From positions 5,208,001 through 5,272,000 of the forward strand of contig NZ_CP058561.1 in NCBI RefSeq assembly GCF_018141425.1: 64,000 nucleotides of DNA, read 5' to 3'. The DNA is from Vallitalea guaymasensis. Its GTDB lineage: Bacteria; Bacillota; Clostridia; Lachnospirales; Vallitaleaceae. The notes beneath the pieces are model-generated. The model searched no databases. It worked only from the letters and a program-made list of their open reading frames with translations, and was not told the DNA's origin. Positions 1 to 64,000 of this stretch are shown here, piece by piece. The position numbers and the translations under genes were made by a program. The first letter of the stretch is position 1. Every line of letters begins with the position of its first letter.

Positions 1-647
1 ATGTAAATAAGATACTTAATTTATACAATGAAGTTAAACCAAAATGTGTATTTATATGTACACCTAATAATCCCACAGGCAACATTATGACTATAGAAGA
101 CATTGAAAAACTATTGCAAAAGATTGAGTGTCCTCTTATTATTGATGAAGCTTATAGTGAATATATAGATGATACAATGATAGGTAAGTTCAGAAAATAT
201 GATAATCTTATTGTGCTAAAGACTTTTTCAAAAGCTTATGGATTAGCAGGTCTTAGAGTTGGGTATGGTATTGCTTCCAAGAGTATGGTAGATACGATTA
301 ATATTGTAATTCCACCTTATCATCTTAATGCATTGTCTCAATTTTTAGCTAAGATCGTAATAGAAAATAGTCAACAATATAATAAGAAAATCAAAGAAAT
401 AATTAATAATAGAAAATGGTTAATTGATAATCTGAAAGAAATATATTATGTAGATAAGGTATATCCTTCACATGCTAATTATTTATTAATAAAAGTATCA
501 GATGCTGATATTGCTGCAAAACTAGAAAAACATAAGATTCTAGTTAGAGGTTATGGAGAACAAGGGGAATTGGCTAATTGTATCAGAGTTACTGTAGGTA
601 CTGAAGAAGAAAATGAACAATTAATAAAGGTCATGAAAAAGTACTGA
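1..647 (+). CDS. hisC: Histidinol-phosphate aminotransferase, C-terminal part (cut by window start)
   Basis: This is a PLP-dependent class I/II aminotransferase that converts imidazole-acetol phosphate to histidinol phosphate. The reading frame is open from base 3, so the gene begins upstream of the window. The first codons read VFICTPNNPTG, the substrate/PLP motif of HisC. SKAYGLAGLRVGYG carries the Schiff-base lysine. The C-terminal small domain is complete and ends at a TGA 32 bp before hisB. Its place at the head of hisB-H-A-F-IE supports HisC over other aminotransferases. hisG and hisD are not in view and may lie upstream. An internal ATG at 87 falls inside the conserved fold and is not the start. 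Confidence 0.93.
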   Translation, partial: VNKILNLYNEVKPKCVFICTPNNPTGNIMTIEDIEKLLQKIECPLIIDEAYSEYIDDTMIGKFRKYDNLIVLKTFSKAYGLAGLRVGYGIASKSMVDTINIVIPPYHLNALSQFLAKIVIENSQQYNKKIKEIINNRKWLIDNLKEIYYVDKVYPSHANYLLIKVSDADIAAKLEKHKILVRGYGEQGELANCIRVTVGTEEENEQLIKVMKKY

Positions 648-679
648 TATTTAACATTAATTAAAAAGGAGTTTATAGG

Positions 680-1267
680 ATGAAGAGAATAAGTGAGATG
701 GATAGAAAGACTAATGAAACAGATATTAGTCTAAAACTTAATATAGATGGAATTGGAGATTATGATATTGATACAGGTGTTGGGTTTTTTGACCATATGA
801 TGACTCATATATCCAAACATGGGTTATTTGACCTTGATATCAAATGCAAAGGTGATTTGGAGGTTGATTGCCACCATACAATAGAGGATATAGGTATTGT
901 TTTTGGCAAATGCATAAAAGAAGCTATTGGAGATAAAACAGGTATTAAAAGATATGGTTCTGCTATTATTCCTATGGACGAAACCTTAGTATTATGTGCA
1001 TTAGATTTATCTGGAAGACCATATCTGAATTTTGATGTTGAACTTACTACAGATAGAATTGGTACTATGGATACAGAAATGGTAGAAGAGTTTTTTAGAG
1101 CTATATCCATGAATGCTGAAATGAATCTACATATCAAATTGTTGGATGGTAAGAACAATCACCATATCGTTGAAGGTATATTCAAAGCATTTGGAAATGC
1201 ACTTGACCAAGCTACAATAGTAGATTCTAGGATAAAAGGTGCACTTACTACTAAAGGGGTTCTTTAA
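680..1267 (+). CDS. hisB: Imidazoleglycerol-phosphate dehydratase
   Basis: A 195-residue monofunctional HisB, the usual length when the phosphatase domain is absent. It dehydrates imidazole-glycerol phosphate to imidazole-acetol phosphate using two Mn ions. GVGFFDHMMTHISKHG and CHHTIEDIGI near residues 34-75 supply metal-binding histidines and glutamate, and NHHIVEGIFKAFG near 160 is the second copy. The C-terminus GALTTKGVL is typical. An AAAAAGGAG ribosome-binding site precedes the ATG. It lies between hisC and hisH in a plus-strand operon. Confidence 0.97.
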   Translation: MKRISEMDRKTNETDISLKLNIDGIGDYDIDTGVGFFDHMMTHISKHGLFDLDIKCKGDLEVDCHHTIEDIGIVFGKCIKEAIGDKTGIKRYGSAIIPMDETLVLCALDLSGRPYLNFDVELTTDRIGTMDTEMVEEFFRAISMNAEMNLHIKLLDGKNNHHIVEGIFKAFGNALDQATIVDSRIKGALTTKGVL

Positions 1268-1321
1268 AATTATAAGATAATAGAATCATATGAAAAAGTA
1301 CTTTAAGAAAGGGTGGATGTG

Positions 1322-1921
1322 ATGAAGATTGGTATTATTGATTATGGAATGGGTAATCTAGGAAGTATATCTAATGCACTTTCATATATTGGTGTAGACT
1401 ATATAATATCTTCTGATGTTCAGGAATTGGAAAAGACAGATAAGCTTATATTGCCTGGTGTAGGTGCTTTTAAAGATGCTATAAATCTTATTAAGGAAAA
1501 AAAGATCGATTTATTCATACATGATAGTGTAAAAAAAGGCAAACCGCTTCTAGGGATATGTCTAGGAATGCAGCTATTGTTTGACTCATCAAGTGAATAT
1601 GGCTCACATGAAGGTTTGGGACTATTACATGGAGATATCGTTAGATTTGATACTAATCTAAAAGTACCACATATGGGGTGGAATAAATTAAATATTGTTA
1701 AAGAAGAGCCTTTGTTTAAAGGATTACCAAAAAATATACATGTTTATTTTGTTCATTCATATCATTTGGAAACTTCAGAAGACATTGTTTGTGCAACAAC
1801 TAACTATGGGAAAGAGATTCAGATAGCAGCACAAAAGGATAATATATTTGCTTTGCAATTTCATCCTGAGAAAAGTGGAGTTATAGGGCTTTCCATACTT
1901 AGAAATTTTGTTTCTTTATAA
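1322..1921 (+). CDS. hisH: Imidazole glycerol phosphate synthase, glutaminase subunit
   Basis: Class I glutamine amidotransferase of 199 residues that feeds ammonia to HisF. The chain opens KIGIIDYGMGNLGS. The nucleophile elbow is GICLGMQ (Cys80) and the His-Glu pair is in LQFHPEKSG (His181, Glu183). A GTG at 1313 is in frame, but AAAGGG sits about 8 bp before the ATG at 1322 and the family normally starts at this point, so 1322 is preferred. It works as a heterodimer with the hisF product two genes downstream. Confidence 0.96.
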   Translation: MKIGIIDYGMGNLGSISNALSYIGVDYIISSDVQELEKTDKLILPGVGAFKDAINLIKEKKIDLFIHDSVKKGKPLLGICLGMQLLFDSSSEYGSHEGLGLLHGDIVRFDTNLKVPHMGWNKLNIVKEEPLFKGLPKNIHVYFVHSYHLETSEDIVCATTNYGKEIQIAAQKDNIFALQFHPEKSGVIGLSILRNFVSL

Positions 1922-1953
1922 TAGATGTTTTGTAATACGGATGGAGGAAAGTT

Positions 1954-2673
1954 ATGAGATTATATCCAGCAATAGATATTAAAAATGGTAAATGTGTTAG
2001 GTTGAAACAAGGAAAATTCAATGAACAGACAGTTTATTCCAATGACCCATATACAATAGCTGAGAAATGGGCAAGTAATGGAGCATCATATATCCATGTT
2101 GTTGACTTGGATGGTGCACTTGATGGTAATTGGACTAATAAAGAGGCTATTAAAAAAATAGTTGACAGTGTTCACATACCTGTTCAAACAGGTGGAGGAA
2201 TAAGATCAATCAGAGATATTGAAGAGAGACTAGATGTTGGGATAACTCGCGTTATCATAGGAACCTTGGCAGTAAAAAATCCTAGCTTCGTAAAAGATGC
2301 TGTTAAGAAATTTGGCAAAGAAAGAATTGTTGTTGGGATAGATGCAAAAGATGGTATGGTCGCTATTAACGGATGGGAAAAACTAAGTGTCGTGTCAGCT
2401 CTTGATTTGTGTAAACAAATGAAAGGATACGGTGTGAAAACAATCGTGTATACAGATATTTCAAAAGATGGTATGCTCATTGGTCCTAATGTAGATTATA
2501 CAAAATATCTAATAGATGAAACAGGTCTTGATATTATTGCATCTGGTGGTGTATCTTCTATAAAAGACCTTAAAGATGTAGAAAAAATTAACGCTGAGGG
2601 AGCTATAATTGGAAAAGCACTGTATACCAATAAAATTGATCTAAAAGAAGCCATTTCATTGTTTGAGAACTAA
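1954..2673 (+). CDS. hisA: ProFAR isomerase
   Basis: A 239-residue (beta/alpha)8 barrel that isomerises the aminoaldose ProFAR to the ketose PRFAR by an Amadori rearrangement. It starts RLYPAIDIKNGKCVRL, with the catalytic Asp8. QTGGGIRS and IIASGGVSS are the two phosphate-binding loops, and VYTDISKDGM holds the region of the second catalytic Asp. An ATGGAGGAAAG ribosome-binding site precedes the ATG. It lies between hisH and hisF, the usual order in Firmicutes. Confidence 0.97.
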   Translation: MRLYPAIDIKNGKCVRLKQGKFNEQTVYSNDPYTIAEKWASNGASYIHVVDLDGALDGNWTNKEAIKKIVDSVHIPVQTGGGIRSIRDIEERLDVGITRVIIGTLAVKNPSFVKDAVKKFGKERIVVGIDAKDGMVAINGWEKLSVVSALDLCKQMKGYGVKTIVYTDISKDGMLIGPNVDYTKYLIDETGLDIIASGGVSSIKDLKDVEKINAEGAIIGKALYTNKIDLKEAISLFEN

Positions 2674-2746
2674 CTAGACTTACTTTTATAATTAATGATA
2701 TTAAAAACTAAAATAGAGTTCTTTATATGTAAGAAAGGGTGTTTAT

Positions 2747-3508
2747 ATGTTATCAAAAAGGATCATCCCTTGTTTAGATGTTGATAGGGGGAGAGTTGTA
2801 AAAGGAATTAATTTTGTTAATTTAATAGATGCAGGTGATCCTGTTGAAGTAGCTAAAATATATAATAAGAGTTTGGCAGATGAAATTGTATTCTTGGATA
2901 TTACTGCTACTCATGAAGGAAGAGATACCATAGTAGATGTAGTAAGAAAAACTGCTAAGGAAATTTTTATACCATTAACGGTTGGGGGCGGTATCAAGAC
3001 CCTTGACGACTTCAAGAAAATACTTAGGGCTGGAGCTGATAAAGTTGCTGTCAACTCAGGGGCAATAAGAAGACCTGAACTTATCAATGAGGCTGCTAAT
3101 AGATTTGGTAATCAATGTGTAGTCGTTGCAATTGATGCGAAGAGAAACGAAGAACATAATAGTTGGGATGTCTATATCAATGGTGGTAGAATAAATACTG
3201 ATATTGATGCTATCTGGTGGGCTAAGGAAGTATGTAGACGTGGTGCAGGAGAAATATTACTTACAAGCATGGATAAAGACGGGACCAAATCAGGCTATGA
3301 TATAGAACTAACTAAAAAAATTAGTGAAATAGTTGATGTACCAGTTATTGCATCAGGCGGTGCTGGGAATATGGAACATTTCAAGGATGTATTGACTTTT
3401 GGAAAGGCTGATGCTGCTCTTGCGGCTTCACTGTTTCATTTTAAAGAAATAGAGATTATTGAACTAAAAAAATACTTAGACAGTAATGAAATACCTGTAA
3501 GATTATAA
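2747..3508 (+). CDS. hisF: Imidazole glycerol phosphate synthase, cyclase subunit
   Basis: A 253-residue (beta/alpha)8 barrel, paralogous to HisA, that closes the imidazole ring with ammonia from HisH and releases AICAR and imidazole-glycerol phosphate. It starts [19 protein letters not shown], with catalytic Asp11. LTVGGGIKT and IASGGAG are the phosphate loops, and [15 protein letters not shown] contains the second catalytic Asp. AAGAAAGGG precedes the ATG. The 73-bp gap from hisA shows no terminator, so it is read as part of the same operon. Confidence 0.97.
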
Positions 3509-3558
3509 CTATATAACTTATATAATAGAAGAATAATTTCACGAAAGGAATGAATAGA

Positions 3559-4206
3559 ATGGATTTCAACAAATTAAAATTAAATTCAGATGGTTTACTA
3601 CCAGTTGTTACTCAAGATTATTCCAGTAACGAAGTGTTGATGGTGGCATATATGAACAAAGAGGCTTTCAATAAGACTATAGAGACTAAGAAAGTACATT
3701 ATTTCAGCAGAAGCAGACAAAGCTTATGGTTAAAAGGAGAGACATCAGGTCATTATCAGCATTTAGTTAGTATGGCTTTGGATTGTGATAATGATACTTT
3801 ATTGGTAAAAGTTAAGCAAGAAGGAGCTGCATGTCATACAGGAAACTATTCTTGTTTTTACAAAAACATAGATATAGATAATAAAGAAGTCCTGGAAAGC
3901 AGTGAGTTACAACAGAAAAAACAAAACGTATTTGAGATATTTGAAGAGGTATATAATGTCATAGCAGATAGAAAAGAAAATCCAAAAGAAGGTTCTTATA
4001 CAAATTACTTATTCGATAAAGGAATTGATAAAATTCTTAAGAAAGTTGGAGAAGAATCTGCAGAGGTAATTATTGGAGCCAAGAATGAAGGAAATGATGA
4101 AATTATCTATGAAATATCTGATTTAATATACCATTTATCAGTATTGATGGTTGAGAAAAATACTACTTGGGAAGACATATGTAAGGAATTAAATAAGAGA
4201 AGATAA
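3559..4206 (+). CDS. hisI: Bifunctional phosphoribosyl-AMP cyclohydrolase / phosphoribosyl-ATP pyrophosphatase
   Basis: A HisIE fusion of 215 residues catalysing the second and third steps of histidine synthesis. The N-terminal HisI domain (about 1-115) has [16 protein letters not shown] and the zinc site CDNDT...ACHTGNYSC. The C-terminal HisE domain (about 120-215) has [12 protein letters not shown] and [15 protein letters not shown], the Mg-binding MazG-like helix. An in-frame ATG at 3550 lies directly against the AAAGGAA ribosome-binding site. The ATG at 3559 has a normal 8-bp spacing and is preferred. This is the last gene of the operon; a terminator follows. Confidence 0.95.
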
Positions 4207-4211
4207 TTGAG

Positions 4212-4233
4212 AGTGTGCTTTGGCACACTTTTA
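4212..4233 (+). terminator. Intrinsic terminator of the his operon
   Basis: AGTGTGC (4212-4218), a four-base TTTG loop and GCACACT (4223-4229) form a perfect 7-bp stem followed by TTTTA. It starts 6 bp after the hisIE stop codon and separates the histidine genes from the downstream promoter. Confidence 0.85.
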
Positions 4234-4262
4234 CTTTTGACTAATATTAATAAAATATTAAG

Positions 4263-4289
4263 TTGAATGTTATGGTAAAATGGTATAAT
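4263..4289 (+). promoter_or_regulatory. Predicted extended -10 promoter for the dehydratase activase gene
   Basis: TTGAAT at 4263-4268 is followed after 15 bp by TATAAT at 4284-4289, which is preceded by TGG, giving the extended -10 pattern TGnTATAAT. The short spacer is often tolerated when an extended -10 is present. It lies just downstream of the his terminator. Confidence 0.6.
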
Positions 4290-4357
4290 ATAATAATAAT
4301 CATTATTGTTATAGGAGACAACGAGTTATAGGAGGCGAAGCATTTTTTTGCGAATAT

Positions 4358-7300
4358 ATGAATAACATATTAAATGTTGGATTGGACGTAGGTTCAACTA
4401 CGGTAAAAATAGTAGTATTAAATGAACAAGGAGAAATTTTATATAGTAAATATAAAAGGCATTTTTCTGATATACGATTAACAGTTGGTAAGTTAATAAA
4501 AAGAGCTTACTCTCATTTTAGTGATTCAGATATTACCGTAATGGTGACAGGTTCTGGTGGAATGGCTGTTTCTAAATGGATTAATATACCTTTCATACAA
4601 GAAGTAGTTGCATGTACAAAAGCTATCAACTTAAAAATACCAGATACAGATGTAGCCATAGAATTAGGTGGCGAAGATGCTAAGATTACATATTTTGAAG
4701 GTGACACGATTGAGCAAAGAATGAATGGAACTTGTGCTGGTGGAACTGGTGCTTTTATTGATCAGATGAGTTCTTTACTAGAAACAGATGCAATGGGTCT
4801 CAATGAGCTTGCTAAGAAACATAAAGTAGTATATCCAATAGCAGCTAGATGTGGAGTTTTTGCAAAGACAGACATCCAACCGTTACTGAATGAAGGTGCT
4901 GCCAAAGAGGATATTGCTGTATCTGTATTTCAAGCAGTAGTTAATCAAACTATAAGTGGTCTGGCATGTGGTAAACCAATAAGAGGTAATATTGCTTTTT
5001 TAGGTGGACCACTTTACTTTTTATCTGAGCTTAGACAGAGATTTATTGAAACCTTAAATTTAACAAGTAAACAATCAATTATACCACCTCATTCACAACT
5101 TTTTGTGGCATTAGGTGCAGCTATAGAGTCTAAAAAAGAAGAACCAGTACCTTTCAAATCCATTTTAGAAAGAATGGAAAACCTTATTGATACAGGTACT
5201 AATGAAGTAGCAAGATTACAATCACTATTCAAAGATAAAGAAGAATTGGATTCATTCATGTTAAGACATAGTAAAAATGTCGTAGAAAGAAGAGAACTAT
5301 CAACATATGAAGGTAAGTGTTATCTTGGTATTGATGCAGGTTCTACAACTACTAAAGTAGCATTGATTGATGAAGATGGAAAATTACTATATTCATATTA
5401 TGGAAGTAATGGTGGAAAGCCATTAAAGCAGACTGTAGATATCATAAAGACTATATATTCCATTTTGCCTGACAAAGCAGTGATAGCTAATTCTACTGTA
5501 ACAGGTTATGGAGAAGCATTAATAAAAGAAGCATTAAAAGTGGATATTGGTGAAATAGAGACAATTGCACATTATAAGGCTGCCAATACCTTTTTACCGG
5601 GGGTAGATTTCATATTGGATATTGGTGGACAGGATATGAAGTGCCTTAGAATCAAAAATGGTGTAATAGACGATATTCTATTGAACGAAGCTTGTTCATC
5701 TGGGTGTGGTTCATTCTTAGAAACCTTTGCAAAATCATTAAATATGAATATTGAAAACTTTGCAAAATCAGCTTTAGAATCCAAGAATCCAGTTGATCTA
5801 GGTTCAAGATGTACTGTATTCATGAATTCAAGAGTAAAACAAGCTCAAAAAGAAGGAGCTACTATCAATGATATATCTGCAGGATTATCTTATTCTGTTA
5901 TAAAGAATGCTTTACAAAAAGTAATTAAGATAAGAGATCCTAAGGAAATGGGTGAAAAAATTATTGTACAAGGTGGAACTTTTTACAATGATTCAGTACT
6001 TAGAGCTTTTGAAATAATATCTGAAAGAGAAGTTATAAGACCGAACATAGCAGGAATAATGGGTGCTTTTGGTGCTGCGATAATCGCAAAAGAAAGAGAT
6101 AACGGACTAGAAAGTACTTTATTAGAAGCAAATCAGATAGATTCCTTTACATTTGAAACAGATCTGAAAAGATGTCCTTTGTGTAATAACCATTGTTTAC
6201 TTACAATCAACAAATTCCCAGGAGGAAGAGAACATATATCAGGTAACAGATGTGAAAGAGGGGCTGGGGGAGAGAAGAAAAGCAAGAATATCCCTAATCT
6301 ATATGATTTCAAATATAAAAGATTATTTGATTATAAACCATTAAGTGAAGAAGAAGCTAAAAGGGGTACTATAGGTATTCCAAGAGTACTTAATCTATAT
6401 GAGAATTACCCATATTGGTTCACTTTCTTTACTAAACTGGGCTATAGGGTTATTATATCACCTCGTTCAACTAAAAAATTGTATGAGGAAGGTATTGAAA
6501 CAATACCATCAGAATCAGCTTGTTATCCAGCTAAGATTGTACATGGACATATTATGCACCTTATAAGAAAAGGTATTAAAACTATATTCTATCCATGCGT
6601 ACCATATGAAGAGAAAGAAATAAAAGGTGCAGACAATAATTTTAATTGCCCAATAGTTACATCTTATCCTGAAACCATAAAACATAATGTAGAAGACTTG
6701 GAAAATGAAAATATTAAGTTTCTTAACCCATTTTTGCCTATGGATAAGGAAGAACGTCTAGCAGAAAGGTTAGCAGAAGAATTAGAAGGCAGTGGTATTA
6801 GCAAAGAAGAGATTTATGAAGCTGCTGGTTTAGCCTGGAAAGAAAAGATGAATGTCAGAAATGACATAAGGAAAAAGGGAGAAGAAGTTGTAAAATATCT
6901 GGATGAAACAGGTAATAGAGGAATTGTATTAGCTGGAAGACCTTATCATATAGATCCAGAGATAAATCATGGATTAACTAATATAATAACAGATTTAGGT
7001 ATGGCTATACTGACAGAGGATTCTATTTGTCATCTAGGTAATGTTAAAAGACCTCTTAGAGTATTGGATCAATGGGCTTATCATTCAAGATTATATGCTG
7101 CTGCTGAATTTGTTGGTAAAAAAGATAATATTGAACTTGTTCAGCTAACCTCCTTTGGTTGTGGAGTTGACGCAGTTACAGCAGACCAAGTTCACGATAT
7201 ACTTGGCGAGCATGGTAAAATATATACTTTAATCAAGATAGATGAAGGTAATAACTTGGGTGCTATAAGAATAAGAATGCGCTCACTAAAAGCCGCCCTA

Positions 7301-8665
7301 GATGAAAGGGATAAGAGTGGTATCCAACCTGTTAAAAAACAGATTAACCATGACAGGGTAGTATTCACTAAAGAAGATAAGAAGAACCATACTATATTAG
7401 CGCCACAAATGTCACCTATGCATTTTGACTTTTTTGAAGTAGGTCTAAAGAAGATGGGATATAATGTGGTTATACTTCCACATGTGGACCCAGGTGCAGT
7501 TGAGGAAGGCTTGAAACATGTAAATAATGACGCATGTTATCCATCTATATTAGTTGTAGGACAGATCATAAAGGCATTAAAATCAGGTAAATATGATTTG
7601 AATAATACTTCCGTATTCATTACTCAAACAGGAGGAGGATGTAGAGCTTCTAATTATATAGGTTTCATAAGAAAAGCTTTAGATGATTTAGGCATTAATA
7701 GCGTTCCTGTTGTATCAATTAATGCATCAGGACTGGAAACTAATCCAGGATTCAAATTTACTATACCTTTGATACATAGAGCTCTTGTAGCAACAATATA
7801 CGGTGATGTTTTAATGAGAGTGCTATATGCAACAAGACCTTATGAGAAAGTAAAAGGATCAGCTGATAAACTATATGATAAATGGAAGCAAAAAGCACTC
7901 AAAAATGTTGAAAACGGCAGAATACATGAATTCAAGAAGAATATGAAAGGCATTGTCAAAGAGTTTGATGAACTCCCAATAAGAGATATATTGAAACCAA
8001 AAGTTGGAGTAGTCGGAGAAATACTTATTAAGTATCATCCAATTGGAAATAACAATCTAGTTGAAACTCTAGAAAAAGAAGGTGCTGAAGCTAGTGTTCC
8101 AGATTTATTAGATTTCTTCTTGTATTGTGCTTATAACAATAAATTCAAATATGAGAAGCTAAACGGAACCAAAAAAGGTTGGACTCTCAGTAAAATAGCA
8201 ATAAAAGTTATTGAGATGTACAGGAAAACATCTAAGAAAGCCTTAGAAAACAGTAAACGCTTCAGAGCGCCATCTTCAATTGATGAAAAAGCAGTATATG
8301 CAGAAGAATTGATATCTCTTGGTAACCAAACTGGTGAGGGATGGTTCTTGACTGGAGAAATGGTAGAATTAGTTAAAGAAGGCGTAGAAAATATTGTCTG
8401 TGTTCAACCATTTGCATGTTTGCCTAATCATGTAGTAGGTAAATCAATGATCAAACCAATCAGAAAAAAATATAAGAGAGCTAATATAGTAGCTATTGAT
8501 TATGATCCAGGTGCTAGTGAAGTAAATCAACTTAATAGAATAAAATTAATGTTATCTGTAGCTAAGAGTAACCTTGAAGAAAAAAATGAAGGTAAAGTTA
8601 TTGATAAATATATAGACAAGAAGGACAAAGAACAGAAAGACGATAAAGAATTACTTGCATTATAG
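4358..8665 (+). CDS. Acyl-CoA dehydratase activase-type protein, 1435 residues, BadF/HgdC tandem plus DUF2229
   Basis: A very large member of the 2-hydroxyacyl-CoA dehydratase activator family. The first ASKHA ATPase domain starts [14 protein letters not shown] and has the cluster cysteine in [11 protein letters not shown] (near residue 126). The second starts near residue 322 ([12 protein letters not shown]), with its own cysteines in [19 protein letters not shown] zinc/Fe-S knuckle near 610 precedes the DUF2229 region ([14 protein letters not shown]), then a dehydratase-subunit-like region to the C-terminus. Family members couple ATP hydrolysis to low-potential electron transfer into a radical dehydratase, but most of these 1400-residue proteins have no proven substrate. 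No dehydratase subunit genes adjoin it. AGGAGG lies 22 nt before the ATG, an unusually long spacing. Confidence 0.85.
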
Positions 8666-8698
8666 ATATAATCCATATTGGACACAAGGAGGCAGGTT

Positions 8699-9952
8699 AT
8701 GAGTTTGAATAGGACACCTAGAGGAGATAGAGTGCATATTGCGCTATTTGGAAAAAGGAATGCAGGAAAATCCAGTATTATTAATGCTATAACCAATCAA
8801 GATATAGCATTAGTATCATCAGTAAAAGGAACTACTACAGATCCAGTATATAAGGCTATGGAAATACTTCCAATAGGTCCAGTTGTGATTATTGATACAG
8901 CTGGACTGGATGATGAAGGTGAATTGGGAGAACTTAGAAAGAAAAAGACACTGGACGTTCTTAATAAGACGGATCTAGCAATATTAACCATTGATGCAGA
9001 ATCAGGAATCACAGATTTTGAAAAAGGTATTTTGAAGAGCATAAAAGATAAAAAAATACCTGTGGCAGGTGTAGTCAATAAAACAGACATCAAAAATATA
9101 TCAAAAGATGAATTGAAATCAATGGAAAAAGAGTTATCCCTTAAATTAATTCCAGTATCAGCCATAGAGAATAAAGGTATAGAAGAGCTTAAGAATGAAA
9201 TTATTAGACTGCTTCCTGATAATGATAAAGGTCATGAATTGGTTGGAGATATTATTGAATCAGGTGATTTTGTAGTATTAGTAGTTCCTATTGACACAGC
9301 TGCACCAAAAGGAAGACTTATTTTACCTCAACAGCAAGTTATAAGAGATATATTAGATAATGATGCAATCTCTATTGTGACCAAGGAATACAAAATAAAA
9401 GAGACTCTTGAAAACATTGGCAAGAAACCTAAAATTGTTATTACTGATTCTCAAGTTTTCGAGAGAGTATCAAAGGATACGCCTGATAATATAATGCTTA
9501 CTTCCTTTTCCATATTATTTGCAAGATACAAGGGAGATTTAATCAAGCTGATAGAAGGTGCTAAGAAGTTAGAATCTTTAAAAGATGGAGATAAGGTATT
9601 AATAGCAGAGGGTTGTACCCACCATAGACAATCAGATGACATCGGTACTGTAAAAATCCCTAGATGGATTAAAGAATATACAGGTAAAGATATAGAATTT
9701 GAATTTTCCAGTGGATTCAAATATCCTAATAACCTGAAGGATTATTCCCTAATAGTTCATTGTGGTGGATGTATGTTGAATAGAAGAGAAGTACAACATA
9801 GAATCAAAGTGGCACTAGACAATAATATACCTATAGTTAATTATGGTGTACTTATTGCTTATGTAAAAGGTATATTAGAAAGAGTTACAGAACCATTCCC
9901 TATAGCAAATAAAATGTTAAAAGATGCGAAGTCTAGTTTGTCAAATTCATAA
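8699..9952 (+). CDS. hydF: [FeFe]-hydrogenase H-cluster maturation GTPase HydF
   Basis: A scaffold GTPase of 417 residues that assembles the 2Fe subcluster of [FeFe] hydrogenase and delivers it to the apoenzyme. The Era-like GTPase domain has P-loop GKRNAGKS (residues 18-25), DTAG and NKTD. A dimerisation domain follows. The C-terminal cluster domain carries EGCTHHR and VHCGGCML, the cysteine ligands of the 4Fe-4S site. An in-frame TTG at 8678 is rejected because AAGGAGG sits 5-6 bp before the ATG at 8699. hydE and hydG are not in the window. The adjoining hydrogenase-like operon fits this role. Its 3' end contains the promoter for the next operon. Confidence 0.95.
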   Translation: MSLNRTPRGDRVHIALFGKRNAGKSSIINAITNQDIALVSSVKGTTTDPVYKAMEILPIGPVVIIDTAGLDDEGELGELRKKKTLDVLNKTDLAILTIDAESGITDFEKGILKSIKDKKIPVAGVVNKTDIKNISKDELKSMEKELSLKLIPVSAIENKGIEELKNEIIRLLPDNDKGHELVGDIIESGDFVVLVVPIDTAAPKGRLILPQQQVIRDILDNDAISIVTKEYKIKETLENIGKKPKIVITDSQVFERVSKDTPDNIMLTSFSILFARYKGDLIKLIEGAKKLESLKDGDKVLIAEGCTHHRQSDDIGTVKIPRWIKEYTGKDIEFEFSSGFKYPNNLKDYSLIVHCGGCMLNRREVQHRIKVALDNNIPIVNYGVLIAYVKGILERVTEPFPIANKMLKDAKSSLSNS

Positions 9953-9966
9953 CAATTTGTTATAAT
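9938..9966 (+). promoter_or_regulatory. Predicted sigma-A promoter inside the 3' end of hydF
   Basis: TTGTCA (9938-9943), a 17-bp spacer and TATAAT (9961-9966) with a TG at 9958-9959 give a near-consensus extended promoter. An inverted repeat ATAACA-ATT-TGTTAT (9949-9963) overlaps the spacer and -10, so a regulator could bind there. It would drive the five-gene regulatory hydrogenase operon from 10012. Confidence 0.7.
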
Positions 9967-10011
9967 ATCTATGTGAAAATGAATATTACATAATAAATTG
10001 GGGGTGGTAAA

Positions 10012-10380
10012 GTGCTCGTAAGTGAAATTAGAGAAATATTAGATGCAGACATATTGACTGGGGAAGACATGTTGGATTTGAATATAGACTACGGTTATGG
10101 ATGCGATCTAATGAGTGACGTATTGGCATTTGTCAGAAATGATATCATATTACTTTCAGGACTTGTTCATCCTCAGGTGATTAGAACAGCTGAGATGTTA
10201 GATATTAATGCTATAGCTTTTGTGAGAGGTAAAAGACCTAGCAGTGAACTGATACGTATGGCTGAAATGAAAAACATTATTTTGTTAACAACTAAACATA
10301 CTTTATTTACAGCATGTGGCTTACTGTATAAAAATGGTTTAGAAGGAGAGGAGATAGCTCACGATGAAGATTCATTATGA
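10012..10380 (+). CDS. DRTGG-domain-like protein (first copy)
   Basis: A 122-residue protein resembling DRTGG domains, small ligand-binding modules also found in phosphotransacetylase and CBS-domain proteins. It begins VSEIREILDADILTG and has a Rossmann-like pattern with repeated hydrophobic strands (NDIILLSGLVHPQVIRTAEML, AIAFVRGKRPS, IILLTTKHTLFTACGLLY). The start is GTG with a GGGGGTGG ribosome-binding site. It overlaps the next gene by 17 bp, so the two are translationally coupled. A second DRTGG gene lies at 12163 in the same operon. The ligand is unknown. Confidence 0.75.
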   Translation: MLVSEIREILDADILTGEDMLDLNIDYGYGCDLMSDVLAFVRNDIILLSGLVHPQVIRTAEMLDINAIAFVRGKRPSSELIRMAEMKNIILLTTKHTLFTACGLLYKNGLEGEEIAHDEDSL

Positions 10381-10780
10381 TGTTGAAGGTGGCGAGTTTA
10401 TTTCTGCAGGAGTTGCATCAAGTAAATTAAAAAAGACTTTAAAACAACTTGGAATATCTCCTATTATTATTAGAAAAGTATCCATATGTATGTATGAAGC
10501 AGAGATAAATATGGTAATTCATGCTAATGGAGGAGTTATTGATGTAGAGATAACTCCAGAAACCATAGATGTTGTTATCAACGACGAAGGTCCAGGAATA
10601 GAAAATATTGATTTGGCAATGCAAGAAGGTTACTCTACTGCATCAAGAAAAGCTAGAGAAATGGGTTTTGGTGCAGGAATGGGATTACCTAACATAAAGA
10701 AACATAGTGATAACATGGAAATAGAGACGAAATTGGGAGAAGGAACAAAACTTGAACTAACTTTTAACATAAAAAATTAG
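10364..10780 (+). CDS. Anti-sigma/serine kinase-type ATP-binding protein (HATPase fold)
   Basis: A 138-residue single-domain GHKL ATPase of the RsbW/SpoIIAB type. The N-box region is ICMYEAEINMVIHANGG, followed by INDEGPGIENIDLA (G1/D-box) and FGAGMGLPNIKKHSDNMEIET (G2 lid), ending with strand GTKLELTF. There is no histidine phosphoacceptor domain, so it acts as a kinase or switch on another protein rather than as a classical sensor kinase. It overlaps the DRTGG gene upstream and stands 39 bp before the hydrogenase-like gene, suggesting signal output from that protein. The partner is unknown. Confidence 0.82.
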   Translation: MKIHYDVEGGEFISAGVASSKLKKTLKQLGISPIIIRKVSICMYEAEINMVIHANGGVIDVEITPETIDVVINDEGPGIENIDLAMQEGYSTASRKAREMGFGAGMGLPNIKKHSDNMEIETKLGEGTKLELTFNIKN

Positions 10781-10819
10781 AAGGTATTAATTTAATAAAT
10801 GGTTTTAAGGAGGCTAAGT

Positions 10820-12166
10820 ATGGAGGAAGTACTACATTCTGTAAGGTTAGATATAGATAAATGCATTGGTTGTACAGATTGTATTAAGCGTTGTCCAACA
10901 GAAGCCATAAGAGTTAGAAATGGGAAAGCACATATTATGGACGAGCGGTGTATTGATTGCGGTATGTGCATTAGAGTCTGTCGTAACCATGCTAAAAAAG
11001 CAATAACAGAACCATTAGATAAAATAAACGACTATAAATTTAAAGTAGCTATACCAGCTCCTACATTGTATACACAATTTAGAGGTATTGTTGACCCTAA
11101 TATTATTTTGACAGGATTAAAAAAACTAGGTTTTGATGAGGTTTTTGAAGTTGCAAGGGCAGCTGAGATTATAACTGAAGAAAGTAAAAAAATGCTAGAA
11201 AAAGGTAATTTACTTAAACCAGTTATATCTTCTGCATGTCCAGCAATTGTAAAACTTATTCAAATTAGATTTCCTTCTTTAATACCTAATATTTTACCAA
11301 TCATATCACCAAAAGAGGCTATGGCAAGATATGCTAAAAAATACTTGGTAGGTAAAGGAATCAAAAAAGAAGATATAGGAGTATTCTTTATATCACCTTG
11401 TGCTGCAAAAGTTACTAATAGTAAACAGCCACAAGTTATTGATGAATCCTATGTAGATGGTGTTATTTCACTAAAAGAGATATATCTAAAACTAGTTCCA
11501 GTAATAAAGACGATAAAAGAACCTGAGATACTACAAATGAGTAGTAATACAGGTATAGGCTGGGCTCATACTGGTGGTGAAGGATATGCATCTGGTATTG
11601 AGAATCATATAGCTGTAGATGGTATTGAAAATGTTATCAAAATACTGGAGAAAGTAGAAAATGGTAAACTTGATGATGTTAATTTCATTGAATGTCTAGC
11701 ATGTGTTGGTGGATGTCTTGGTGGTCCCCTAACTGTAGAGAATTGCTTTGTTTCCAGTAATAGGATGGATAAAATAAAGAAATACAATAGTGGTGAAGGC
11801 AAAAAACGGGATATACCATTATTTGATGAAAAAATTGATCTGTATTGGTCTAAACCATTAGAAACTAAACAAGTCATGAAGCTTGATGATGATGTAGAAA
11901 AAGCCATAGAAAAGTTAGAACACTTAGAAAAAATCTATGATATCTTACCAAAGATTGACTGTGGTTCCTGTGGGGCACCGACTTGCAGAGCATTAGCCGA
12001 AGATATAGTCTGTGGTAAAGCCAATATAGAGGATTGTGTGTTCATGTTAAGACAAAAGGTAAGAGAAATGGCTGAACAAATGGTTACATTAGCACAAAAA
12101 ATGCCACCATCCATTAGTAATGAAACTATAAATAATAAGATATTAGAAAAGAGGTCATCACAATGA
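10820..12166 (+). CDS. Regulatory [FeFe]-hydrogenase-like protein with ferredoxin and C-terminal Fe-S domains
   Basis: A 448-residue protein with two 4Fe-4S clusters at the N-terminus (CIGCTDCIKRCP, CIDCGMCIRVCR), an H-cluster domain, and a C-terminal CGSCGAPTC...C Fe-S motif near 380-410. The H-cluster loops are SSACP (Ala139, Cys140), SPCAAK (Cys194, Lys197) and ECLACVGGC (Cys295, Cys299), so all four cluster cysteines are kept. The proton-relay cysteine of TSCCP enzymes is Ala139 and the MPC methionine is Ser192. This matches the putatively sensory hydrogenases of Clostridia. AAGGAGG just before the ATG at 10820 rules out the in-frame ATG at 10799. It overlaps the next gene by 4 bp. Confidence 0.85.
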   Translation: MEEVLHSVRLDIDKCIGCTDCIKRCPTEAIRVRNGKAHIMDERCIDCGMCIRVCRNHAKKAITEPLDKINDYKFKVAIPAPTLYTQFRGIVDPNIILTGLKKLGFDEVFEVARAAEIITEESKKMLEKGNLLKPVISSACPAIVKLIQIRFPSLIPNILPIISPKEAMARYAKKYLVGKGIKKEDIGVFFISPCAAKVTNSKQPQVIDESYVDGVISLKEIYLKLVPVIKTIKEPEILQMSSNTGIGWAHTGGEGYASGIENHIAVDGIENVIKILEKVENGKLDDVNFIECLACVGGCLGGPLTVENCFVSSNRMDKIKKYNSGEGKKRDIPLFDEKIDLYWSKPLETKQVMKLDDDVEKAIEKLEHLEKIYDILPKIDCGSCGAPTCRALAEDIVCGKANIEDCVFMLRQKVREMAEQMVTLAQKMPPSISNETINNKILEKRSSQ

Positions 12167-12504
12167 CAGTTGAAGAATTAAAAATTAAGCTTAACCTTGA
12201 ATTGGTTGCTGGTAAAGAAGGGTTACAAGGTGAAATAAAAGGCGGTTTTGTAGGTGATTTATTAAGCGTGGTAATGGGTAAAGCAAAAGAGGGTAATGTA
12301 TGGATTACAATTCAAAGCCATGTTAATATAGTAGCAGTAGCAGTACTTACTGGTTCTGCGTGTATTATTGTATCAGAAGGATTTAAGGTTGAAGAAGATG
12401 CTATCGCAAAGGCAGATGAGGAAAATATACCTATATTGACTACAAAAAAATCATCTTATGAAATGGTTAGCGATCTTGTAGCAAAGGGAATCAAAAATAT
12501 TTAG
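12163..12504 (+). CDS. DRTGG-domain protein (second copy)
   Basis: A 113-residue protein of the same module type as 10012. It starts VEELKIKLNLELVAGKEG, contains GGFVGDLLSVVMGKAKEGNVWITIQ and ends with a strand-rich half (ACIIVSEGF, IPILTTKKSSYEMVSDL). The ATG overlaps the hydrogenase-like stop codon (ATGA), so translation is coupled. With the next gene it repeats the DRTGG-plus-ATPase pair found upstream of the hydrogenase-like gene. The ligand is unknown. Confidence 0.8.
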   Translation: MTVEELKIKLNLELVAGKEGLQGEIKGGFVGDLLSVVMGKAKEGNVWITIQSHVNIVAVAVLTGSACIIVSEGFKVEEDAIAKADEENIPILTTKKSSYEMVSDLVAKGIKNI

Positions 12505-12531
12505 AGGTTTTATGAAAGGAATCTGTTAAAT

Positions 12532-13092
12532 ATGAAAGAATTATCTATGCATATACTTGATATTGCACAGAATAGTATAAGAGCTGATGCAAACATAATT
12601 ACTATTATAGTAAAAGAATTAATCAAAGACAATATTTTTGAATTCAGTATTAAAGATAATGGGACAGGAATAGACGAAGAAATATTAAAAGACATTCGTA
12701 ATCCTTTCACTACATCAAGAACAATGAGACGTGTAGGCTTGGGAATACCATTGTTAGATAATACTTGTAACATTTGTAATGGTAGATTGGAGATAGATTC
12801 ATCTAGCAAACAAGGTACTTATATAAAAGCCAGTATGGATTATAATCATATTGATAGACCACCTATAGGTGATATGGTAGCAACAATGGCAACTCTTATT
12901 TCATCTAATGGTGATATTGATATACAATATAAGCATTACTATAATGAGAACTCATTTGATATAACTACAAAAGAACTTAAAGAAGTTTTGGGTGATGAAG
13001 TACCATTAACTAATTTAGATGTTATCAAATGGTTAAAGGAATTCTTAAAAGAAAATATTAATGAGCTTAAGAGCGACGGAGACAAAAGCTGA
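12532..13092 (+). CDS. HATPase-fold ATP-binding protein with C-terminal extension
   Basis: A 186-residue GHKL ATPase. MHILDIAQNSIRADA is the N-box, SIKDNGTGID the D-box, and RRVGLGIPLLDNTC the G2 loop. After the ATPase fold (about residue 110) an extra 75 residues follow (DRPPIGDMVATMATLISSNGDI and a charged helix) not found in RsbW proteins. There is no HisKA domain. It is the last gene of the regulatory hydrogenase operon and presumably phosphorylates or binds a partner in response to the hydrogenase-like sensor. Confidence 0.8.
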   Translation: MKELSMHILDIAQNSIRADANIITIIVKELIKDNIFEFSIKDNGTGIDEEILKDIRNPFTTSRTMRRVGLGIPLLDNTCNICNGRLEIDSSSKQGTYIKASMDYNHIDRPPIGDMVATMATLISSNGDIDIQYKHYYNENSFDITTKELKEVLGDEVPLTNLDVIKWLKEFLKENINELKSDGDKS

Positions 13093-13142
13093 AAGGTATA
13101 ACATTATATCTTTGAGCTTTTTTATCTTATAGATTTCAGCTA

Positions 13143-13160
13143 ATGTTAACTAATTAACAA
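13143..13160. promoter_or_regulatory. Candidate Rex operator upstream of rnf
   Basis: ATGTTAACTAATTAACAA is an inverted repeat of TGTTAA and TTAACA around four bases. It differs by one base from the clostridial Rex consensus TTGTTAAnnnnTTAACAA. Rex is an NADH/NAD+-sensing repressor. The site lies about 280 bp before rnfC, whose product helps set the NADH/ferredoxin balance. No convincing -35/-10 pair was found beside it. No rex gene is in the window. Confidence 0.6.
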
Positions 13161-13218
13161 ACTTACTAATAATTATAACTTTTTTTAGTAAATTAAAGGG
13201 GAAAAGAAGGGAGGCATA

Positions 13219-13377
13219 TTGTATACAATAAACAATAGTGCCATATTAATAGTATTATACAGAATTGCTACTTTGTACTTTTTTTATCAATTCTTGTATT
13301 ACTGCGGTAATTGTATTATTATTAATATGGAAATGGATACTATTACAACATTAAATACTAATAATTATATTTATTAG
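13219..13377 (+). CDS. Possible 52-residue leader ORF before rnf (uncertain)
   Basis: A TTG codon 4 bp after AAGGGAGG opens a 52-codon frame ending TAG at 13377. The predicted peptide has a hydrophobic core (ILIVLYRIATLYFFYQFLYY) then CGNC, consistent with one membrane helix. The gap between the stop codon and rnfC is 65 bp. The composition may simply reflect the AT-rich leader, and the spacing to the ribosome-binding site is short. The surrounding 13093-13442 region otherwise holds only the Rex-like site and a 12-bp GTATAC-centred palindrome at 13218-13229. Confidence 0.22.
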   Translation: MYTINNSAILIVLYRIATLYFFYQFLYYCGNCIIINMEMDTITTLNTNNYIY

Positions 13378-13442
13378 TAATATATCTAAAGTGTAAAAAA
13401 ATAATTTATTCATTAAAAACAAACAAAGACAGGGGGATACTA

Positions 13443-14762
13443 ATGGGAGCATTGACTTTTAAAAGAGGCATTCATCCTAGTCATTCTAAAGATTCCACAG
13501 AAAAGAAACCTATTAAGATTTATATGCCAAAAGGTGATTTGGTTTTCCCAATGTTACAACATATAGGAGCACCTTGCAAACCTTTAGTTAAAAAAGGCGA
13601 TAAAGTGTTAATGGGGCAGAAAATAGGAGAACCTCAAGGATTCGTTTCTTCACCAATCCATGCAACAGTTTCAGGTACAGTCAAAGCTATTAAAGATGTA
13701 CTTCATCCTAATGGTTCAAAAGTACAAGCAATTGTTATTGAAAATGATGGTGAATATACGGAAATTGAAACAATGAAAGAAAGAAAGGACTATAAGAACC
13801 TTTCAAGGGAAGAAATAATTAATATTATAAAAGAGGCTGGTATAGTAGGTATGGGTGGAGCAACATTTCCAACATTCATAAAATTATCACCTCCTCCAGA
13901 GAAAAAGATTGATCATATAATTGTTAATGGTGCTGAGTGTGAGCCTTATTTGACATCTGATCATAGGATTATGATTGAAGAAACACAAAGAGTTGTAAAA
14001 GGGCTTGAGATAATACTACATCTTTTTCCAAATGCCAAAGGTGTTATTGGAATAGAAGACAATAAGCCAGATGCCATAAAAGCTATGAAAGAAGCTGTTA
14101 AAGGTATTAGTAATATCAGCGTTGCAACTTTGAAAACAAAATATCCTCAAGGGGCTGAAAAACAACTCATCTATTCTATAACTAAGAGAGAAGTTCCAGC
14201 TGGAGGATTACCAGCTGATGTTGGTTGTATTGTTCAAAACATAGATACAGTCGTAGCTATTCATAGAGCAGTTCTCAGAGGAAGACCTTTAATGAGAAGA
14301 ATTGTTACTGTGAGTGGGGGAGCTATAAAAGAACCGCAGAATTTTAAGGTTAGAATTGGTACTAGCTATAGAGAATTAATTGAGGCTGCTGGTGGTTTCA
14401 CGGAAGAACCTGCCAAAGTTATCTCAGGGGGACCTATGATGGGACTGGCACTGTTCTCACTAGATGTACCTGTAATAAAAGGTTCTTCATCTATACTATG
14501 TCTGACTAAAAAAGAAGCAGTAGTGAATGAAGAAAGCAACTGTATTAGATGTGGTAAGTGTGTAAGTATATGTCCAATGAATCTATTACCTTTAGAACTT
14601 AACAAATTTGCTATAAACAATGAAGATGACTTGTTTGTAAAATATAAAGGTATGAATTGTATAGAATGTGGAGCTTGTTCATATATATGTCCATCCAATA
14701 GACATTTAACTCATTCTATAAGAACAACAAAAAGGACTATAATGGCTAAGAAAAAGAAATAA
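13443..14762 (+). CDS. rnfC: Rnf complex subunit C, NADH-binding
   Basis: The peripheral subunit of the Rnf ferredoxin:NAD+ oxidoreductase, where NADH/FMN chemistry is placed. It has 439 residues. The N-terminal barrel-sandwich part (VFPMLQHIGAPCKPLVKKGDKV) is followed by a NuoF-like fold with GMGGATFPTFIKL and NGAECEPYLTSDHR. Two 4Fe-4S motifs close the chain: CIRCGKCVSICP and CIECGACSYICP. The family length is typical. A GGGGG ribosome-binding site precedes the ATG. It is the first gene of the six-gene operon. Confidence 0.96.
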   Translation: MGALTFKRGIHPSHSKDSTEKKPIKIYMPKGDLVFPMLQHIGAPCKPLVKKGDKVLMGQKIGEPQGFVSSPIHATVSGTVKAIKDVLHPNGSKVQAIVIENDGEYTEIETMKERKDYKNLSREEIINIIKEAGIVGMGGATFPTFIKLSPPPEKKIDHIIVNGAECEPYLTSDHRIMIEETQRVVKGLEIILHLFPNAKGVIGIEDNKPDAIKAMKEAVKGISNISVATLKTKYPQGAEKQLIYSITKREVPAGGLPADVGCIVQNIDTVVAIHRAVLRGRPLMRRIVTVSGGAIKEPQNFKVRIGTSYRELIEAAGGFTEEPAKVISGGPMMGLALFSLDVPVIKGSSSILCLTKKEAVVNEESNCIRCGKCVSICPMNLLPLELNKFAINNEDDLFVKYKGMNCIECGACSYICPSNRHLTHSIRTTKRTIMAKKKK

Positions 14763-14816
14763 AAATATATAGAATCAATAAATTATTTCTAATGTTTTAA
14801 GTAGGAGGGTTTAGTT

Positions 14817-15758
14817 GTGACAGATCAATATATAGTATCGTCTTCACCTCATATTCGATCAGATAAGACTACTGATAAGATTATGAGGGATGTAATTATT
14901 GCTTTAATGCCAGCAACTTTATTTGGAATATATAATTTTGGTGTGAGAGCATTGATTATAGTTTTAATTTGCGTTATATCATGTGTTGCATCAGAAGCGC
15001 TATTTCAATATATAACTAAGAGAAAGCTTAGTATATCTGATTATAGTGCAGTTGTAACAGGTATATTACTAGCGCTTAATCTACCACATACAGTTCCTTA
15101 TTGGCTACCGGTTTTAGGAAGTGTCGTGGCTATAATAATCGTTAAACAATTATTCGGTGGACTAGGACAGAATTTTATGAATCCCGCTCTAGGAGCAAGA
15201 GCATTTTTACTTATATCCTTTGCAGGATTAATGACTAGATGGGAACTTGATGGAGTAACAACAGCTACACCTTTAGGAATAATAAAAGAAGGTGCAGGAA
15301 GTCTTCCAAGCATTGCAGATACATTTTTCGGTTTTATAGGAGGTTGTATTGGAGAGACTTCAGCAATAGCTTTATTATTGGGTGGTATCTATCTATTAGC
15401 TAGGAAGATAATAAATTGGAGAATACCAGTATTATATATTGGCTCAGTCTTCGTACTTTCTTTAATTATTGGTGGTAGAGGATTTGATATGAACTATGCT
15501 GCTTATCAAGTTTTTAGTGGTGGTCTTATGATAGGTGCTATCTATATGGCAACTGACTATTCATCATCACCAATGACAAAAACAGGACAAATCATTATGG
15601 GTCTTGGATGTGGTATATTAACTGCGGTTATAAGAATATATGGTAGTTATCCAGAAGGTGTATCATTTGCAATAATAATAATGAACCTTTTTGTACCATT
15701 GATTGATAAATTTACAATCCCTAAAGCTTTTGGGGAGGTGGCTAAAAATGAAAAATAA
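14817..15758 (+). CDS. rnfD: Rnf complex subunit D, membrane flavoprotein
   Basis: An integral membrane subunit of 313 residues related to NqrB and a likely ion-path component. About nine hydrophobic helices are visible (for example VIIALMPATLFGIYNFG, GILLALNLPHTVPYWLPVLG). DGVTTATPLG contains the threonine that normally carries covalent FMN. The start is GTG with AGGAGGG 7 bp upstream. Its 3' end overlaps rnfG by 11 bp. Confidence 0.96.
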   Translation: MTDQYIVSSSPHIRSDKTTDKIMRDVIIALMPATLFGIYNFGVRALIIVLICVISCVASEALFQYITKRKLSISDYSAVVTGILLALNLPHTVPYWLPVLGSVVAIIIVKQLFGGLGQNFMNPALGARAFLLISFAGLMTRWELDGVTTATPLGIIKEGAGSLPSIADTFFGFIGGCIGETSAIALLLGGIYLLARKIINWRIPVLYIGSVFVLSLIIGGRGFDMNYAAYQVFSGGLMIGAIYMATDYSSSPMTKTGQIIMGLGCGILTAVIRIYGSYPEGVSFAIIIMNLFVPLIDKFTIPKAFGEVAKNEK

Positions 15759-16320
15759 TATTGTTAAAGATGCCTTGATTCTATTTGCTATTACAGTATG
15801 TGCTGGTTTACTGCTTGGTCTAACATATACTGTGACTAAAGAACCTATAGCGATGCAGCAGATAAAAATTAGAGATGCTGCTCTTAACAGTGTAATAAAA
15901 GATGCAGATTTTGAACAGATTGAAGAAGATCTATCAAAGCAGCCAGTTATTACTGAGATCTATGAGGCTAGTAGAAATGATGAAGTTGTTGGTTATGCTT
16001 TTAAATTAGTTACTAAAGAAGGCTACGGTGGAGATATAGAATTAATCGTAGGTATTAATGCAGATAGTACCATTTCAGGCATCGACATCATAAAACACAG
16101 TGAAACACCTGGTCTTGGTGCTAATGCTGATAATGACAAGTTTAAGGATCAGTTCGTGGCAAAGCCTACAAAACAGTTGACTGTAGTTAAAGATGGAGCG
16201 GATACTGATACTGAGATAGATGCACTAAGTGGTGCAACAATATCTTCTAGAGCAGTAACTAATGCTGTTAATGCAGCTAGTGATTATTTTAATAGTAATT
16301 TTAGTAAGGGGGCACAGTAA
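15748..16320 (+). CDS. rnfG: Rnf complex subunit G, FMN-binding
   Basis: A 190-residue subunit with one N-terminal membrane anchor (DALILFAITVCAGLLLG) and an extracytoplasmic FMN-binding domain. HSETPGLGA and LSGATISSRAVTNAV are the two family signatures; the Thr in SGAT is the covalent FMN site. An upstream ATG at 15703 is in frame, but GGGGAGGTGG lies just before the ATG at 15748, which opens with the expected MKNNIVKDALIL. It overlaps rnfD. Confidence 0.96.
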   Translation: MKNNIVKDALILFAITVCAGLLLGLTYTVTKEPIAMQQIKIRDAALNSVIKDADFEQIEEDLSKQPVITEIYEASRNDEVVGYAFKLVTKEGYGGDIELIVGINADSTISGIDIIKHSETPGLGANADNDKFKDQFVAKPTKQLTVVKDGADTDTEIDALSGATISSRAVTNAVNAASDYFNSNFSKGAQ

Positions 16321-16321
16321 G

Positions 16322-16939
16322 ATGAAACTAGGTAAAGTATTCAAAAATGGATTAATCGATGAAAATCCAACTTTTGTTCAAGTATTAGGAATGTGTCCAA
16401 CACTCGCGGTAACGACTTCAGCTTTTAACGGAATTGGTATGGGACTTGCTACTACAGTGGTATTGTTGTTTTCTAATCTAGTAATATCTCTACTTAGAAA
16501 TATCATACCTTCAAAAGTTAGGATTCCAGCATTCATTGTTATTATAGCATCATTTGTTACAATGGTAGATTTGTTCTTACAAGGTTTTGTACCTGCATTA
16601 TATAATGCACTTGGATTATTTATACCACTTATTGTTGTTAACTGTATCGTTCTTGCAAGAGCAGAAGCATTTGCAGCAAAAAATGGTGCTTTACCAGCAA
16701 TTGTTGATGGTGTTTCAATGGGACTTGGTTTTACATTTGCCTTAACAATCATCGGATTCGTTAGAGAACTATTTGGTGCTGGAACTGTACTTAGTGGTAC
16801 TGCTCTTGAGACTTATGTAATGCCAGCAGGTTATGAACCAATTACAATTATGATTTTAGCTCCTGGCGCTTTTATAGTACTTGGATTATTATTTGCTATA
16901 TTCAACAAAATAAAAGACAAAGATTCTAAGAAAGCGTAG
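16322..16939 (+). CDS. rnfE: Rnf complex subunit E
   Basis: A 205-residue membrane protein homologous to NqrD. It begins KVFKNGLIDENPTFVQVLGMCPTLAVTTSAFNG; the GMCPTLAV loop has the conserved cysteine proposed to bind an Fe-S cluster together with RnfA. Six transmembrane segments are visible. The ATG follows AAGGGGG at the end of rnfG, so translation is coupled. An in-frame ATG at 16262 lies inside rnfG and is not used. Confidence 0.96.
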   Translation: MKLGKVFKNGLIDENPTFVQVLGMCPTLAVTTSAFNGIGMGLATTVVLLFSNLVISLLRNIIPSKVRIPAFIVIIASFVTMVDLFLQGFVPALYNALGLFIPLIVVNCIVLARAEAFAAKNGALPAIVDGVSMGLGFTFALTIIGFVRELFGAGTVLSGTALETYVMPAGYEPITIMILAPGAFIVLGLLFAIFNKIKDKDSKKA

Positions 16940-16952
16940 AGGAGGGGATTAA

Positions 16953-17528
16953 ATGGAATTATTATTACTTTTTATTGGTGCAATATTGGTTAATAATGTT
17001 GTACTTACAAGGTTTTTAGGAATATGTCCTTTTCTAGGAGTATCCAAGAAAGTAGAGACTTCATTTGGAATGGGACTCGCAGTTACATTTGTTATGACTT
17101 TAGCGTCTATAATATCATATTTAGTATATAAATTCATTTTGGTGACTTTCCATATAGAATACTTATATACTATTGCATTCATACTTGTAATAGCTTCATT
17201 AGTACAACTTGTTGAGATGATTATTCAAAAAAGTAGCCCATCACTCTACCAAGCATTAGGTGTTTATTTACCACTTATCACTACTAACTGTGCTGTGCTT
17301 GGTGTTGCTGTTATAAATATGCAAGCTGAATATTCATTAATCAAAAGTATCATTAATGGATTTGGAACAGCTGTAGGTTTTACTCTTGCTATTGTTATTC
17401 TAGCAGGTATTAGAGAGAGAATTGAATTCAATGATATACCTAAATCATTTAAAGGCTATCCGATAGTACTTATTACAGCTGGATTAATGGCAATTGCATT
17501 CTTAGGCTTCTCAGGTCTTATTAAATAA
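16953..17528 (+). CDS. rnfA: Rnf complex subunit A
   Basis: A 191-residue membrane protein homologous to NqrE and a pseudo-symmetric partner of RnfE. It begins LLLFIGAILVNNVVLTRFLGICPFLGVSKKVETSFGMG; GICPFLG holds the conserved cysteine. Six hydrophobic helices with inverted topology relative to RnfE are expected. GAGGAGGGG precedes the ATG by a few bases. The gap to rnfB is 130 bp and contains only a weak hairpin. Confidence 0.96.
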   Translation: MELLLLFIGAILVNNVVLTRFLGICPFLGVSKKVETSFGMGLAVTFVMTLASIISYLVYKFILVTFHIEYLYTIAFILVIASLVQLVEMIIQKSSPSLYQALGVYLPLITTNCAVLGVAVINMQAEYSLIKSIINGFGTAVGFTLAIVILAGIRERIEFNDIPKSFKGYPIVLITAGLMAIAFLGFSGLIK

Positions 17529-17658
17529 TAGTAATAGTATATGAACAGTGATTTAATTAGAGAAGCTTAAGGTTCAATTTAGAACTTAACAACATTTTCA
17601 GTAGAATTGGTTTCATGTGTATATATGGTTTTAATTATTAGAAATGGAGGATACGGAT

Positions 17659-18465
17659 ATGGAATGGACTAGTATATTATATCCTGCCTTAAGTATAGGG
17701 GGACTAGGTATTGTCTTCGGTTTAGGTCTGGGAGTTGCAGCGAAAAAATTTGCTGTTGAGGTTGACCCCAAAGTACCTAAAGTAAGAGATATACTTCCAG
17801 GTGCTAACTGTGGTGGATGTGGATATGCAGGTTGTGATGCATTTGCAAAAGCTGTAGTTGAAGGTAATGCTAAACCAAATGGATGTCCTGTAGGCGGTTC
17901 AGATGTTGCGGCAAAAATATCTACTCTACTTGGTATAGAGAGTACTGATGATGCTAAAAAAGTCGCTTTTGTAAAATGTCAAGGAACATGTGATAAAGCT
18001 AGAGAAAAATATGAGTATGTAGGAGTTATGGATTGTAAAAATGCTAACTTTCTACAAGGAAATGGTTCAAAAGCATGTGAATATGGTTGTTTAGGACTTG
18101 GAAGTTGTGTTAATGCATGTATGTTTGATGCAATTCATATTGTAGATGGGATCGCTCAAGTTGATGAAGAGAAATGTACTTCATGTGGTATGTGTATTGA
18201 AGCATGTCCTAAGAGCTTGATAGAACTTGTACCATATGACAATAATATTAGAGTTGAATGTAACTCCAATAACAAAGGAAAAGATGTTAAATTAAGTTGT
18301 GACGTTGGTTGTATCGGCTGTCGCTTATGTACTAAGGTTTGTGAGTTTGATGCAATAAGTGTTGAAAATAATTTAGCAAAAATTGATTATGATAAATGTA
18401 CCGGTTGTATGAAATGTGTAGAAAAGTGTCCAACACACGCAATTACAGTAAAAGAGCAGGTTTAA
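17659..18465 (+). CDS. rnfB: Rnf complex subunit B, polyferredoxin
   Basis: The ferredoxin-accepting subunit, 268 residues. One N-terminal membrane helix (LYPALSIGGLGIVFGLGLG) is followed by the Cys-4 domain NCGGCGYAGCDAFAK...GCPVGG and several 4Fe-4S motifs (CTSCGMCIEACP, CIGCRLCTKVCEFD, CTGCMKCVEKCP). The ATG at 17644 is in frame, but GGAGG lies inside that extension and 7 bp before the ATG at 17659, which is preferred. It is the last gene of the operon; a terminator overlaps its stop codon. Confidence 0.95.
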   Translation: MEWTSILYPALSIGGLGIVFGLGLGVAAKKFAVEVDPKVPKVRDILPGANCGGCGYAGCDAFAKAVVEGNAKPNGCPVGGSDVAAKISTLLGIESTDDAKKVAFVKCQGTCDKAREKYEYVGVMDCKNANFLQGNGSKACEYGCLGLGSCVNACMFDAIHIVDGIAQVDEEKCTSCGMCIEACPKSLIELVPYDNNIRVECNSNNKGKDVKLSCDVGCIGCRLCTKVCEFDAISVENNLAKIDYDKCTGCMKCVEKCPTHAITVKEQV

Positions 18466-18477
18466 ATACCTGCTTTT
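18455..18477 (+). terminator. Intrinsic terminator of the rnf operon
   Basis: AGCAGGT (18455-18461) and ACCTGCT (18468-18474) form a 7-bp stem with a six-base loop followed by TTTT. The stop codon of rnfB lies in the loop. Confidence 0.85.
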
Positions 18478-18631
18478 CTATTGCCCAAAAATAATTTACT
18501 ACTATTAGACAATAAATTAATCTATTTTCAACATTTATTTCCTATATCAATAAAAAATACAATATTGGAAATAAATATATATATAGCCTGGGTTTTACTA
18601 CTTTAGGAAATTGTTCTAAAAAAAATGTTTT

Positions 18632-18660
18632 TTGTCTATACAAAGTTTTCTATATATGAT
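18632..18660 (+). promoter_or_regulatory. Predicted promoter for the DUF4321/maf genes
   Basis: TTGTCT (18632-18637) and TATGAT (18655-18660) are separated by 17 bp, about 75 bp upstream of the DUF4321 start. The rnf terminator lies upstream, so a new promoter is needed here. Confidence 0.55.
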
Positions 18661-18734
18661 AAAATTATCTCATTAAGGGACTCCTTAATAAAGGATATAG
18701 TTAGTGTTGAACAAGATTTGAAGGGGTGAATGTA

Positions 18735-18998
18735 ATGAGTTACAGAAGAACTAATAAAAATGGATGGGCGCTATTTCTACTCATACTAGCTGGTATCGTT
18801 TTAGGAGGATTTTTGGGTTCTCTTGCAAAGAATGTCGAATGGCTTAGATGGCTTAATTATGGACTAGAATTCGGGATGGAAAATCCAGTAAAATTGAATC
18901 TAGAAGTTTTAGTACTTGTTTTACAGTTGAATTTCAAGATTACTATTACAAGTATTTTGGGTATAATTGCTGGTATACTTGTTTATAGAAAATTATAA
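18735..18998 (+). CDS. DUF4321 family small membrane protein
   Basis: An 87-residue membrane protein that occurs in Clostridia next to maf and radC. It has an N-terminal helix (WALFLLILAGIVLGGFLGSLA) and a C-terminal one (ITITSILGIIAGILVYRK), with an amphipathic region between. Function unknown. A GTG at 18726 is in frame, but AAGGGG sits 8 bp before the ATG at 18735. The next gene (maf) starts within 20 bp, so the two are probably co-transcribed. Confidence 0.8.
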   Translation: MSYRRTNKNGWALFLLILAGIVLGGFLGSLAKNVEWLRWLNYGLEFGMENPVKLNLEVLVLVLQLNFKITITSILGIIAGILVYRKL

Positions 18999-19015
18999 AA
19001 TAGGAAGTGAAGGTT

Positions 19016-19606
19016 TTGAAAAATATTATTTTAGCTTCCAAATCCCCCAGAAGAAAAGAATTGCTTGAAAGACTTAATTTAGATTTTGATATAAAAGTAA
19101 GTCAGGTGGATGAAGATAGCTTTGAGCAAGATATACCATGGAAATTTGTTGAAAAGCTTGCATATGAAAAGGCTAATAGCGTTTCTAAAATAGCTGATAA
19201 TGATTCTTTGGTAATAGGTTGTGATACAGTAGTAGTTTATGAAGACAAGATACTAGGAAAACCAAGAGATACTGGACAAGCCAGGGAGTACTTGGAAAAA
19301 TTATCTGGAAAGAAACATTTAGTTTATTCAGGTATCGCTATATTGGACAAGAACTCTGATGAAAATTATATATCTCATGAAGTTACAGAAGTATATATGA
19401 AAGAATTGAATGAGGAAGAGATAACTTGTTATATAAGCACAGGCGAACCGCTAGATAAAGCTGGTGCATACGGTATTCAAGGGGTAGGATCAATTTTAAT
19501 TGAAAAGATAAATGGTGACTATTATAATGTAATGGGATTGCCGTTAAATAAATTATATAAAGGATTAAGTAAACTAGGGGTTAATTATTTTCAGATTGTT
19601 AAGTAA
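19016..19606 (+). CDS. maf: Maf-family nucleotide pyrophosphatase
   Basis: A 196-residue Maf/HAM1-like nucleoside triphosphate pyrophosphatase, proposed to cleave dTTP, UTP and modified nucleotides and linked to septum formation. It begins KNIILASKSPRRKELLERL, the substrate-binding signature, and has VIGCDTVVVYEDKILGKP with the catalytic Asp. GAYGIQGVGSILIEKINGDYYNVMGLP is the C-terminal signature. Two starts are possible: GTG at 19007 or TTG at 19016. AGGAAG is about 8 bp before the TTG but abuts the GTG, so TTG is preferred. Confidence 0.92.
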   Translation: MKNIILASKSPRRKELLERLNLDFDIKVSQVDEDSFEQDIPWKFVEKLAYEKANSVSKIADNDSLVIGCDTVVVYEDKILGKPRDTGQAREYLEKLSGKKHLVYSGIAILDKNSDENYISHEVTEVYMKELNEEEITCYISTGEPLDKAGAYGIQGVGSILIEKINGDYYNVMGLPLNKLYKGLSKLGVNYFQIVK

Positions 19607-19666
19607 GATAAAAAATAAGTAGATAATTATATTTATATACTATATATCTTAATTAAATTTATCTAT

Positions 19667-19706
19667 TAGAGTTGAGAGTTAGTTATTAACCTTAACTCTA
19701 TTTATA
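19667..19706 (+). terminator. Probable terminator after maf
   Basis: TAGAGTTGAG (19667-19676) pairs with CTTAACTCTA (19691-19700), 10 bp with one G-U pair, followed by TTTATATATT. The T-run is interrupted, so strength is uncertain. Confidence 0.55.
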
Positions 19707-19748
19707 TATTGTGTAATATTACATTCAACACAATAAGTTATTATTAAT

Positions 19749-19811
19749 TAAGGAAAATCTAAATTAAATGAATATATATTTAAATTGTTTATTCAATATA
19801 GATTTTCCTTA
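19749..19811. repeat. Long inverted repeat upstream of radC
   Basis: TAAGGAAAATCTA (19749-19761) is repeated inverted as TAGATTTTCCTTA (19799-19811), a perfect 13-bp stem; TGAATA/TATTCA (19769-19774, 19790-19795) extend it inside. No T-run follows, so it is not a simple terminator in the plus direction. It ends 90 bp before the radC start. Confidence 0.5.
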
Positions 19812-19901
19812 GTTAAGAAATAGGTATAAACTAATAGTTTAAGTTTAATACAGTCTTAACTCAATACCATATTTTTTTATTATATTTAGGGGGTATTAAT
19901 A

Positions 19902-20603
19902 ATGGAAATCGACAGTAGGATGAGGGTTAAAGATCTGCCTTTATCAGAGAGACCTTACGAAAAGCTAGAGACTTGTGGTCCAGGTTCACTATCTGATGCA
20001 GAATTACTAGCTATTGTTATAAAAAGTGGTTCTAAAAAGGAACGTTCCATTGAATTAGCTCAAAGAATACTGGGAATCAAAAAACAAGGTATAAGGGGAA
20101 TATACGAATTGTCTTTAGAAGATTTACAGAAAGTATCTGGTATTGGAAGAGTTAAATCAATACAAATCAAAGCTATTGCAGAATTGTCAAAGCGTATTTC
20201 TAAAAATAATGCAGTTACGAAATTCAAGATTTCTTCTCCAGGAACGATTGCGTCCATTTTTATGGAAGAGCTTAGATATCTAAAGCAAGAGCATTTGAAA
20301 ATTGTATTTCTAGATACTAAAAATCAAATTATATCCGATAAATTTCTTACAGTAGGAACAGTTAATGCTTCATTAATTAATCCTAGAGAGGTGTTTATTG
20401 AAGCGCTAAAACATAATGCAGTACATGTGATCTTGTTGCATAATCACCCTAGTGGTGATCCGACTCCTAGTAGAGAGGATATTTTGATTACAAAAAGAAT
20501 AATTAATGCAGGAGACATTATTGGAATAAAATTATTAGACCACATTATAATTGGAGATGGTAATTATATCAGCTTAAAAGAGCAAGGCATATTTCAAAAT
20601 TAA
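19902..20603 (+). CDS. radC: RadC-family JAB/MPN-domain protein
   Basis: A 233-residue protein with an N-terminal helix-hairpin-helix region (LSDAELLAIVIKSG, LQKVSGIGRVKSIQIKA) and a C-terminal JAB1/MPN metalloprotease-like domain (about 110-230) whose zinc signature is LLHNHPSGDPTPSREDI. The name DNA repair protein RadC is historical and its true role is unresolved. A GGGGG ribosome-binding site precedes the ATG. In Clostridia it commonly sits between maf and mreB, as here. Confidence 0.95.
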   Translation: MEIDSRMRVKDLPLSERPYEKLETCGPGSLSDAELLAIVIKSGSKKERSIELAQRILGIKKQGIRGIYELSLEDLQKVSGIGRVKSIQIKAIAELSKRISKNNAVTKFKISSPGTIASIFMEELRYLKQEHLKIVFLDTKNQIISDKFLTVGTVNASLINPREVFIEALKHNAVHVILLHNHPSGDPTPSREDILITKRIINAGDIIGIKLLDHIIIGDGNYISLKEQGIFQN

Positions 20604-20784
20604 AACAAATAGTCCTATTCTTTAACTGTGTAAACCAAAATTTAAGAAAATAATTTACCATATTTGGAGATAATATAAAAGAGTATACATAGTAAATGGC
20701 ATTTTGGGCTTTTTAAACTATGCATATAACTAGAATAATAAGAACGTAACTGTAGATGATGCAAGGATTTGAAAGGAGATTTTT

Positions 20785-21822
20785 ATGTTTAGTAGAGAAT
20801 TAGGATTTGATTTGGGTACATCAGTTATGCATATCAGTCAAAGAGATAAGGGCATTGTATTAGATGAACCTGAGATTATTGCTATAGATAAGAGTAAAAA
20901 AGACATTGTTGCTGTAGGAGAAGAAGCTTATGAAATGTTGGAAAAGACACCAGCTCATATTATTATGAATAGCCCTGTTCAATATGGGGTAGTTGCTGAC
21001 TTTGATAACATGGGTAAGCTGCTTAAAATGCAATTGAGAAATCTTAAAATGGGAAAAAAATTCTCTAATAATGTTGCAATAGTCAGTGTCCCTAATGATG
21101 TATCAGAAGTTGAAAGAAAAGCTTTATACGATTTATTTGTCCATTCAGGATTTAGATTCAAAAGGGTTTATCTTATAGAGAAACCAGTAGCAGCTGCTGT
21201 AGGTGCAGGAATCGAAGTTCTAAAACCTTATGGTAATATGATAGTTGATATTGGTGGAGGTACTACTGAAGTTTCGGTTGTTTCCCTTGGAGGTATTGTT
21301 ATAAGTAAATTATTAAAAGTAGGTGGTAACAAATTTGATGATGATATAAAAAACTATGTCAAGAGAAAATATAGTATTTATATTGGTAAAAAATCAGCTG
21401 AAAAAATCAAAAAAGAAATTGGATATGTTTTTATAGATGAAGAAGAAGAAATTATATCTACTGAAGTAGTTGGAAGAGATGTAGTTACTGGACTACCTAA
21501 GAGAGTAACTGTTACAAATGAAGATATTGATATTGCTTTGAAAGAGGATATTAATGTTATAATAGATGCTATTAAATACATTTTAGAAAAGACTCCACCA
21601 GAGTTATCTTCTGATATATTGGAAACAGGTGTATATCTAACTGGGGGAAGTTCACTTCTGGGAAATTTAGATGTGTTAATAAAAAATGAAACTTCTCTGT
21701 CAATTAATTTAGTAGAAAATCCAAAAGAATGTGTTGTAAATGGAATAGATACAATTCTTAGAGATATGAAACAATACGAAGAGATATTAATATCATCAAA
21801 ACGTGAAAATAAGTTAAGATAG
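20785..21822 (+). CDS. mreB: Rod shape-determining protein MreB
   Basis: A 345-residue bacterial actin that positions lateral wall synthesis. It starts RELGFDLGTSVMHIS, the phosphate-1 loop, with VDIGGGTTEVSVVSLGG (phosphate 2) near residue 155 and VYLTGGSSLLGNLD (adenosine motif) near 290. The first loop is less canonical than the usual LGTANT of MreB, so Mbl or MreBH paralogues cannot be excluded, but the following mreC and mreD favour MreB. AAAGGAGAT precedes the ATG. Confidence 0.92.
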   Translation: MFSRELGFDLGTSVMHISQRDKGIVLDEPEIIAIDKSKKDIVAVGEEAYEMLEKTPAHIIMNSPVQYGVVADFDNMGKLLKMQLRNLKMGKKFSNNVAIVSVPNDVSEVERKALYDLFVHSGFRFKRVYLIEKPVAAAVGAGIEVLKPYGNMIVDIGGGTTEVSVVSLGGIVISKLLKVGGNKFDDDIKNYVKRKYSIYIGKKSAEKIKKEIGYVFIDEEEEIISTEVVGRDVVTGLPKRVTVTNEDIDIALKEDINVIIDAIKYILEKTPPELSSDILETGVYLTGGSSLLGNLDVLIKNETSLSINLVENPKECVVNGIDTILRDMKQYEEILISSKRENKLR

Positions 21823-21878
21823 GGTTATGATGAATATGATATGTCTATTTAGTGATACAGAGGGAGGGATTGTAAAAA

Positions 21879-22709
21879 ATGCTCAAGAAGAAAAAGTTTC
21901 CAGTAAAGTATATTCTGTTATTGATGACACTGATATGTTTGGTTCTTATTATTTTTACATGGGAATCCCGCTCAAAAGTAAGTCCTGTAGAAAATAGTAT
22001 AGCAAGTGTTGTAGTACCTATACAAAAAGGTGTTAATGTATTTGGTGATTGGGTTATTGATAAGGTCAATTTTGTAAAAAATATTAACTCTCTTGAGAGT
22101 ATGAATAAAGAATTGCAAGATGAAGTAGATAAGTTACGCTATGAAAATAAAATACTTCAACAAGATAAGATTGAACTTGATAGACTAAGAGATTTATACG
22201 CATTGGATAAAAAGTATCCAAGTTACCCTAAAATAGGTGCTTCAGTAATTGGAAAAGAAGGTAATTGGTATGATGTCTTTGAAATTGATAAAGGAACTGA
22301 TGATGGTTTAAAAGTTAATATGGTTGTTATTGCAGGAAATGGTCTAGTTGGACACATTTTTGAAGTAGGTAAGAATTATGCCAAAGTTAAATCTATTATT
22401 GATGATTCAAGTAAGGTAAGTGCTAAGATATTAAGAACCTCTGATACCTGTGTAGTTCAAGGGGAAAAACAATATTCTGGAAGTTGTAAAGTAGATTTTA
22501 TTGAAGGATCAGCAAGTATAATAAAGGGTGATGAAATAGTGACATCACATTTATCAGAAATCTACCCACCAGGTATTTTGATAGGTATCATAAAAGATAT
22601 ACAAGAAAATCCTAATAAGTTGAATAAATCTGCTGTCATTGAGCCTGTAGTTGATTTTAAACATTTAGAAGAAGTTTTAGTTATTAATCAAGTATGGAAA
22701 GAAAAGTAA
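21879..22709 (+). CDS. mreC: Rod shape-determining protein MreC
   Basis: A bitopic membrane protein of 276 residues. The N-terminal helix is ILLLMTLICLVLIIFTW, followed by a coiled coil (INSLESMNKELQDEVDKLRYENKIL, near residues 70-105) and the beta-rich MreC domain (ASVIGKEGNWYDVFEIDKGT, VIAGNGLVGHIFEVG, ISVVKG-type C-terminal strands). It links MreB to PBP2 and RodA outside the membrane. GAGGGAGG precedes the ATG. mreD starts about 30 bp later. Confidence 0.95.
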   Translation: MLKKKKFPVKYILLLMTLICLVLIIFTWESRSKVSPVENSIASVVVPIQKGVNVFGDWVIDKVNFVKNINSLESMNKELQDEVDKLRYENKILQQDKIELDRLRDLYALDKKYPSYPKIGASVIGKEGNWYDVFEIDKGTDDGLKVNMVVIAGNGLVGHIFEVGKNYAKVKSIIDDSSKVSAKILRTSDTCVVQGEKQYSGSCKVDFIEGSASIIKGDEIVTSHLSEIYPPGILIGIIKDIQENPNKLNKSAVIEPVVDFKHLEEVLVINQVWKEK

Positions 22710-22739
22710 AAAATGATAAATGTGAAGGGAGGTAATGGT

Positions 22740-23255
22740 ATGCGTAGAGTGATTATCATGATAATTGTATTGATAATTAATATTGTGTTACAGTCAACAA
22801 TTATTAATGATATTAGTATCAATAATGTTTCACCTAATTTACTTGTCATAACTACTGTATCTTTTGCCCTTCTTAGAGGAAAATATGAAGGAGGAATCAT
22901 TGGCTTTTTATGTGGACTTCTCCAAGATATATTCTTTGGTAAAGTATTAGGATTCTATGCTCTTATCTACATGTACATTGGATTTTTTAGTGGTTATCTA
23001 TATAGAAGTTTTTACAAAGAAAGTATTTTAATACCCACATTAGTTATTTCTGGTTGTGATTTTATATATGGTCTTTATGTATACATATTTTCATTTTTGT
23101 TTAGAGGAAAGCTCAATTTCGTATATTATTTAGGTAATATTATTATGCCAGAATTAGTCTATACAACACTTGTAGCAGTAATTGTTTATAAACTTTTCCA
23201 TTTGATAAATAATAAATTGGAGTCACGAGAGAAAAAGGAGGCAAATAGCAATTGA
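22740..23255 (+). CDS. mreD: Rod shape-determining protein MreD
   Basis: A 171-residue polytopic membrane protein of the elongasome. It is mostly hydrophobic helices (VIIMIIVLIINIVLQSTII, GFLCGLLQDIFFGKVLGFYALI); the LQDIFFG motif is characteristic of MreD. The in-frame ATG at 22713 is rejected because AAGGGAGG lies 7 bp before the ATG at 22740. The stop codon overlaps the TTG start of the PBP2 gene (TTGA). Confidence 0.93.
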   Translation: MRRVIIMIIVLIINIVLQSTIINDISINNVSPNLLVITTVSFALLRGKYEGGIIGFLCGLLQDIFFGKVLGFYALIYMYIGFFSGYLYRSFYKESILIPTLVISGCDFIYGLYVYIFSFLFRGKLNFVYYLGNIIMPELVYTTLVAVIVYKLFHLINNKLESREKKEANSN

Positions 23256-26068
23256 TTCATGAATTACTGTTGAATGTATGGAAAATAGTGAAACATAGAT
23301 TATTTATTCTATTAGTAGGCATTTTACTAATATTTTGGATACTGATTAATAGAATATTTGAGTTACAGATTGTTAAAGGACAAGAGTTGGCAAATGAATT
23401 TAGTATAGGGATAAAACGTAATATTGTATTAGAGGGTACTAGAGGTAATATATATGATAGAAATGGAATACCTCTTGCTGTAAATGAGTTAGCTTATTCT
23501 GTTACATTGGATGATAGTATTATTGTTGATGATAGAGGCGTGATGATACGTGATTTGATTAATGTGATAGAAGAGAATGGTGATAGTATTATTGTTTCAT
23601 TCCCAATAGAACTTAATGAAGAGGGTGAATTTGAATTTGTAGGTTCCAATTCATCTATAGTAAGATTCAAAAAAGAGATATTTGGTGATAAAAGATTATC
23701 TAAAGTACAAGAAAGTTTAACCGCTGAGGATATGATAAAATATATTAGGTCAGAAGATTTTTTTGATATGCCTGTTGAGAAATATTCAGATGAAGAAGTC
23801 ATTAAAATATGTGCAATCAGATATGCATTATATCTAACTAGAGGTTCCAAGTACAAACCTCTAAAAGTTGCTGTAAATATCTCAGAAAAAACATTGGCGA
23901 TGATAAATGAAAATCAGGACAAATTTCCGGGAGCTAAGATTATTGTTGAACCACGTAGACAATATATTGATTCAACATATTTTTCTCATATTATAGGATA
24001 TACTAAAACAATTAGCCCAGGACAATTAGAAAAATTAAAGGTTCATGGATATAATGCTAGAGATATTGTTGGTCAAGCAGGTATAGAAAAAGAAATGGAG
24101 ATATACTTAAAAGGGACTGATGGCAAACAAACCATTGATGTTGATATTTCTGGACGTACAAGAAATATTATTAATACAGAAGAACCTGTACCAGGTAAAG
24201 ATATATTTTTAACTATTGATAAAGAACTTCAAATGAAAACCTATGATGCTCTAGAAAAGCAAATAGCAAATGTTGTAGTAGAAAAGATGTATACTAAGCA
24301 ACCGGCTAAAAAAGGAATCTTTATTTTATTGAAAGATGTATTTGCTTCATTATTCAATAATGGTATCATATCGTTAGAGCAATTAGAAAGTTCCAGTGAG
24401 GAACAATATCAAAACAATGTATATAGTACTTTTAATAAGCATTATAATAATATAGTGGACGATATTAATTATGATTTAGCAAACAATGTTAATCAATATT
24501 TATCAGAAGAAGATAGGTATTTAGACTATATAATTGACAATTTAGTCTCTGATGGTATATTATTAACACGAAAGAAAGTTGAAAATAAAGATACTGACGA
24601 TGGAAAAAAAGAGGAAGAAACAGAAGTTGAGATAGAAGTCTACCAAAAATATAAGAATAATGAAATAAGTATAAATGAATTATTAACCACTAGTATTAAA
24701 GAAAAAAGTGTAATTATTGATAAAAAAGAAGGAGAAAACCCTTCTGATATAGAAATATATAATTATATAATAGATTATATAAATACAAAAATATTAGAAA
24801 CTAACGATTTTAAACGTTTGGTTTATACTACTATGGCAGAAAATGAAAAATTCTATTATAGAGACTTATGTTTTATGCTCATTGAACAAGGGATTGTTAC
24901 TTCTAATGAGAAAGAAATGTCTGATTTGAAAAGAGGAAAAATCTCAGCTCTTAATTTTATAAAAAGTAAAATTACTAATTTAGACATTAAACCTAGTCAG
25001 TTGGCTTTAGACCCTAGTACTGGTTCAGCAGTAGTAGTAGATGTTAAAACAGGAGAAGTTTTATCTCTTGTAAGTTATCCTAGTTATGATAACAACAAGT
25101 TTGTAAATAATTTTGATAGTAGTTATTATTATAAACTGATAAATGACCCAACTAAACCACTTGTCCATAGAGCAACAAAAGAACGTAGAGCTCCTGGTTC
25201 TACATTTAAAATGGTTTCTGCAATGGCTGGTCTTGAAGAGGGTGTTATAAATAAGAATACCGTCATTAGAGATTTAGGTGTATTTAATAAAATATATCCC
25301 TCAGCAAATTGTTGGATATATACAGCATATGGTTCAACTCATGGAAATGAGACAGTAGATGAAGCTCTTAGGGATTCATGTAACTATTTCTTTTATGAAG
25401 TGGGATTAAGATTAGGTAAAGATGATGAAGGTAATTATATTCCAATTGAAGGAATCAATAAGTTAATGAAATATGTAGAAAAATTTGGATTAGATACTAA
25501 ATCAGGAATAGAGTTATCCGAATATTCCCCTAAGAATCCTACTAAAGATCCAGTGCGTGCAGCTATTGGACAAGATAATAATAGCTATACTCCTGTACAA
25601 TTAGCTAGATATATTAGTACTTTAGCTAATGGAGGAACTAATTTTGAATTAAATATTGTAGATAAAATATCTAATCATAGTGGTGAAGTATATGAAGACA
25701 GAACCCCTAACATAGCTACTCAGAGTAATTTTGATCCTGAAAATACTAAAACAGTTCATTCAGGTATGTTAAAGGTAACTACTAAGCAAAATGGAGTAAG
25801 AGGTACAGCTTATAGTATTTTCAAAGACATACCTATAAAAGTTGCAGGAAAAACCGGTACTTCACAAGAAAGCAAGAGTAGACCTGACCATGCCACTTTT
25901 ACGGCTTTTGCACCGTATGATAATCCAGAAATTGCAGTAGTTGTAGTTATACCTTATGGATATACTGCACAAAATTCTGGTAAGGTTGTTAAGGAGATAA
26001 TCAGTAGCTATTATGATTTATATGGAACAAGTGAAACAACTACAATGAGTAATAAATTGGAATATTAA
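23252..26068 (+). CDS. mrdA: Penicillin-binding protein 2 with a large internal insertion
   Basis: The elongasome transpeptidase of 938 residues, whereas typical PBP2 has 600-700. It has an N-terminal membrane helix (LFILLVGILLIFWILINRIF), a dimerisation/pedestal region with EGTRGNIYDRNGIPLA, and a transpeptidase domain with SxxK (STFK, Ser650), SxN (SCN, 709-711) and KTG (867-869). About 250 residues (roughly 335-590) are inserted between LTIDKELQMKTYDALEK and LALDPSTGSAVVVDVKTGEV; this part is charged and helical. The start is TTG, overlapping the mreD stop, with AAAAAGGAGG 10 bp upstream. Confidence 0.93.
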   Translation: MIHELLLNVWKIVKHRLFILLVGILLIFWILINRIFELQIVKGQELANEFSIGIKRNIVLEGTRGNIYDRNGIPLAVNELAYSVTLDDSIIVDDRGVMIRDLINVIEENGDSIIVSFPIELNEEGEFEFVGSNSSIVRFKKEIFGDKRLSKVQESLTAEDMIKYIRSEDFFDMPVEKYSDEEVIKICAIRYALYLTRGSKYKPLKVAVNISEKTLAMINENQDKFPGAKIIVEPRRQYIDSTYFSHIIGYTKTISPGQLEKLKVHGYNARDIVGQAGIEKEMEIYLKGTDGKQTIDVDISGRTRNIINTEEPVPGKDIFLTIDKELQMKTYDALEKQIANVVVEKMYTKQPAKKGIFILLKDVFASLFNNGIISLEQLESSSEEQYQNNVYSTFNKHYNNIVDDINYDLANNVNQYLSEEDRYLDYIIDNLVSDGILLTRKKVENKDTDDGKKEEETEVEIEVYQKYKNNEISINELLTTSIKEKSVIIDKKEGENPSDIEIYNYIIDYINTKILETNDFKRLVYTTMAENEKFYYRDLCFMLIEQGIVTSNEKEMSDLKRGKISALNFIKSKITNLDIKPSQLALDPSTGSAVVVDVKTGEVLSLVSYPSYDNNKFVNNFDSSYYYKLINDPTKPLVHRATKERRAPGSTFKMVSAMAGLEEGVINKNTVIRDLGVFNKIYPSANCWIYTAYGSTHGNETVDEALRDSCNYFFYEVGLRLGKDDEGNYIPIEGINKLMKYVEKFGLDTKSGIELSEYSPKNPTKDPVRAAIGQDNNSYTPVQLARYISTLANGGTNFELNIVDKISNHSGEVYEDRTPNIATQSNFDPENTKTVHSGMLKVTTKQNGVRGTAYSIFKDIPIKVAGKTGTSQESKSRPDHATFTAFAPYDNPEIAVVVVIPYGYTAQNSGKVVKEIISSYYDLYGTSETTTMSNKLEY

Positions 26069-26132
26069 TGTAACATATTAGGGTAAGTCAAAAGATTTTG
26101 AATAACTTTTATTGGTTAGGAGGATGCTCATA

Positions 26133-26888
26133 ATGAGCGATTGTATACTGATTAAAGGTAATAAATATGGGCTTACTATTATATTAGATGAGAATGTGAC
26201 ATTTAAGATTTTGAAGCAGACATTAGAAAAAAAGATAATTGATGCTAAGAAATTCTTTAAAAATGCCAAAGTAGCCATTACTTTTACTGGAAGATACCTT
26301 TCTGATAAGGAACAAAAGGAATTAGTTGATATTATTACTACTTTTTCTGATATGGAAGTTACGTGTATTATGGATGAAACTGATACATCTAGTAAAAATG
26401 TAGCAGCCAAGAAGGATGAAGTAGATAAAAATGATATATTAGGGATGGGTAATCCCATGGGTAACACGATGGGAGATCCTATGGCAGCATTTCATAAAGG
26501 CACTTTACGTTCAGGGCAGCAATTGAATGTGGAACATAGTGTCATAATTATGGGAGATGTGAATCCAGGTGCAAAAGTGACTGCAAGAGGTAACGTAATT
26601 GTTTTGGGTACTTTAAAGGGTACAGTTTATGTAAAGGAACTGGATGGTAAACATCCTTTTGTGGTTGCATTGTCAATGAAGCCTATGCAATTAAAAATAG
26701 GTGATATAATGGGAAGATCTCCAGATAATAAAGAAATAACCATGGATACTTCATCTGCTGAAATAGCATATGTAGCAGATGGTAGGATATGTATTGAGGC
26801 ATTAAATAATAATATTTATAAAGAACTTGAATACTACAATAATGAAGTGGCAAAAAATAATAAAAAGGGGAGATTTTCTAATGAGTGA
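26133..26888 (+). CDS. minC: Septum site-determining protein MinC
   Basis: A division-site inhibitor that blocks FtsZ assembly near the poles together with MinD, 251 residues. The N-terminal domain (1-105) includes LEKKIIDAKKFFKNAKVAITFTGRYLSDKE. A Gly/Met-rich linker (MGNPMGNTMGDPM) leads to the C-terminal beta-helix (LRSGQQLNVEHSVIIMGDVNPGAKVTARGNVIVLGTLKG). The ATG at 26133 has TAGGAGG 9 bp upstream; an ATG at 26112 is rejected. The stop overlaps minD by 8 bp. Confidence 0.95.
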   Translation: MSDCILIKGNKYGLTIILDENVTFKILKQTLEKKIIDAKKFFKNAKVAITFTGRYLSDKEQKELVDIITTFSDMEVTCIMDETDTSSKNVAAKKDEVDKNDILGMGNPMGNTMGDPMAAFHKGTLRSGQQLNVEHSVIIMGDVNPGAKVTARGNVIVLGTLKGTVYVKELDGKHPFVVALSMKPMQLKIGDIMGRSPDNKEITMDTSSAEIAYVADGRICIEALNNNIYKELEYYNNEVAKNNKKGRFSNE

Positions 26889-27678
26889 AGTAATTGTTGT
26901 AACATCTGGTAAAGGTGGAGTTGGAAAAACTACTACTACAGCTAATCTAGGTGCTGGACTTGCTATGGAGAATAAAAAAGTATGTTTGATTGATGCAGAT
27001 ATAGGACTAAGAAATTTAGATGTTGTAATGGGATTAGAGAATAGAATAGTGTATAATCTAATAGATGTAATAGAGGGTAACTGTAGACTTAGACAAGCAT
27101 TGATAAAAGATAAAAGATATTCCACTTTATATTTGCTGCCAGCTGCCCAAACAAGAGATAAAAATGCTGTTACTCCAGAACAGATGCTTAAATTATGCGA
27201 GACTTTGAAAGAAGAATTCGACTATATTGTCATAGACTGTCCTGCAGGTATAGAACAAGGATTCAAAAACGCTATTGCTGGTGCTGATAGAGCACTAGTT
27301 GTTACAACGCCTGAGATATCTGCTATTCGTGATGCTGATAGAATAATTGGATTACTAGAAGCTAATGAACTTAGAAGTCCACAGTTAATAATTAATAGAA
27401 TCAGAACTGACATGGTTAAAAAAGGTGATATGATGTCAGTTGATGATGTTGTTGAAATATTGGCAATTGATTTACTAGGAGCTATTCCAGATGATGAAAA
27501 TATAGTTATTTCAACTAATAATGGTGATCCTATTGTTGGTAATAGAAATATGATTTCTGGAAAAGCATATGCCAATATAACAAAAAGAGTTTTAGGCGAA
27601 GATATTCCATTACTTAATTTTGATAATGAAGGTGGATTATTTAGTAAGCTTAGAAACATGATAAAATTTGGTAATTAA
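26881..27678 (+). CDS. minD: Septum site-determining ATPase MinD
   Basis: A deviant-Walker ATPase of 265 residues that recruits MinC to the membrane. SEVIVVTSGKGGVGKTTTTANLG holds the KGGVGKT P-loop with the signature lysine; VCLIDADIGLRNLDVVMG and YIVIDCPAGIEQGF are the switch regions. The C-terminal amphipathic helix (LFSKLRNMIKFG) is the membrane-targeting sequence. The ATG at 26881 follows AAAAAGGGG inside minC, and the frame upstream of it belongs to minC sequence. minE follows by 12 bp. Confidence 0.97.
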   Translation: MSEVIVVTSGKGGVGKTTTTANLGAGLAMENKKVCLIDADIGLRNLDVVMGLENRIVYNLIDVIEGNCRLRQALIKDKRYSTLYLLPAAQTRDKNAVTPEQMLKLCETLKEEFDYIVIDCPAGIEQGFKNAIAGADRALVVTTPEISAIRDADRIIGLLEANELRSPQLIINRIRTDMVKKGDMMSVDDVVEILAIDLLGAIPDDENIVISTNNGDPIVGNRNMISGKAYANITKRVLGEDIPLLNFDNEGGLFSKLRNMIKFGN

Positions 27679-27690
27679 GGAGGGGTACAT

Positions 27691-27954
27691 GTGCCATTAT
27701 TAAGTAAAAGAACATCCAAAAGAGTAGCTAAAGACAGATTAAAGCTTGTCCTTATACATGATAGAGCTAATTGTTCTCCAGAATTACTAGAAATGGTAAA
27801 GACTGATATCATTAATGTCATAAGCAAGTATATGGAAATAGATGAAGAGGGCTTAGACATAAAAATGGGTAATACTAAATCAGAAATTAGTGATGCTATA
27901 GTACCAGCATTATATGCTAATATACCAATAAAAAAAATGAAGAAGAAAGCTTAG
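27691..27954 (+). CDS. minE: Cell division topological specificity factor MinE
   Basis: An 87-residue regulator that stimulates MinD ATPase and gives the Min system its spatial pattern. SKRTSKRVAKDRLKLVLIHDRANCSPELLEMVKTDI has the MinD-interacting helix followed by the dimerisation strand; YMEIDEEGLDIKMG is conserved. The start is GTG with AAGGAGGGG upstream. Presence of MinE together with MinCD suggests an oscillating Min system rather than the DivIVA/MinJ type alone, although divIVA is also present at 56623. Confidence 0.95.
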   Translation: MPLLSKRTSKRVAKDRLKLVLIHDRANCSPELLEMVKTDIINVISKYMEIDEEGLDIKMGNTKSEISDAIVPALYANIPIKKMKKKA

Positions 27955-27996
27955 TATATAAAGTTTAGTCCAATATATATAGAAAGAAGTGCAAAA

Positions 27997-29109
27997 ATGT
28001 TTCGAAATTATAATTTTAAAAAATATGATATTTTCCTAATATTAATTGTCATTGCTCTTGTTTCTTTTGGCATAAAAGCAATTGGTAGTGCTACTCAGAT
28101 AAATAGTGATGGATCTACATACGTTAGAAATAAACAACTGTTTGGTTTTATTGTTACTTTTGCATTAATGATTATTATTTCTTTGATTGATTATCATTTT
28201 ATAGGAAAATTTTACTGGCTTATTTATGCATTTAATATTATACTATTAATAGCAGTTCTTTTTCTTGGAGTAAAAGTAAAAGGTGCTGTAAGATGGATTA
28301 ATATTGCAGGGATACAATTACAGCCGTCGGAACTATCAAAAATTATGATGGTTATATTCCTAGCCAAGTATATTGATAAAAATAAAGAAAAAATTAATAA
28401 TTTATTATTTTTGATAAAACTTGGAATACTAGTTATAATACCTACATTATTGATTTATAAACAACCTGATTTATCAACATCTTTAGTTTTATTAGTTATA
28501 CTGGTTGTTTTGCTATTTGTAGCAGGTATTAGTTATAAATATGTATTAATTGCTTTAGCCATAGCTGTTCCGTTGTTTTTTGGTACAGTGTGGTATATGC
28601 AGCAGCCTGACACTGTTTTTAGTGACCATCAAGTTGAACGTGTAATGAGTTTTTTGTATCCTGAGAAATATGATACAATGCAAACTGATAACTCTATTCA
28701 AGCAATTGGATCTGGACAACTTAATGGAAAAGGATGGTATAAAGGAACTATTAATAAATATAACTATTTGCCTGAACCACAAACAGATTTTATTTTTTCA
28801 GTAATAGGTGAAGAGGCTGGATTTATTGGTTGCAGTATAGTTTTATTATTACTTCTATTTTTAATTATAAAATGTTTATGGATTGCTAAAGATTCTATTG
28901 ATCTATTTGGTATGCTTATTATTAGTGGTTTTGTAGCTATAATATCATTTCAAACATTTGTAAATGTTGGAGTAACTACAGGATTGATACCTAATACAGG
29001 TATACCACTACCGTTTATTAGTTACGGTTTAAGCTCATTAATGTCAAATATGATAGGAATTGGTGTGATACTTAATATAAGTTTGCATAGAAAGACAACT
29101 TACTACTAA
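27997..29109 (+). CDS. rodA: Rod shape-determining protein RodA (SEDS glycosyltransferase)
   Basis: A polytopic SEDS-family peptidoglycan polymerase of 370 residues that partners PBP2. Around ten transmembrane segments are visible. AVRWINIAGIQLQPSELSKIMMVIFLAKYI is the family signature, with the QPSE/K motif; LPEPQTDFIFSVIGEEAGFIG and NTGIPLPFISYG follow. FtsW and SpoVE are related, but the position in the mre-min block favours RodA. An AGAAAGAAG ribosome-binding site precedes the ATG. Confidence 0.93.
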   Translation: MFRNYNFKKYDIFLILIVIALVSFGIKAIGSATQINSDGSTYVRNKQLFGFIVTFALMIIISLIDYHFIGKFYWLIYAFNIILLIAVLFLGVKVKGAVRWINIAGIQLQPSELSKIMMVIFLAKYIDKNKEKINNLLFLIKLGILVIIPTLLIYKQPDLSTSLVLLVILVVLLFVAGISYKYVLIALAIAVPLFFGTVWYMQQPDTVFSDHQVERVMSFLYPEKYDTMQTDNSIQAIGSGQLNGKGWYKGTINKYNYLPEPQTDFIFSVIGEEAGFIGCSIVLLLLLFLIIKCLWIAKDSIDLFGMLIISGFVAIISFQTFVNVGVTTGLIPNTGIPLPFISYGLSSLMSNMIGIGVILNISLHRKTTYY

Positions 29110-29123
29110 AAGGGGGTAAGCTT

Positions 29124-29522
29124 ATGAATGTTGGTTTAATTGCACATGATAATAAAAAGAAATTGATACAAAATTTTTGTATTGCTTATCGTAATATTTT
29201 AAATAGGCATGAATTATACGCTACAGGAACAACAGGCAGATTAATAGAAGAAGTAACAAATCTATCCATCCATAAATATTTAGCAGGACACTTAGGTGGG
29301 CAACAGCAGTTAGGTGCCCAAATAGCACACAATCAAATTGATATGGTTATATTTTTAAGAGATCCATTATCACCAAAACAGCATGAACCTGACCCTGCGT
29401 CAGTTATTAGATTATGTGATATTCATAATATACCAATTGCCACTAATTTAGCTACTGCTGAGTTATTGATTAAGGCATTAGAACGTGGAGATTTAGAATG
29501 GCGAAGTGTAATAAGGTCATAA
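29124..29522 (+). CDS. mgsA: Methylglyoxal synthase-like protein with altered catalytic residue
   Basis: A 132-residue MGS-fold protein, which would convert dihydroxyacetone phosphate to methylglyoxal. NVGLIAHDNKKK, LYATGTTGRLIEE (phosphate binding), VIFLRDPLSPKQHEPD (His87, Asp90) and IPIATNLATAE match the family. The motif that is GGDQQ in characterised enzymes reads GGQQQ (Gln60), so the catalytic-base aspartate (Asp71 in E. coli) is missing. It might be inactive, slower or changed in specificity. AAAGGGGG precedes the ATG. It is the last gene of the rodA transcript, with a strong terminator behind. Confidence 0.85.
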   Translation: MNVGLIAHDNKKKLIQNFCIAYRNILNRHELYATGTTGRLIEEVTNLSIHKYLAGHLGGQQQLGAQIAHNQIDMVIFLRDPLSPKQHEPDPASVIRLCDIHNIPIATNLATAELLIKALERGDLEWRSVIRS

Positions 29523-29524
29523 AA

Positions 29525-29549
29525 TAGAAGGAGTATGATACTCCTTCTA
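29525..29549. terminator. Intrinsic terminator after mgsA
   Basis: TAGAAGGAGTAT (29525-29536) and ATACTCCTTCTA (29538-29549) are perfectly complementary, giving a hairpin immediately after the mgsA stop codon; the last central base pairs will open to form the loop. TTAATG follows. Confidence 0.8.
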
Positions 29550-29592
29550 TTAATGTAGAATTATTAATAATTTAATAAATAACAACTAATAA

Positions 29593-29612
29593 AGCCACCT
29601 GAAAAGGTGGCT
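29593..29612 (-). terminator. Intrinsic terminator of the minus-strand P-loop gene
   Basis: AGCCACCT (29593-29600), GAAA loop and AGGTGGCT (29605-29612) form an 8-bp stem. Read on the minus strand it is followed by TTTATT and lies just past the stop codon of the gene at 29624-30043. Confidence 0.8.
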
Positions 29613-29623
29613 AATATTCTACT

Positions 29624-30043
29624 TTAAGCAACTAAATATTCTTTTAAAGCAACTGGCAGTCCAGTTGTATCACAGTTAACACTAATAATAAATCGTACTT
29701 TGTAATTATCAGATACGCTTTTTAATTTACTAATCAATTCTTTTGTATTACTATTCTCTATAGGTAAATGAGCCATTCTTAAAAGACCATCTACATAGAT
29801 TTGTTCAATATCACTATCTTCAGAAAGTATACCACACATAAACCCAAAAAATTCTTTATAATCATTAATAGGAAACTCGGAAACGTTAATATATCGTATA
29901 TTATGGTGTAAATCGTAAATATGACTACTGTCGCCATCTAGATAAACTATGTGACCTTTAGCGGTTTTTATTGCATCATTTGCCATCTTAATTAAATCTT
30001 TTGTCTTACCTTCCCCAGTATCACCTGCAACTAATCTTATCAT
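29624..30043 (-). CDS. Small P-loop NTPase-like protein, function unknown
   Basis: A 139-residue protein that starts MIRLVAGDTGEGKTKDLIKMAND, with a Walker A motif GDTGEGKT. HIVYLDGDSS and IEQIYVDGLLRMAH are plausible Walker B strands, and KVRFIISVNCD follows. The layout recalls the thymidine kinase/RecA-like P-loop core, but no substrate domain is present. AGGAGGAG lies before the ATG. It stands alone between two hairpins. I do not recognise a specific function. Confidence 0.7.
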   Translation of the reverse strand: MIRLVAGDTGEGKTKDLIKMANDAIKTAKGHIVYLDGDSSHIYDLHHNIRYINVSEFPINDYKEFFGFMCGILSEDSDIEQIYVDGLLRMAHLPIENSNTKELISKLKSVSDNYKVRFIISVNCDTTGLPVALKEYLVA

Positions 30044-30545
30044 AGCAATCTCCTCCTATTTAATTATTGCTCCTAATTGATAGTATCTACAAAATACATT
30101 GACTAACCTTATGATTAATCTATATATTGTATTATGTACTAATATAGTATTATTAAATTGAAAATAGTTATCATATCAATCAGAAGATAAATTTTAAAGA
30201 ACTATACTAGTAAATTCTTTAAAAATTATAACTTTACTCTTTTATTATATAACTTTCTTGAATTATTTACAATAAGATTCTCAATTTATATTAAGAAAAT
30301 ATTATTAGAAAATTACTTAATAATATTTATATAAATTCGAAAAATATCTAAGTATATAAAAATAACTGGCATTAATTCATTATTTAAAACAAATAAAGAT
30401 AATCCTAATAATTTATAAAAAAAATAATAGTAATAATACAATATCTATAGTAATATAATATCACTAAATACTATATGTGGTATTCAATAAAAATCCAATA
30501 ATATAAGATTAAAAACAGTTGATTATAGAGTGATATATACAAAAA
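30044..30545. other. AT-rich intergenic region, nothing recognised
   Basis: About 500 bp of very AT-rich sequence between two minus-strand genes. No ORF with a ribosome-binding site, no strong hairpin and no RNA gene was seen. It should hold the promoter of the P-loop gene at its left end. Confidence 0.5.
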
Positions 30546-30573
30546 ATAGAGATTATTGTAAAATAATCTCTAT
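30546..30573 (-). terminator. Intrinsic terminator of the DUF378 gene
   Basis: ATAGAGATTATT (30546-30557), GTAA loop and AATAATCTCTAT (30562-30573) form a perfect 12-bp stem. On the minus strand it is followed by TTTTTTG, just downstream of the DUF378 stop. Confidence 0.85.
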
Positions 30574-30580
30574 AATACTA

Positions 30581-30790
30581 TTACATCTCTCCTCTAATTC
30601 TTCCAAAGAAAGTTAACAAATATATACCAGCAATACCAACTAAAGCATAAACTATCCTACTTGCTATTGTATACATTCCTCCGAATATTGCAGCAACTAA
30701 ATCAAACTCAAAGAAGCCGATAAGACCCCAGTTGATAGCGCCGATTATTACTAAAATGAGAGCAACTATATCAATACCTCTAGTATTCAT
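30581..30790 (-). CDS. DUF378 family small membrane protein
   Basis: A 69-residue protein with two transmembrane helices (IDIVALILVIIGAINWGLIGFF and IASRIVYALVGIAGIYLLTFF). The GAINWGLIG motif defines the DUF378 family; function unknown. The longer frame from 30808 is rejected because AAGGAGG lies about 8 bp before the ATG at 30790. It has its own terminator and stands alone. Confidence 0.82.
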   Translation of the reverse strand: MNTRGIDIVALILVIIGAINWGLIGFFEFDLVAAIFGGMYTIASRIVYALVGIAGIYLLTFFGRIRGEM

Positions 30791-30985
30791 AAACATCCTC
30801 CTTAACATGTGTATTTATGATTAACCTAAAAAAGTATATGTTGTTATATCTTTTTTCTAAGGTTTAATCTTACTATTAGTTTCTGTAATTTTTTAAAAAA
30901 TAACTAGTAAAATTTTGGTACAAGGTACATTTATCTTAAAGCAATAATAAGATAAATAAAAATAATATTTTTTAGGTGATAAAAA

Positions 30986-32242
30986 TTGGACAATATTTCT
31001 AAGTCAAAAATAAAAGAAATTCAAAGCTTATTAAATAAATTAGGTTATTATAATTATAGTATTGATGGTTTTATTGAAAATTATACAATAGATGCTATAA
31101 AAAATTTTCAAAAAAATAACAATTTAAAAATTACAGGTGAATTAGACCAATCGACTATAGATAAAATAGATGATTATATGACGGGATATGTACTTCATAC
31201 TATAGAAAATGGAGATACATTATATGATATCGCAAGAAAATATAATACAGTGGTGTGGAGAATAATTACAGCCAATCCAAATGTGAATCCTTTTGATTTG
31301 ACTATCGGAACTAGTATTATTGTACCGCTGAATTTTCAGATTGTACCTACTAATATTCCATACACCTATAATGTATTGGAAAATAATATAATGGGCTTAA
31401 GTAAAAGATATCCATTTTTGAGATTTGACAGTATTGGTAATAGTGTGGATGGGAGACAGTTATATAGAATAAGAATCGGTAATGGTAGTAACCATGTCAT
31501 ATATAATGGTGCTCATCATGCTAATGAATGGATAACAACACCATTGCTTATGAAATGGATAGAAGTTTTTTCGGAAGTCTATTCTAGAAAAGGCTCTATA
31601 AGAGGTTATGATACAGAACAAATCTGGAATTATGCTACAATCGATATTGTACCGATGGTTAATCCAGATGGAGTAGAATTAGTTATTGATGGAGTAGATA
31701 ATATTACTGCCAATAAGGATCAACTAATAAAATGGAATTTTGGCAATGAAAATTTCAATGATTGGAAATCTAATATTAATGGTGTTGATCTCAACAGAAA
31801 TTATGATGCTGGATGGAAGGAATATAAAGAATTAGAAAAAGAGTTCGGTGTAGACGGACCTGGTCCTTTTTTATATGGTGGAACTAAACCAGAATCAGAA
31901 CCTGAATCTTTAGCTATGGCTAATTTAACTAGAAGTATTGATACTAGATTAGTCTTGGCATATCATACACAAGGTCAAGTGATTTTTTGGAATTATAAAG
32001 ATCTTCAGCCAGAAATAAGCTTGTATATTGGAGAAACATTTGCTAAAGCAAGTGGATATGAGTTAGCTTCAGAAGATTTAAGTCAGAGTTTTGCAGGCTA
32101 TAAGGATTGGTATATTCTGGATTTCCGAAAACCAGGTTATACTATAGAAGTGGGTAAGGGGAAAAATCCTCTACCAATTGATCAATTTGATATGATTTAT
32201 GAAAACAATGAAGAATTATTGTTGCTAGCTAGTATTATTTAA
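30986..32242 (+). CDS. M14 zinc carboxypeptidase with peptidoglycan-binding and LysM domains
   Basis: A 418-residue protein resembling gamma-D-glutamyl-diaminopimelate endopeptidase I. A PG_binding_1 domain (about 1-65, IQSLLNKLGYYNYSIDGF) is followed by LysM (70-113, HTIENGDTLYDIARKYN) and an M14 peptidase domain (about 130-418). Zinc ligands appear in HHANEW and in AYHTQG; the catalytic Glu lies in YTIEVGKG. NPDGVELV and GVDLNRNYD are family signatures. No signal peptide is visible, as in some sporulation-related relatives. The start is TTG with TAGGTGAT upstream. Confidence 0.88.
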   Translation: MDNISKSKIKEIQSLLNKLGYYNYSIDGFIENYTIDAIKNFQKNNNLKITGELDQSTIDKIDDYMTGYVLHTIENGDTLYDIARKYNTVVWRIITANPNVNPFDLTIGTSIIVPLNFQIVPTNIPYTYNVLENNIMGLSKRYPFLRFDSIGNSVDGRQLYRIRIGNGSNHVIYNGAHHANEWITTPLLMKWIEVFSEVYSRKGSIRGYDTEQIWNYATIDIVPMVNPDGVELVIDGVDNITANKDQLIKWNFGNENFNDWKSNINGVDLNRNYDAGWKEYKELEKEFGVDGPGPFLYGGTKPESEPESLAMANLTRSIDTRLVLAYHTQGQVIFWNYKDLQPEISLYIGETFAKASGYELASEDLSQSFAGYKDWYILDFRKPGYTIEVGKGKNPLPIDQFDMIYENNEELLLLASII

Positions 32243-32278
32243 TGGAATGAAGGCATTTATATAATTGATTAAATATTT

Positions 32279-32307
32279 TTGTAATATATATTTATATTTG
32301 ATATAAT
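32279..32307 (+). promoter_or_regulatory. Predicted promoter of the small lipoprotein gene
   Basis: TTGTAA (32279-32284), a 17-bp spacer and TATAAT (32302-32307) preceded by TGA, an extended -10 element. It lies about 90 bp upstream of the coding start at 32399. Confidence 0.65.
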
Positions 32308-32398
32308 ATTTATTATGACTATGTATGCATATATATACTGGAATTTTGATTCTTACTAAAGGTACATTAAAAAAAATAGGTAAAGGATGATGGTAATT

Positions 32399-32698
32399 AT
32401 GAAAAAAAGAATAATGTTGTTAAGCATAATGATACTTATGTTATTATTTTTAATGACTGGTTGTATGCCTGGAGATCCAAAATACACAGTATCTGACCCA
32501 GCTGGTTTCTTTTGGGGTGTTTGGCATGGATGGATTGCACCTATATCATTAATAGTTGGATTATTCAAGGAGAATGTGAGAATCTATGAAGTGGTGAATA
32601 CAGGTTGGTGGTATGACTTTGGTTTTTATATCGCTGTTATTAGTGGTTTTGGGGGATTATCATTATTCCGTAAAAAGAAAACAGAGAATCATAAGTAG
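32399..32698 (+). CDS. Small predicted lipoprotein with a conserved membrane region
   Basis: A 99-residue protein with a type II signal peptide (KKRIMLLSIMILMLLFLMTGC) and lipobox MTGC. The mature part starts MPGDPKYTVSDPAGFFWGVWHGWIAP and contains two short hydrophobic segments (SLIVGLF and DFGFYIAVISGFGGLSLF) ending in a basic tail. Similar short proteins occur in Firmicutes with unknown function. ATG codons at 32387 and 32390 are in frame, but AAAGGA is too close to them, so 32399 is preferred although its spacing is slightly long. A terminator follows. Confidence 0.7.
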   Translation: MKKRIMLLSIMILMLLFLMTGCMPGDPKYTVSDPAGFFWGVWHGWIAPISLIVGLFKENVRIYEVVNTGWWYDFGFYIAVISGFGGLSLFRKKKTENHK

Positions 32699-32701
32699 AC
32701 T

Positions 32702-32734
32702 AAGAGCAAATCCGGTTAGTCAGGATTTGCTCTT
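32702..32734. terminator. Intrinsic terminator between convergent genes
   Basis: AAGAGCAAATCC (32702-32713) and GGATTTGCTCTT (32723-32734) form a perfect 12-bp stem with a nine-base loop followed by TAATATT. It terminates the lipoprotein gene and may also serve the minus-strand gene ending at 32788. Confidence 0.8.
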
Positions 32735-32787
32735 TAATATTATAATTTATAATATTATTATAAATACAATAGGGGAGGATATACTTT

Positions 32788-33741
32788 CTAAATTGTTATC
32801 TCAATTCTATTACCATCAGGATCAGTAATACAGCTTTCATAATAACCATCACCAGTAGTTCTTGGTTGACTTAAAACATTAAACCCTTCTATTGCAAATT
32901 TCTTTGTTAATTCATCAACTTTGGTTTTAGAACCTACTGAAAAAGCAATATGACTTATTCCTTTATATTGTTGGTTTATATCGGTTGTATTTGAGACTAT
33001 TGAGCTCATCTGCATTAATTCAAGTCTACAGCCATCTTCAAATTTTATGAAATAAGATTCAAATCCTTTTTTAGGATTGATGTATTTTGTACCACAATTT
33101 CCTTTAAAATAATTAACATAAAAATCTTTGAGTTTCTCTAGATTATTGGTCCATATTGCAACATGTTCAATTTTCACTATCTTCTCAGCTACTACTCGAC
33201 AAGGTAATCCTGTCATATTTGCAAAATTAATTGGATAGGTGTTAGCTATGAAAGTAACTGAATCATGATTATCTAAAATATTACCCAAATTGCAGAGATT
33301 CTCAATGATAAAGACACCTTTGTCAGCACAGTATTGATCTTTTGGTGTATGTTCAGCACCACGTCTCACACCGGCACAATCAATACCTATTATTGAAACC
33401 TTACGTTCGAGTAACTGTTTAATTAATTGATTAGACAGCTGTGGGTGTGATGTAAAATAGAGCTTGGAACCATATTGTTCTTTCTCAATAAAACCTGTGT
33501 AAAAAGCTACAAACATATGAGCATTGACAAGATTAATGTCAATATCTGACACATCAATATCACTGTCTGATACTTTACTTACATCAAATACTATACCGTC
33601 TCTTCTTGTAAATTCTAATGGAAATTCTTTGTTCATTACATCAAAATGAGTTCCAAGATGACCGAATGGAATATTTTTTCCACTATCTGATACGTTCTTA
33701 TTGAATTCTTTTGTTACCTTAATGCTTAAATCAATTAACAT
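32788..33741 (-). CDS. Cyclase-family (KynB-like) domain fused to a VOC/glyoxalase domain
   Basis: A two-domain protein of 317 residues. Residues 1-190 match the cyclase family (PF04199): LIDLSIKVTKEF, HLGTHFDVM (metal residues His28, His32, Asp34) and IGIDCAGVRRG. The third His of the usual HxGTHxDxPxH motif is absent. Residues 193-317 form a VOC domain: IEHVAIWTNNLEKLKDFYVNYF, CRLELM, GISHIAFSV and DPDGNRIEIT, with all four metal ligands. No substrate can be assigned. It follows marR by 4 bp in one operon, so its substrate or product may be the effector. Confidence 0.82.
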   Translation of the reverse strand: MLIDLSIKVTKEFNKNVSDSGKNIPFGHLGTHFDVMNKEFPLEFTRRDGIVFDVSKVSDSDIDVSDIDINLVNAHMFVAFYTGFIEKEQYGSKLYFTSHPQLSNQLIKQLLERKVSIIGIDCAGVRRGAEHTPKDQYCADKGVFIIENLCNLGNILDNHDSVTFIANTYPINFANMTGLPCRVVAEKIVKIEHVAIWTNNLEKLKDFYVNYFKGNCGTKYINPKKGFESYFIKFEDGCRLELMQMSSIVSNTTDINQQYKGISHIAFSVGSKTKVDELTKKFAIEGFNVLSQPRTTGDGYYESCITDPDGNRIEITI

Positions 33742-33745
33742 ATTA

Positions 33746-34210
33746 TCACTCCTTAAAATTAAGTTCCCTTATCTTTTCTTCAAGATATTTATTGAATTGA
33801 GTCAGGAATCTATTTACAGTCTCTAAATCCTTATCATCAAGTTTTTCAAAGAACTTATTATCTCTTTCTTCCCATGCACGGTGACGTTTGTGGTGTTCGT
33901 CAAATAAAAGCTTACCTTTGTCAGTTAATTTGTAATAAATTTCTTTTTTATTATCTTTGCACTTATAGCTTGTAATAGCTCCTTTGGCAACTAGTTTTTT
34001 AATTATTTTACTAATAGCACTTCTGGTCATTGATAATCTAGATGATAATTTTGTTACATTTGGATTATCTAATTTGCCTATCCAGTCAATACAATGAATT
34101 TCTGAATACCCATAACCATGGAGAAATTCTCTCGAAGTTAGTTTTGTTAACATATCCTGCTTTTCATAAAGCTCTGTAAATTTAGTAATCAACAATTTCG
34201 AATTCGACAT
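33746..34210 (-). CDS. MarR-family transcriptional regulator
   Basis: A 154-residue winged-helix regulator. CIDWIGKLDNPNVTKLSSRLSMTRSAISKIIKKLVAKGAI is the helix-turn-helix, followed by the wing SYKCKDNKKEIYYKLTDKG and a C-terminal dimerisation helix pair. AGGAGGCATAT precedes the ATG. It is the first gene of an operon with the cyclase-VOC fusion. An operator-like dyad (34226-34245) overlaps its start site, suggesting autorepression. Confidence 0.9.
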   Translation of the reverse strand: MSNSKLLITKFTELYEKQDMLTKLTSREFLHGYGYSEIHCIDWIGKLDNPNVTKLSSRLSMTRSAISKIIKKLVAKGAITSYKCKDNKKEIYYKLTDKGKLLFDEHHKRHRAWEERDNKFFEKLDDKDLETVNRFLTQFNKYLEEKIRELNFKE

Positions 34211-34225
34211 ATATGCCTCCTGTAT

Positions 34226-34245
34226 ATTGTTTCCTTGGACACAAT
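34226..34245. promoter_or_regulatory. Probable MarR operator
   Basis: ATTGTTTCC-TT-GGACACAAT is a 9-bp inverted repeat with one mismatch around two bases. It lies between the -10 element and the marR start codon on the minus strand, the usual position for autorepression. Confidence 0.6.
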
Positions 34246-34272
34246 ATTAATATATAATTCTTAACATGTCAA
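34244..34272 (-). promoter_or_regulatory. Predicted promoter of the marR/cyclase-VOC operon
   Basis: On the minus strand TTGACA (34272-34267), a 17-bp spacer and TAATAT (34249-34244) form a near-consensus sigma-A promoter whose downstream part overlaps the candidate MarR operator. Confidence 0.7.
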
Positions 34273-34327
34273 TAGAAAAGATACGAAAATATATAAATAT
34301 CCCTAAATGTTAAATAAAAAAACAAGC

Positions 34328-34337
34328 CCAAAGAATG
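34328..34337 (+). repeat. Target-site duplication, left copy
   Basis: CCAAAGAATG directly abuts the left inverted repeat of the insertion sequence and is repeated at 35949-35958. Confidence 0.93.
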
Positions 34338-35948
34338 CAATGTCATTTAGTTAAGGCATTGTATTTAAAAAGAATCAGTACCCAAAAAGTATCTAAGAGC
34401 CAAAGTGGTTCTTTAGGTGCTTTTTTTGCATGACAAAAAAACAGATTGTCATCTGCCAAAAAATAGTATATTATTTTTATATTAAGCAACTCTGTACAAA
34501 AAACTTATTGAGCTTTGGACTTTGACTTTGCGAGGGTCGCTTCGTTCCAATCTAATAGGTAGAATATATTTTTGTATGAGTTTGCTAACATCAGGTGGCT
34601 TCTTATCCTTTAAGATTTTGAAAAAATATCTGCATATATGAATTGCCATTGTGTAATTTACTTGATATAAATGTTTTGTGTCTTTTTGGGTTATAATTAC
34701 ATTTGTTGTAATCAACTCACAAAAGTTATACATTATCATGCGTGCAAATATTTCTTGGATGATATAAGCCACCTTTTTAGCATGAAAGTTAGTAAGTCCA
34801 ATGGCATATTTTAGTTCTCTAAAAGACGTTTCTATCCCCCAACGTAAATGATATAGCTCCTTCAATTTTTTGGGTGGAAACTGTTCTTTGCTAAGATTGG
34901 TAATTAAGCATTCATAACTGTCTTCAGCCAATTTTACCCTCACTATTCTCAATGTCATAGGATAAAACTTTTTGGTATGTAAGTCTAAGTAGTCAAAAGT
35001 TGAGTTATTTGGAAGAAATTTATAAGTATTTTTATTCTCTTTCACCTGTCTTGTTTGTTTTCTTGTTAGAATTGTACTGATGGTTATATCGAATTCGCCT
35101 TCTTCTGGAATCTTAAAACCTGAAACAATGCCGCTACTATTTTTATCTTTAACTCTGATTAAGTAATTCCAACCTTTTTTCTCAGCATGTGCAAAAATAT
35201 TGTAACTTTCATAACCTCTATCAGCCATGATAATTGTTTTGTCATTAATATTTGAGCGATCTATCATAGTTGCCATAGCACGGTATTCATTTTCCTTTCT
35301 GGCTGGTTGTATTAAAGCATCTGTATATCGCCTTTCAAGGATATTATAGAATGCATTTAAATGGAGTTGGTTAAACCCTTTACCGAATGATTTTGAGTGA
35401 AAGTAGGTATCTATATCACTTGGATTTCTAGAAATGTTAATATCTGATCCATCACATGCAATGAGATTGTATCCTTCATATTTCTTAGTGCCTAAATAAA
35501 GAGCGTTAAATTCATGAAAAAGGAATTCAAAAGCAGCAGGCATTATCTTTTTTCGCTGTTGATTAAAGGCAGAAACCGTAGCTGTATCTGTGGAAAAATT
35601 AAAGTATTCAAGCATTTCTTTGGATAGAGAGCCACCTTCCATAGTAAGCATCATATGAATCATAGTCTCAAAATTTAATTTTCTATTTCTTGTAAAATCT
35701 GTATTTGAATTTTTACAAAATAGAAAAGAAACATTTGATATATCATGAATCAGCTTAATTAAAGTATCTTTAACGTCTGTAGCAAAGTTATTCATAGCGA
35801 AACCTCCTTAAAATCATATATTTAAGGGGCTTCGCCACATTTTTTTAGTAATTTGTCAAGGGTTTTATAAAATTTTACAGAAAAAAAGAGAGCCTTATAC
35901 TATTTCAAGTATAAAACTCTCCTTAAATTCCTTAACTAAATGACATTG
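34338..35948 (-). mobile_element. Intact IS4-type insertion sequence, 1611 bp
   Basis: Perfect 19-bp terminal inverted repeats (CAATGTCATTTAGTTAAGG at 34338-34356 and its complement at 35930-35948) bracket one transposase gene. The flanks carry a perfect 10-bp direct repeat CCAAAGAATG (34328-34337 and 35949-35958), a target duplication of the length expected for the IS4 family. It landed between the MarR and MerR loci without breaking a recognisable gene. Confidence 0.95.
34482..35795 (-). CDS. IS4-family transposase
   Basis: An apparently full-length DDE transposase of 437 residues. The first catalytic Asp is in LIACDGSDINISR, the second in TIIMADRGYES, and the Glu in YHLRWGIETSFRELKYAIGL, which is the Y-(2)-R-(3)-E-(6)-K signature of IS4. 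TAAGGAGG precedes the ATG. No frameshift is seen, so it may be active. Confidence 0.95.
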   Translation of the reverse strand: MNNFATDVKDTLIKLIHDISNVSFLFCKNSNTDFTRNRKLNFETMIHMMLTMEGGSLSKEMLEYFNFSTDTATVSAFNQQRKKIMPAAFEFLFHEFNALYLGTKKYEGYNLIACDGSDINISRNPSDIDTYFHSKSFGKGFNQLHLNAFYNILERRYTDALIQPARKENEYRAMATMIDRSNINDKTIIMADRGYESYNIFAHAEKKGWNYLIRVKDKNSSGIVSGFKIPEEGEFDITISTILTRKQTRQVKENKNTYKFLPNNSTFDYLDLHTKKFYPMTLRIVRVKLAEDSYECLITNLSKEQFPPKKLKELYHLRWGIETSFRELKYAIGLTNFHAKKVAYIIQEIFARMIMYNFCELITTNVIITQKDTKHLYQVNYTMAIHICRYFFKILKDKKPPDVSKLIQKYILPIRLERSDPRKVKVQSSISFLYRVA

Positions 35949-35958
35949 CCAAAGAATG
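35949..35958 (+). repeat. Target-site duplication, right copy
   Basis: CCAAAGAATG directly abuts the right inverted repeat of the insertion sequence; identical to 34328-34337. Confidence 0.93.
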
Positions 35959-35991
35959 GACCTGTATTTTGTAAGATTATGATCTTTCGTA

Positions 35992-36789
35992 TTAATTTAC
36001 TTCATAACACACTTGTGTCACGTAATCTGTTTCAGATACTAGAGATTCAGTGCTTCTTAAGTAAATTTCATAGGTGAATCCTGTTGGAGTAAAATTTGAT
36101 TTTGCTAGCCATTTTTCTATTGCTAGATAGGCAAGACCAATACTTTCGTAATTCCCAATGTGAATAGTTGATACTATTTTATGAGATTGTATTTTATGAA
36201 TTCCATCAAACTTTCCAAAAGAATTGGATTTTATGGGAACAAATATCTCCACATCCAATGCATCATCATTGAAATCTTCACCAATAAAACTTATTGCAGG
36301 TGTATTGACTGGAAAAAGTTTGTTTTGTAAAGCATAATCAAATATTTCATCAATAACTGTGTCAATTTCGTCTATTGATATTGAACAGTTCTTTTTGATG
36401 ACATACTGCTCTTGTACTGTTCCATAGAGAATGGAATAGGGGGTTTCACTGGTCATACTTTCAATTCCTTCTTGAAGGTATATTTCCATTTCTTCAAGTA
36501 TATCTGTTTTAACTGTTATGGATTCATTGATTACATTGATTTTCTCTTTTATCATTTTTTTTAAGAACATATCATCATTATTCAATATTTTTTTGATTTC
36601 TTCAAGTGAGAAGTCGTACTTTTTGAGTTTTATTATTTCCATGGCTGTTGCTATTTGTAAATCAGAATAATATCTGTAATTATTCATTGTATCAGTTGTC
36701 TCAGGCTTCAATAAACCTATTTTATCATAGTGCCTAAGCATTCTTGGAGATAATCTTGTAAGTTTTGAAAATCGGCTTATGGAGTACAT
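35992..36789 (-). CDS. MerR-family regulator with GyrI-like effector domain
   Basis: A 265-residue protein of BmrR layout. The N-terminal MerR helix-turn-helix is YSISRFSKLTRLSPRMLRHYDKIGLLKPE, with wing NNYRYYSDLQIATAMEIIKLKKYDFSLEEIKKIL and a coiled coil to about 120. Residues 130-265 are a GyrI-like small-molecule binding domain (IHKIQSHKIVSTIHIGNYESIGLAYLAIEKWL). MerR proteins activate promoters with 19-bp spacers, and such a promoter lies upstream of this operon. It follows the agmatine deiminase-like gene by 11 bp. Confidence 0.9.
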   Translation of the reverse strand: MYSISRFSKLTRLSPRMLRHYDKIGLLKPETTDTMNNYRYYSDLQIATAMEIIKLKKYDFSLEEIKKILNNDDMFLKKMIKEKINVINESITVKTDILEEMEIYLQEGIESMTSETPYSILYGTVQEQYVIKKNCSISIDEIDTVIDEIFDYALQNKLFPVNTPAISFIGEDFNDDALDVEIFVPIKSNSFGKFDGIHKIQSHKIVSTIHIGNYESIGLAYLAIEKWLAKSNFTPTGFTYEIYLRSTESLVSETDYVTQVCYEVN

Positions 36790-36800
36790 GTAATCACCTT

Positions 36801-37982
36801 CTATTTTTTATTGATAGGCTGTTGCTGTGTTACACAGTGAATCATTCCACCGTATTGATATAGATCCCTAACATCAATTCCAATAACTTCTTTATCAGGA
36901 TATAGCTGTTGTAAAATAGCGTTTGCTTTTTCATCATTTACATCATTATAATTAGGAACCAGAATAACCTTATTGCCGATTAAAAAATTTACATATGACC
37001 CTTTGTATCCTAGATCTTTTCCGTTTTCTAGTACAACGTTATCCTTAGATAGTGGTAGATAAATATACTTATAAGGATTTCCATCACTATTTTTAGCTTC
37101 ATACAGTGTATCTATATCCTTAGCGCTTAACGCCCATTCAAATAGGTCTTCTTCTTTCATCGTGATAATAGTTGTTTTATCGTAAAATTTTGCAAATCCA
37201 TCTATATGGAAATCTGTAATTTCTAGACCTGCAACCCCATCTAGCCATATAAAGTTATTTACTCCATAATATTTTTTTATATATTCTTCAATTTCTGATT
37301 CAGTCAAATCCGGATTCCTATTTTCATTTACTACTGCACTTCGTGTAGTCATGCAAGTACCATTTCCATCAAATTCAACTGCTCCACCTTCAAGAACAAC
37401 ATCATGTATATCTATAAGAGGGATATTAAGATCACTACTAATTTTCTTAGGTATTTCCATACATTTTTTATAAGAGGCTTTATTCCCCCAACCATTGAAT
37501 CCCCAATCTGCTATTACAAGATTATCTTCGCTATCATATACGAAAATTGGTCCATTATCTCGAATCCAAACATCATCAGTTGGGTAGATATAAAAATCAA
37601 CTTTGTCCATATTTATATTTTCTTTGCTTAAAAGACTTATTACACGTTTCTTTTCTTTTTCATTATACACTATTATGTGAACATTTTCTCCTTTTATTAA
37701 TCCTCGTGTCATTTCTATCCAAATGGGGTCAAGTTTATTCATATAACTTTTTCCATAGTTATATTCATGTGGCCATTGTAACCATGTTCCTTCATGTTTA
37801 GCATCTTCAAAAGGAAACTTATATTCAACATCTTGTGTTTTAACTGGTTTAGTCAATGATTTTTCTCCTGTCTCATACTCTTTTTCATTTATATTACTTG
37901 TGGTTTTTGCACAACCAATACATAGCATACTAGTTATGCCGATAATTAACAAAAACCTTAACAATATCATTTTATTATACAT
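36801..37982 (-). CDS. Lipoprotein agmatine deiminase / peptidylarginine deiminase-type enzyme
   Basis: A 393-residue enzyme of the guanidino-group-modifying family (agmatine deiminase, bacterial PAD). Agmatine deiminases convert agmatine to N-carbamoylputrescine and ammonia. Motifs are DDVWIRDNGPIFV, VLEGGAVEFDGNGT, TDFHIDGFAKF and the catalytic Cys in GGMIHCVTQQQP. It starts with an N-terminal signal (LLRFLLIIGITSMLCIGC) and probable lipid-anchored Cys24, so it should act outside the cell, unlike cytoplasmic AguA. The -3 position of the lipobox is Cys, which is unusual. A linker of about 30 polar residues precedes the catalytic domain. Substrate could be agmatine or peptidyl-arginine. Confidence 0.82.
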   Translation of the reverse strand: MYNKMILLRFLLIIGITSMLCIGCAKTTSNINEKEYETGEKSLTKPVKTQDVEYKFPFEDAKHEGTWLQWPHEYNYGKSYMNKLDPIWIEMTRGLIKGENVHIIVYNEKEKKRVISLLSKENINMDKVDFYIYPTDDVWIRDNGPIFVYDSEDNLVIADWGFNGWGNKASYKKCMEIPKKISSDLNIPLIDIHDVVLEGGAVEFDGNGTCMTTRSAVVNENRNPDLTESEIEEYIKKYYGVNNFIWLDGVAGLEITDFHIDGFAKFYDKTTIITMKEEDLFEWALSAKDIDTLYEAKNSDGNPYKYIYLPLSKDNVVLENGKDLGYKGSYVNFLIGNKVILVPNYNDVNDEKANAILQQLYPDKEVIGIDVRDLYQYGGMIHCVTQQQPINKK

Positions 37983-38132
37983 TATGTCCTCCTTCTATAA
38001 TTCGTATTATTTATTATAGCAATATAATAATATAAAGTCACTGTAATTAGTTTAAAGATTAATGAATTTCATGTAATAAGTATATTGATTACATACAATC
38101 TCTATATTCTTTTTATCACCTCACTTAAGGAT

Positions 38133-38163
38133 AGTATAAACTATGACATTATGTTAAAGTCAA
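38133..38163 (-). promoter_or_regulatory. Predicted 19-bp-spacer promoter (MerR type)
   Basis: On the minus strand TTGACT (38163-38158) and TATACT (38138-38133) are separated by 19 bp, the abnormal spacing that MerR proteins correct by DNA distortion. TGAC...GTCA is a dyad in the spacer. It lies 150 bp upstream of the deiminase gene, whose operon encodes a MerR regulator. Confidence 0.65.
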
Positions 38164-38197
38164 CAAAAAAAATATTTATTCATTTGGGGTTTAATGT

Positions 38198-38221
38198 AAC
38201 TGCCATTTTTATGTGGTAGTT
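38198..38221. repeat. Short inverted repeat upstream of the YyaL-type gene
   Basis: AACTGCCA (38198-38205) and TGGTAGTT (38214-38221) form an 8-bp hairpin with one G-U pair in the divergent intergenic region (37983-38292). It could be an operator or an RNA stem in the leader. No clear plus-strand promoter was found nearby. Confidence 0.35.
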
Positions 38222-38292
38222 GAGAAATCAATGAATAGTCCAACTTCTCCAGTGGCAAACTATACAGAAATAGCATGAAGGAAGGGGATAAT

Positions 38293-40362
38293 ATGTCACA
38301 AACTGTTCGATTAAAAGAAAATAGATTGGCCAATGAAAAATCTCCCTATCTATTGCAGCATAAGATGAATCCAGTAGATTGGTATCCATGGGGAGAAGAG
38401 GCTATAGAAAAAGCACAGAAAGAAAATAAACCCATATTTCTTAGTATAGGTTATAGTACTTGCCATTGGTGTCATGTAATGGAAAGAGAGTCATTTGAAG
38501 ATAATGAAGTTGCTAAAATCTTAAACGATAATTTTATATCTATTAAAGTAGATAGAGAAGAAAGACCGGATATTGACTCTGTATATATGGATGTTTGTCA
38601 AAAATTGACTGGAAGCGGTGGATGGCCTTTGAGTATATTTATTACACCTGAACAAAAACCCTTTTATGCAGGAACATATTTTCCTAAGCATTCAATGTAT
38701 GGGAGAGTAGGTTTTATTGATTTGCTTAATAATATCTCAAGGATATGGTGTGACAATAAGCAGGAATTAATAAATAAGAGTGATGAAATATTACGTCATA
38801 TCAATTTAGTGAAAAACGATGAACAGGTTGAAATTAAACAAGATACAATAGATTCAGCTTATGAAGAATTAATGGAGGGCTTTGATTTGAGATATGGAGG
38901 ATTTAATAATCCACCCAAATTCCCAACACCCCACAATTTATTCTATTTACTGAAGAAATATAAGTTATATAAAGATGAGCATGCGCTGAATATGTGTGTG
39001 AAAACATTAGAAGGTATGTATAGAGGTGGGATATATGATCATCTTGGTAGCGGATTTTCCAGGTATTCAACTGACAGAGAATGGTTAGTACCTCATTTTG
39101 AAAAAATGCTTTATGATAATGCTTTACTTATAATGGCATATACATCAGGATATATGTGTACCAAAAGAGAAGATTTTAAAATAATAGCTGATCAAACAAT
39201 AAATTATCTGATCAGAGACATGTTGGATAAAGATGGAGGATTTTATTCAGCAGAAGATGCGGATTCTGAAGGGGAAGAAGGAAAGTTTTATATTTTCAGC
39301 AAAAGAGAAGTGTTGGATGTACTTGGAATAAAAGATGGTGAAACATTTTGTAGTATTTTTAATGTAACTGATGAAGGTAACTTTGAAAATAAGAACATCC
39401 TAAATTTGATTGATACTGAATTATCTATGATAACTGAACACGATGAATTAATTAAAAAAGGCAAACAAAAATTATTTGATTACAGAAATAGAAGAATTAG
39501 ACCCCACAGAGATGATAAAATATTAACCGCATGGAATGGTCTTATAATAGCTTCTTTAGCTAAATCAGGTCGTTATCTGAAAAATAATAAGTATATTGAA
39601 TATGCGAAGAAAACAGTTGATTTCATTTATAACAATTTAAGAAAAGAAGATGGAGGGCTATATGTTAGATATAGAGAGGGAGAAACAAAAAATGATGGAT
39701 TCATAGATGATTATGCTTTTATGATTTGGGGGTTAGTAGAATTGTATGAATCCACTTTTAATATATTTTATTTAAATTGGGCTGTTGAATTAAAAGATTA
39801 TATGATAAATAATTTTTGGGACAATGTAGAAGGCGCATTTTTCTTATACAGTACTAAAAATGAAAAATTAATATCAAGACCAAAAGAGATATATGATGGT
39901 GCCATGCCTTCTGGTAATTCTGTAGCTGCTTATTGTTTATTAAAGTTAAGCAGATTAACTGGAGATTCGTCTCTGGAAGAAAAAGCAAATAAGATTATTG
40001 AAGTTTTTTCTGCTCAAATAAATAGTTATCCTAGATACTATACTTTTATATTGCAAGTGGTTATGATACTAGCAAAAAGCAATAAAGATATAGTTATATG
40101 TGGAAGTTATGAAGATAATGAAGTTAAAGATTTCATTGAGAAGATAAATGATGTATATGACAGTTATTTTACAGTACTGATTAATGATGGTAGTGAAGAC
40201 ATTGCTAAATTAAATCCTGGTATCAAAGATAAAATAAAAATAAATAATAAAAACACAATATATATATGTGAAAATTACTCCTGTAAAGCTCCCTTAACTG
40301 ACTTGAGTAAAGCAGTTGAAAAAATAACAGAAGAAAACATCATGGGTGGAAGTATCAATTAA
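38293..40362 (+). CDS. YyaL/SSP411-type thioredoxin-domain protein (DUF255)
   Basis: A 689-residue protein. The N-terminal thioredoxin-like DUF255 domain (about 1-165) has [21 protein letters not shown] and [14 protein letters not shown] with a CxxC motif. The rest forms an (alpha/alpha)6 barrel of the N-acylglucosamine 2-epimerase-like type ([53 protein letters not shown]). Function is unproven; homologues include human SPATA20. The in-frame ATG at 38275 overlaps the ribosome-binding site GGAAGGGG, which points to 38293. It is monocistronic, with its own terminator. Confidence 0.9.
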
Positions 40363-40397
40363 TCAGTAACCAATATTACCTATGTATGAATACTAGT

Positions 40398-40445
40398 ATA
40401 TCCTATATTTATATACATTCAAAATATAAATATAGGATATGTTTT
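40398..40445 (+). terminator. Intrinsic terminator of the YyaL-type gene
   Basis: ATATCCTATATTTATAT (40398-40414) and its perfect complement (40424-40440) form a 17-bp stem with a nine-base loop followed by GTTTTATTGTTTT. Confidence 0.85.
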
Positions 40446-40480
40446 ATTGTTTTAATTCGCTATTACTATATTTAATGGTT

Positions 40481-40488
40481 AAACGTTT
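40481..40488. promoter_or_regulatory. AAACGTTT palindrome, copy 1
   Basis: An AAACGTTT palindrome in the context TTAAACGTTTTG resembles the core of LacI/CcpA-family operators. An identical core lies exactly 210 bp downstream at 40691. The region between (40446-40829) has no ORF with a ribosome-binding site. Confidence 0.3.
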
Positions 40489-40690
40489 TGTTTGTGATTA
40501 GAATTAGCCACAAAGTATATTATATTGTAAAATATCATGTTTAAAATTATAATGTTCTATTTTGTAGCATTTAGATAAGAGCAATAGATGCAACCTAAAT
40601 ATAGCATATTTCACTATAAAAATTAGTATTTTACAATTAAAATATCTAATATTGACTAAATATGTATTAGATGTTATTATAAATAAAGTA

Positions 40691-40698
40691 AAACGTTT
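40691..40698. promoter_or_regulatory. AAACGTTT palindrome, copy 2
   Basis: The second copy of AAACGTTT, in the context GTAAAACGTTTAG, upstream of the GH101-like gene. The 210-bp separation equals 20 turns of B-DNA, compatible with looping, but this may be chance. Confidence 0.3.
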
Positions 40699-40829
40699 AG
40701 ATGTTATTTGATTTAAAAACATTAAACAATTAACCCTATAATAATACATTATTGGATAATGATATTATTATATAACATGCCTATAATTCAAGACTAATAA
40801 GTAGAATATTCATAGATAATATAATAACG

Positions 40830-40885
40830 AAAGACATAACAATTTTCTTGTAAGTGGAATAGATTTCAAGTGTTATGTCTTTTTT
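40830..40885 (+). terminator. Orphan terminator-like hairpin upstream of the GH101-like gene
   Basis: AAAGACATAACA (40830-40841) pairs perfectly with TGTTATGTCTTT (40871-40882), the stem continues inside as CTTG (40847-40850)/CAAG (40867-40870), and TTT follows. No gene ends just upstream, so it may end a small RNA or act as an attenuator for the gene at 41017. Confidence 0.6.
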
Positions 40886-41016
40886 ATTTAGTTTTATTCA
40901 GCTGGAAATAATAGATTTTAATATAAATTTATTATGAATAACCTATAGGTCAGGAGGGAGATATCATATAAATTATAGAAAGTAAAAGACAACTTAAAAT
41001 TATGAGGAGGTTTATT

Positions 41017-42411
41017 ATGAATAAAAATGATTGGAAAAATGTATCTGGTGATTATTATGACTGGAAGAAAACCCAAAAACCTGAAAGACCTTATATTCAC
41101 AACTATTCAAAAACGTTGACAATGAAATTATTTTGTTCTATACCAGATAATAGAGGAAATAGTATTGTAGCTTGTAAATTTGATGAAGTCTTAGAAATAA
41201 TTAAAAAAATAGATGTTATTACTAGAGGGATAGATAAAATAATTTACCTTGTTGGGTGGCAGTTCCAAGGTCATGATGACAAATATCCATCTTGGTCACA
41301 AGTAAATGAAGACTTGAAAAGGGAAGAAGATGATACTTCATTTGATAGTCTGAAATGGTTAATGAATGAAGCTTTCAATTATAATACTACAGTAAGTTTA
41401 CATATCAATATGACAGATGCATACAAAGATAGTCCATTATGGGATACATATATTGAAAATGATTTGATTTCTAAGAATGAAGATGGTTCCTTATTGAAAA
41501 TCGGTACATGGAATCATAAAGACTCATATCAGGTTTGTTACAAGAATGAATGGGAAAGTGGATACGCGGTTAAAAGAATTGATGATCTATTAGAAATGTT
41601 ACCTATTAAAAAAGCTGGTACAGTGCATATAGATGCTTTTTTTGCTAGAGAAAGCAAAGGACATGACATCTCATTAGATGAAGAGCAGCTTTATAGAAGG
41701 AAGATTATTAGATACTGGAGAGATAAAGGAATTGATGTAACAAGTGAATTCATATATAGGGAAAAGGGTATTGATGATTTAATTGGTTTAGTTCCAATGG
41801 TATGGCATATTAATCAAAATATCCTAGATTACCTAGAACGACCAGCGACACTGTTAACAGGTGGTAGAATCAATAGGGATTTGAAAGATTATGATGAAAA
41901 ACTTGGTATTCTATTTGGTGAAAGTATTCATGGAGAAGGATTGCTAATCAATGAAAGCGACCTTACAGTTATAAAACCTAATTGGGAAAATGATTTTATT
42001 GAAGCATTCTGTCTAGAAGTAATACCATGGTATTTTTTGAATCAGTTAGAGAGATTACAGGTAAAGGGAGTAGTACCTAATAGATTAGCTTATTATAATA
42101 ATGAAGTGGTTGTTAAAGAAAATGAGAAGCAAATTGTTTGTAGAGATATGGTAATAAAAGAAGACACCAATATCTTTATGGAAACGTATTGGACAACTAA
42201 TAAAGAAATAATAGCTTACAGTGTTGAGGGGTATAAAAATAAACAATGGCGATTACCTGAAAGTTGGAAAAGTGTAGAAGAAGTGAGTGTAAGTAAAATT
42301 ACTGGTGATGGGCTAATTTCTTTGATTAATAGAGTACCAATTAGAGATAGATTATTAACATTGAGTTTAGAGGTAAAAGAAGGGGTTTTAATTGAGCCGG
42401 TTAAAGAGTAG
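41017..42411 (+). CDS. GH101-like putative endo-alpha-N-acetylgalactosaminidase, cytoplasmic
   Basis: A 464-residue TIM-barrel glycosidase related to the GH101 catalytic core. YLVGWQFQGHDDKYPSW, TVSLHINMTDAY, GTVHIDAFF and DVTSEFIYREKG match GH101 landmarks. Asp206 (HIDAF) and Glu244 (TSEF) align with the nucleophile and acid/base. GH101 enzymes release core-1 disaccharides from mucin O-glycans, but they are large secreted proteins; this one has only the core and no signal peptide, so it probably acts on imported oligosaccharides. Substrate is inferred. GAGGAGG precedes the ATG at 41017. It heads an apparent operon with yesM/yesN-type genes. Confidence 0.72.
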   Translation: MNKNDWKNVSGDYYDWKKTQKPERPYIHNYSKTLTMKLFCSIPDNRGNSIVACKFDEVLEIIKKIDVITRGIDKIIYLVGWQFQGHDDKYPSWSQVNEDLKREEDDTSFDSLKWLMNEAFNYNTTVSLHINMTDAYKDSPLWDTYIENDLISKNEDGSLLKIGTWNHKDSYQVCYKNEWESGYAVKRIDDLLEMLPIKKAGTVHIDAFFARESKGHDISLDEEQLYRRKIIRYWRDKGIDVTSEFIYREKGIDDLIGLVPMVWHINQNILDYLERPATLLTGGRINRDLKDYDEKLGILFGESIHGEGLLINESDLTVIKPNWENDFIEAFCLEVIPWYFLNQLERLQVKGVVPNRLAYYNNEVVVKENEKQIVCRDMVIKEDTNIFMETYWTTNKEIIAYSVEGYKNKQWRLPESWKSVEEVSVSKITGDGLISLINRVPIRDRLLTLSLEVKEGVLIEPVKE

Positions 42412-42434
42412 CTAAATAAAAGGAAGTGTAAAAT

Positions 42435-44210
42435 ATGGAGAGAATTCATTTTAGGAGATCAATATTTATTAAACTATGTACTGTATTCTTCTTTATTATA
42501 CTAACACTTTTTTTAATAGGTTATAGTGTTTATAATTGGGGAATCAATAAAGTGCGGGATGAGATTATACAGAATGTATGCGTCACCAATCAAAATTTCT
42601 CTTATAATCTTAATAATGAACTCAAAAGAATAATTACTTTACAATATGAACTTACTAATGATTGGGATTTAACCAAGCTTAGTACTGGTATTGGTAGTTT
42701 TAACAGCTATGAAAAATCTCAGGTTGTTTTACACGTTAGGGATAAGATATCTGCAATTAAAACAAGTAGTCAATTGATTGATGGGATAAAAGTTGTAGTC
42801 CCATCAATCAACAAGACTATAGGAACAAATACCATTGGTGAAATTACACCAGATTGTTTTGAACTAATCAATACATACAAAGATATGGATAATAAGCAGA
42901 TTATTTACTATGACAATCAATTGTTATTAATATCGGAGTACCCCCAGATATATTATAAACGAGGGTTACAACCTAATTTCTTAATCTTTGCAACTATTAG
43001 TACATCAAATATCAATAAGTTCTTAGATAATATGAGCATACACGAAGAAAGCAATGGTTTTATATGCAGTGATAGTAGAGAGATGTTAATGGGAAGTAAT
43101 GGCGATAATGATATACATTACAGGATAAAAGAACTCATAGATGATGAGCAGGGCAAAAAGATTAACCTTAATACTAGATATGTAAAAGATACTTATATGC
43201 TTACAGAAAAGATTAAAGGTAAAAAATATCTAATAGTCTATTCAGATACAGGTGTAGAAGATATAAAACTGGTTAGATACATACCTGATAATGTAGCATT
43301 TGGAGATCTTAATATATATAGTATCATTATGTGGATATTTGCCATGGTTTCAATATTTCTAATAATAATATTTTCAAAATCCCTCTATAATACTATCCAC
43401 GAACCGTTAAAAAAACTTGTTGATGCCTTTGATAAAATTGAACATATAGAATCAGTAGTGACTATAGAACATCATAGAATGGACGAATTCAAATATATCT
43501 ACGATAGTTTTAATAAAATGAGTTACAAATTACATAATCTCATAGAACAAGTGTATAAGCAAAAAATTCTAGTGCAGAAATCTGAGCTAAAACAATTGCA
43601 GGCACAGATAAATCCACATTTTCTTTATAATAGTTTTATCATGCTTAAAAACAGAATTGAAGCTGAGGATATTGAATTTGCTTCTGAATTCTGTAGTGAG
43701 CTTGGTTCATTTTTCATGTTTATCACTAGAAATAAAAAAGATATTGTACCCCTAAAAAACGAAGTTGAACATGCTGTAACCTATTCCAAGATACAACATG
43801 CCCGTTTTTCAAATAGATTGACTATTAAGTTAGATGACCTTCCAAAAGTATTTGAAAACCTTCTTGTACCAAAGATAATCTTGCAGCCTATATTAGAAAA
43901 TGCATTTGAACATACTCTAGAAAATATGGAAGAAGGGGGTATTCTGGAAATGATATATGAAAAGAATGATGAATATCTAGATATTATCATATCTGATAAT
44001 GGAAAAATAGAAGATGATAAAATTATTCAAATGGAAAACAATCTAAATAGAACGGATATTGAAGTAACAGGAATGATTAATATACATAAAAGGCTGAAGT
44101 TAATATATTCGGACAGATATGGACTGGTTCTTTCAAGGAGTAGATATGGAGGATTAAAGGTAACTATTAGAATTCCAATTGAAGGAAACGAGGTGGGAAC
44201 TAATGTATAG
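42435..44210 (+). CDS. YesM-type sensor histidine kinase
   Basis: A 591-residue membrane kinase. There is a transmembrane helix at 10-30 (IFIKLCTVFFFIILTLFLIGY), a large extracytoplasmic sensor region to about 290, a second helix (IYSIIMWIFAMVSIFLIIIFS), a HAMP-like linker and a His_kinase domain. LQAQINPHFLYNSFIMLKNRI carries the phosphorylated His; ILQPILENAFEHTLE is the N-box. YesM kinases usually control carbohydrate transporters next to them, as here. The stop overlaps the response regulator by 8 bp. AAAAGGAAG precedes the ATG. Confidence 0.92.
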   Translation: MERIHFRRSIFIKLCTVFFFIILTLFLIGYSVYNWGINKVRDEIIQNVCVTNQNFSYNLNNELKRIITLQYELTNDWDLTKLSTGIGSFNSYEKSQVVLHVRDKISAIKTSSQLIDGIKVVVPSINKTIGTNTIGEITPDCFELINTYKDMDNKQIIYYDNQLLLISEYPQIYYKRGLQPNFLIFATISTSNINKFLDNMSIHEESNGFICSDSREMLMGSNGDNDIHYRIKELIDDEQGKKINLNTRYVKDTYMLTEKIKGKKYLIVYSDTGVEDIKLVRYIPDNVAFGDLNIYSIIMWIFAMVSIFLIIIFSKSLYNTIHEPLKKLVDAFDKIEHIESVVTIEHHRMDEFKYIYDSFNKMSYKLHNLIEQVYKQKILVQKSELKQLQAQINPHFLYNSFIMLKNRIEAEDIEFASEFCSELGSFFMFITRNKKDIVPLKNEVEHAVTYSKIQHARFSNRLTIKLDDLPKVFENLLVPKIILQPILENAFEHTLENMEEGGILEMIYEKNDEYLDIIISDNGKIEDDKIIQMENNLNRTDIEVTGMINIHKRLKLIYSDRYGLVLSRSRYGGLKVTIRIPIEGNEVGTNV

Positions 44211-45837
44211 ATTACTTATAGTAGATGATGAGATAGATGTAGCTGAATATTTTCGTAGAATTTTTGAAGTTAAAGCTAATCTGCCCTTAGAGGTTTATAC
44301 TTCCTATAATGCAACTCAAGCCTTAGAATGTTTAAACAGAACAAGAATTGATATTATTCTATCAGATATAAAGATGCCTAAGATTAATGGATTACAAATG
44401 TATGAAGAAATAAAAAAACGCTGGCCAAAATGTAAAGTGATCTTTTTAAGTGGAGTATTAGAATTTGATTACGTATATGAATCAATTCAAAACAGAGATG
44501 TTCGATATCTGACAAAACTAGAACCAACATCGAAAATAATATCCACAGTAAGAGAAGTCATTGAAGAAATAGAACAAAATTATAAAGAAATTGATGAGAT
44601 GAAAAAAGTACAAAAACAGATAAGAGAGGCTTTGCCATTATTGCAGAACAACTATATAGAAAGTTTGCTATATGGAATATGTGATTCATATAGTGAGGTT
44701 GAAAAAAGGTTTAAGGAGTTAGAGATACCTATTGAGGTTAATAAAACTATAATTATGGTAGGTGGGATATTTGATGATTTGCCTACAGATATTAGTTTAT
44801 CTCAGCTGGATAAGAATATATATTCTTTGAAAACAATAAGTGATAAATATTTTAGTAAATACTATAATAACGTACATTACATATCCGAGCAAAAATACTC
44901 CATATGGCTGCTTCAACAGAAAGATATCAGTTTACCTATAAAAAATCAGCAAGTCAAGTTAAATGGGCTATTAGAATATATTCAAGGTACTATAAGAAAA
45001 AATCTCAATATTACTATTACATTTGTTTATGAAACATCTCAGATAGCTCTAAATGATATACCAAGATGTTATAGTAATATAAAAAGAAGGTTGGGTTATA
45101 GGTCAAGAAAACTCAATGAGAGCATAATCACATTAGCAGAGTATGATAAAAAAGAATCCACTAGTTCTTATAATGAAAATATTGAAAAATGCTCCAAAGA
45201 ACTTAATCGAATCAATGAACTTGAAGGATATCTTGAGCTAGGACAACAGGATAATTTCTTTTTACTATTAGCTAAAATGACAGATAGGGTAGTCTATATT
45301 GATGACTTTTATAACACTAATGCATTGGAAATTTATTATAGAATATCCTGTGTTCTTCTAAAATATATTAATGAATGGAAAATGAACGATGATCTGGAAT
45401 CTTTGATTAATCTTAGTAAGTTAACCAATGTACATGAACATGATTCTTGGCATGAAGCAATTGAATACTTAAAAAATCTATCTCAATTAATATTTGATTC
45501 TCATTTCAAAAATGAATATATTTGGTCAGATAATGCAATAGCAATAGTACAAAAATATATATTGGAAAATTTGAATAAAGACCTTTCTCTAATTATTCTT
45601 GCAGAGCAGGTAAATCTTAATCCTTCTTATTTATCAAGGTTATTTAAAAGTCATACACAGAATAATCTATATGATTATATATTAGATATGCGAATGTTAA
45701 AAGCTAAAGACATGTTATTGAAAACAGGTGAAAAAATACAAGATATAGCTATAGCAGTTGGATATGAATCAGCACCATCCTTTACACGAGTTTTCAGAAA
45801 ATATACAGGAAAAACACCTACAGTCTATAGGGGATAA
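44203..45837 (+). CDS. YesN-type AraC-family response regulator
   Basis: A 544-residue regulator. The N-terminal receiver (1-120) has RLLIVDDEIDVAEYF, the phosphoacceptor Asp in IDIILSDIKMPKING and the conserved Lys in TKLEPTSK. A long middle region (120-440) precedes the C-terminal AraC/XylS domain (about 445-544), with NLNKDLSLIILAEQVNLNPSYLSRLFKSHTQ and GEKIQDIAIAVGYESAPSFTRVFRKYTGKTP. The ATG at 44203 follows GAGGTGG and overlaps the kinase gene. It probably activates the downstream transporter promoter. Confidence 0.92.
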   Translation: MYRLLIVDDEIDVAEYFRRIFEVKANLPLEVYTSYNATQALECLNRTRIDIILSDIKMPKINGLQMYEEIKKRWPKCKVIFLSGVLEFDYVYESIQNRDVRYLTKLEPTSKIISTVREVIEEIEQNYKEIDEMKKVQKQIREALPLLQNNYIESLLYGICDSYSEVEKRFKELEIPIEVNKTIIMVGGIFDDLPTDISLSQLDKNIYSLKTISDKYFSKYYNNVHYISEQKYSIWLLQQKDISLPIKNQQVKLNGLLEYIQGTIRKNLNITITFVYETSQIALNDIPRCYSNIKRRLGYRSRKLNESIITLAEYDKKESTSSYNENIEKCSKELNRINELEGYLELGQQDNFFLLLAKMTDRVVYIDDFYNTNALEIYYRISCVLLKYINEWKMNDDLESLINLSKLTNVHEHDSWHEAIEYLKNLSQLIFDSHFKNEYIWSDNAIAIVQKYILENLNKDLSLIILAEQVNLNPSYLSRLFKSHTQNNLYDYILDMRMLKAKDMLLKTGEKIQDIAIAVGYESAPSFTRVFRKYTGKTPTVYRG

Positions 45838-45890
45838 GTGGCTTTTCCAAAGTAAGTAAAGAAAGGGTAACTAATGTAAACATATGCTCG

Positions 45891-45920
45891 TTGTGTATTC
45901 AATATATAACTTGCTATAAT
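45891..45920 (+). promoter_or_regulatory. Predicted promoter of the solute-binding protein gene
   Basis: TTGTGT (45891-45896), an 18-bp spacer and TATAAT (45915-45920) with an upstream TGC (extended -10). It lies in the 128-bp gap between the response regulator and the lipoprotein gene. Confidence 0.6.
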
Positions 45921-45965
45921 TTTATTGTAGAGAAATAAAATTATAAAAATTAGGAGGGTTTTAAA

Positions 45966-47645
45966 ATGGGTAGAAAATTTTTTACTAAAATGATCTCACT
46001 AGTTCTTATTACTTGCATGATGGTTACTTTATTTGCTGGTTGTAAAAAAGAAGAAGGTAAAGAAACTGTCAAAGAGGATACTGACAACAAAAAGGTAACA
46101 GAGGAAATTGATCCTTTTGGTAAGTATGAAGAACCAGTTACTATTACAGCAGCTATAAGAACTGCTGGGACTAACCAAATTCCTTTTGAAGGGTCAATGT
46201 GGGATAAAAAGTTCAAGGAGTATGGTATTAATGTAGAAATTGCTTGGTCAGCGGATGCAAGTCAATTCGATAATAGATTAAACACGTCGATAGCGTCAGG
46301 AGACATACCTGATATCTTACCAGGTATATCAGCTCAACCTATGTCTACACTTGTTAGAGGCGATATGGTATATGATGTGAGTAAAGTATTTGATTATCTA
46401 TCAACAACTAATAAAAAATGGTTAACAACAGGGGCTGGAGCAGATGCATTAGATAGTGTAACCATTGATGGTAAAGTATGTATTATACCAACTAATGTAA
46501 CTGATCTTATAAACAATTGTTTTCCTCTTTTTGTAAGGAAAGACTGGCTTGACAATCTAGGGTTAGAAATACCTAAAACAATTGATGACTTCAAAAACGT
46601 AGCATTAGAATTCACCAAAAATGATCCTGATAAAAATAACAAGAATGATACATATGGATTAACAATAATGGGACAAACCAATCTAATAATGGACTGGGGT
46701 GGATTATATGGCTTCTTTGGTGGCTATGGTGTCCAACCTTGTACTTGGTATGATGGTATGTTGTTCTATTCTAAGGATGATGATGGAAATGTAGTGTGGG
46801 ATGGAACAAGACCAGAAGTTAAAGAGGGATTACAATTACTTCAAGACCTATATATTGAAGGAGCTATTGCTAGAGATTTCCCAACTATGGATGGGGTAAA
46901 AGTTATGGAAGATTTGAATGGCGGAAAAGCTGGTATGGTATTCGGTGTTAGAGGACTTCCTATGTGGGCAATCAACAAAACTATACTTAATGATCCAAAA
47001 GCAGAATGGTATGCAATGAATATGCCAACAAAAGATGGTTCTCATGCTCCAATCTTTGCATTTCAACCAGTTAATACAGGATATGCTATATCAAAAAAAT
47101 GTAAGCATCCTGAAGCAGTAATTAAAATGTTAAATATTGCTACTGCAATGACTGATCCTGAAAGTCCTATGTTTAATCCAGATTTCAGAGATACTACTGT
47201 ATCTGGTCCATCAATAATTGGTATAACTAATCCATCATATGAAAGAGTATCTAATGAAAGTTTATTTGAAGCATTGGAAAAGAAAGATAAAACAAATATA
47301 GATAAATATATGGTAGATAATTATGATAAAGTAATGGAATATATTGATACAAAAGATCCAGAGTTATGGAGATTCTGGAATGCATATTATCCAGAAGAAG
47401 GTCATGCGTGGTATTTAACATTTGGTCTTAACAAGCCAGATATGCTTAAGAAAAATGAATGGTGGGCTTTACCAACAGATTCAATGTTATCATATCTGCC
47501 AATTTACAAGAAGCTCGCTGAAGAAACTATGACTAAGATAATAACCAATAATGCACCTGTTAGTGATTGGGATAAGATGGTTGATGAATGGAACGAATTA
47601 GGCGGGGATAAAATTACTGAAGAGGTACAAAATGCATTAAAATAA
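45966..47645 (+). CDS. Extracellular solute-binding lipoprotein (LplA-type, carbohydrate ABC transporter)
   Basis: A 559-residue family 1 binding protein. The signal peptide KMISLVLITCMMVTLFAGC ends in a lipobox (FAGC), followed by an acidic/lysine-rich linker. The mature part has VTITAAIRTAGTNQIPF, ASGDIPDILPG and FVRKDWLDNLGLEIPKTIDDF, common to LplA-type proteins that bind oligosaccharides in YesM/YesN-controlled loci. TAGGAGGG precedes the ATG. The two permeases follow; no ATPase gene is present, so it likely uses a shared MsmX-type ATPase encoded elsewhere. Confidence 0.92.
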   Translation: MGRKFFTKMISLVLITCMMVTLFAGCKKEEGKETVKEDTDNKKVTEEIDPFGKYEEPVTITAAIRTAGTNQIPFEGSMWDKKFKEYGINVEIAWSADASQFDNRLNTSIASGDIPDILPGISAQPMSTLVRGDMVYDVSKVFDYLSTTNKKWLTTGAGADALDSVTIDGKVCIIPTNVTDLINNCFPLFVRKDWLDNLGLEIPKTIDDFKNVALEFTKNDPDKNNKNDTYGLTIMGQTNLIMDWGGLYGFFGGYGVQPCTWYDGMLFYSKDDDGNVVWDGTRPEVKEGLQLLQDLYIEGAIARDFPTMDGVKVMEDLNGGKAGMVFGVRGLPMWAINKTILNDPKAEWYAMNMPTKDGSHAPIFAFQPVNTGYAISKKCKHPEAVIKMLNIATAMTDPESPMFNPDFRDTTVSGPSIIGITNPSYERVSNESLFEALEKKDKTNIDKYMVDNYDKVMEYIDTKDPELWRFWNAYYPEEGHAWYLTFGLNKPDMLKKNEWWALPTDSMLSYLPIYKKLAEETMTKIITNNAPVSDWDKMVDEWNELGGDKITEEVQNALK

Positions 47646-47689
47646 AAGATTAGAGTTATAAGGTAATTATTTATTAGGAGGTAGTACAT

Positions 47690-48652
47690 TTGATAGGACA
47701 AAAAATAAATGCAAACAGATTCTCTCACAGATCAAATTATTCTCAGAGTAAATTCAAGAAACAATTACCCTTACACATGATGATGCTTATTCCAGTGATA
47801 CTAGTAATTATATATTGTTATGGTCCTATGTTAGGTATATTAATATCATTTCAAGATTATGTACCATCTACTAAAGGTTTCTTTTACTCACTTATAAATG
47901 GAAAGTGGATAGGACTTGATATGTTTAAATATATCTTCAAGATGCCTGATTTTCCATCTATAGTTTGGAACACTTTTTTTATTGCTACAATGAAAATAGT
48001 TGCAAAGATAATATTCCCTTTGATATTTGCTCTACTGCTCAATGAAGTTAAAAGAAGTTGGTTCAAGAAATCAGTACAAACTATAACATTTTTACCTTAT
48101 TTCTTGTCATGGGTTATATTGGGAGGTATTTTATTAGAGATTTTTTCACCACGTACGGGTATTGTAAATCAAATAATTGGTTGTTTTGGGATGGAAGCCA
48201 AATATTTCTTTGGTGACCCAAAAACATTTCCTTATATGCTTGTTCTTACTGATCTTTGGAAGGATATAGGTTTTAATACTATAATTTTGTTAGCAGCGCT
48301 GACTTCAATAGATCCAACATTGTATGAAGCAGCAGCAATTGATGGGGCAGGCAGGTTGAAACAGACTCTGCATATAACTCTTCCAGGTATTTCAAGTATC
48401 GTTGTATTGATAGCTATATTAGGATTGGGAAATATCATGAATGCTGGTTTTGATCAAATATTTGTTTTGTATGGTCCATCAGTATATTCAACAGGTGATA
48501 TTATTGATACTTATACGTATAGAATGGGGATAAACAATGGACAATTCTCGTTAGCAACTGCGGTAGGATTATTCAAATCAGTAGTATCATTTGTGATGTT
48601 GACAATTTCTTATTGGATTGCAAACAAATATAGTGATTACAGAATATTTTAA
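47690..48652 (+). CDS. Carbohydrate ABC transporter permease, LplB type
   Basis: A 320-residue permease with six transmembrane segments (HMMMLIPVILVIIYCYGPMLGILISF, WVILGGILLEIFS) and the EAA motif YEAAAIDGAGRLKQTLHITLPGI that docks to the ATPase. The start is TTG at 47690 with AGGAGG 8 bp upstream; no ATG close by fits. It pairs with the YtcP-type permease, 13 bp downstream. Confidence 0.93.
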   Translation: MIGQKINANRFSHRSNYSQSKFKKQLPLHMMMLIPVILVIIYCYGPMLGILISFQDYVPSTKGFFYSLINGKWIGLDMFKYIFKMPDFPSIVWNTFFIATMKIVAKIIFPLIFALLLNEVKRSWFKKSVQTITFLPYFLSWVILGGILLEIFSPRTGIVNQIIGCFGMEAKYFFGDPKTFPYMLVLTDLWKDIGFNTIILLAALTSIDPTLYEAAAIDGAGRLKQTLHITLPGISSIVVLIAILGLGNIMNAGFDQIFVLYGPSVYSTGDIIDTYTYRMGINNGQFSLATAVGLFKSVVSFVMLTISYWIANKYSDYRIF

Positions 48653-48665
48653 AGGAGGTAGTACC

Positions 48666-49574
48666 ATGAAGCAGAAAACAAAGAATGATATATTGATGGG
48701 AAATTCTACTTCACGTAAAGTGTTTGTAACTATAAATACTATATTGCTAATAACAATAACTTTTATAACAATACTTCCCATAATACATATAATATCATTA
48801 TCTTTTAGTTCAACACAAGCGGCAGAAGGTGGTCTTGTAGGTTTACTTCCTGTTCAGTTTTCACTTAAGGCCTATGAATCAATATTAGGTAAAACCAGTT
48901 TCTATAAAGCATTGATGATATCTGTAAAACGTGTACTTATAGGGGTTCCTTTTAGTTTGTTATGTACTATTTTAGTGGCTTATCCTCTATCAAAGGAAAA
49001 GAATAAATTTTCAGCGAGAAAAGTTTATGTTTGGTTTTTCATTATAACAATGTTATTTAATGGTGGTTTGATACCAACTTATATAATTGTAAAATCCACT
49101 GGAATAATGAATAAGATTTGGGCTCTAATTCTACCAAGTGCAGTATCAGTCTTTAATATATTGATATTGATGAACTTTTTTAGAGAATTGCCAAAAGAAT
49201 TAGAAGAAGCAGCACTCATTGATGGAGCAGGTCATACGTCTATACTTACTAAGATATACTTACCTCTTGCAAAACCTGCTCTAGCTACATTAGTATTGTT
49301 TATATTTGTATTTCATTGGAATTCATGGTTCGATGGCTTGATGTACATTAATAATATAGAGAAGATACCATTACAAACTTATTTACAACAAATATTGACT
49401 ATGCCAGATACCAGATTCATGTCTGCTGATCAATTACAAGAATTAGGTAATGCAAGTAGAAGAACCAATAATGCTGCACAGATAATTATTTCAACTATTC
49501 CTATTATGATTATATATCCGTTCTTACAAAAATATTATACAACAGGACTTGTTTTGGGAAGCGTAAAATCATAA
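48666..49574 (+). CDS. Carbohydrate ABC transporter permease, YtcP type
   Basis: A 302-residue permease with six transmembrane segments and the EAA motif LEEAALIDGAGHTSILTKIYLPLAKPAL. It opens with a basic N-terminus followed by ITFITILPIIHIISLSFSS. AAGGAGGT precedes the ATG at 48666; the in-frame ATG at 48618 lies inside the upstream permease gene. It is the last gene of the transporter operon, and a terminator follows. Confidence 0.93.
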   Translation: MKQKTKNDILMGNSTSRKVFVTINTILLITITFITILPIIHIISLSFSSTQAAEGGLVGLLPVQFSLKAYESILGKTSFYKALMISVKRVLIGVPFSLLCTILVAYPLSKEKNKFSARKVYVWFFIITMLFNGGLIPTYIIVKSTGIMNKIWALILPSAVSVFNILILMNFFRELPKELEEAALIDGAGHTSILTKIYLPLAKPALATLVLFIFVFHWNSWFDGLMYINNIEKIPLQTYLQQILTMPDTRFMSADQLQELGNASRRTNNAAQIIISTIPIMIIYPFLQKYYTTGLVLGSVKS

Positions 49575-49628
49575 TCTTAGTTATATGTAATGATGAATTT
49601 ATAAATGAATAAAATGCTTATTATTGAG

Positions 49629-49655
49629 ATAGGGGCTTATATAGCCCCTATTTAA
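49629..49655 (+). terminator. Intrinsic terminator of the transporter operon
   Basis: ATAGGGGCT (49629-49637), a five-base loop and AGCCCCTAT (49643-49651) form a perfect 9-bp stem followed by TTAAG. Confidence 0.8.
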
Positions 49656-49698
49656 GTTGTATGAAACAAATATGAAATGCCAGTGGTGTAAGCTCCTA

Positions 49699-50403
49699 TT
49701 AAAAGATCATAGATAGGCTGATTTCTAACCCATCAAAGATATTTGACCTATATACACCAGTTTTATCTATTGTATTACATTTTTGAACTTGCTTATTATT
49801 GAAATTCCATTGAACAACGTTTTTATTTTTGGTATCAAAGATAACATACTCTTTAATTCCTGATTGTAAATATAGATTGAGCTTTTTCACCAAATCATTG
49901 TTTCTTGTAGATGGAGAAGTAACTTCAACAATCAAATCAGGTATTCCGAAATATCTGTCACTTCGTATATTTTCATGGTCACACATAACGAATATATCTG
50001 GTTGTACAATATCTTTTGTTGGAGAATTATTAAAATATATATCATATGGTCCTACATAAGGCTTGCATTTCTTATCTTTGAAATAAGTATGAAACTCACC
50101 AATTATACAGGATATAATATGCTGATGTGTATGGCTAGGTGGAATCAGTTGATAAACGACTCCATCAAGATATTCAAACCTTCCATCAGTGTTTTTGTAT
50201 ACTTCAATAAATTCATCGTATGTAATTTCCGAGTTATCATATATATAGTCGCCACTACCATCTTTTATTATATCTCTATACTTGGAATATTTTGTTAGTA
50301 TGGCGACAGGTTTTTTGTTTCTTGTAATTACTATATCTTCTTTTTGTACAAGGTCAAGATATTTGCCAAAATTAGTTTTAATATCTGTAGAATTAACTAC
50401 CAT
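49699..50403 (-). CDS. Phd/YefM-like antitoxin domain fused to Uma2-family endonuclease domain
   Basis: A 234-residue two-part protein. Residues 1-45 (VNSTDIKTNFGKYLDLVQKEDIVITRNKKPVAILTKY) have the Phd/YefM antitoxin DNA-binding pattern. Residues 65-234 are a Uma2 (DUF820) PD-(D/E)xK nuclease-like domain: VQPDIFVMCDH, PDLIVEVTSPSTRNNDLVKKLNLYLQSGIKEYVIFD. Catalytic-type Asp, Glu and Lys are all present. Uma2 genes are common in cyanobacteria and some Firmicutes, with unclear function. AGGAG lies 8 bp before the ATG at 50403, which is preferred over 50412. Confidence 0.75.
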   Translation of the reverse strand: MVVNSTDIKTNFGKYLDLVQKEDIVITRNKKPVAILTKYSKYRDIIKDGSGDYIYDNSEITYDEFIEVYKNTDGRFEYLDGVVYQLIPPSHTHQHIISCIIGEFHTYFKDKKCKPYVGPYDIYFNNSPTKDIVQPDIFVMCDHENIRSDRYFGIPDLIVEVTSPSTRNNDLVKKLNLYLQSGIKEYVIFDTKNKNVVQWNFNNKQVQKCNTIDKTGVYRSNIFDGLEISLSMIF

Positions 50404-50412
50404 AATAAACAC

Positions 50413-50639
50413 TCCTAATCATTTGTATTGTTTAATATAATTATATAACATAGATTAATATTAATCAATATAATGTTTTTAATTAATCAATAATATTAGT
50501 TTTGATAATCATTATAACATGGAGACTTAAAGGTTATATTAGTTAATCAATTAAAAATTAATCATAATGTTATATAAAATCCTTAGTGAAAATGATATAA
50601 TTTAAAGGTAGTATCAAATTATATTAGGAGAATAATATT
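50413..50639. other. Divergent intergenic region with repeated TTAATCA motifs
   Basis: This 227-bp AT-rich gap separates the Uma2 fusion (minus) from the gene at 50640 (plus). TTAATCA occurs at least four times on the plus strand (for example in ATTAATCAATA near 50460 and 50480). Such clusters are possible sites for a Phd-like autorepressor, but AT-rich chance is likely too. An extended -10 (TGATATAAT, 50593-50601) precedes the plus-strand gene. Confidence 0.35.
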
Positions 50640-51590
50640 ATGATAAAACAAGTGGATCTATTAAAGCTGGAGTTAGATGTTATACCTAAATATTTAATCT
50701 TGAGAGACCTAGAAAAAACTGCTAAAGATAATGTAGAATTAACCTGTTTGAAGAAGGCAGTAATGAAAAGTAAGTGGGTCAATCATATTATCAGCCAACA
50801 ATTGAATGATGGGTCTTGGGGAACGTTTCATAGTATGAGTCAAAACATTAACACAAAAGTGACCACAGAACAAGCTTTAAGAAGGTTAATTATACTTGGT
50901 CTTGATTCTAGTGATAAACCAATAAAAAAAATAGTAGAATACATGGAAAAACATTTGCTTGGTGAAATTGAATTGAAAGACAGACCAGAAAAAAAGCATA
51001 ATTGGACACTTTTTACTCATTTAATTGTAGCAACTTGGTTAAGAATTATAGATCCTGATAATCAACTTGCTTACGAAGTTGCTAAAGATTGGGCTGATGT
51101 AATTACAGGTGCTTTCTCATCAAGTACATATAATTCTTGTGACTATAAAGAAGCCTATTATGATATTCATAAGGTTTCAAAAGATAAATGTATGTTGAAT
51201 TTTACAAACTTTTATATAGTTGCATTATTACCTAGATTGTTACCTGAAGAAATAGAGTTAAAATTTATTGACTATATATTGAATAGCACACAAGGCATAT
51301 ATTATATATATGATAGACCTCTAAATATTCAACCAGACAAATTTAACTCTAAACAAGCTAACAGATATATTAATGCATATGAATTATTAAGTAAATATAC
51401 ATATTCTAAAAGTAAGTTAACAAGATTCAAGGATTGGTTATTGGATAATATACAGGAAGATGGTTTCTGGGATATGGGACAGGTATCAAAAGATAATATC
51501 CAATTTCCATTATCAGATTCATGGCGTGTACCATTAAAAAGAAAAATTGATTGCACTTTGAGATTGCAGAGATTATTATACAAAATATAA
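50640..51590 (+). CDS. Hypothetical protein with terpenoid cyclase/prenyltransferase-like helical repeats
   Basis: A 316-residue protein I do not recognise specifically. HIISQQLNDGSWGTFHS resembles the QW-type repeat motif of squalene cyclase/prenyltransferase (alpha/alpha) barrels, and LLDNIQEDGFWDMG near 270 may be a second copy. The rest is helical. There is no DxDD or DDxD catalytic motif and no signal peptide, so an enzymatic role is unproven. It is preceded by an extended -10 promoter and AGGAG. Confidence 0.6.
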   Translation: MIKQVDLLKLELDVIPKYLILRDLEKTAKDNVELTCLKKAVMKSKWVNHIISQQLNDGSWGTFHSMSQNINTKVTTEQALRRLIILGLDSSDKPIKKIVEYMEKHLLGEIELKDRPEKKHNWTLFTHLIVATWLRIIDPDNQLAYEVAKDWADVITGAFSSSTYNSCDYKEAYYDIHKVSKDKCMLNFTNFYIVALLPRLLPEEIELKFIDYILNSTQGIYYIYDRPLNIQPDKFNSKQANRYINAYELLSKYTYSKSKLTRFKDWLLDNIQEDGFWDMGQVSKDNIQFPLSDSWRVPLKRKIDCTLRLQRLLYKI

Positions 51591-51719
51591 ATTATATAAA
51601 AGGAATTTATTAACATTATTTGAATTATTATAATGTACATCTTTATAACTGTTGAAATAATATTTATAATCCAATATAATATAAGTGATTTATTGATTAA
51701 CTTTGGAGGCAAACTAGAT

Positions 51720-52685
51720 ATGATTGATACAGAAAAACGATTATACTATAAATATTCTGATTATCTTAAGAATAAATATGGTGAAAAAATATATAAGTTA
51801 CCTATAAACATGGATTTGACTTGTCCTAATAGAGATGGATGTATTGGTTACAATGGCTGCATATTTTGTAGTGAAGTCGGTACCGGATTCGAGAGTTTAT
51901 CCAATAGAATGTCTGTTAGTGAACAACTAGGAAAAAATATGTCTTATATAGAAAAGAAATACAATGCAAAAAAATTTATTGCTTATTTTCAGAACTTTAC
52001 TAACACGTATATGCCTATAAAAGAATTTAAGAATGCTGTTACAGATTCAATCGGAGATAAAATAGTAGAAATAGCTATTTCCACTAGACCAGATTGTATT
52101 AATGATGATTATTTAGAGATTCTTAATGAACTTAAAAAGGAATATAAAGTCAATATAACAATTGAACTGGGTCTACAGAGTGTTAACTACTATACTCTAG
52201 ATAAAATAAATAGAGGTCACTCATTAGCAGAATTCATCGATGCTGTCCTTAGAATAAAGAAATTTGATTTTGATACATGTGCACATATGATCTTAAACTT
52301 ACCGTGGGATAATATGAGAGATATAGTGGAAGGTGCTAAGATATTGACAGTACTTGAAGTTAACCAAATCAAGCTTCATTCGCTTTATATAGCAAAGAAT
52401 ACAGAATTGGCTAGACTATATAATAAAAATAAGATAACTATTATTTCTAAAGAAGATTATATAGACAGGGTAGTTGCATTCTTAGAATATACGAACCCCA
52501 ATATTGCTATTCAGCGATTAGCCAGTAGAGCTCCAAAAGAAGAAACTATATTTTGTAATTGGAATACAAGCTGGTGGAAAATAAAAGATGGTATTGAGAA
52601 TAGTATGGTTGAAAATAATACTTACCAAGGCAGATTGTGTACTTATCAAAATGGAAGAGCATTAACTAAAAAATTCAGTATATAA
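51720..52685 (+). CDS. YhcC-type radical SAM protein (TIGR01212 family)
   Basis: A 321-residue radical SAM protein. LTCPNRDGCIGYNGCIFCSE carries the three cluster cysteines in the CPNRDG...CxFC arrangement typical of YhcC. ISTRPDCINDDYLEIL, IELGLQSVNYYTLDKINRGH and HMILNLPWDNMRD are further signatures. Its biochemical role is unknown. The frame is open from 51633, but GGAGG lies 11 bp before the ATG at 51720, where the family normally begins (DTEKRLYYKYSDYLKNKYGEK). Confidence 0.9.
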   Translation: MIDTEKRLYYKYSDYLKNKYGEKIYKLPINMDLTCPNRDGCIGYNGCIFCSEVGTGFESLSNRMSVSEQLGKNMSYIEKKYNAKKFIAYFQNFTNTYMPIKEFKNAVTDSIGDKIVEIAISTRPDCINDDYLEILNELKKEYKVNITIELGLQSVNYYTLDKINRGHSLAEFIDAVLRIKKFDFDTCAHMILNLPWDNMRDIVEGAKILTVLEVNQIKLHSLYIAKNTELARLYNKNKITIISKEDYIDRVVAFLEYTNPNIAIQRLASRAPKEETIFCNWNTSWWKIKDGIENSMVENNTYQGRLCTYQNGRALTKKFSI

Positions 52686-52800
52686 GCATTTTGGATTATA
52701 TTAATAGGACTTGCTTTTATGTAAATAATAGGTGTATTATTAAGTAATAGTTATTTATTCACAGTTATAAACTTATTCATTTTTGATAAGAGGTGTTAAT

Positions 52801-54270
52801 TTGGAGCAAAACAGAAGAAATAGTGCACAACAAAATAGATCGACAAATAGACGACCTAAACGAAAAGCACCTAAAAGTAAAGGATTAGGGATTGGAACAT
52901 TCATTTATTTCTTTATATTCTTGTATTTGATATATAATATTATTTCTTTCTTAATCAGTAATGATGTCAATTATGTTTCTGCTGAAAAAGGCAGTATTTA
53001 CAATGATGAATTATTTGAAGGAATAATACTAAGAAATGAGACTGTTGTCAAAAGTACTTCTGATGGAATGGCTAGTTATTATGTACCAGAGGGAGACAAG
53101 ATAAATATAGATAGTATAGTATGTATGATAGATTCAAACGGAAATTATACTGCTGAAATTAAAAAAGACCTTAATTACATAAATGACAAATTAGCTTATG
53201 CAAACAATTGTAATTCACATGAAGATATTAAAAAGAATTTGTATACATATACAATGAATTATGATAATGATACCTTTGGAAACATTTATGAGTTCAAAAA
53301 CAACATGAAGGATACAGTTTCCAATATAACTCAATCATTATATATACATGATCAATTAGATCTGGATACAATACGTAGTAAAGAATTGTTGGAATCACAG
53401 ATCAACAATAATATCAGTATAATAAAGGCAATGAAAAGTGGAGTAATATCATATAGAATTGATGGATACGAAAACTTTAGCATAGATAATCTTGATATCC
53501 AATCTTTGTTTGATTTCAAAAGCGAAGAAGAAATATATACATACAAACAAGAAACCATAAAAAAAGACTCACCTCTATTTAAAATCATAGATAATGATAA
53601 ATGGTATGTTGTATGTGAAATGAAAGATGATTTAACTGATTTTATTCAAGGGAAGGATAATATATCTATCAATATAATTGAAAAAGATGTAACAATCAAA
53701 ACTAAAGTCTATGACATAGTTCAAAAAAACAAGAAAGAATATCTTATTTTAGAGATAGACAGATATTTTGACCTTATTAAAAATAGAAAGATCAAGTTCC
53801 AAGTTGTATATGAACAGTATGATGGAATTAAAATTCCAAAGACAGCAGTAGCTGAAAAAGAATTTATAAGAATACCCAAATCATGTATTGCTAAAAAAGG
53901 TAATAATGAAGGTGTATTGAAGAAAACATATGGTGAAAATTTTGTCGGCGGAGAAAGTGTTGAATTCATTAAAATAGGTTTTAAACATATTGAAGAAGAG
54001 AGTTACTATGTACCTATCAGTGAAGAAGGGTTACAGTTAAATGATATTTTAGTTGATTCCACAAACAATAACTATACAATTTCAGAAAAGAAGTCTTTAA
54101 AAGGAGTATATATAATTAATAAAGGATATACGAATTTCAAATTGATTGATGAGATATATTCTGCTGACAGCTATATTATCGTTGAAACCAACACACCATA
54201 TGGAATAAGAATATATGACAGGGTTATAGCTGATGCAAGTAATGCAAAAGAGGATGTAATTTTATATTGA
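52801..54270 (+). CDS. HlyD-family-like membrane protein upstream of the yggS-sepF operon
   Basis: A 489-residue protein with a basic, Gln/Asn-rich cytoplasmic N-terminus (EQNRRNSAQQNRSTNRRPKRKAPKSKG), one membrane helix (GIGTFIYFFIFLYLIYNIISFLI) and a large extracytoplasmic region with biotinyl-lipoyl-like segments (DELFEGIILRNETVVKSTSDGMASYYVPEGDKI and GVISYRIDGYENF). Such HlyD-like proteins often lie upstream of sepF in Clostridia; no partner transporter is adjacent. The start is TTG at 52801 with AAGAGGTG upstream, preferred over TTG 52783. Confidence 0.78.
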   Translation: MEQNRRNSAQQNRSTNRRPKRKAPKSKGLGIGTFIYFFIFLYLIYNIISFLISNDVNYVSAEKGSIYNDELFEGIILRNETVVKSTSDGMASYYVPEGDKINIDSIVCMIDSNGNYTAEIKKDLNYINDKLAYANNCNSHEDIKKNLYTYTMNYDNDTFGNIYEFKNNMKDTVSNITQSLYIHDQLDLDTIRSKELLESQINNNISIIKAMKSGVISYRIDGYENFSIDNLDIQSLFDFKSEEEIYTYKQETIKKDSPLFKIIDNDKWYVVCEMKDDLTDFIQGKDNISINIIEKDVTIKTKVYDIVQKNKKEYLILEIDRYFDLIKNRKIKFQVVYEQYDGIKIPKTAVAEKEFIRIPKSCIAKKGNNEGVLKKTYGENFVGGESVEFIKIGFKHIEEESYYVPISEEGLQLNDILVDSTNNNYTISEKKSLKGVYIINKGYTNFKLIDEIYSADSYIIVETNTPYGIRIYDRVIADASNAKEDVILY

Positions 54271-54328
54271 CATATAAATACTAAGAAAAAGTTTAGGGTA
54301 TAGCAACATAAGAAAGGAAGACGGTTAC

Positions 54329-55030
54329 ATGGAAAACATTAAAGACAATATTAAGATTGTTCTTGATAATATTGAAATAGCAGCTAAAAAAGCAGGTAGA
54401 AGCAAAGAAGACATAACTTTAATAGCGGTCTCAAAAACTAAGCCTGTGGAATGTATTGAAGAAGCATTAAAAAATGGTTTGGTCAATATGGGGGAAAACA
54501 AGGTACAAGAAATAAGACATAAATATGATGTATTAGGTAACAATGTCAAGTGGCATATGATTGGACATTTGCAGACTAATAAAGTTAAATATATCATTGA
54601 TAAAGTAAGTTTAATCCATTCTGTAGATTCATTGAAATTGGCTGAGAAGATTAATGCTGAAGCAGTAAAATCAGATAAAATAATGGATATTCTCATTCAA
54701 CTCAATGTTGCACACGAAGAAACCAAATTTGGCTTAATGACAAAGGAAGTGACTGATTTTATAATAGCTGTCAGCAAGTTGTCTAACATTAGAATTAAGG
54801 GTTTGATGACAATAGCACCTTATGTAATTAATAGTGAGGATAATAGACATATTTTTAGAGAAATAAAGCAATTAGCTGTTGACATAAAAAGGAAAAACAT
54901 TGATAATGTTAGTATGGACATCTTGTCAATGGGGATGACAAACGATTATATGGTAGCCATTGAGGAAGGTTCAACTATGGTTAGGGTAGGGACAGGCATA
55001 TTCGGCAAAAGAGATTATAATAAGAGGTGA
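54329..55030 (+). CDS. yggS: YggS-family PLP homeostasis protein
   Basis: A 233-residue PLP-binding alanine-racemase-fold protein with a role in PLP homeostasis. ITLIAVSKTKPVECIEEAL holds the PLP lysine (SKTKP), GENKVQEI and WHMIGHLQTNKVKYI follow, and LSMGMTNDYMVAIEEGSTMVRVGTGIFG is the phosphate-binding end. It heads the conserved ylm cluster and overlaps no neighbour; sepF starts 6 bp later. AAAGGAAGA precedes the ATG. Confidence 0.95.
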   Translation: MENIKDNIKIVLDNIEIAAKKAGRSKEDITLIAVSKTKPVECIEEALKNGLVNMGENKVQEIRHKYDVLGNNVKWHMIGHLQTNKVKYIIDKVSLIHSVDSLKLAEKINAEAVKSDKIMDILIQLNVAHEETKFGLMTKEVTDFIIAVSKLSNIRIKGLMTIAPYVINSEDNRHIFREIKQLAVDIKRKNIDNVSMDILSMGMTNDYMVAIEEGSTMVRVGTGIFGKRDYNKR

Positions 55031-55036
55031 TATAGA

Positions 55037-55525
55037 ATGGCAAAATTTATTGATAAGATGATGGATATGATGAAATTAAATGATTATGATGATTATGACG
55101 AAGATTATGAGTATGATGAAGAACAAAACCAAGAACCAGCTACATCATCTAATGTTTCGGATCTTAAAAATATTAAAAGTTATTCAAAAAAGAAAAGCAA
55201 TGCTACTAATATAGTAAATTTTCAAGCAAACGTTCAAATGGAAGTAGTAGTTATCCAACCAGAAACATATGATGAGGCACAAGACATTTGTGATCATATT
55301 AAATCTAAAAAACCGGTAATTATTAACTTGGATAAGATGGATAGAAATATAGCACAGAGGATAATGGATTTTATTAGTGGATCTTGTTATACCTTAAATG
55401 GTAACTTACAGAGAGTTACTAATAATATATTTTTGATTGCACCTGAAAATGTTGATATTGCTGGTGATTTAGGAGAAGAACTAAAGTCTAATGGGATTAT
55501 TTTACCTTGGAAAAGTGAACAATAA
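55037..55525 (+). CDS. sepF: Cell division protein SepF
   Basis: A 162-residue FtsZ-bundling membrane anchor. It has an N-terminal amphipathic helix (AKFIDKMMDMMKLND), an acidic linker (DDYDEDYEYDEEQ) and a SepF domain with VVVIQPETYDEAQDICDHIKSKKPVIINLDKMDRNIAQRIMDFISGSCYTLNG. It tethers the Z ring to the membrane. AAGAGGTG precedes the ATG within the yggS 3' end. Confidence 0.95.
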   Translation: MAKFIDKMMDMMKLNDYDDYDEDYEYDEEQNQEPATSSNVSDLKNIKSYSKKKSNATNIVNFQANVQMEVVVIQPETYDEAQDICDHIKSKKPVIINLDKMDRNIAQRIMDFISGSCYTLNGNLQRVTNNIFLIAPENVDIAGDLGEELKSNGIILPWKSEQ

Positions 55526-55562
55526 TTATTCGGGAAAATAGACTGATTAAGGAGTGAATTCC

Positions 55563-55835
55563 ATGTATTACGCATTAAGAACTATAGAATTATTTTTGTA
55601 TGCCTTAGAAATATTGATTTTAGTAAGAGTACTATTATCATGGGTTCCAAGAGCATATAATAATCCCTTTGCAAAATTTATATTACAGATAACCGAACCA
55701 ATATTGGCGCCAATAAGAAAACTAATAGATAAATCAATCTTCGGTGGAAAAGGAAATGTATTGGATTTTTCTCCATTGATTGCGTTTTTATTACTTAGAA
55801 TCTTACAATCTCTAGTAAATAACTTAATGAAGTAG
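55563..55835 (+). CDS. ylmG: YggT-family membrane protein
   Basis: A 90-residue membrane protein of the YggT/YlmG family. Two helices are visible: LFLYALEILILVRVLLSWVPR and VLDFSPLIAFLLLRILQSLVNNLM, joined by ITEPILAPIRKLI, the family signature. AAGGAGTG lies before the ATG at 55563; the GTG at 55554 is part of that ribosome-binding site. It probably helps cell envelope or division organisation; the exact role is unknown. Confidence 0.9.
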   Translation: MYYALRTIELFLYALEILILVRVLLSWVPRAYNNPFAKFILQITEPILAPIRKLIDKSIFGGKGNVLDFSPLIAFLLLRILQSLVNNLMK

Positions 55836-55844
55836 GTTAGAATT

Positions 55845-56612
55845 ATGTTAGATAAAAATGAAGATATTTTGATTGTCAATAAGATTATTGATAAAGGTAA
55901 ACTTGCATCATTAAGGCAAATTAGTATGTTTACAGATTTTTTGAACATTCATGAACAAAGCTTATTTATTTCTAATAAAAATCAATTATCAAATATTAAT
56001 CATATATTTTATGGTGGTTACGAATATAGCGAAAGAAAAATTATAGCATTTTATCCAGATTATATTGACTTTGATAACATAGATTATCCTATAGAGGTCT
56101 TGAAAATTTCTCCTAGGAATAAGAAGTTTTCTAATAATTTGACTCATCGTGATTTTTTAGGCACTATTTTGAATCTTGGTATTACACGAACTAAAATCGG
56201 AGATATTATAGTAAAAGATAATTACGCAATTGTGTTTGTTATAAAACCTGTATCTGATTTTATAATATCTAATCTTGAAAAAGTAAAACAAACAGTAGTT
56301 GATATTAAAATAATACATGATTTACCACAAGAAATATTAACTCCAAGTTTTCAGCCTATAAAAGGAACAGTTTCGTCTATTAGATTAGATTCTGTTGTTT
56401 CTCTAGCATTCCCTTTATCACGAGGAAAAGCTATTACGTTGATTAAGAATAAAAACGTATATGTAAATAGTAAATTGACCTTGTCTCCTTCGTGTAAATT
56501 ATCTCAGGGAGACATAGTATCAGTAAGAGGGATGGGGAAATTCCAATTTCATGATATAGGTAGCAGAACTAAAAAAGATAGAATTTATATTGAATTAAAA
56601 CGATATACTTAG
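55845..56612 (+). CDS. ylmH: YlmH-type RNA-binding protein with S4 domain
   Basis: A 255-residue protein whose C-terminus is an S4 RNA-binding domain (SSIRLDSVVSLAFPLSRGKAITLIKNKNVYVNSKLTLSPSCKLSQGDIVSVRGMGKF). The N-terminal two thirds are the YlmH-specific part (LTHRDFLGTILNLGITRTKIGDI). Relatives act in ribosome quality control. It follows ylmG by 9 bp and precedes divIVA by 10 bp. Confidence 0.92.
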   Translation: MLDKNEDILIVNKIIDKGKLASLRQISMFTDFLNIHEQSLFISNKNQLSNINHIFYGGYEYSERKIIAFYPDYIDFDNIDYPIEVLKISPRNKKFSNNLTHRDFLGTILNLGITRTKIGDIIVKDNYAIVFVIKPVSDFIISNLEKVKQTVVDIKIIHDLPQEILTPSFQPIKGTVSSIRLDSVVSLAFPLSRGKAITLIKNKNVYVNSKLTLSPSCKLSQGDIVSVRGMGKFQFHDIGSRTKKDRIYIELKRYT

Positions 56613-56622
56613 GAGGAATAAT

Positions 56623-57171
56623 ATGTTAACACCTTTAGACATTGAGGGAAAAAGTTTTAAAAAATCATTATTTGGCTATTCTCAATCTGAAGTAAAAAAC
56701 GCAATAACAGAAATTTTAACAGATTATGAAAAAATGTATAAAGAAAACATTGAGTTAAAGGATAAAGTTAACTTATTAAATGAAGGTATAAAATATTATA
56801 AAACAATTGAAGATACACTTCAAAATACTTTGTTATTAGCAGAGAAAACTGCTGAAGAAACCAAATCAAACGCACATAAAAGAGCAGAGATAATTGAAAA
56901 AGAAGCTGAAGTCAAAGCTCAAACAATAGTGGAAGATGCTAGAAATGAAGTGTATAGAATCAGTCAAAAGAAAGAGGAACTTGTTCAACAATATGATGCG
57001 TCTAAGATACAAATTAGACAATTTCTAAAAGCTCAACTTGAATTGACTAATAGTAATACTTTAGAAAATAAACCAATCGATATAGATGATATTCTTGCTC
57101 AGACTTCAATTGAAGAAGCTGCAGCAACTAAAATAGGTGACATATCAGTAAAACAGATTGATAATGAATAA
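56623..57171 (+). CDS. divIVA: DivIVA-domain cell division protein
   Basis: A 182-residue coiled-coil polar scaffold. TPLDIEGKSFKKSLFGYSQSEVKNAITEILTDYEKMYKENIELKDKV is the DivIVA membrane-binding N-terminal domain with the conserved F-x-x-x-x-G-Y pattern. A long coiled coil (LAEKTAEETKSNAHKRAEIIEKEAEVKAQTIVEDARNEVYRISQKKEELVQQY) follows. TAGGAGGAA precedes the ATG. It ends the ylm cluster; a terminator follows. Confidence 0.93.
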   Translation: MLTPLDIEGKSFKKSLFGYSQSEVKNAITEILTDYEKMYKENIELKDKVNLLNEGIKYYKTIEDTLQNTLLLAEKTAEETKSNAHKRAEIIEKEAEVKAQTIVEDARNEVYRISQKKEELVQQYDASKIQIRQFLKAQLELTNSNTLENKPIDIDDILAQTSIEEAAATKIGDISVKQIDNE

Positions 57172-57219
57172 GAAAAAATATGTTTCTTATAGTAAATTTA
57201 ACTTTCTTATGCTAAAATA

Positions 57220-57254
57220 AAGTTCGAGAGGCTGTCCTCTAGGACTTTTCTTTT
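57220..57254 (+). terminator. Intrinsic terminator after divIVA
   Basis: AAGTTC-g-AGAGG (57220-57231), CTGT loop, CCTCT-a-GGACTT (57236-57247) form an 11-bp stem with one G-U pair and one mismatch, followed by TTCTTTT. Confidence 0.8.
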
Positions 57255-57312
57255 ACTATTATAGAATTATTAATAATGCACTTAAAGTGTATAAAAAGGA
57301 ATGACTTAAACT

Positions 57313-58392
57313 ATGAAACGAATTGAAGTGAATACAAAAACAAATAACTACAATATTATTATTAGTAATAATTTTGATTCTTTACAAGAACACCTATCAA
57401 AAGTAGGTATGGACAATAAGAAAGTATGCATAATAACAGATGATAATGTTAGTAAATTATATTTAGATAATTTATGTAATATAATATCTAAAATTACTGA
57501 TGAGCTATCTTATTTAGTAATCCCTCATGGTGAAGCTAATAAGAATCTTGATACAATCAACACAATTTATAAGAAGATGATAGAAGAAAAACTGGATAGA
57601 GAATCTTACTTAATTGCGCTTGGTGGCGGTGTTACAGGAGATATGGTAGGTTATGCTTCAGCAACGTATATGAGAGGAAATAAATTTATTCAGATACCAA
57701 CTACTCTACTTTCTCAAGTTGATAGTAGTATAGGTGGCAAGACAGGAGTAGATTTTGATGGCTACAAGAATATTATTGGAGCTTTCCATCAACCTGAGTT
57801 AGTATATATAAATACAAGTACATTGATGACATTGCCTAAAAAAGAAATCAGTGCTGGTATGGGTGAAGTAATTAAACATGGACTTATTGCCAGTAAAGAA
57901 TATTTTAATTATATTAGAGCCAATAGTTCAAAAATAATGAATTTGGATAATGAAATTATGGAACAACTTATATATGAATCTTGTGTTATAAAAAGTAAAG
58001 TTGTTTCAATGGATGAAAAAGAAAAAGGGGTTAGAGCTACCCTTAATTTTGGACATACAATAGGTCATGCTGTTGAAAGACTATTTGATTTCAATCTATT
58101 ACATGGGGAATGTGTAGGTCTAGGTATGGTATCAGCTGCATACCTATCTTATCTATTGAAGCAGATTGATTCTAGTGAACTAGACGATATAAAAGCTTGT
58201 ATCCAGAGTTTTGATTTACCAATTAAAATCGATAAACTTAATGAACTAGACATTTATAATGAACTATATCATGACAAAAAAACAAAAAACAATGAACTGA
58301 ACTTTATACTATTAAATGGAGTTGGCTCATGTGAAATAAGGGATGACTTGGATAAAGAAGACATAATGAAAGCAATAAAATATATTTTATAA
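57313..58392 (+). CDS. aroB: 3-dehydroquinate synthase
   Basis: A 359-residue NAD- and zinc-dependent enzyme of the shikimate pathway that converts DAHP to 3-dehydroquinate. LIALGGGVTGDMVGYASATYMRG is the nucleotide-binding signature, FIQIPTTLLSQVDSSIGGKTGVDF the active-site loop, and the zinc ligands lie in GMGEVIKHG, LNFGHTIGHAVE and LLHGECVGLG. AAAAGGA precedes the ATG. It appears to start a new transcript shared with lspA and the pseudouridine synthase. Confidence 0.97.
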   Translation: MKRIEVNTKTNNYNIIISNNFDSLQEHLSKVGMDNKKVCIITDDNVSKLYLDNLCNIISKITDELSYLVIPHGEANKNLDTINTIYKKMIEEKLDRESYLIALGGGVTGDMVGYASATYMRGNKFIQIPTTLLSQVDSSIGGKTGVDFDGYKNIIGAFHQPELVYINTSTLMTLPKKEISAGMGEVIKHGLIASKEYFNYIRANSSKIMNLDNEIMEQLIYESCVIKSKVVSMDEKEKGVRATLNFGHTIGHAVERLFDFNLLHGECVGLGMVSAAYLSYLLKQIDSSELDDIKACIQSFDLPIKIDKLNELDIYNELYHDKKTKNNELNFILLNGVGSCEIRDDLDKEDIMKAIKYIL

Positions 58393-58403
58393 GGAGATTT
58401 GTA

Positions 58404-58889
58404 ATGATAGTAATGTTGATAAGTGTTATATTACTTATAAGTTTAGACCAATTCACAAAATATTTAACAGTATTGAATATTCCTGAAAGAACATATATCC
58501 CAATACTTAATGATGTCTTTGGCTTGACTTATGTTAAAAACAATGGGGCAGCATTTGGTATGTTACAAGAACAAATATGGTTATTTATTATATTTACTAC
58601 GATAATTTTAATTGGGATTTTTTATTTTTATGCTAAAATACCAAAAGAGAAAAGATACTATCCTATTAGATTCACAATGATTCTATTTATAGCTGGAGCT
58701 ATTGGGAATTTTGTAGATAGAATTAGATTAAGATATGTTGTCGACATGTTATACTTTAAACTAATAGATTTTCCAGTATTTAATATGGCTGATTGCTATG
58801 TGGTTGTTGGGGCTATTCTATTGATAGCATTGATGATTTTTAAATATAAGGACGAAGATTTTGCTTTTATGAAGAGGAGTACTAAATAA
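58404..58889 (+). CDS. lspA: Lipoprotein signal peptidase (signal peptidase II)
   Basis: A 161-residue aspartic membrane protease that cleaves prolipoproteins; it would process the lipoproteins of this window. SLDQFTKYL, VKNNGAAFGMLQEQ, GAIGNFVDRIRLRYVVDML and FPVFNMADCYVVVGA are the family motifs, with catalytic aspartates in VDR and MADC. Four membrane helices are visible. AAGGAGAT precedes the ATG. The stop codon overlaps the next start by one base. Confidence 0.96.
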   Translation: MIVMLISVILLISLDQFTKYLTVLNIPERTYIPILNDVFGLTYVKNNGAAFGMLQEQIWLFIIFTTIILIGIFYFYAKIPKEKRYYPIRFTMILFIAGAIGNFVDRIRLRYVVDMLYFKLIDFPVFNMADCYVVVGAILLIALMIFKYKDEDFAFMKRSTK

Positions 58890-59806
58890 TGGACAGTTAT
58901 ACATTTTTGATTGAGGCAGAAGATGCAGGAATGAGAATAGATAAATTCATCTCAGATAGATTGCCTGATTATTCTAGGTCATTTATACAGAAGTTGATAA
59001 AAGAAAATAATCTTACTGTAAATAATAGTGAAATAAAATCTAATTATAAATTAAAAGCTAGGGATGAAATAAATATTGTTATACCTGAGCCGAAAGAACT
59101 TGATATAGTAGCAGAGGATATACCATTGGATATTGTATATGAAGATAAAGATGTAATACTGGTCAATAAACCTCAAGGTATGGTGGTTCATCCTGCACCA
59201 GGGCATTATACAGGAACATTGGTTAATGCCATCATGTATCATTGTAAAGATGATTTGTCAGGAATCAATGGAGTAATGAGACCTGGTATAGTTCATCGTA
59301 TTGATAAAGATACATCAGGAGTTTTGATAATATGTAAGAACGATAAGGCTCACGAGAGTATAGCTAAACAGTTGAAGGATCATACAATAACAAGAAAATA
59401 TAATGCAATAGTTTATAATAATCTAAAAGAAGATGAAGGTAAAATTAATGCTCCTATTGGTCGCCATCCAGTCAATCGTAAGCAAATGGCAGTTAATCCT
59501 ATCAATGGTAAAGAAGCAATTACACATTATAGAGTTCTAGAAAGGATTAATCAATATACTTACGTTGAATTGCAGCTTGAAACAGGTAGAACACATCAGA
59601 TTAGAGTTCATATGACAAGTATCAATCATCCATTGTTGGGTGATCCTGTTTACGGGCCTAAAAGTGATAGATTCAAGTTGAAAGGACAGGCTTTACATGC
59701 AAGAGTGTTAGGATTTGTACATCCTACTACTAATGAGTATATGGAGTTTGAAGCACCTTTGCCTAATTATTTTACTGGTTTATTAAAGAAATTAAGAAAT
59801 ATGTAA
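58889..59806 (+). CDS. RluD-family 23S rRNA pseudouridine synthase
   Basis: A 305-residue enzyme with an N-terminal S4 domain (MRIDKFISDRLPDYSRSFIQKLIKENNLTVN) and a catalytic domain in which HRIDKDTSGVLIICK contains the catalytic Asp. HPAPGHYTGTLVNAIMYHC and LQLETGRTHQIRVHMTSINHPLLGDPVYG are typical of RluD/YlyB. It presumably modifies 23S rRNA uridines; the target positions cannot be inferred. The gene usually follows lspA in Firmicutes, as here. Confidence 0.95.
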   Translation: MDSYTFLIEAEDAGMRIDKFISDRLPDYSRSFIQKLIKENNLTVNNSEIKSNYKLKARDEINIVIPEPKELDIVAEDIPLDIVYEDKDVILVNKPQGMVVHPAPGHYTGTLVNAIMYHCKDDLSGINGVMRPGIVHRIDKDTSGVLIICKNDKAHESIAKQLKDHTITRKYNAIVYNNLKEDEGKINAPIGRHPVNRKQMAVNPINGKEAITHYRVLERINQYTYVELQLETGRTHQIRVHMTSINHPLLGDPVYGPKSDRFKLKGQALHARVLGFVHPTTNEYMEFEAPLPNYFTGLLKKLRNM

Positions 59807-59833
59807 CATAGATATGAGAGGAAAGAATAATTA

Positions 59834-60439
59834 ATGAAGATAGCTAGTAACACAAGATATGAAGATATTGATTTCAACGATAGTAATTTTGAGTTTTTGG
59901 ATATACAAAAATCTTCTTTTACTAACTGCACTTTTAGAAATGCTAAATTGGATGAATCAATTATTAAGAGTTGTGATTTTATAAAGTGTGATTTTAAATC
60001 TTCTAGATTAAATGTATCTGATATTAAAAATTCAGCATTTCTAAATTGTAAATTTGGTTTTGCTGATTTATTTGGCGCAAAATTCACAGATTGTAAAATG
60101 GTAGGTTCAACATTTGATGAATCCAATTTATTAGGGGTAGTTATAGTGAGAGGTGATTTTTCGTATACCAATCTGAAGTTCCATGATTTCAAGGGGTTGG
60201 ATTTTAGTGAGGTTAATTTAACTAGAGCAGACCTTACTGGATGTAATTTGGAAAAAGTAATATTTAATGGAGCAAAATTAAGTTATACTAATTTACATAA
60301 AGCCAAGTTGAGTGGTTGTGATTTCAGAGAAGCAATTATTGAAGGAATAAATTTATCGGAGTTAGATTTACATAATGTTAAGTTGGATATAGCGGGGTGT
60401 ATTTTGTTGGCTACATCGTTTGGGGCTAAAGTAGAGTGA
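59834..60439 (+). CDS. Pentapeptide-repeat protein
   Basis: A 201-residue right-handed quadrilateral beta-helix protein. A(D/N)LxX-type pentapeptides recur through most of the chain, for example FTNCTFRNAKLDES, SAFLNCKFGFADLFGAKF and ADLTGCNLEKVIFNGAKLSYTNLHKAKLSGCDFREA. Some such proteins mimic DNA and protect gyrase, but most have unknown roles. It has no close operon partner besides the pseudouridine synthase 27 bp upstream. Confidence 0.85.
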   Translation: MKIASNTRYEDIDFNDSNFEFLDIQKSSFTNCTFRNAKLDESIIKSCDFIKCDFKSSRLNVSDIKNSAFLNCKFGFADLFGAKFTDCKMVGSTFDESNLLGVVIVRGDFSYTNLKFHDFKGLDFSEVNLTRADLTGCNLEKVIFNGAKLSYTNLHKAKLSGCDFREAIIEGINLSELDLHNVKLDIAGCILLATSFGAKVE

Positions 60440-60470
60440 AAAGAGTAAATTGAATGATTGGTTAACGGTC

Positions 60471-60580
60471 GCGAAAATAGTATAGGGGAATATTTCGTCA
60501 GCCAGTTAAACGTCCGTGTTTAATAGGCTGAGTTCACCGTCCATGGCTCACTGCTACATATTCCCCTATACTATTTTTGC
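60471..60580. repeat. Structured 110-nt inverted-repeat element
   Basis: GCGAAAATAGTATAGGGGAA... (60471-60493) pairs over 23 bp with its complement at 60558-60580, with only one G-U pair. The 64-base loop is GC-richer than its surroundings and contains a nested hairpin: TCAGCC (60498-60503) with GGCTGA (60526-60531), then TTAAAC (60506-60511) with GTTTAA (60518-60523). Two similar heptamers CGTCCGTG and CGTCCATG also occur in the loop. No long T-run follows the stem. It could be a structured RNA, a miniature mobile element or a large bidirectional terminator. Confidence 0.7.
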
Positions 60581-60676
60581 TCTTTAGTCAATTATTATTG
60601 TATGTGAGTTATTATGGCTTATGTTTAGATATCAATTAACTATGGTGTTTAATAATGGATTGATAATAGTAATGTA

Positions 60677-60714
60677 AAATATACGAACTCGGCAAAGATA
60701 AATATACGAACTCG
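60677..60714 (+). repeat. Two direct repeats upstream of the recombinase
   Basis: AAATATACGAACTCG occurs at 60677-60691 and 60700-60714, two identical 15-mers in the same orientation with 23-bp period. The motif is CG-containing and distinctive in AT-rich DNA. It may bind a protein twice on one DNA face. Nothing else in the window repeats it. Confidence 0.65.
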
Positions 60715-60724
60715 ATTAATGTAT

Positions 60725-60771
60725 AGCATATTTATATTATAAGAATAAGTCTTAAGTGTAGTAAATATGCT
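60725..60771. repeat. Inverted repeat with TGTTTTTA tail
   Basis: AGCATATTTA (60725-60734) and TAAATATGCT (60762-60771) form a perfect 10-bp stem with a 27-base loop followed by GTTTTTAG, so a weak terminator is possible. A second imperfect dyad (about 60781-60836, AGTTTTAT...ATAAAACT) follows directly. Confidence 0.5.
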
Positions 60772-60876
60772 GTTTTTAGAAGTTTTATAGCAGTTCTTAT
60801 ATTATTTACTATATGAACAGTGCCATAAAACTACGAAAAATAGAAATGGATATGGTAATACCCCTTGGAAGATATG

Positions 60877-60908
60877 TGGTTGACCATAAATATATTATGT
60901 AAACAATG
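60877..60908 (+). repeat. dif-like 32-bp repeat, copy S1
   Basis: TGGTTGACCATAA...TTATGTAAACAATG. Inverted arms GTTGACCATAA and TTATGTAAAC surround ATATA. ATATATTATGTAAAC in its right half matches 15 bases of the Bacillus subtilis dif site. It lies 32 bp before the recombinase start codon, in the same orientation as copies S2 and S3. Confidence 0.7.
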
Positions 60909-60940
60909 TTGCGATTTATATAGATGAAGGAGAAAAAATC

Positions 60941-61984
60941 ATGAATTTAGAACCCAATATTATTGATATGACAATGATAATAGAAAAATATTTAAACCAT
61001 CTAAAAATAAATAGATTGTCTAATGCAACTATAAAGAATTATAAGGTTACTCTTAACCAATTTATGAATTTCATAATAGAGAGTAGAGGTACACAATATA
61101 TTGAAGAAGATAATGTCAAAAATATTATTGATAGTTTTTTAGAAGAATTGGATAGGGATGAGTATAATTATAAAACAAGAAGTATTAATGCCAAAAGAAA
61201 TACATTAACTGGTTTATTCAAATTTGCTAATGAGGAAGAATTGATACATATCAGTGTGACTCATAAGTTGAAGTCACTTAAGGTAGATGCAACTAGAGAG
61301 AAACCCGTACTTAGTAAAGATGAAATCAATAAGATATTAAAATATCTAGAGAATGAAGTTAGTATTGAGACTAGGAAAGAGTATGACATTCTAGAAGACA
61401 AATATAATAATATATATTATAAGATAAGGAATAGATTTTTGTTCAATCTGTTTTTATATACTGGTCTAAGGATTTCTGAAACTGCGAAAGTCATGTGGGA
61501 TGATATTAATCTTGAAAGTAAACTATTGACTGTTACAGGTAAAGGAAATAAAACAAGGTGGATTCCTTTAAACAGTAAATTAATGTTTGAGTATTTTAAG
61601 TACAAAACAGCCATAGAACGCTTGGAAAAAGCAGTAATCAGAGAAAATGTTAAGTTGAATAGATTAATTTATAAAAGTGTATATCTGTTTCCATCGTTAT
61701 ATAAAATTGATGATGATATGCCTATGTCCACTAGAAGGATTACCATAATTATAAAAGATCTATTGGATAAAGCAGAGATTAATACAAAAAGGAACGATAG
61801 TAAAAAGATAACACCTCATAGTTTCAGACACACTTTTGCGACTTATCTATTAGATAGTGGTGTACCAGTAAGAATTGTAAGTGATATTCTAGGTCACAGC
61901 CGAACAAGTACTACTTTTGATAATTATATCCAAATTATCAATAAAAACAGAATGTTTGATGAGATAGAAAAATTAGAATATTAA
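60941..61984 (+). CDS. Tyrosine recombinase (XerC/D-like), bracketed by dif-like repeats
   Basis: A site-specific recombinase of 347 residues. The N-terminal SAM-like core-binding domain (about 10-110, FKKY-type: EKYLNHLKINRLSNATIKNYKVTLNQFMNF) is followed by the catalytic domain with Arg177 (GLRISE), Lys201 (TGKGNKTR), His293/Arg296 (PHSFRHT), His319 (LGHSRTSTT) and Tyr329 (DNYIQI), so all six residues are present. AAGGAG lies 9 bp before the ATG. Chromosomal XerC/XerD are about 295-300 residues; this is longer, mainly in an insert near 145-160 and 215-245. No relaxase, excisionase or cargo gene is adjacent. Confidence 0.92.
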   Translation: MNLEPNIIDMTMIIEKYLNHLKINRLSNATIKNYKVTLNQFMNFIIESRGTQYIEEDNVKNIIDSFLEELDRDEYNYKTRSINAKRNTLTGLFKFANEEELIHISVTHKLKSLKVDATREKPVLSKDEINKILKYLENEVSIETRKEYDILEDKYNNIYYKIRNRFLFNLFLYTGLRISETAKVMWDDINLESKLLTVTGKGNKTRWIPLNSKLMFEYFKYKTAIERLEKAVIRENVKLNRLIYKSVYLFPSLYKIDDDMPMSTRRITIIIKDLLDKAEINTKRNDSKKITPHSFRHTFATYLLDSGVPVRIVSDILGHSRTSTTFDNYIQIINKNRMFDEIEKLEY

Positions 61985-62020
61985 AATATGTTTTAATGTG
62001 ATAATAATAGTTTTAATTAC

Positions 62021-62052
62021 TGGTTAACCATAAATACATTATGTTAACTATG
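62021..62052 (+). repeat. dif-like 32-bp repeat, copy S2
   Basis: TGGTTAACCATAA...TTATGTTAACTATG, 28 of 32 bases identical to S1. The inverted arms are nearly perfect (GTTAACCATAA/TTATGTTAAC) around ATACA. It begins 37 bp after the recombinase stop codon. The distance from S1 is 1144 bp. Confidence 0.7.
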
Positions 62053-62057
62053 ATGAG

Positions 62058-62110
62058 CGTTTCATAGTTTGTTCAGTAATTATTATTAGTTGATAATAAT
62101 TATAGAAACG
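62058..62110. repeat. Hairpin between dif-like copies S2 and S3
   Basis: TAATTATTAT (62077-62086) and ATAATAATTA (62093-62102) form a perfect 10-bp stem; the outer arms CGTTTC (62058-62063) and GAAACG (62105-62110) pair too. It fills the space between S2 and S3. Confidence 0.5.
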
Positions 62111-62122
62111 AAATACAGTTGT

Positions 62123-62154
62123 AAGTTGACCATAAACTAATTATGTAAACTATG
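62123..62154 (+). repeat. dif-like 32-bp repeat, copy S3
   Basis: AAGTTGACCATAA...TTATGTAAACTATG, 26 of 32 bases identical to S1. Its right arm TTATGTAAACT equals that of B. subtilis dif. The centre (ACTAA) differs from S1 and S2. It lies 55 bp upstream of the Crp/Fnr start codon. Confidence 0.65.
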
Positions 62155-62208
62155 CATTTTGTAATTGATGTAATAGTAATAAAAATATTTGATTGGGAGG
62201 TAATTGTT

Positions 62209-62883
62209 ATGGAAAATATTATAACGCAATTAGCTGGCTGTGAGTTATTTAATGGATTTACCCTACAGGAGATAGAAGATTTATTACAAGATATCAATTA
62301 TAATATTAAAGAATATGGTAAAGATGAAATTATTGCTTTAGAAGGTGAAGAAGCTAAAGATGTAGGGATTGTTTTGTCTGGTACTTTAACAATCAATAAG
62401 TTATATCAAGACGGAAAACAAATGAATGTAAAACAAATGTTATCGGGTAATCTTCTTGGATTTGCACTGGTTTTTTCTGATTCAACATGTTATCCAAGTA
62501 CCCTTATTGCTGGCGTGGATACTACAATAATCTTTATATCTCATCAAGATATTATTGCCTTATGTTATGCTAATAAATTATTACTTAGTAATTTTCTGAA
62601 GATAATTTCCAATCAATTAGTTTTTCTTAGTGATAAGATAAAAATGATTAACTACAGTACTATAAGAAAAAAGGTTGTTAATTATTTGTTAAGAGAATAT
62701 GATAATCAAAAAAGTCTATTAATTAGAGTATCTATTTCTAGGAAAGAAATGGCAGAGACACTAGGGGTAACTAGACCTGCTTTATCCAATGAAATGATTA
62801 ATATGAAAAAAGATGGCTTGATAAAATATGATAACAATATAATAGAAATACTTGATCTTAATAGATTAAAAGATGAAATATAG
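62209..62883 (+). CDS. Crp/Fnr-family transcriptional regulator
   Basis: A 224-residue regulator. The cyclic-nucleotide-binding-like domain (about 10-120) contains YNIKEYGKDEIIALEGEEAKDVGIVLSGTLTINKLYQDGKQM, and the C-terminal winged helix has ISRKEMAETLGVTRPALSNEMINMKKDGLIKYDNN. The cluster-ligating cysteines of Fnr are not evident, so the signal is unknown. GGGAGGT precedes the ATG at 62209. Its position before the permease pair suggests it controls them. Confidence 0.9.
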   Translation: MENIITQLAGCELFNGFTLQEIEDLLQDINYNIKEYGKDEIIALEGEEAKDVGIVLSGTLTINKLYQDGKQMNVKQMLSGNLLGFALVFSDSTCYPSTLIAGVDTTIIFISHQDIIALCYANKLLLSNFLKIISNQLVFLSDKIKMINYSTIRKKVVNYLLREYDNQKSLLIRVSISRKEMAETLGVTRPALSNEMINMKKDGLIKYDNNIIEILDLNRLKDEI

Positions 62884-62921
62884 ATATATGATTCAATTTG
62901 ATTAATACATTATATCAAGAC

Positions 62922-62967
62922 ATTGCAGCTCTTTAGAAAATATTCTGGAGAGCTGTAATATTTATTA
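62922..62967 (+). terminator. Probable terminator after the Crp/Fnr gene
   Basis: ATTGCAGCTCT (62922-62932) pairs with AGAGCTGTAAT (62949-62959) over 11 bp with one G-U pair, followed by ATTTATTA. The T-run is weak. Confidence 0.55.
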
Positions 62968-63030
62968 CGGTAATTTAAAATAAAAACCCTTATAATTTTT
63001 ATATCTGATAATTAAGGGAGTGAATACTCG

Positions 63031-63507
63031 ATGACTACTGTTATTCTATTTATTATTACCATAGGTGCTCTTATCATATCTTTAGTGAAGGATAGAGCAA
63101 AAACATTGAATTCCATAAAAAGTGCAAAAGGTATGATGAAAGGTATGCTATCCGATATAATAGGTGTATTATTATTGATTGGACTTATTTTATCTCTTGT
63201 ACCACCAGAGAAAATTGAAAGCTTAATAGGAAGCGGCAGTGGTTTTTTAGCTACATTGGGTGCTGCACTTGTGGGTACAATAACACTAATACCAGCATTT
63301 GTAGCTTTTCCTCTAATTGGGTCACTTAAGGCTAATGGAGCAGGTATAATAACTTTGACAGCTTTTTTAACTACATTGACTATGGTAGGTTTTGTAACAT
63401 TTCCTTTGGAAAGCAAAACTTTTGGTAGAAAATTTGCGGTTAAAAGAAATGTAGTGAGTTTTATCTTTGCCATTTTAATAGCTTTAGGTCTGGGGGTAAT
63501 ATTATGA
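63031..63507 (+). CDS. Half-size permease, YraQ/ArsP-like (first of a pair)
   Basis: A 158-residue membrane protein. It has four or five hydrophobic helices, MTTVILFIITIGALIISLV, DIIGVLLLIGLILSLVP and ATLGAALVGTITLIPAFVAFPLIGSLKANGAG. The PAFVAFPLIGSLKANGAG segment resembles the conserved PxxxFP loop of COG0701 (YraQ/ArsP/DUF318) permeases, here one half of the usual protein. The stop overlaps the next start (ATGA). GGGAG precedes the ATG. Substrate unknown. Confidence 0.72.
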   Translation: MTTVILFIITIGALIISLVKDRAKTLNSIKSAKGMMKGMLSDIIGVLLLIGLILSLVPPEKIESLIGSGSGFLATLGAALVGTITLIPAFVAFPLIGSLKANGAGIITLTAFLTTLTMVGFVTFPLESKTFGRKFAVKRNVVSFIFAILIALGLGVIL

Positions 63508-64000
63508 TAAAGAAACTATCCAAACACAAAATATTATTGATAGCTATTATTGGCTATATCTGTGTATTTATAATCAATAGCGAAATAGGAATTAAAGCAT
63601 TAAAAGAAAGTAAGTATTATTTCTTGGAGATGATTCAAATACTACCACCAATATTTATATTGACATCTCTCATTCAAACGTGGGTTCCAACTAAAGTCAT
63701 TGTAGATAATTTTGGGAATGGTTCAGGAATAAGAGGTAAAGTGATTTCATTTGCTATTGGTTCTTTATCGGCTGGTCCTATATATGCAGCATTTCCAGTA
63801 TGTAAAACCCTTACTAAAAAAGGAGCCAGTATTGATAATATTGTTATAATACTTAGTTCTTGGGCAGTAATTAAAATACCTATGCTTATAAATGAAGCAA
63901 AATTCATGGGTGTCAACTATATGGTTGTAAGATGGGTATTAACGCTAATAGCAATCATCATTATGGCTAAGATCATGAAGTTATGGATTAAAAAAGATGA
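63504..64000 (+). CDS. Half-size permease, YraQ/ArsP-like (second of a pair, cut by window end)
   Basis: The frame from the ATG at 63504 stays open to the window end (at least 165 residues). It begins IKKLSKHKILLIAIIGYICVFII and contains VISFAIGSLSAGPIYAAFPVCKTLTKKGASIDNIV, the second half-permease PxYAAFP loop. SSWAVIKIPMLINEAKFMG and a hydrophobic tail follow. It is coupled to the previous gene by ATGA overlap. Together the two ORFs would make one permease. Upstream Crp/Fnr may regulate it. Confidence 0.72.
   Translation, partial: MIKKLSKHKILLIAIIGYICVFIINSEIGIKALKESKYYFLEMIQILPPIFILTSLIQTWVPTKVIVDNFGNGSGIRGKVISFAIGSLSAGPIYAAFPVCKTLTKKGASIDNIVIILSSWAVIKIPMLINEAKFMGVNYMVVRWVLTLIAIIIMAKIMKLWIKKD

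Follow-up and report, generated by a model that had tools for sequence, protein, structure and literature searches.

Dif-class candidate sites in two or three copies around a third Xer-type recombinase gene of Vallitalea

Introduction

One dif site per chromosome is the expectation, and copies in direct orientation should lead to deletion of the DNA between them. How, then, is one to read a locus of Vallitalea guaymasensis in which three dif-like sites lie in one orientation around a tyrosine recombinase gene? The locus is part of the window, by which we mean the whole 64,000-nucleotide stretch analyzed (positions 5,208,001 to 5,272,000 of NZ_CP058561.1, assembly GCF_018141425.1). The genome under study, G000, is a single contig of 5.63 Mb, and coordinates are those of the window unless stated otherwise. 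On balance we favor the reading that the sites, S1 to S3, are dif-class Xer sites that form a duplicated dimer resolution locus of Vallitalea and enclose a third, probably domesticated Xer recombinase. The arrangement is probably new and the system a known one, and a self-excising mobile cassette is probably not what the locus represents. The case for a dif role is entirely comparative, built on the structure, conservation and location of the sites and on the presence of the enzymes.

Structure and location of the sites

The core of the locus and its downstream neighbor comprise the following features.

60877..60908, + strand: S1, dif-like site (28-mer 60878-60905, GGTTGACCATAAATATATTATGTAAACA)
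60941..61984, + strand: tyrosine recombinase of 347 aa (PF00589 and PF02899 above cut-off)
62021..62052, + strand: S2, dif-like site (28-mer 62022-62049, GGTTAACCATAAATACATTATGTTAACT)
62123..62154, + strand: S3, dif-like site (28-mer 62124-62151, AGTTGACCATAAACTAATTATGTAAACT)
62209..62883, + strand: Crp/Fnr-family regulator gene after S3 (PF13545, PF00027), followed by ArsP-type permease genes; a neighbor outside the core

The recombinase ORF begins 32 bp after the S1 32-mer, two sites follow it, and S1 and S2 are 1144 bp apart. The preliminary description of this DNA had given the same layout of co-oriented 32-bp sites at 60877, 62021 and 62123, and pattern searches of the window and the genome bear it out. 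S1, S2 and S3 all match GTTRACCATAA-N5-TTATGTWAAC perfectly, with 26-nt cores that start at 60879, 62023 and 62125, each on the + strand. At up to three mismatches they are the sole matches in the window, versus 0.07 expected in shuffled sequence, and elsewhere in the 5.63-Mb genome no place has fewer than three mismatches to the pattern. Chance or an assembly artefact, for which AT-richness and nothing more speaks, can practically be dismissed given this expectation, and conservation in six species already refutes it.

The sites have the build of the dif class, that is, about 28 bp with two imperfectly inverted arms around 5-6 bp and a conserved right arm. The S3 right arm, TTATGTAAACT, is identical to that of Bacillus subtilis dif, printed as ACTTCCTAGAATATATATTATGTAAACT (PMC3025954), and 15 bases, ATATATTATGTAAAC, are common to the right side of S1 and the same B. 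subtilis site (PMC3025954); both resemblances had been claimed from the sequence and hold against the published site. Likewise, the centers of S1 (ATATA) and S2 (ATACA) are similar and that of S3 (ACTAA) is different, as first described.

A comparison with the terminal GC-skew switch had been proposed, and it places the locus nearby. GC skew and coding strand, both sampled, change sign at 5.27-5.40 Mb in G000 and at 3.30-3.44 Mb in a second species, G004. On a finer skew profile the switch of G000 falls at 5.337 Mb, next to lexA and an xerC-like gene and about 68 kb (of 5.6 Mb) from the locus; the distance in G004 is about 66 kb. In the other four Vallitalea species the terminus is placed by linkage to xerC-like/lexA, which lie on the same contig as the locus and 31-65 kb away. 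The sites are thus near the GC-skew peak, as dif should be, at 30-68 kb from the switch or marker genes, whereas the sites of most relatives are closer and hug xerC-like/lexA. Additionally, rluD and xerC-like/lexA are close together in most of the family and mark a terminus block.

The classical enzymes are also encoded. XerD of the same genome scores above the TIGR02225 cut-off, and the lexA-linked XerC-like protein, found in 54 of 59 relatives, is intact, yet below the XerC and XerS cut-offs. It had been suggested that a separate xerC/xerD pair with its own dif would speak against the locus; an xerC-like/xerD pair is indeed present, but pattern searches turned up no dif apart from the locus, and no such site was detected beside xerC-like/lexA or beside xerD in Vallitalea. 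Because of the lack of a site beside xerC-like/lexA, S1 to S3 appear to be the only convincing dif candidates of the Vallitalea chromosome. One further candidate, at genome position 5,285,330 (also in G003-G005), was rejected because it lies in the leader of the pyr operon. It gives a PyrR match of 50.1 bits, slightly short of the Rfam gathering score, and folds into an RNA hairpin (CATAGTT/AACTATG); in G002 one nucleotide is deleted, which would upset the spacing for Xer. This hairpin (L097:5293-5392, outside the window) mimics dif and could mislead pattern-based dif searches.

Conservation of the locus within Vallitalea

The Vallitalea sample consists of six genomes, one per species, and the recombinase is present in all of them at 69-95% identity, in one syntenic place in the terminus region. 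A search at E 1e-35 did not find it in 289 further genomes of the order. The upstream order aroB, lspA, rluD is kept and the downstream neighbors vary. The recombinase is vertically inherited and, with dN/dS values of about 0.05-0.08 where estimable, under strong purifying selection.

The preliminary description missed that the sites recur in all six species and that a second conserved array lies upstream of S1. S1 is found at a fixed position in 6/6 species, its 28-mer ending 35-36 bp ahead of the start codon; after the gene come one or two sites at varying distance, so that every species has two or three copies rather than one. The recombinase of G002 is followed first by a GGDEF gene and then by the downstream site, which overlaps the GGDEF stop. 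A third site occurs in G000 and G004, ahead of the same crp-type gene, which is downstream in these two species only.

The arms are kept while the center changes (ATACA/ATATA in G005 and TATTA/AATAT in G003). In every species the co-located sites have different centers, a single base apart in G000 and G005, and identical centers were never seen within any locus having at least two sites. When S1 and S2 (60877-60908, 62021-62052) are compared with the G005 locus (L017), a left-arm base and the center are swapped between positions, perhaps through gene conversion, perhaps through homoplasy.

These findings bear on the proposal that the locus is a self-excising cassette, which they do not support: the gene is vertical in 6/6 species and under strong purifying selection, and co-located centers are never identical. 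The predicted form without the cassette and with one site left did not turn up among the six, each represented by one genome. A related possibility is a remnant or still-mobile dif-integrated element (IMEX-like), in which attL/attR-like sites would surround the recombinase and the extra genes would be cargo. Direct-repeat dif-like sites do bracket a recombinase here, the GGDEF gene of G002 and the third site before the crp-arsP module in G000 and G004 would fit cargo, and G049, from another family, offers an independent case with the gene reversed. In general layout the locus resembles CTXphi, GGI, LME-1 and the dif modules of Acinetobacter, in which DNA also lies between differing dif-like copies. 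In LME-1 of Legionella, mismatched flanking dif copies stabilize the insert, a measured precedent in which the changes are in the arms (PMC9765430). However, the bracketed gene of Vallitalea is a genus-wide conserved recombinase that is vertically inherited with conserved upstream synteny and under purifying selection. Furthermore, other element genes and empty-site genomes are lacking among the six species, and no phage or plasmid relative of the recombinase exceeds about 32% identity. We therefore regard an IMEX-like origin as distinctly unlikely and retain the reading of a duplicated dif locus.

Dif-like sites in related genera

The terminus regions of relatives were scanned with a weight matrix built from the Vallitalea sites. 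Relatives without an orthologue of the recombinase have look-alike sites at the terminus, with scores of 22-32.5 versus at most 16.3 in the reversed sequence of those regions.

G010: look-alike 70 bp from the xerC-like gene
G006: look-alike between aroB and lspA, within the same gene block
G024: two look-alikes immediately before xerC-like, 103 bp from each other
G008 and G009: look-alikes at the terminus
Genus g8, three species: look-alike in a symmetric version

Since the same class of site occurs in relatives without the gene, S1 to S3 are not private to the recombinase. The earlier claim of an Xer/dif architecture is thus upheld by the canonical right arm, the terminus location, the conservation and these look-alikes. 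The comparison also yields candidate dif sites for several other genera of the order, for which we found no published dif work in the literature searched.

With its pair (L137:1501-1629), G024 offers another instance of dif-like sites in tandem next to a recombinase gene, there the lexA-type xerC-like gene. In genus g8 the site is a near-perfect palindrome near xerC-like in three species (G016:C33:94784, G019:C1:130739 and G012:C208:3861; L336, L337, L354). Terminus sites of G013 and G017 with two mismatches were rejected, as they look like coding sequence. S-like sites also occur in four viral contigs.

An autoregulated operator set had been among the first proposals. Under this reading the sites, S1 above all, would be bound by the recombinase or another Xer protein, and no recombination would occur. 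The idea is possible for S1, which has a weak promoter-like match on one side and the ribosome-binding site on the other, and the centers are free to vary between sites and species while the arms are kept, as if only binding mattered. It does not extend well to the whole set: the genome has no further good matches and no regulon is suggested, the two-armed dif architecture is kept far from the gene's promoter (as in the G002 site at the GGDEF stop), and the look-alikes of relatives lie at the terminus beside a different recombinase gene. We hold an operator set to be highly doubtful.

The resident recombinase

The catalytic residues R177, K201, H293, R296, H319 and Y329 are all invariant among the homologues aligned. 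The protein is far below the NCBIfam cut-offs for XerC, XerD, XerS and XerA (for XerS, NF003462, it scores 77 bits against a cut-off of 267), its XerH match is weak, and it does not qualify as a member of the XerS or XerH family. Instead, it falls in its own clade (support 0.895) with single-copy proteins of families f2 and f8 that are about 30% identical. It is a third lineage of Xer type, next to XerD and the lexA-linked XerC-like protein, and probably a domesticated integrase. A structure model (mean pLDDT 78) has an Xer-type fold with XerA, XerH and XerD among its matches, at low TM-scores and probably with poor domain packing; such a model is not informative on specificity.

Several relatives of the recombinase are also near the terminus, namely in G046 (60 kb from the switch), G068 (about 70-95 kb) and G049 (13 kb from xerC-like). 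That the whole subfamily is strictly at the terminus was rejected, as G127 does not conform. Flanking dif-like sites were not found at the homologues in family f2 or in G028. In G049 two dif-like sites flank the homologue, whose orientation is opposite to theirs. At this locus (L352:14932-16054) the recombinase is 30% identical and 13 kb from xerC-like, and the sister species G028 has the gene without sites. Since only G049 among the distant homologues also has two flanking sites, the gene and the sites can occur separately and have been joined at least twice. The relatives in family f2 (L228-L244) often have a transporter gene on the upstream side and a short conserved gene with a YRCIYTEK-like motif on the downstream side.

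Could the resident recombinase work the sites alone, as a self-contained module like xerS/difSL of streptococci and lactococci or xerH/difH of Helicobacter and Campylobacter, one that has replaced the xerC-like gene? A site immediately upstream of the gene, the hallmark named for such modules (PMC5357621), is present in 6/6 species. The 347-aa protein is close to XerS and XerH in length (about 350 aa), the terminus location is shared, the left arm is longer by one base, like one arm of difSL, and no site is left beside xerC-like/lexA in Vallitalea. The pair of sites around the G049 homologue adds to this. A genome with such a module would be expected to lack a XerC/XerD pair, though, whereas Vallitalea has intact XerD and XerC-like proteins; its sites lie on both sides of the gene, its recombinase is far below the XerS cut-off, and its arms have the classical dif sequence. 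In addition, the sites occur in genera without the gene, and the recombinase occurs without sites in family f2 and G028. The proposal of a single-recombinase locus thus stands as to the adjoining site and falters on the coexisting enzymes, and overall we consider it unlikely. An operator or a private XerS-like module would account equally well for the constant placement of S1 ahead of the gene.

Proposed function of the duplicated locus

The duplicated dif locus that we favor shares with the dif/XerCD system (CodV/RipX) of B. subtilis and E. coli the 28-bp two-armed site with right arm TTATGTAAACT, the terminus location, and XerD with a XerC-like protein. Unlike that system, it has two or three non-identical sites that enclose a third recombinase gene, and it lies 30-68 kb away from the skew switch or marker genes. 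We hypothesize binding of Xer monomers to the two arms, followed by strand exchange across the center. Exchange between like sites of the two dimer halves (S1 with S1, S2 with S2) would resolve the dimer, and deletion between S1 and S2 would be held down by the center mismatch. In G000, however, these centers differ by one base, which may be too little to prevent exchange completely. Two further points speak against this reading: the distance from the skew switch or marker genes is larger than in most relatives, and the homologues of family f2 and G028 lack such sites. As to the resident recombinase, it most likely binds S1 to S3 as well, as a partner or back-up, and S1 together with the upstream array may regulate its expression or synapsis. 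Copies that have persisted around the gene throughout the genus, always with different centers, would be a natural test of how center homology controls Xer recombination, and the locus would also show a dimer resolution site that has exchanged one recombinase neighbor for another.

A repeat array upstream of the recombinase gene

The array lies within about 260 bp before the gene and is conserved upstream of it only in Vallitalea.

60678..60712, + strand: DR1-DR2, AATATACGAACT twice in direct orientation with starts 23 bp apart; 6/6 species
60725..60771, + strand: inverted repeat AGCATATTTA ... TAAATATGCT with 10-bp arms (hairpin); 4/6 species
60792..60820, no strand assigned: IR, AGTTCTTATA-TTATTTAC-TATATGAACAG, inverted copies of the DR-like TATAyGAAC; 6/6 species

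In DR1-DR2, 24 of 24 specified bases are identical in all six species at the same locus, and the perfect pair occurs once per genome. The IR overlaps a weak promoter-like match (60775-60803) that is no better than those in shuffles. A DR pair in G197 was judged unrelated, as it sits at a hicAB-like promoter, and viral contigs contained none. Because the array occurs only with this gene, the resident recombinase is the simplest candidate for its binder.

The layout recalls that of the TnpI internal resolution site of Tn4430 and Tn5401, in which a short motif stands twice in direct and twice in inverted orientation ahead of the gene for a tyrosine recombinase. Vallitalea differs in lacking a transposase, in an IR spacing that is 2 bp longer in G004, and in the additional dif-like S1, and the likeness is one of the motif array alone. 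A bolder version of the dif reading, which we put forward as possible but tentative, is that dif moved from the lexA-linked xerC-like gene to the resident recombinase, which would work two or three center-divergent copies with a private accessory array (DR1-DR2 and IR). This would make a composite three-recombinase locus whose copies are kept apart by center mismatch.

Between a pentapeptide-repeat gene and the array there is, at 60475-60583, a long inverted repeat (AAAATAGTATAGGGGAATAT ... ATATTCCCCTATACTATTTT) that is absent from G005 and may be a small mobile repeat or a terminator.
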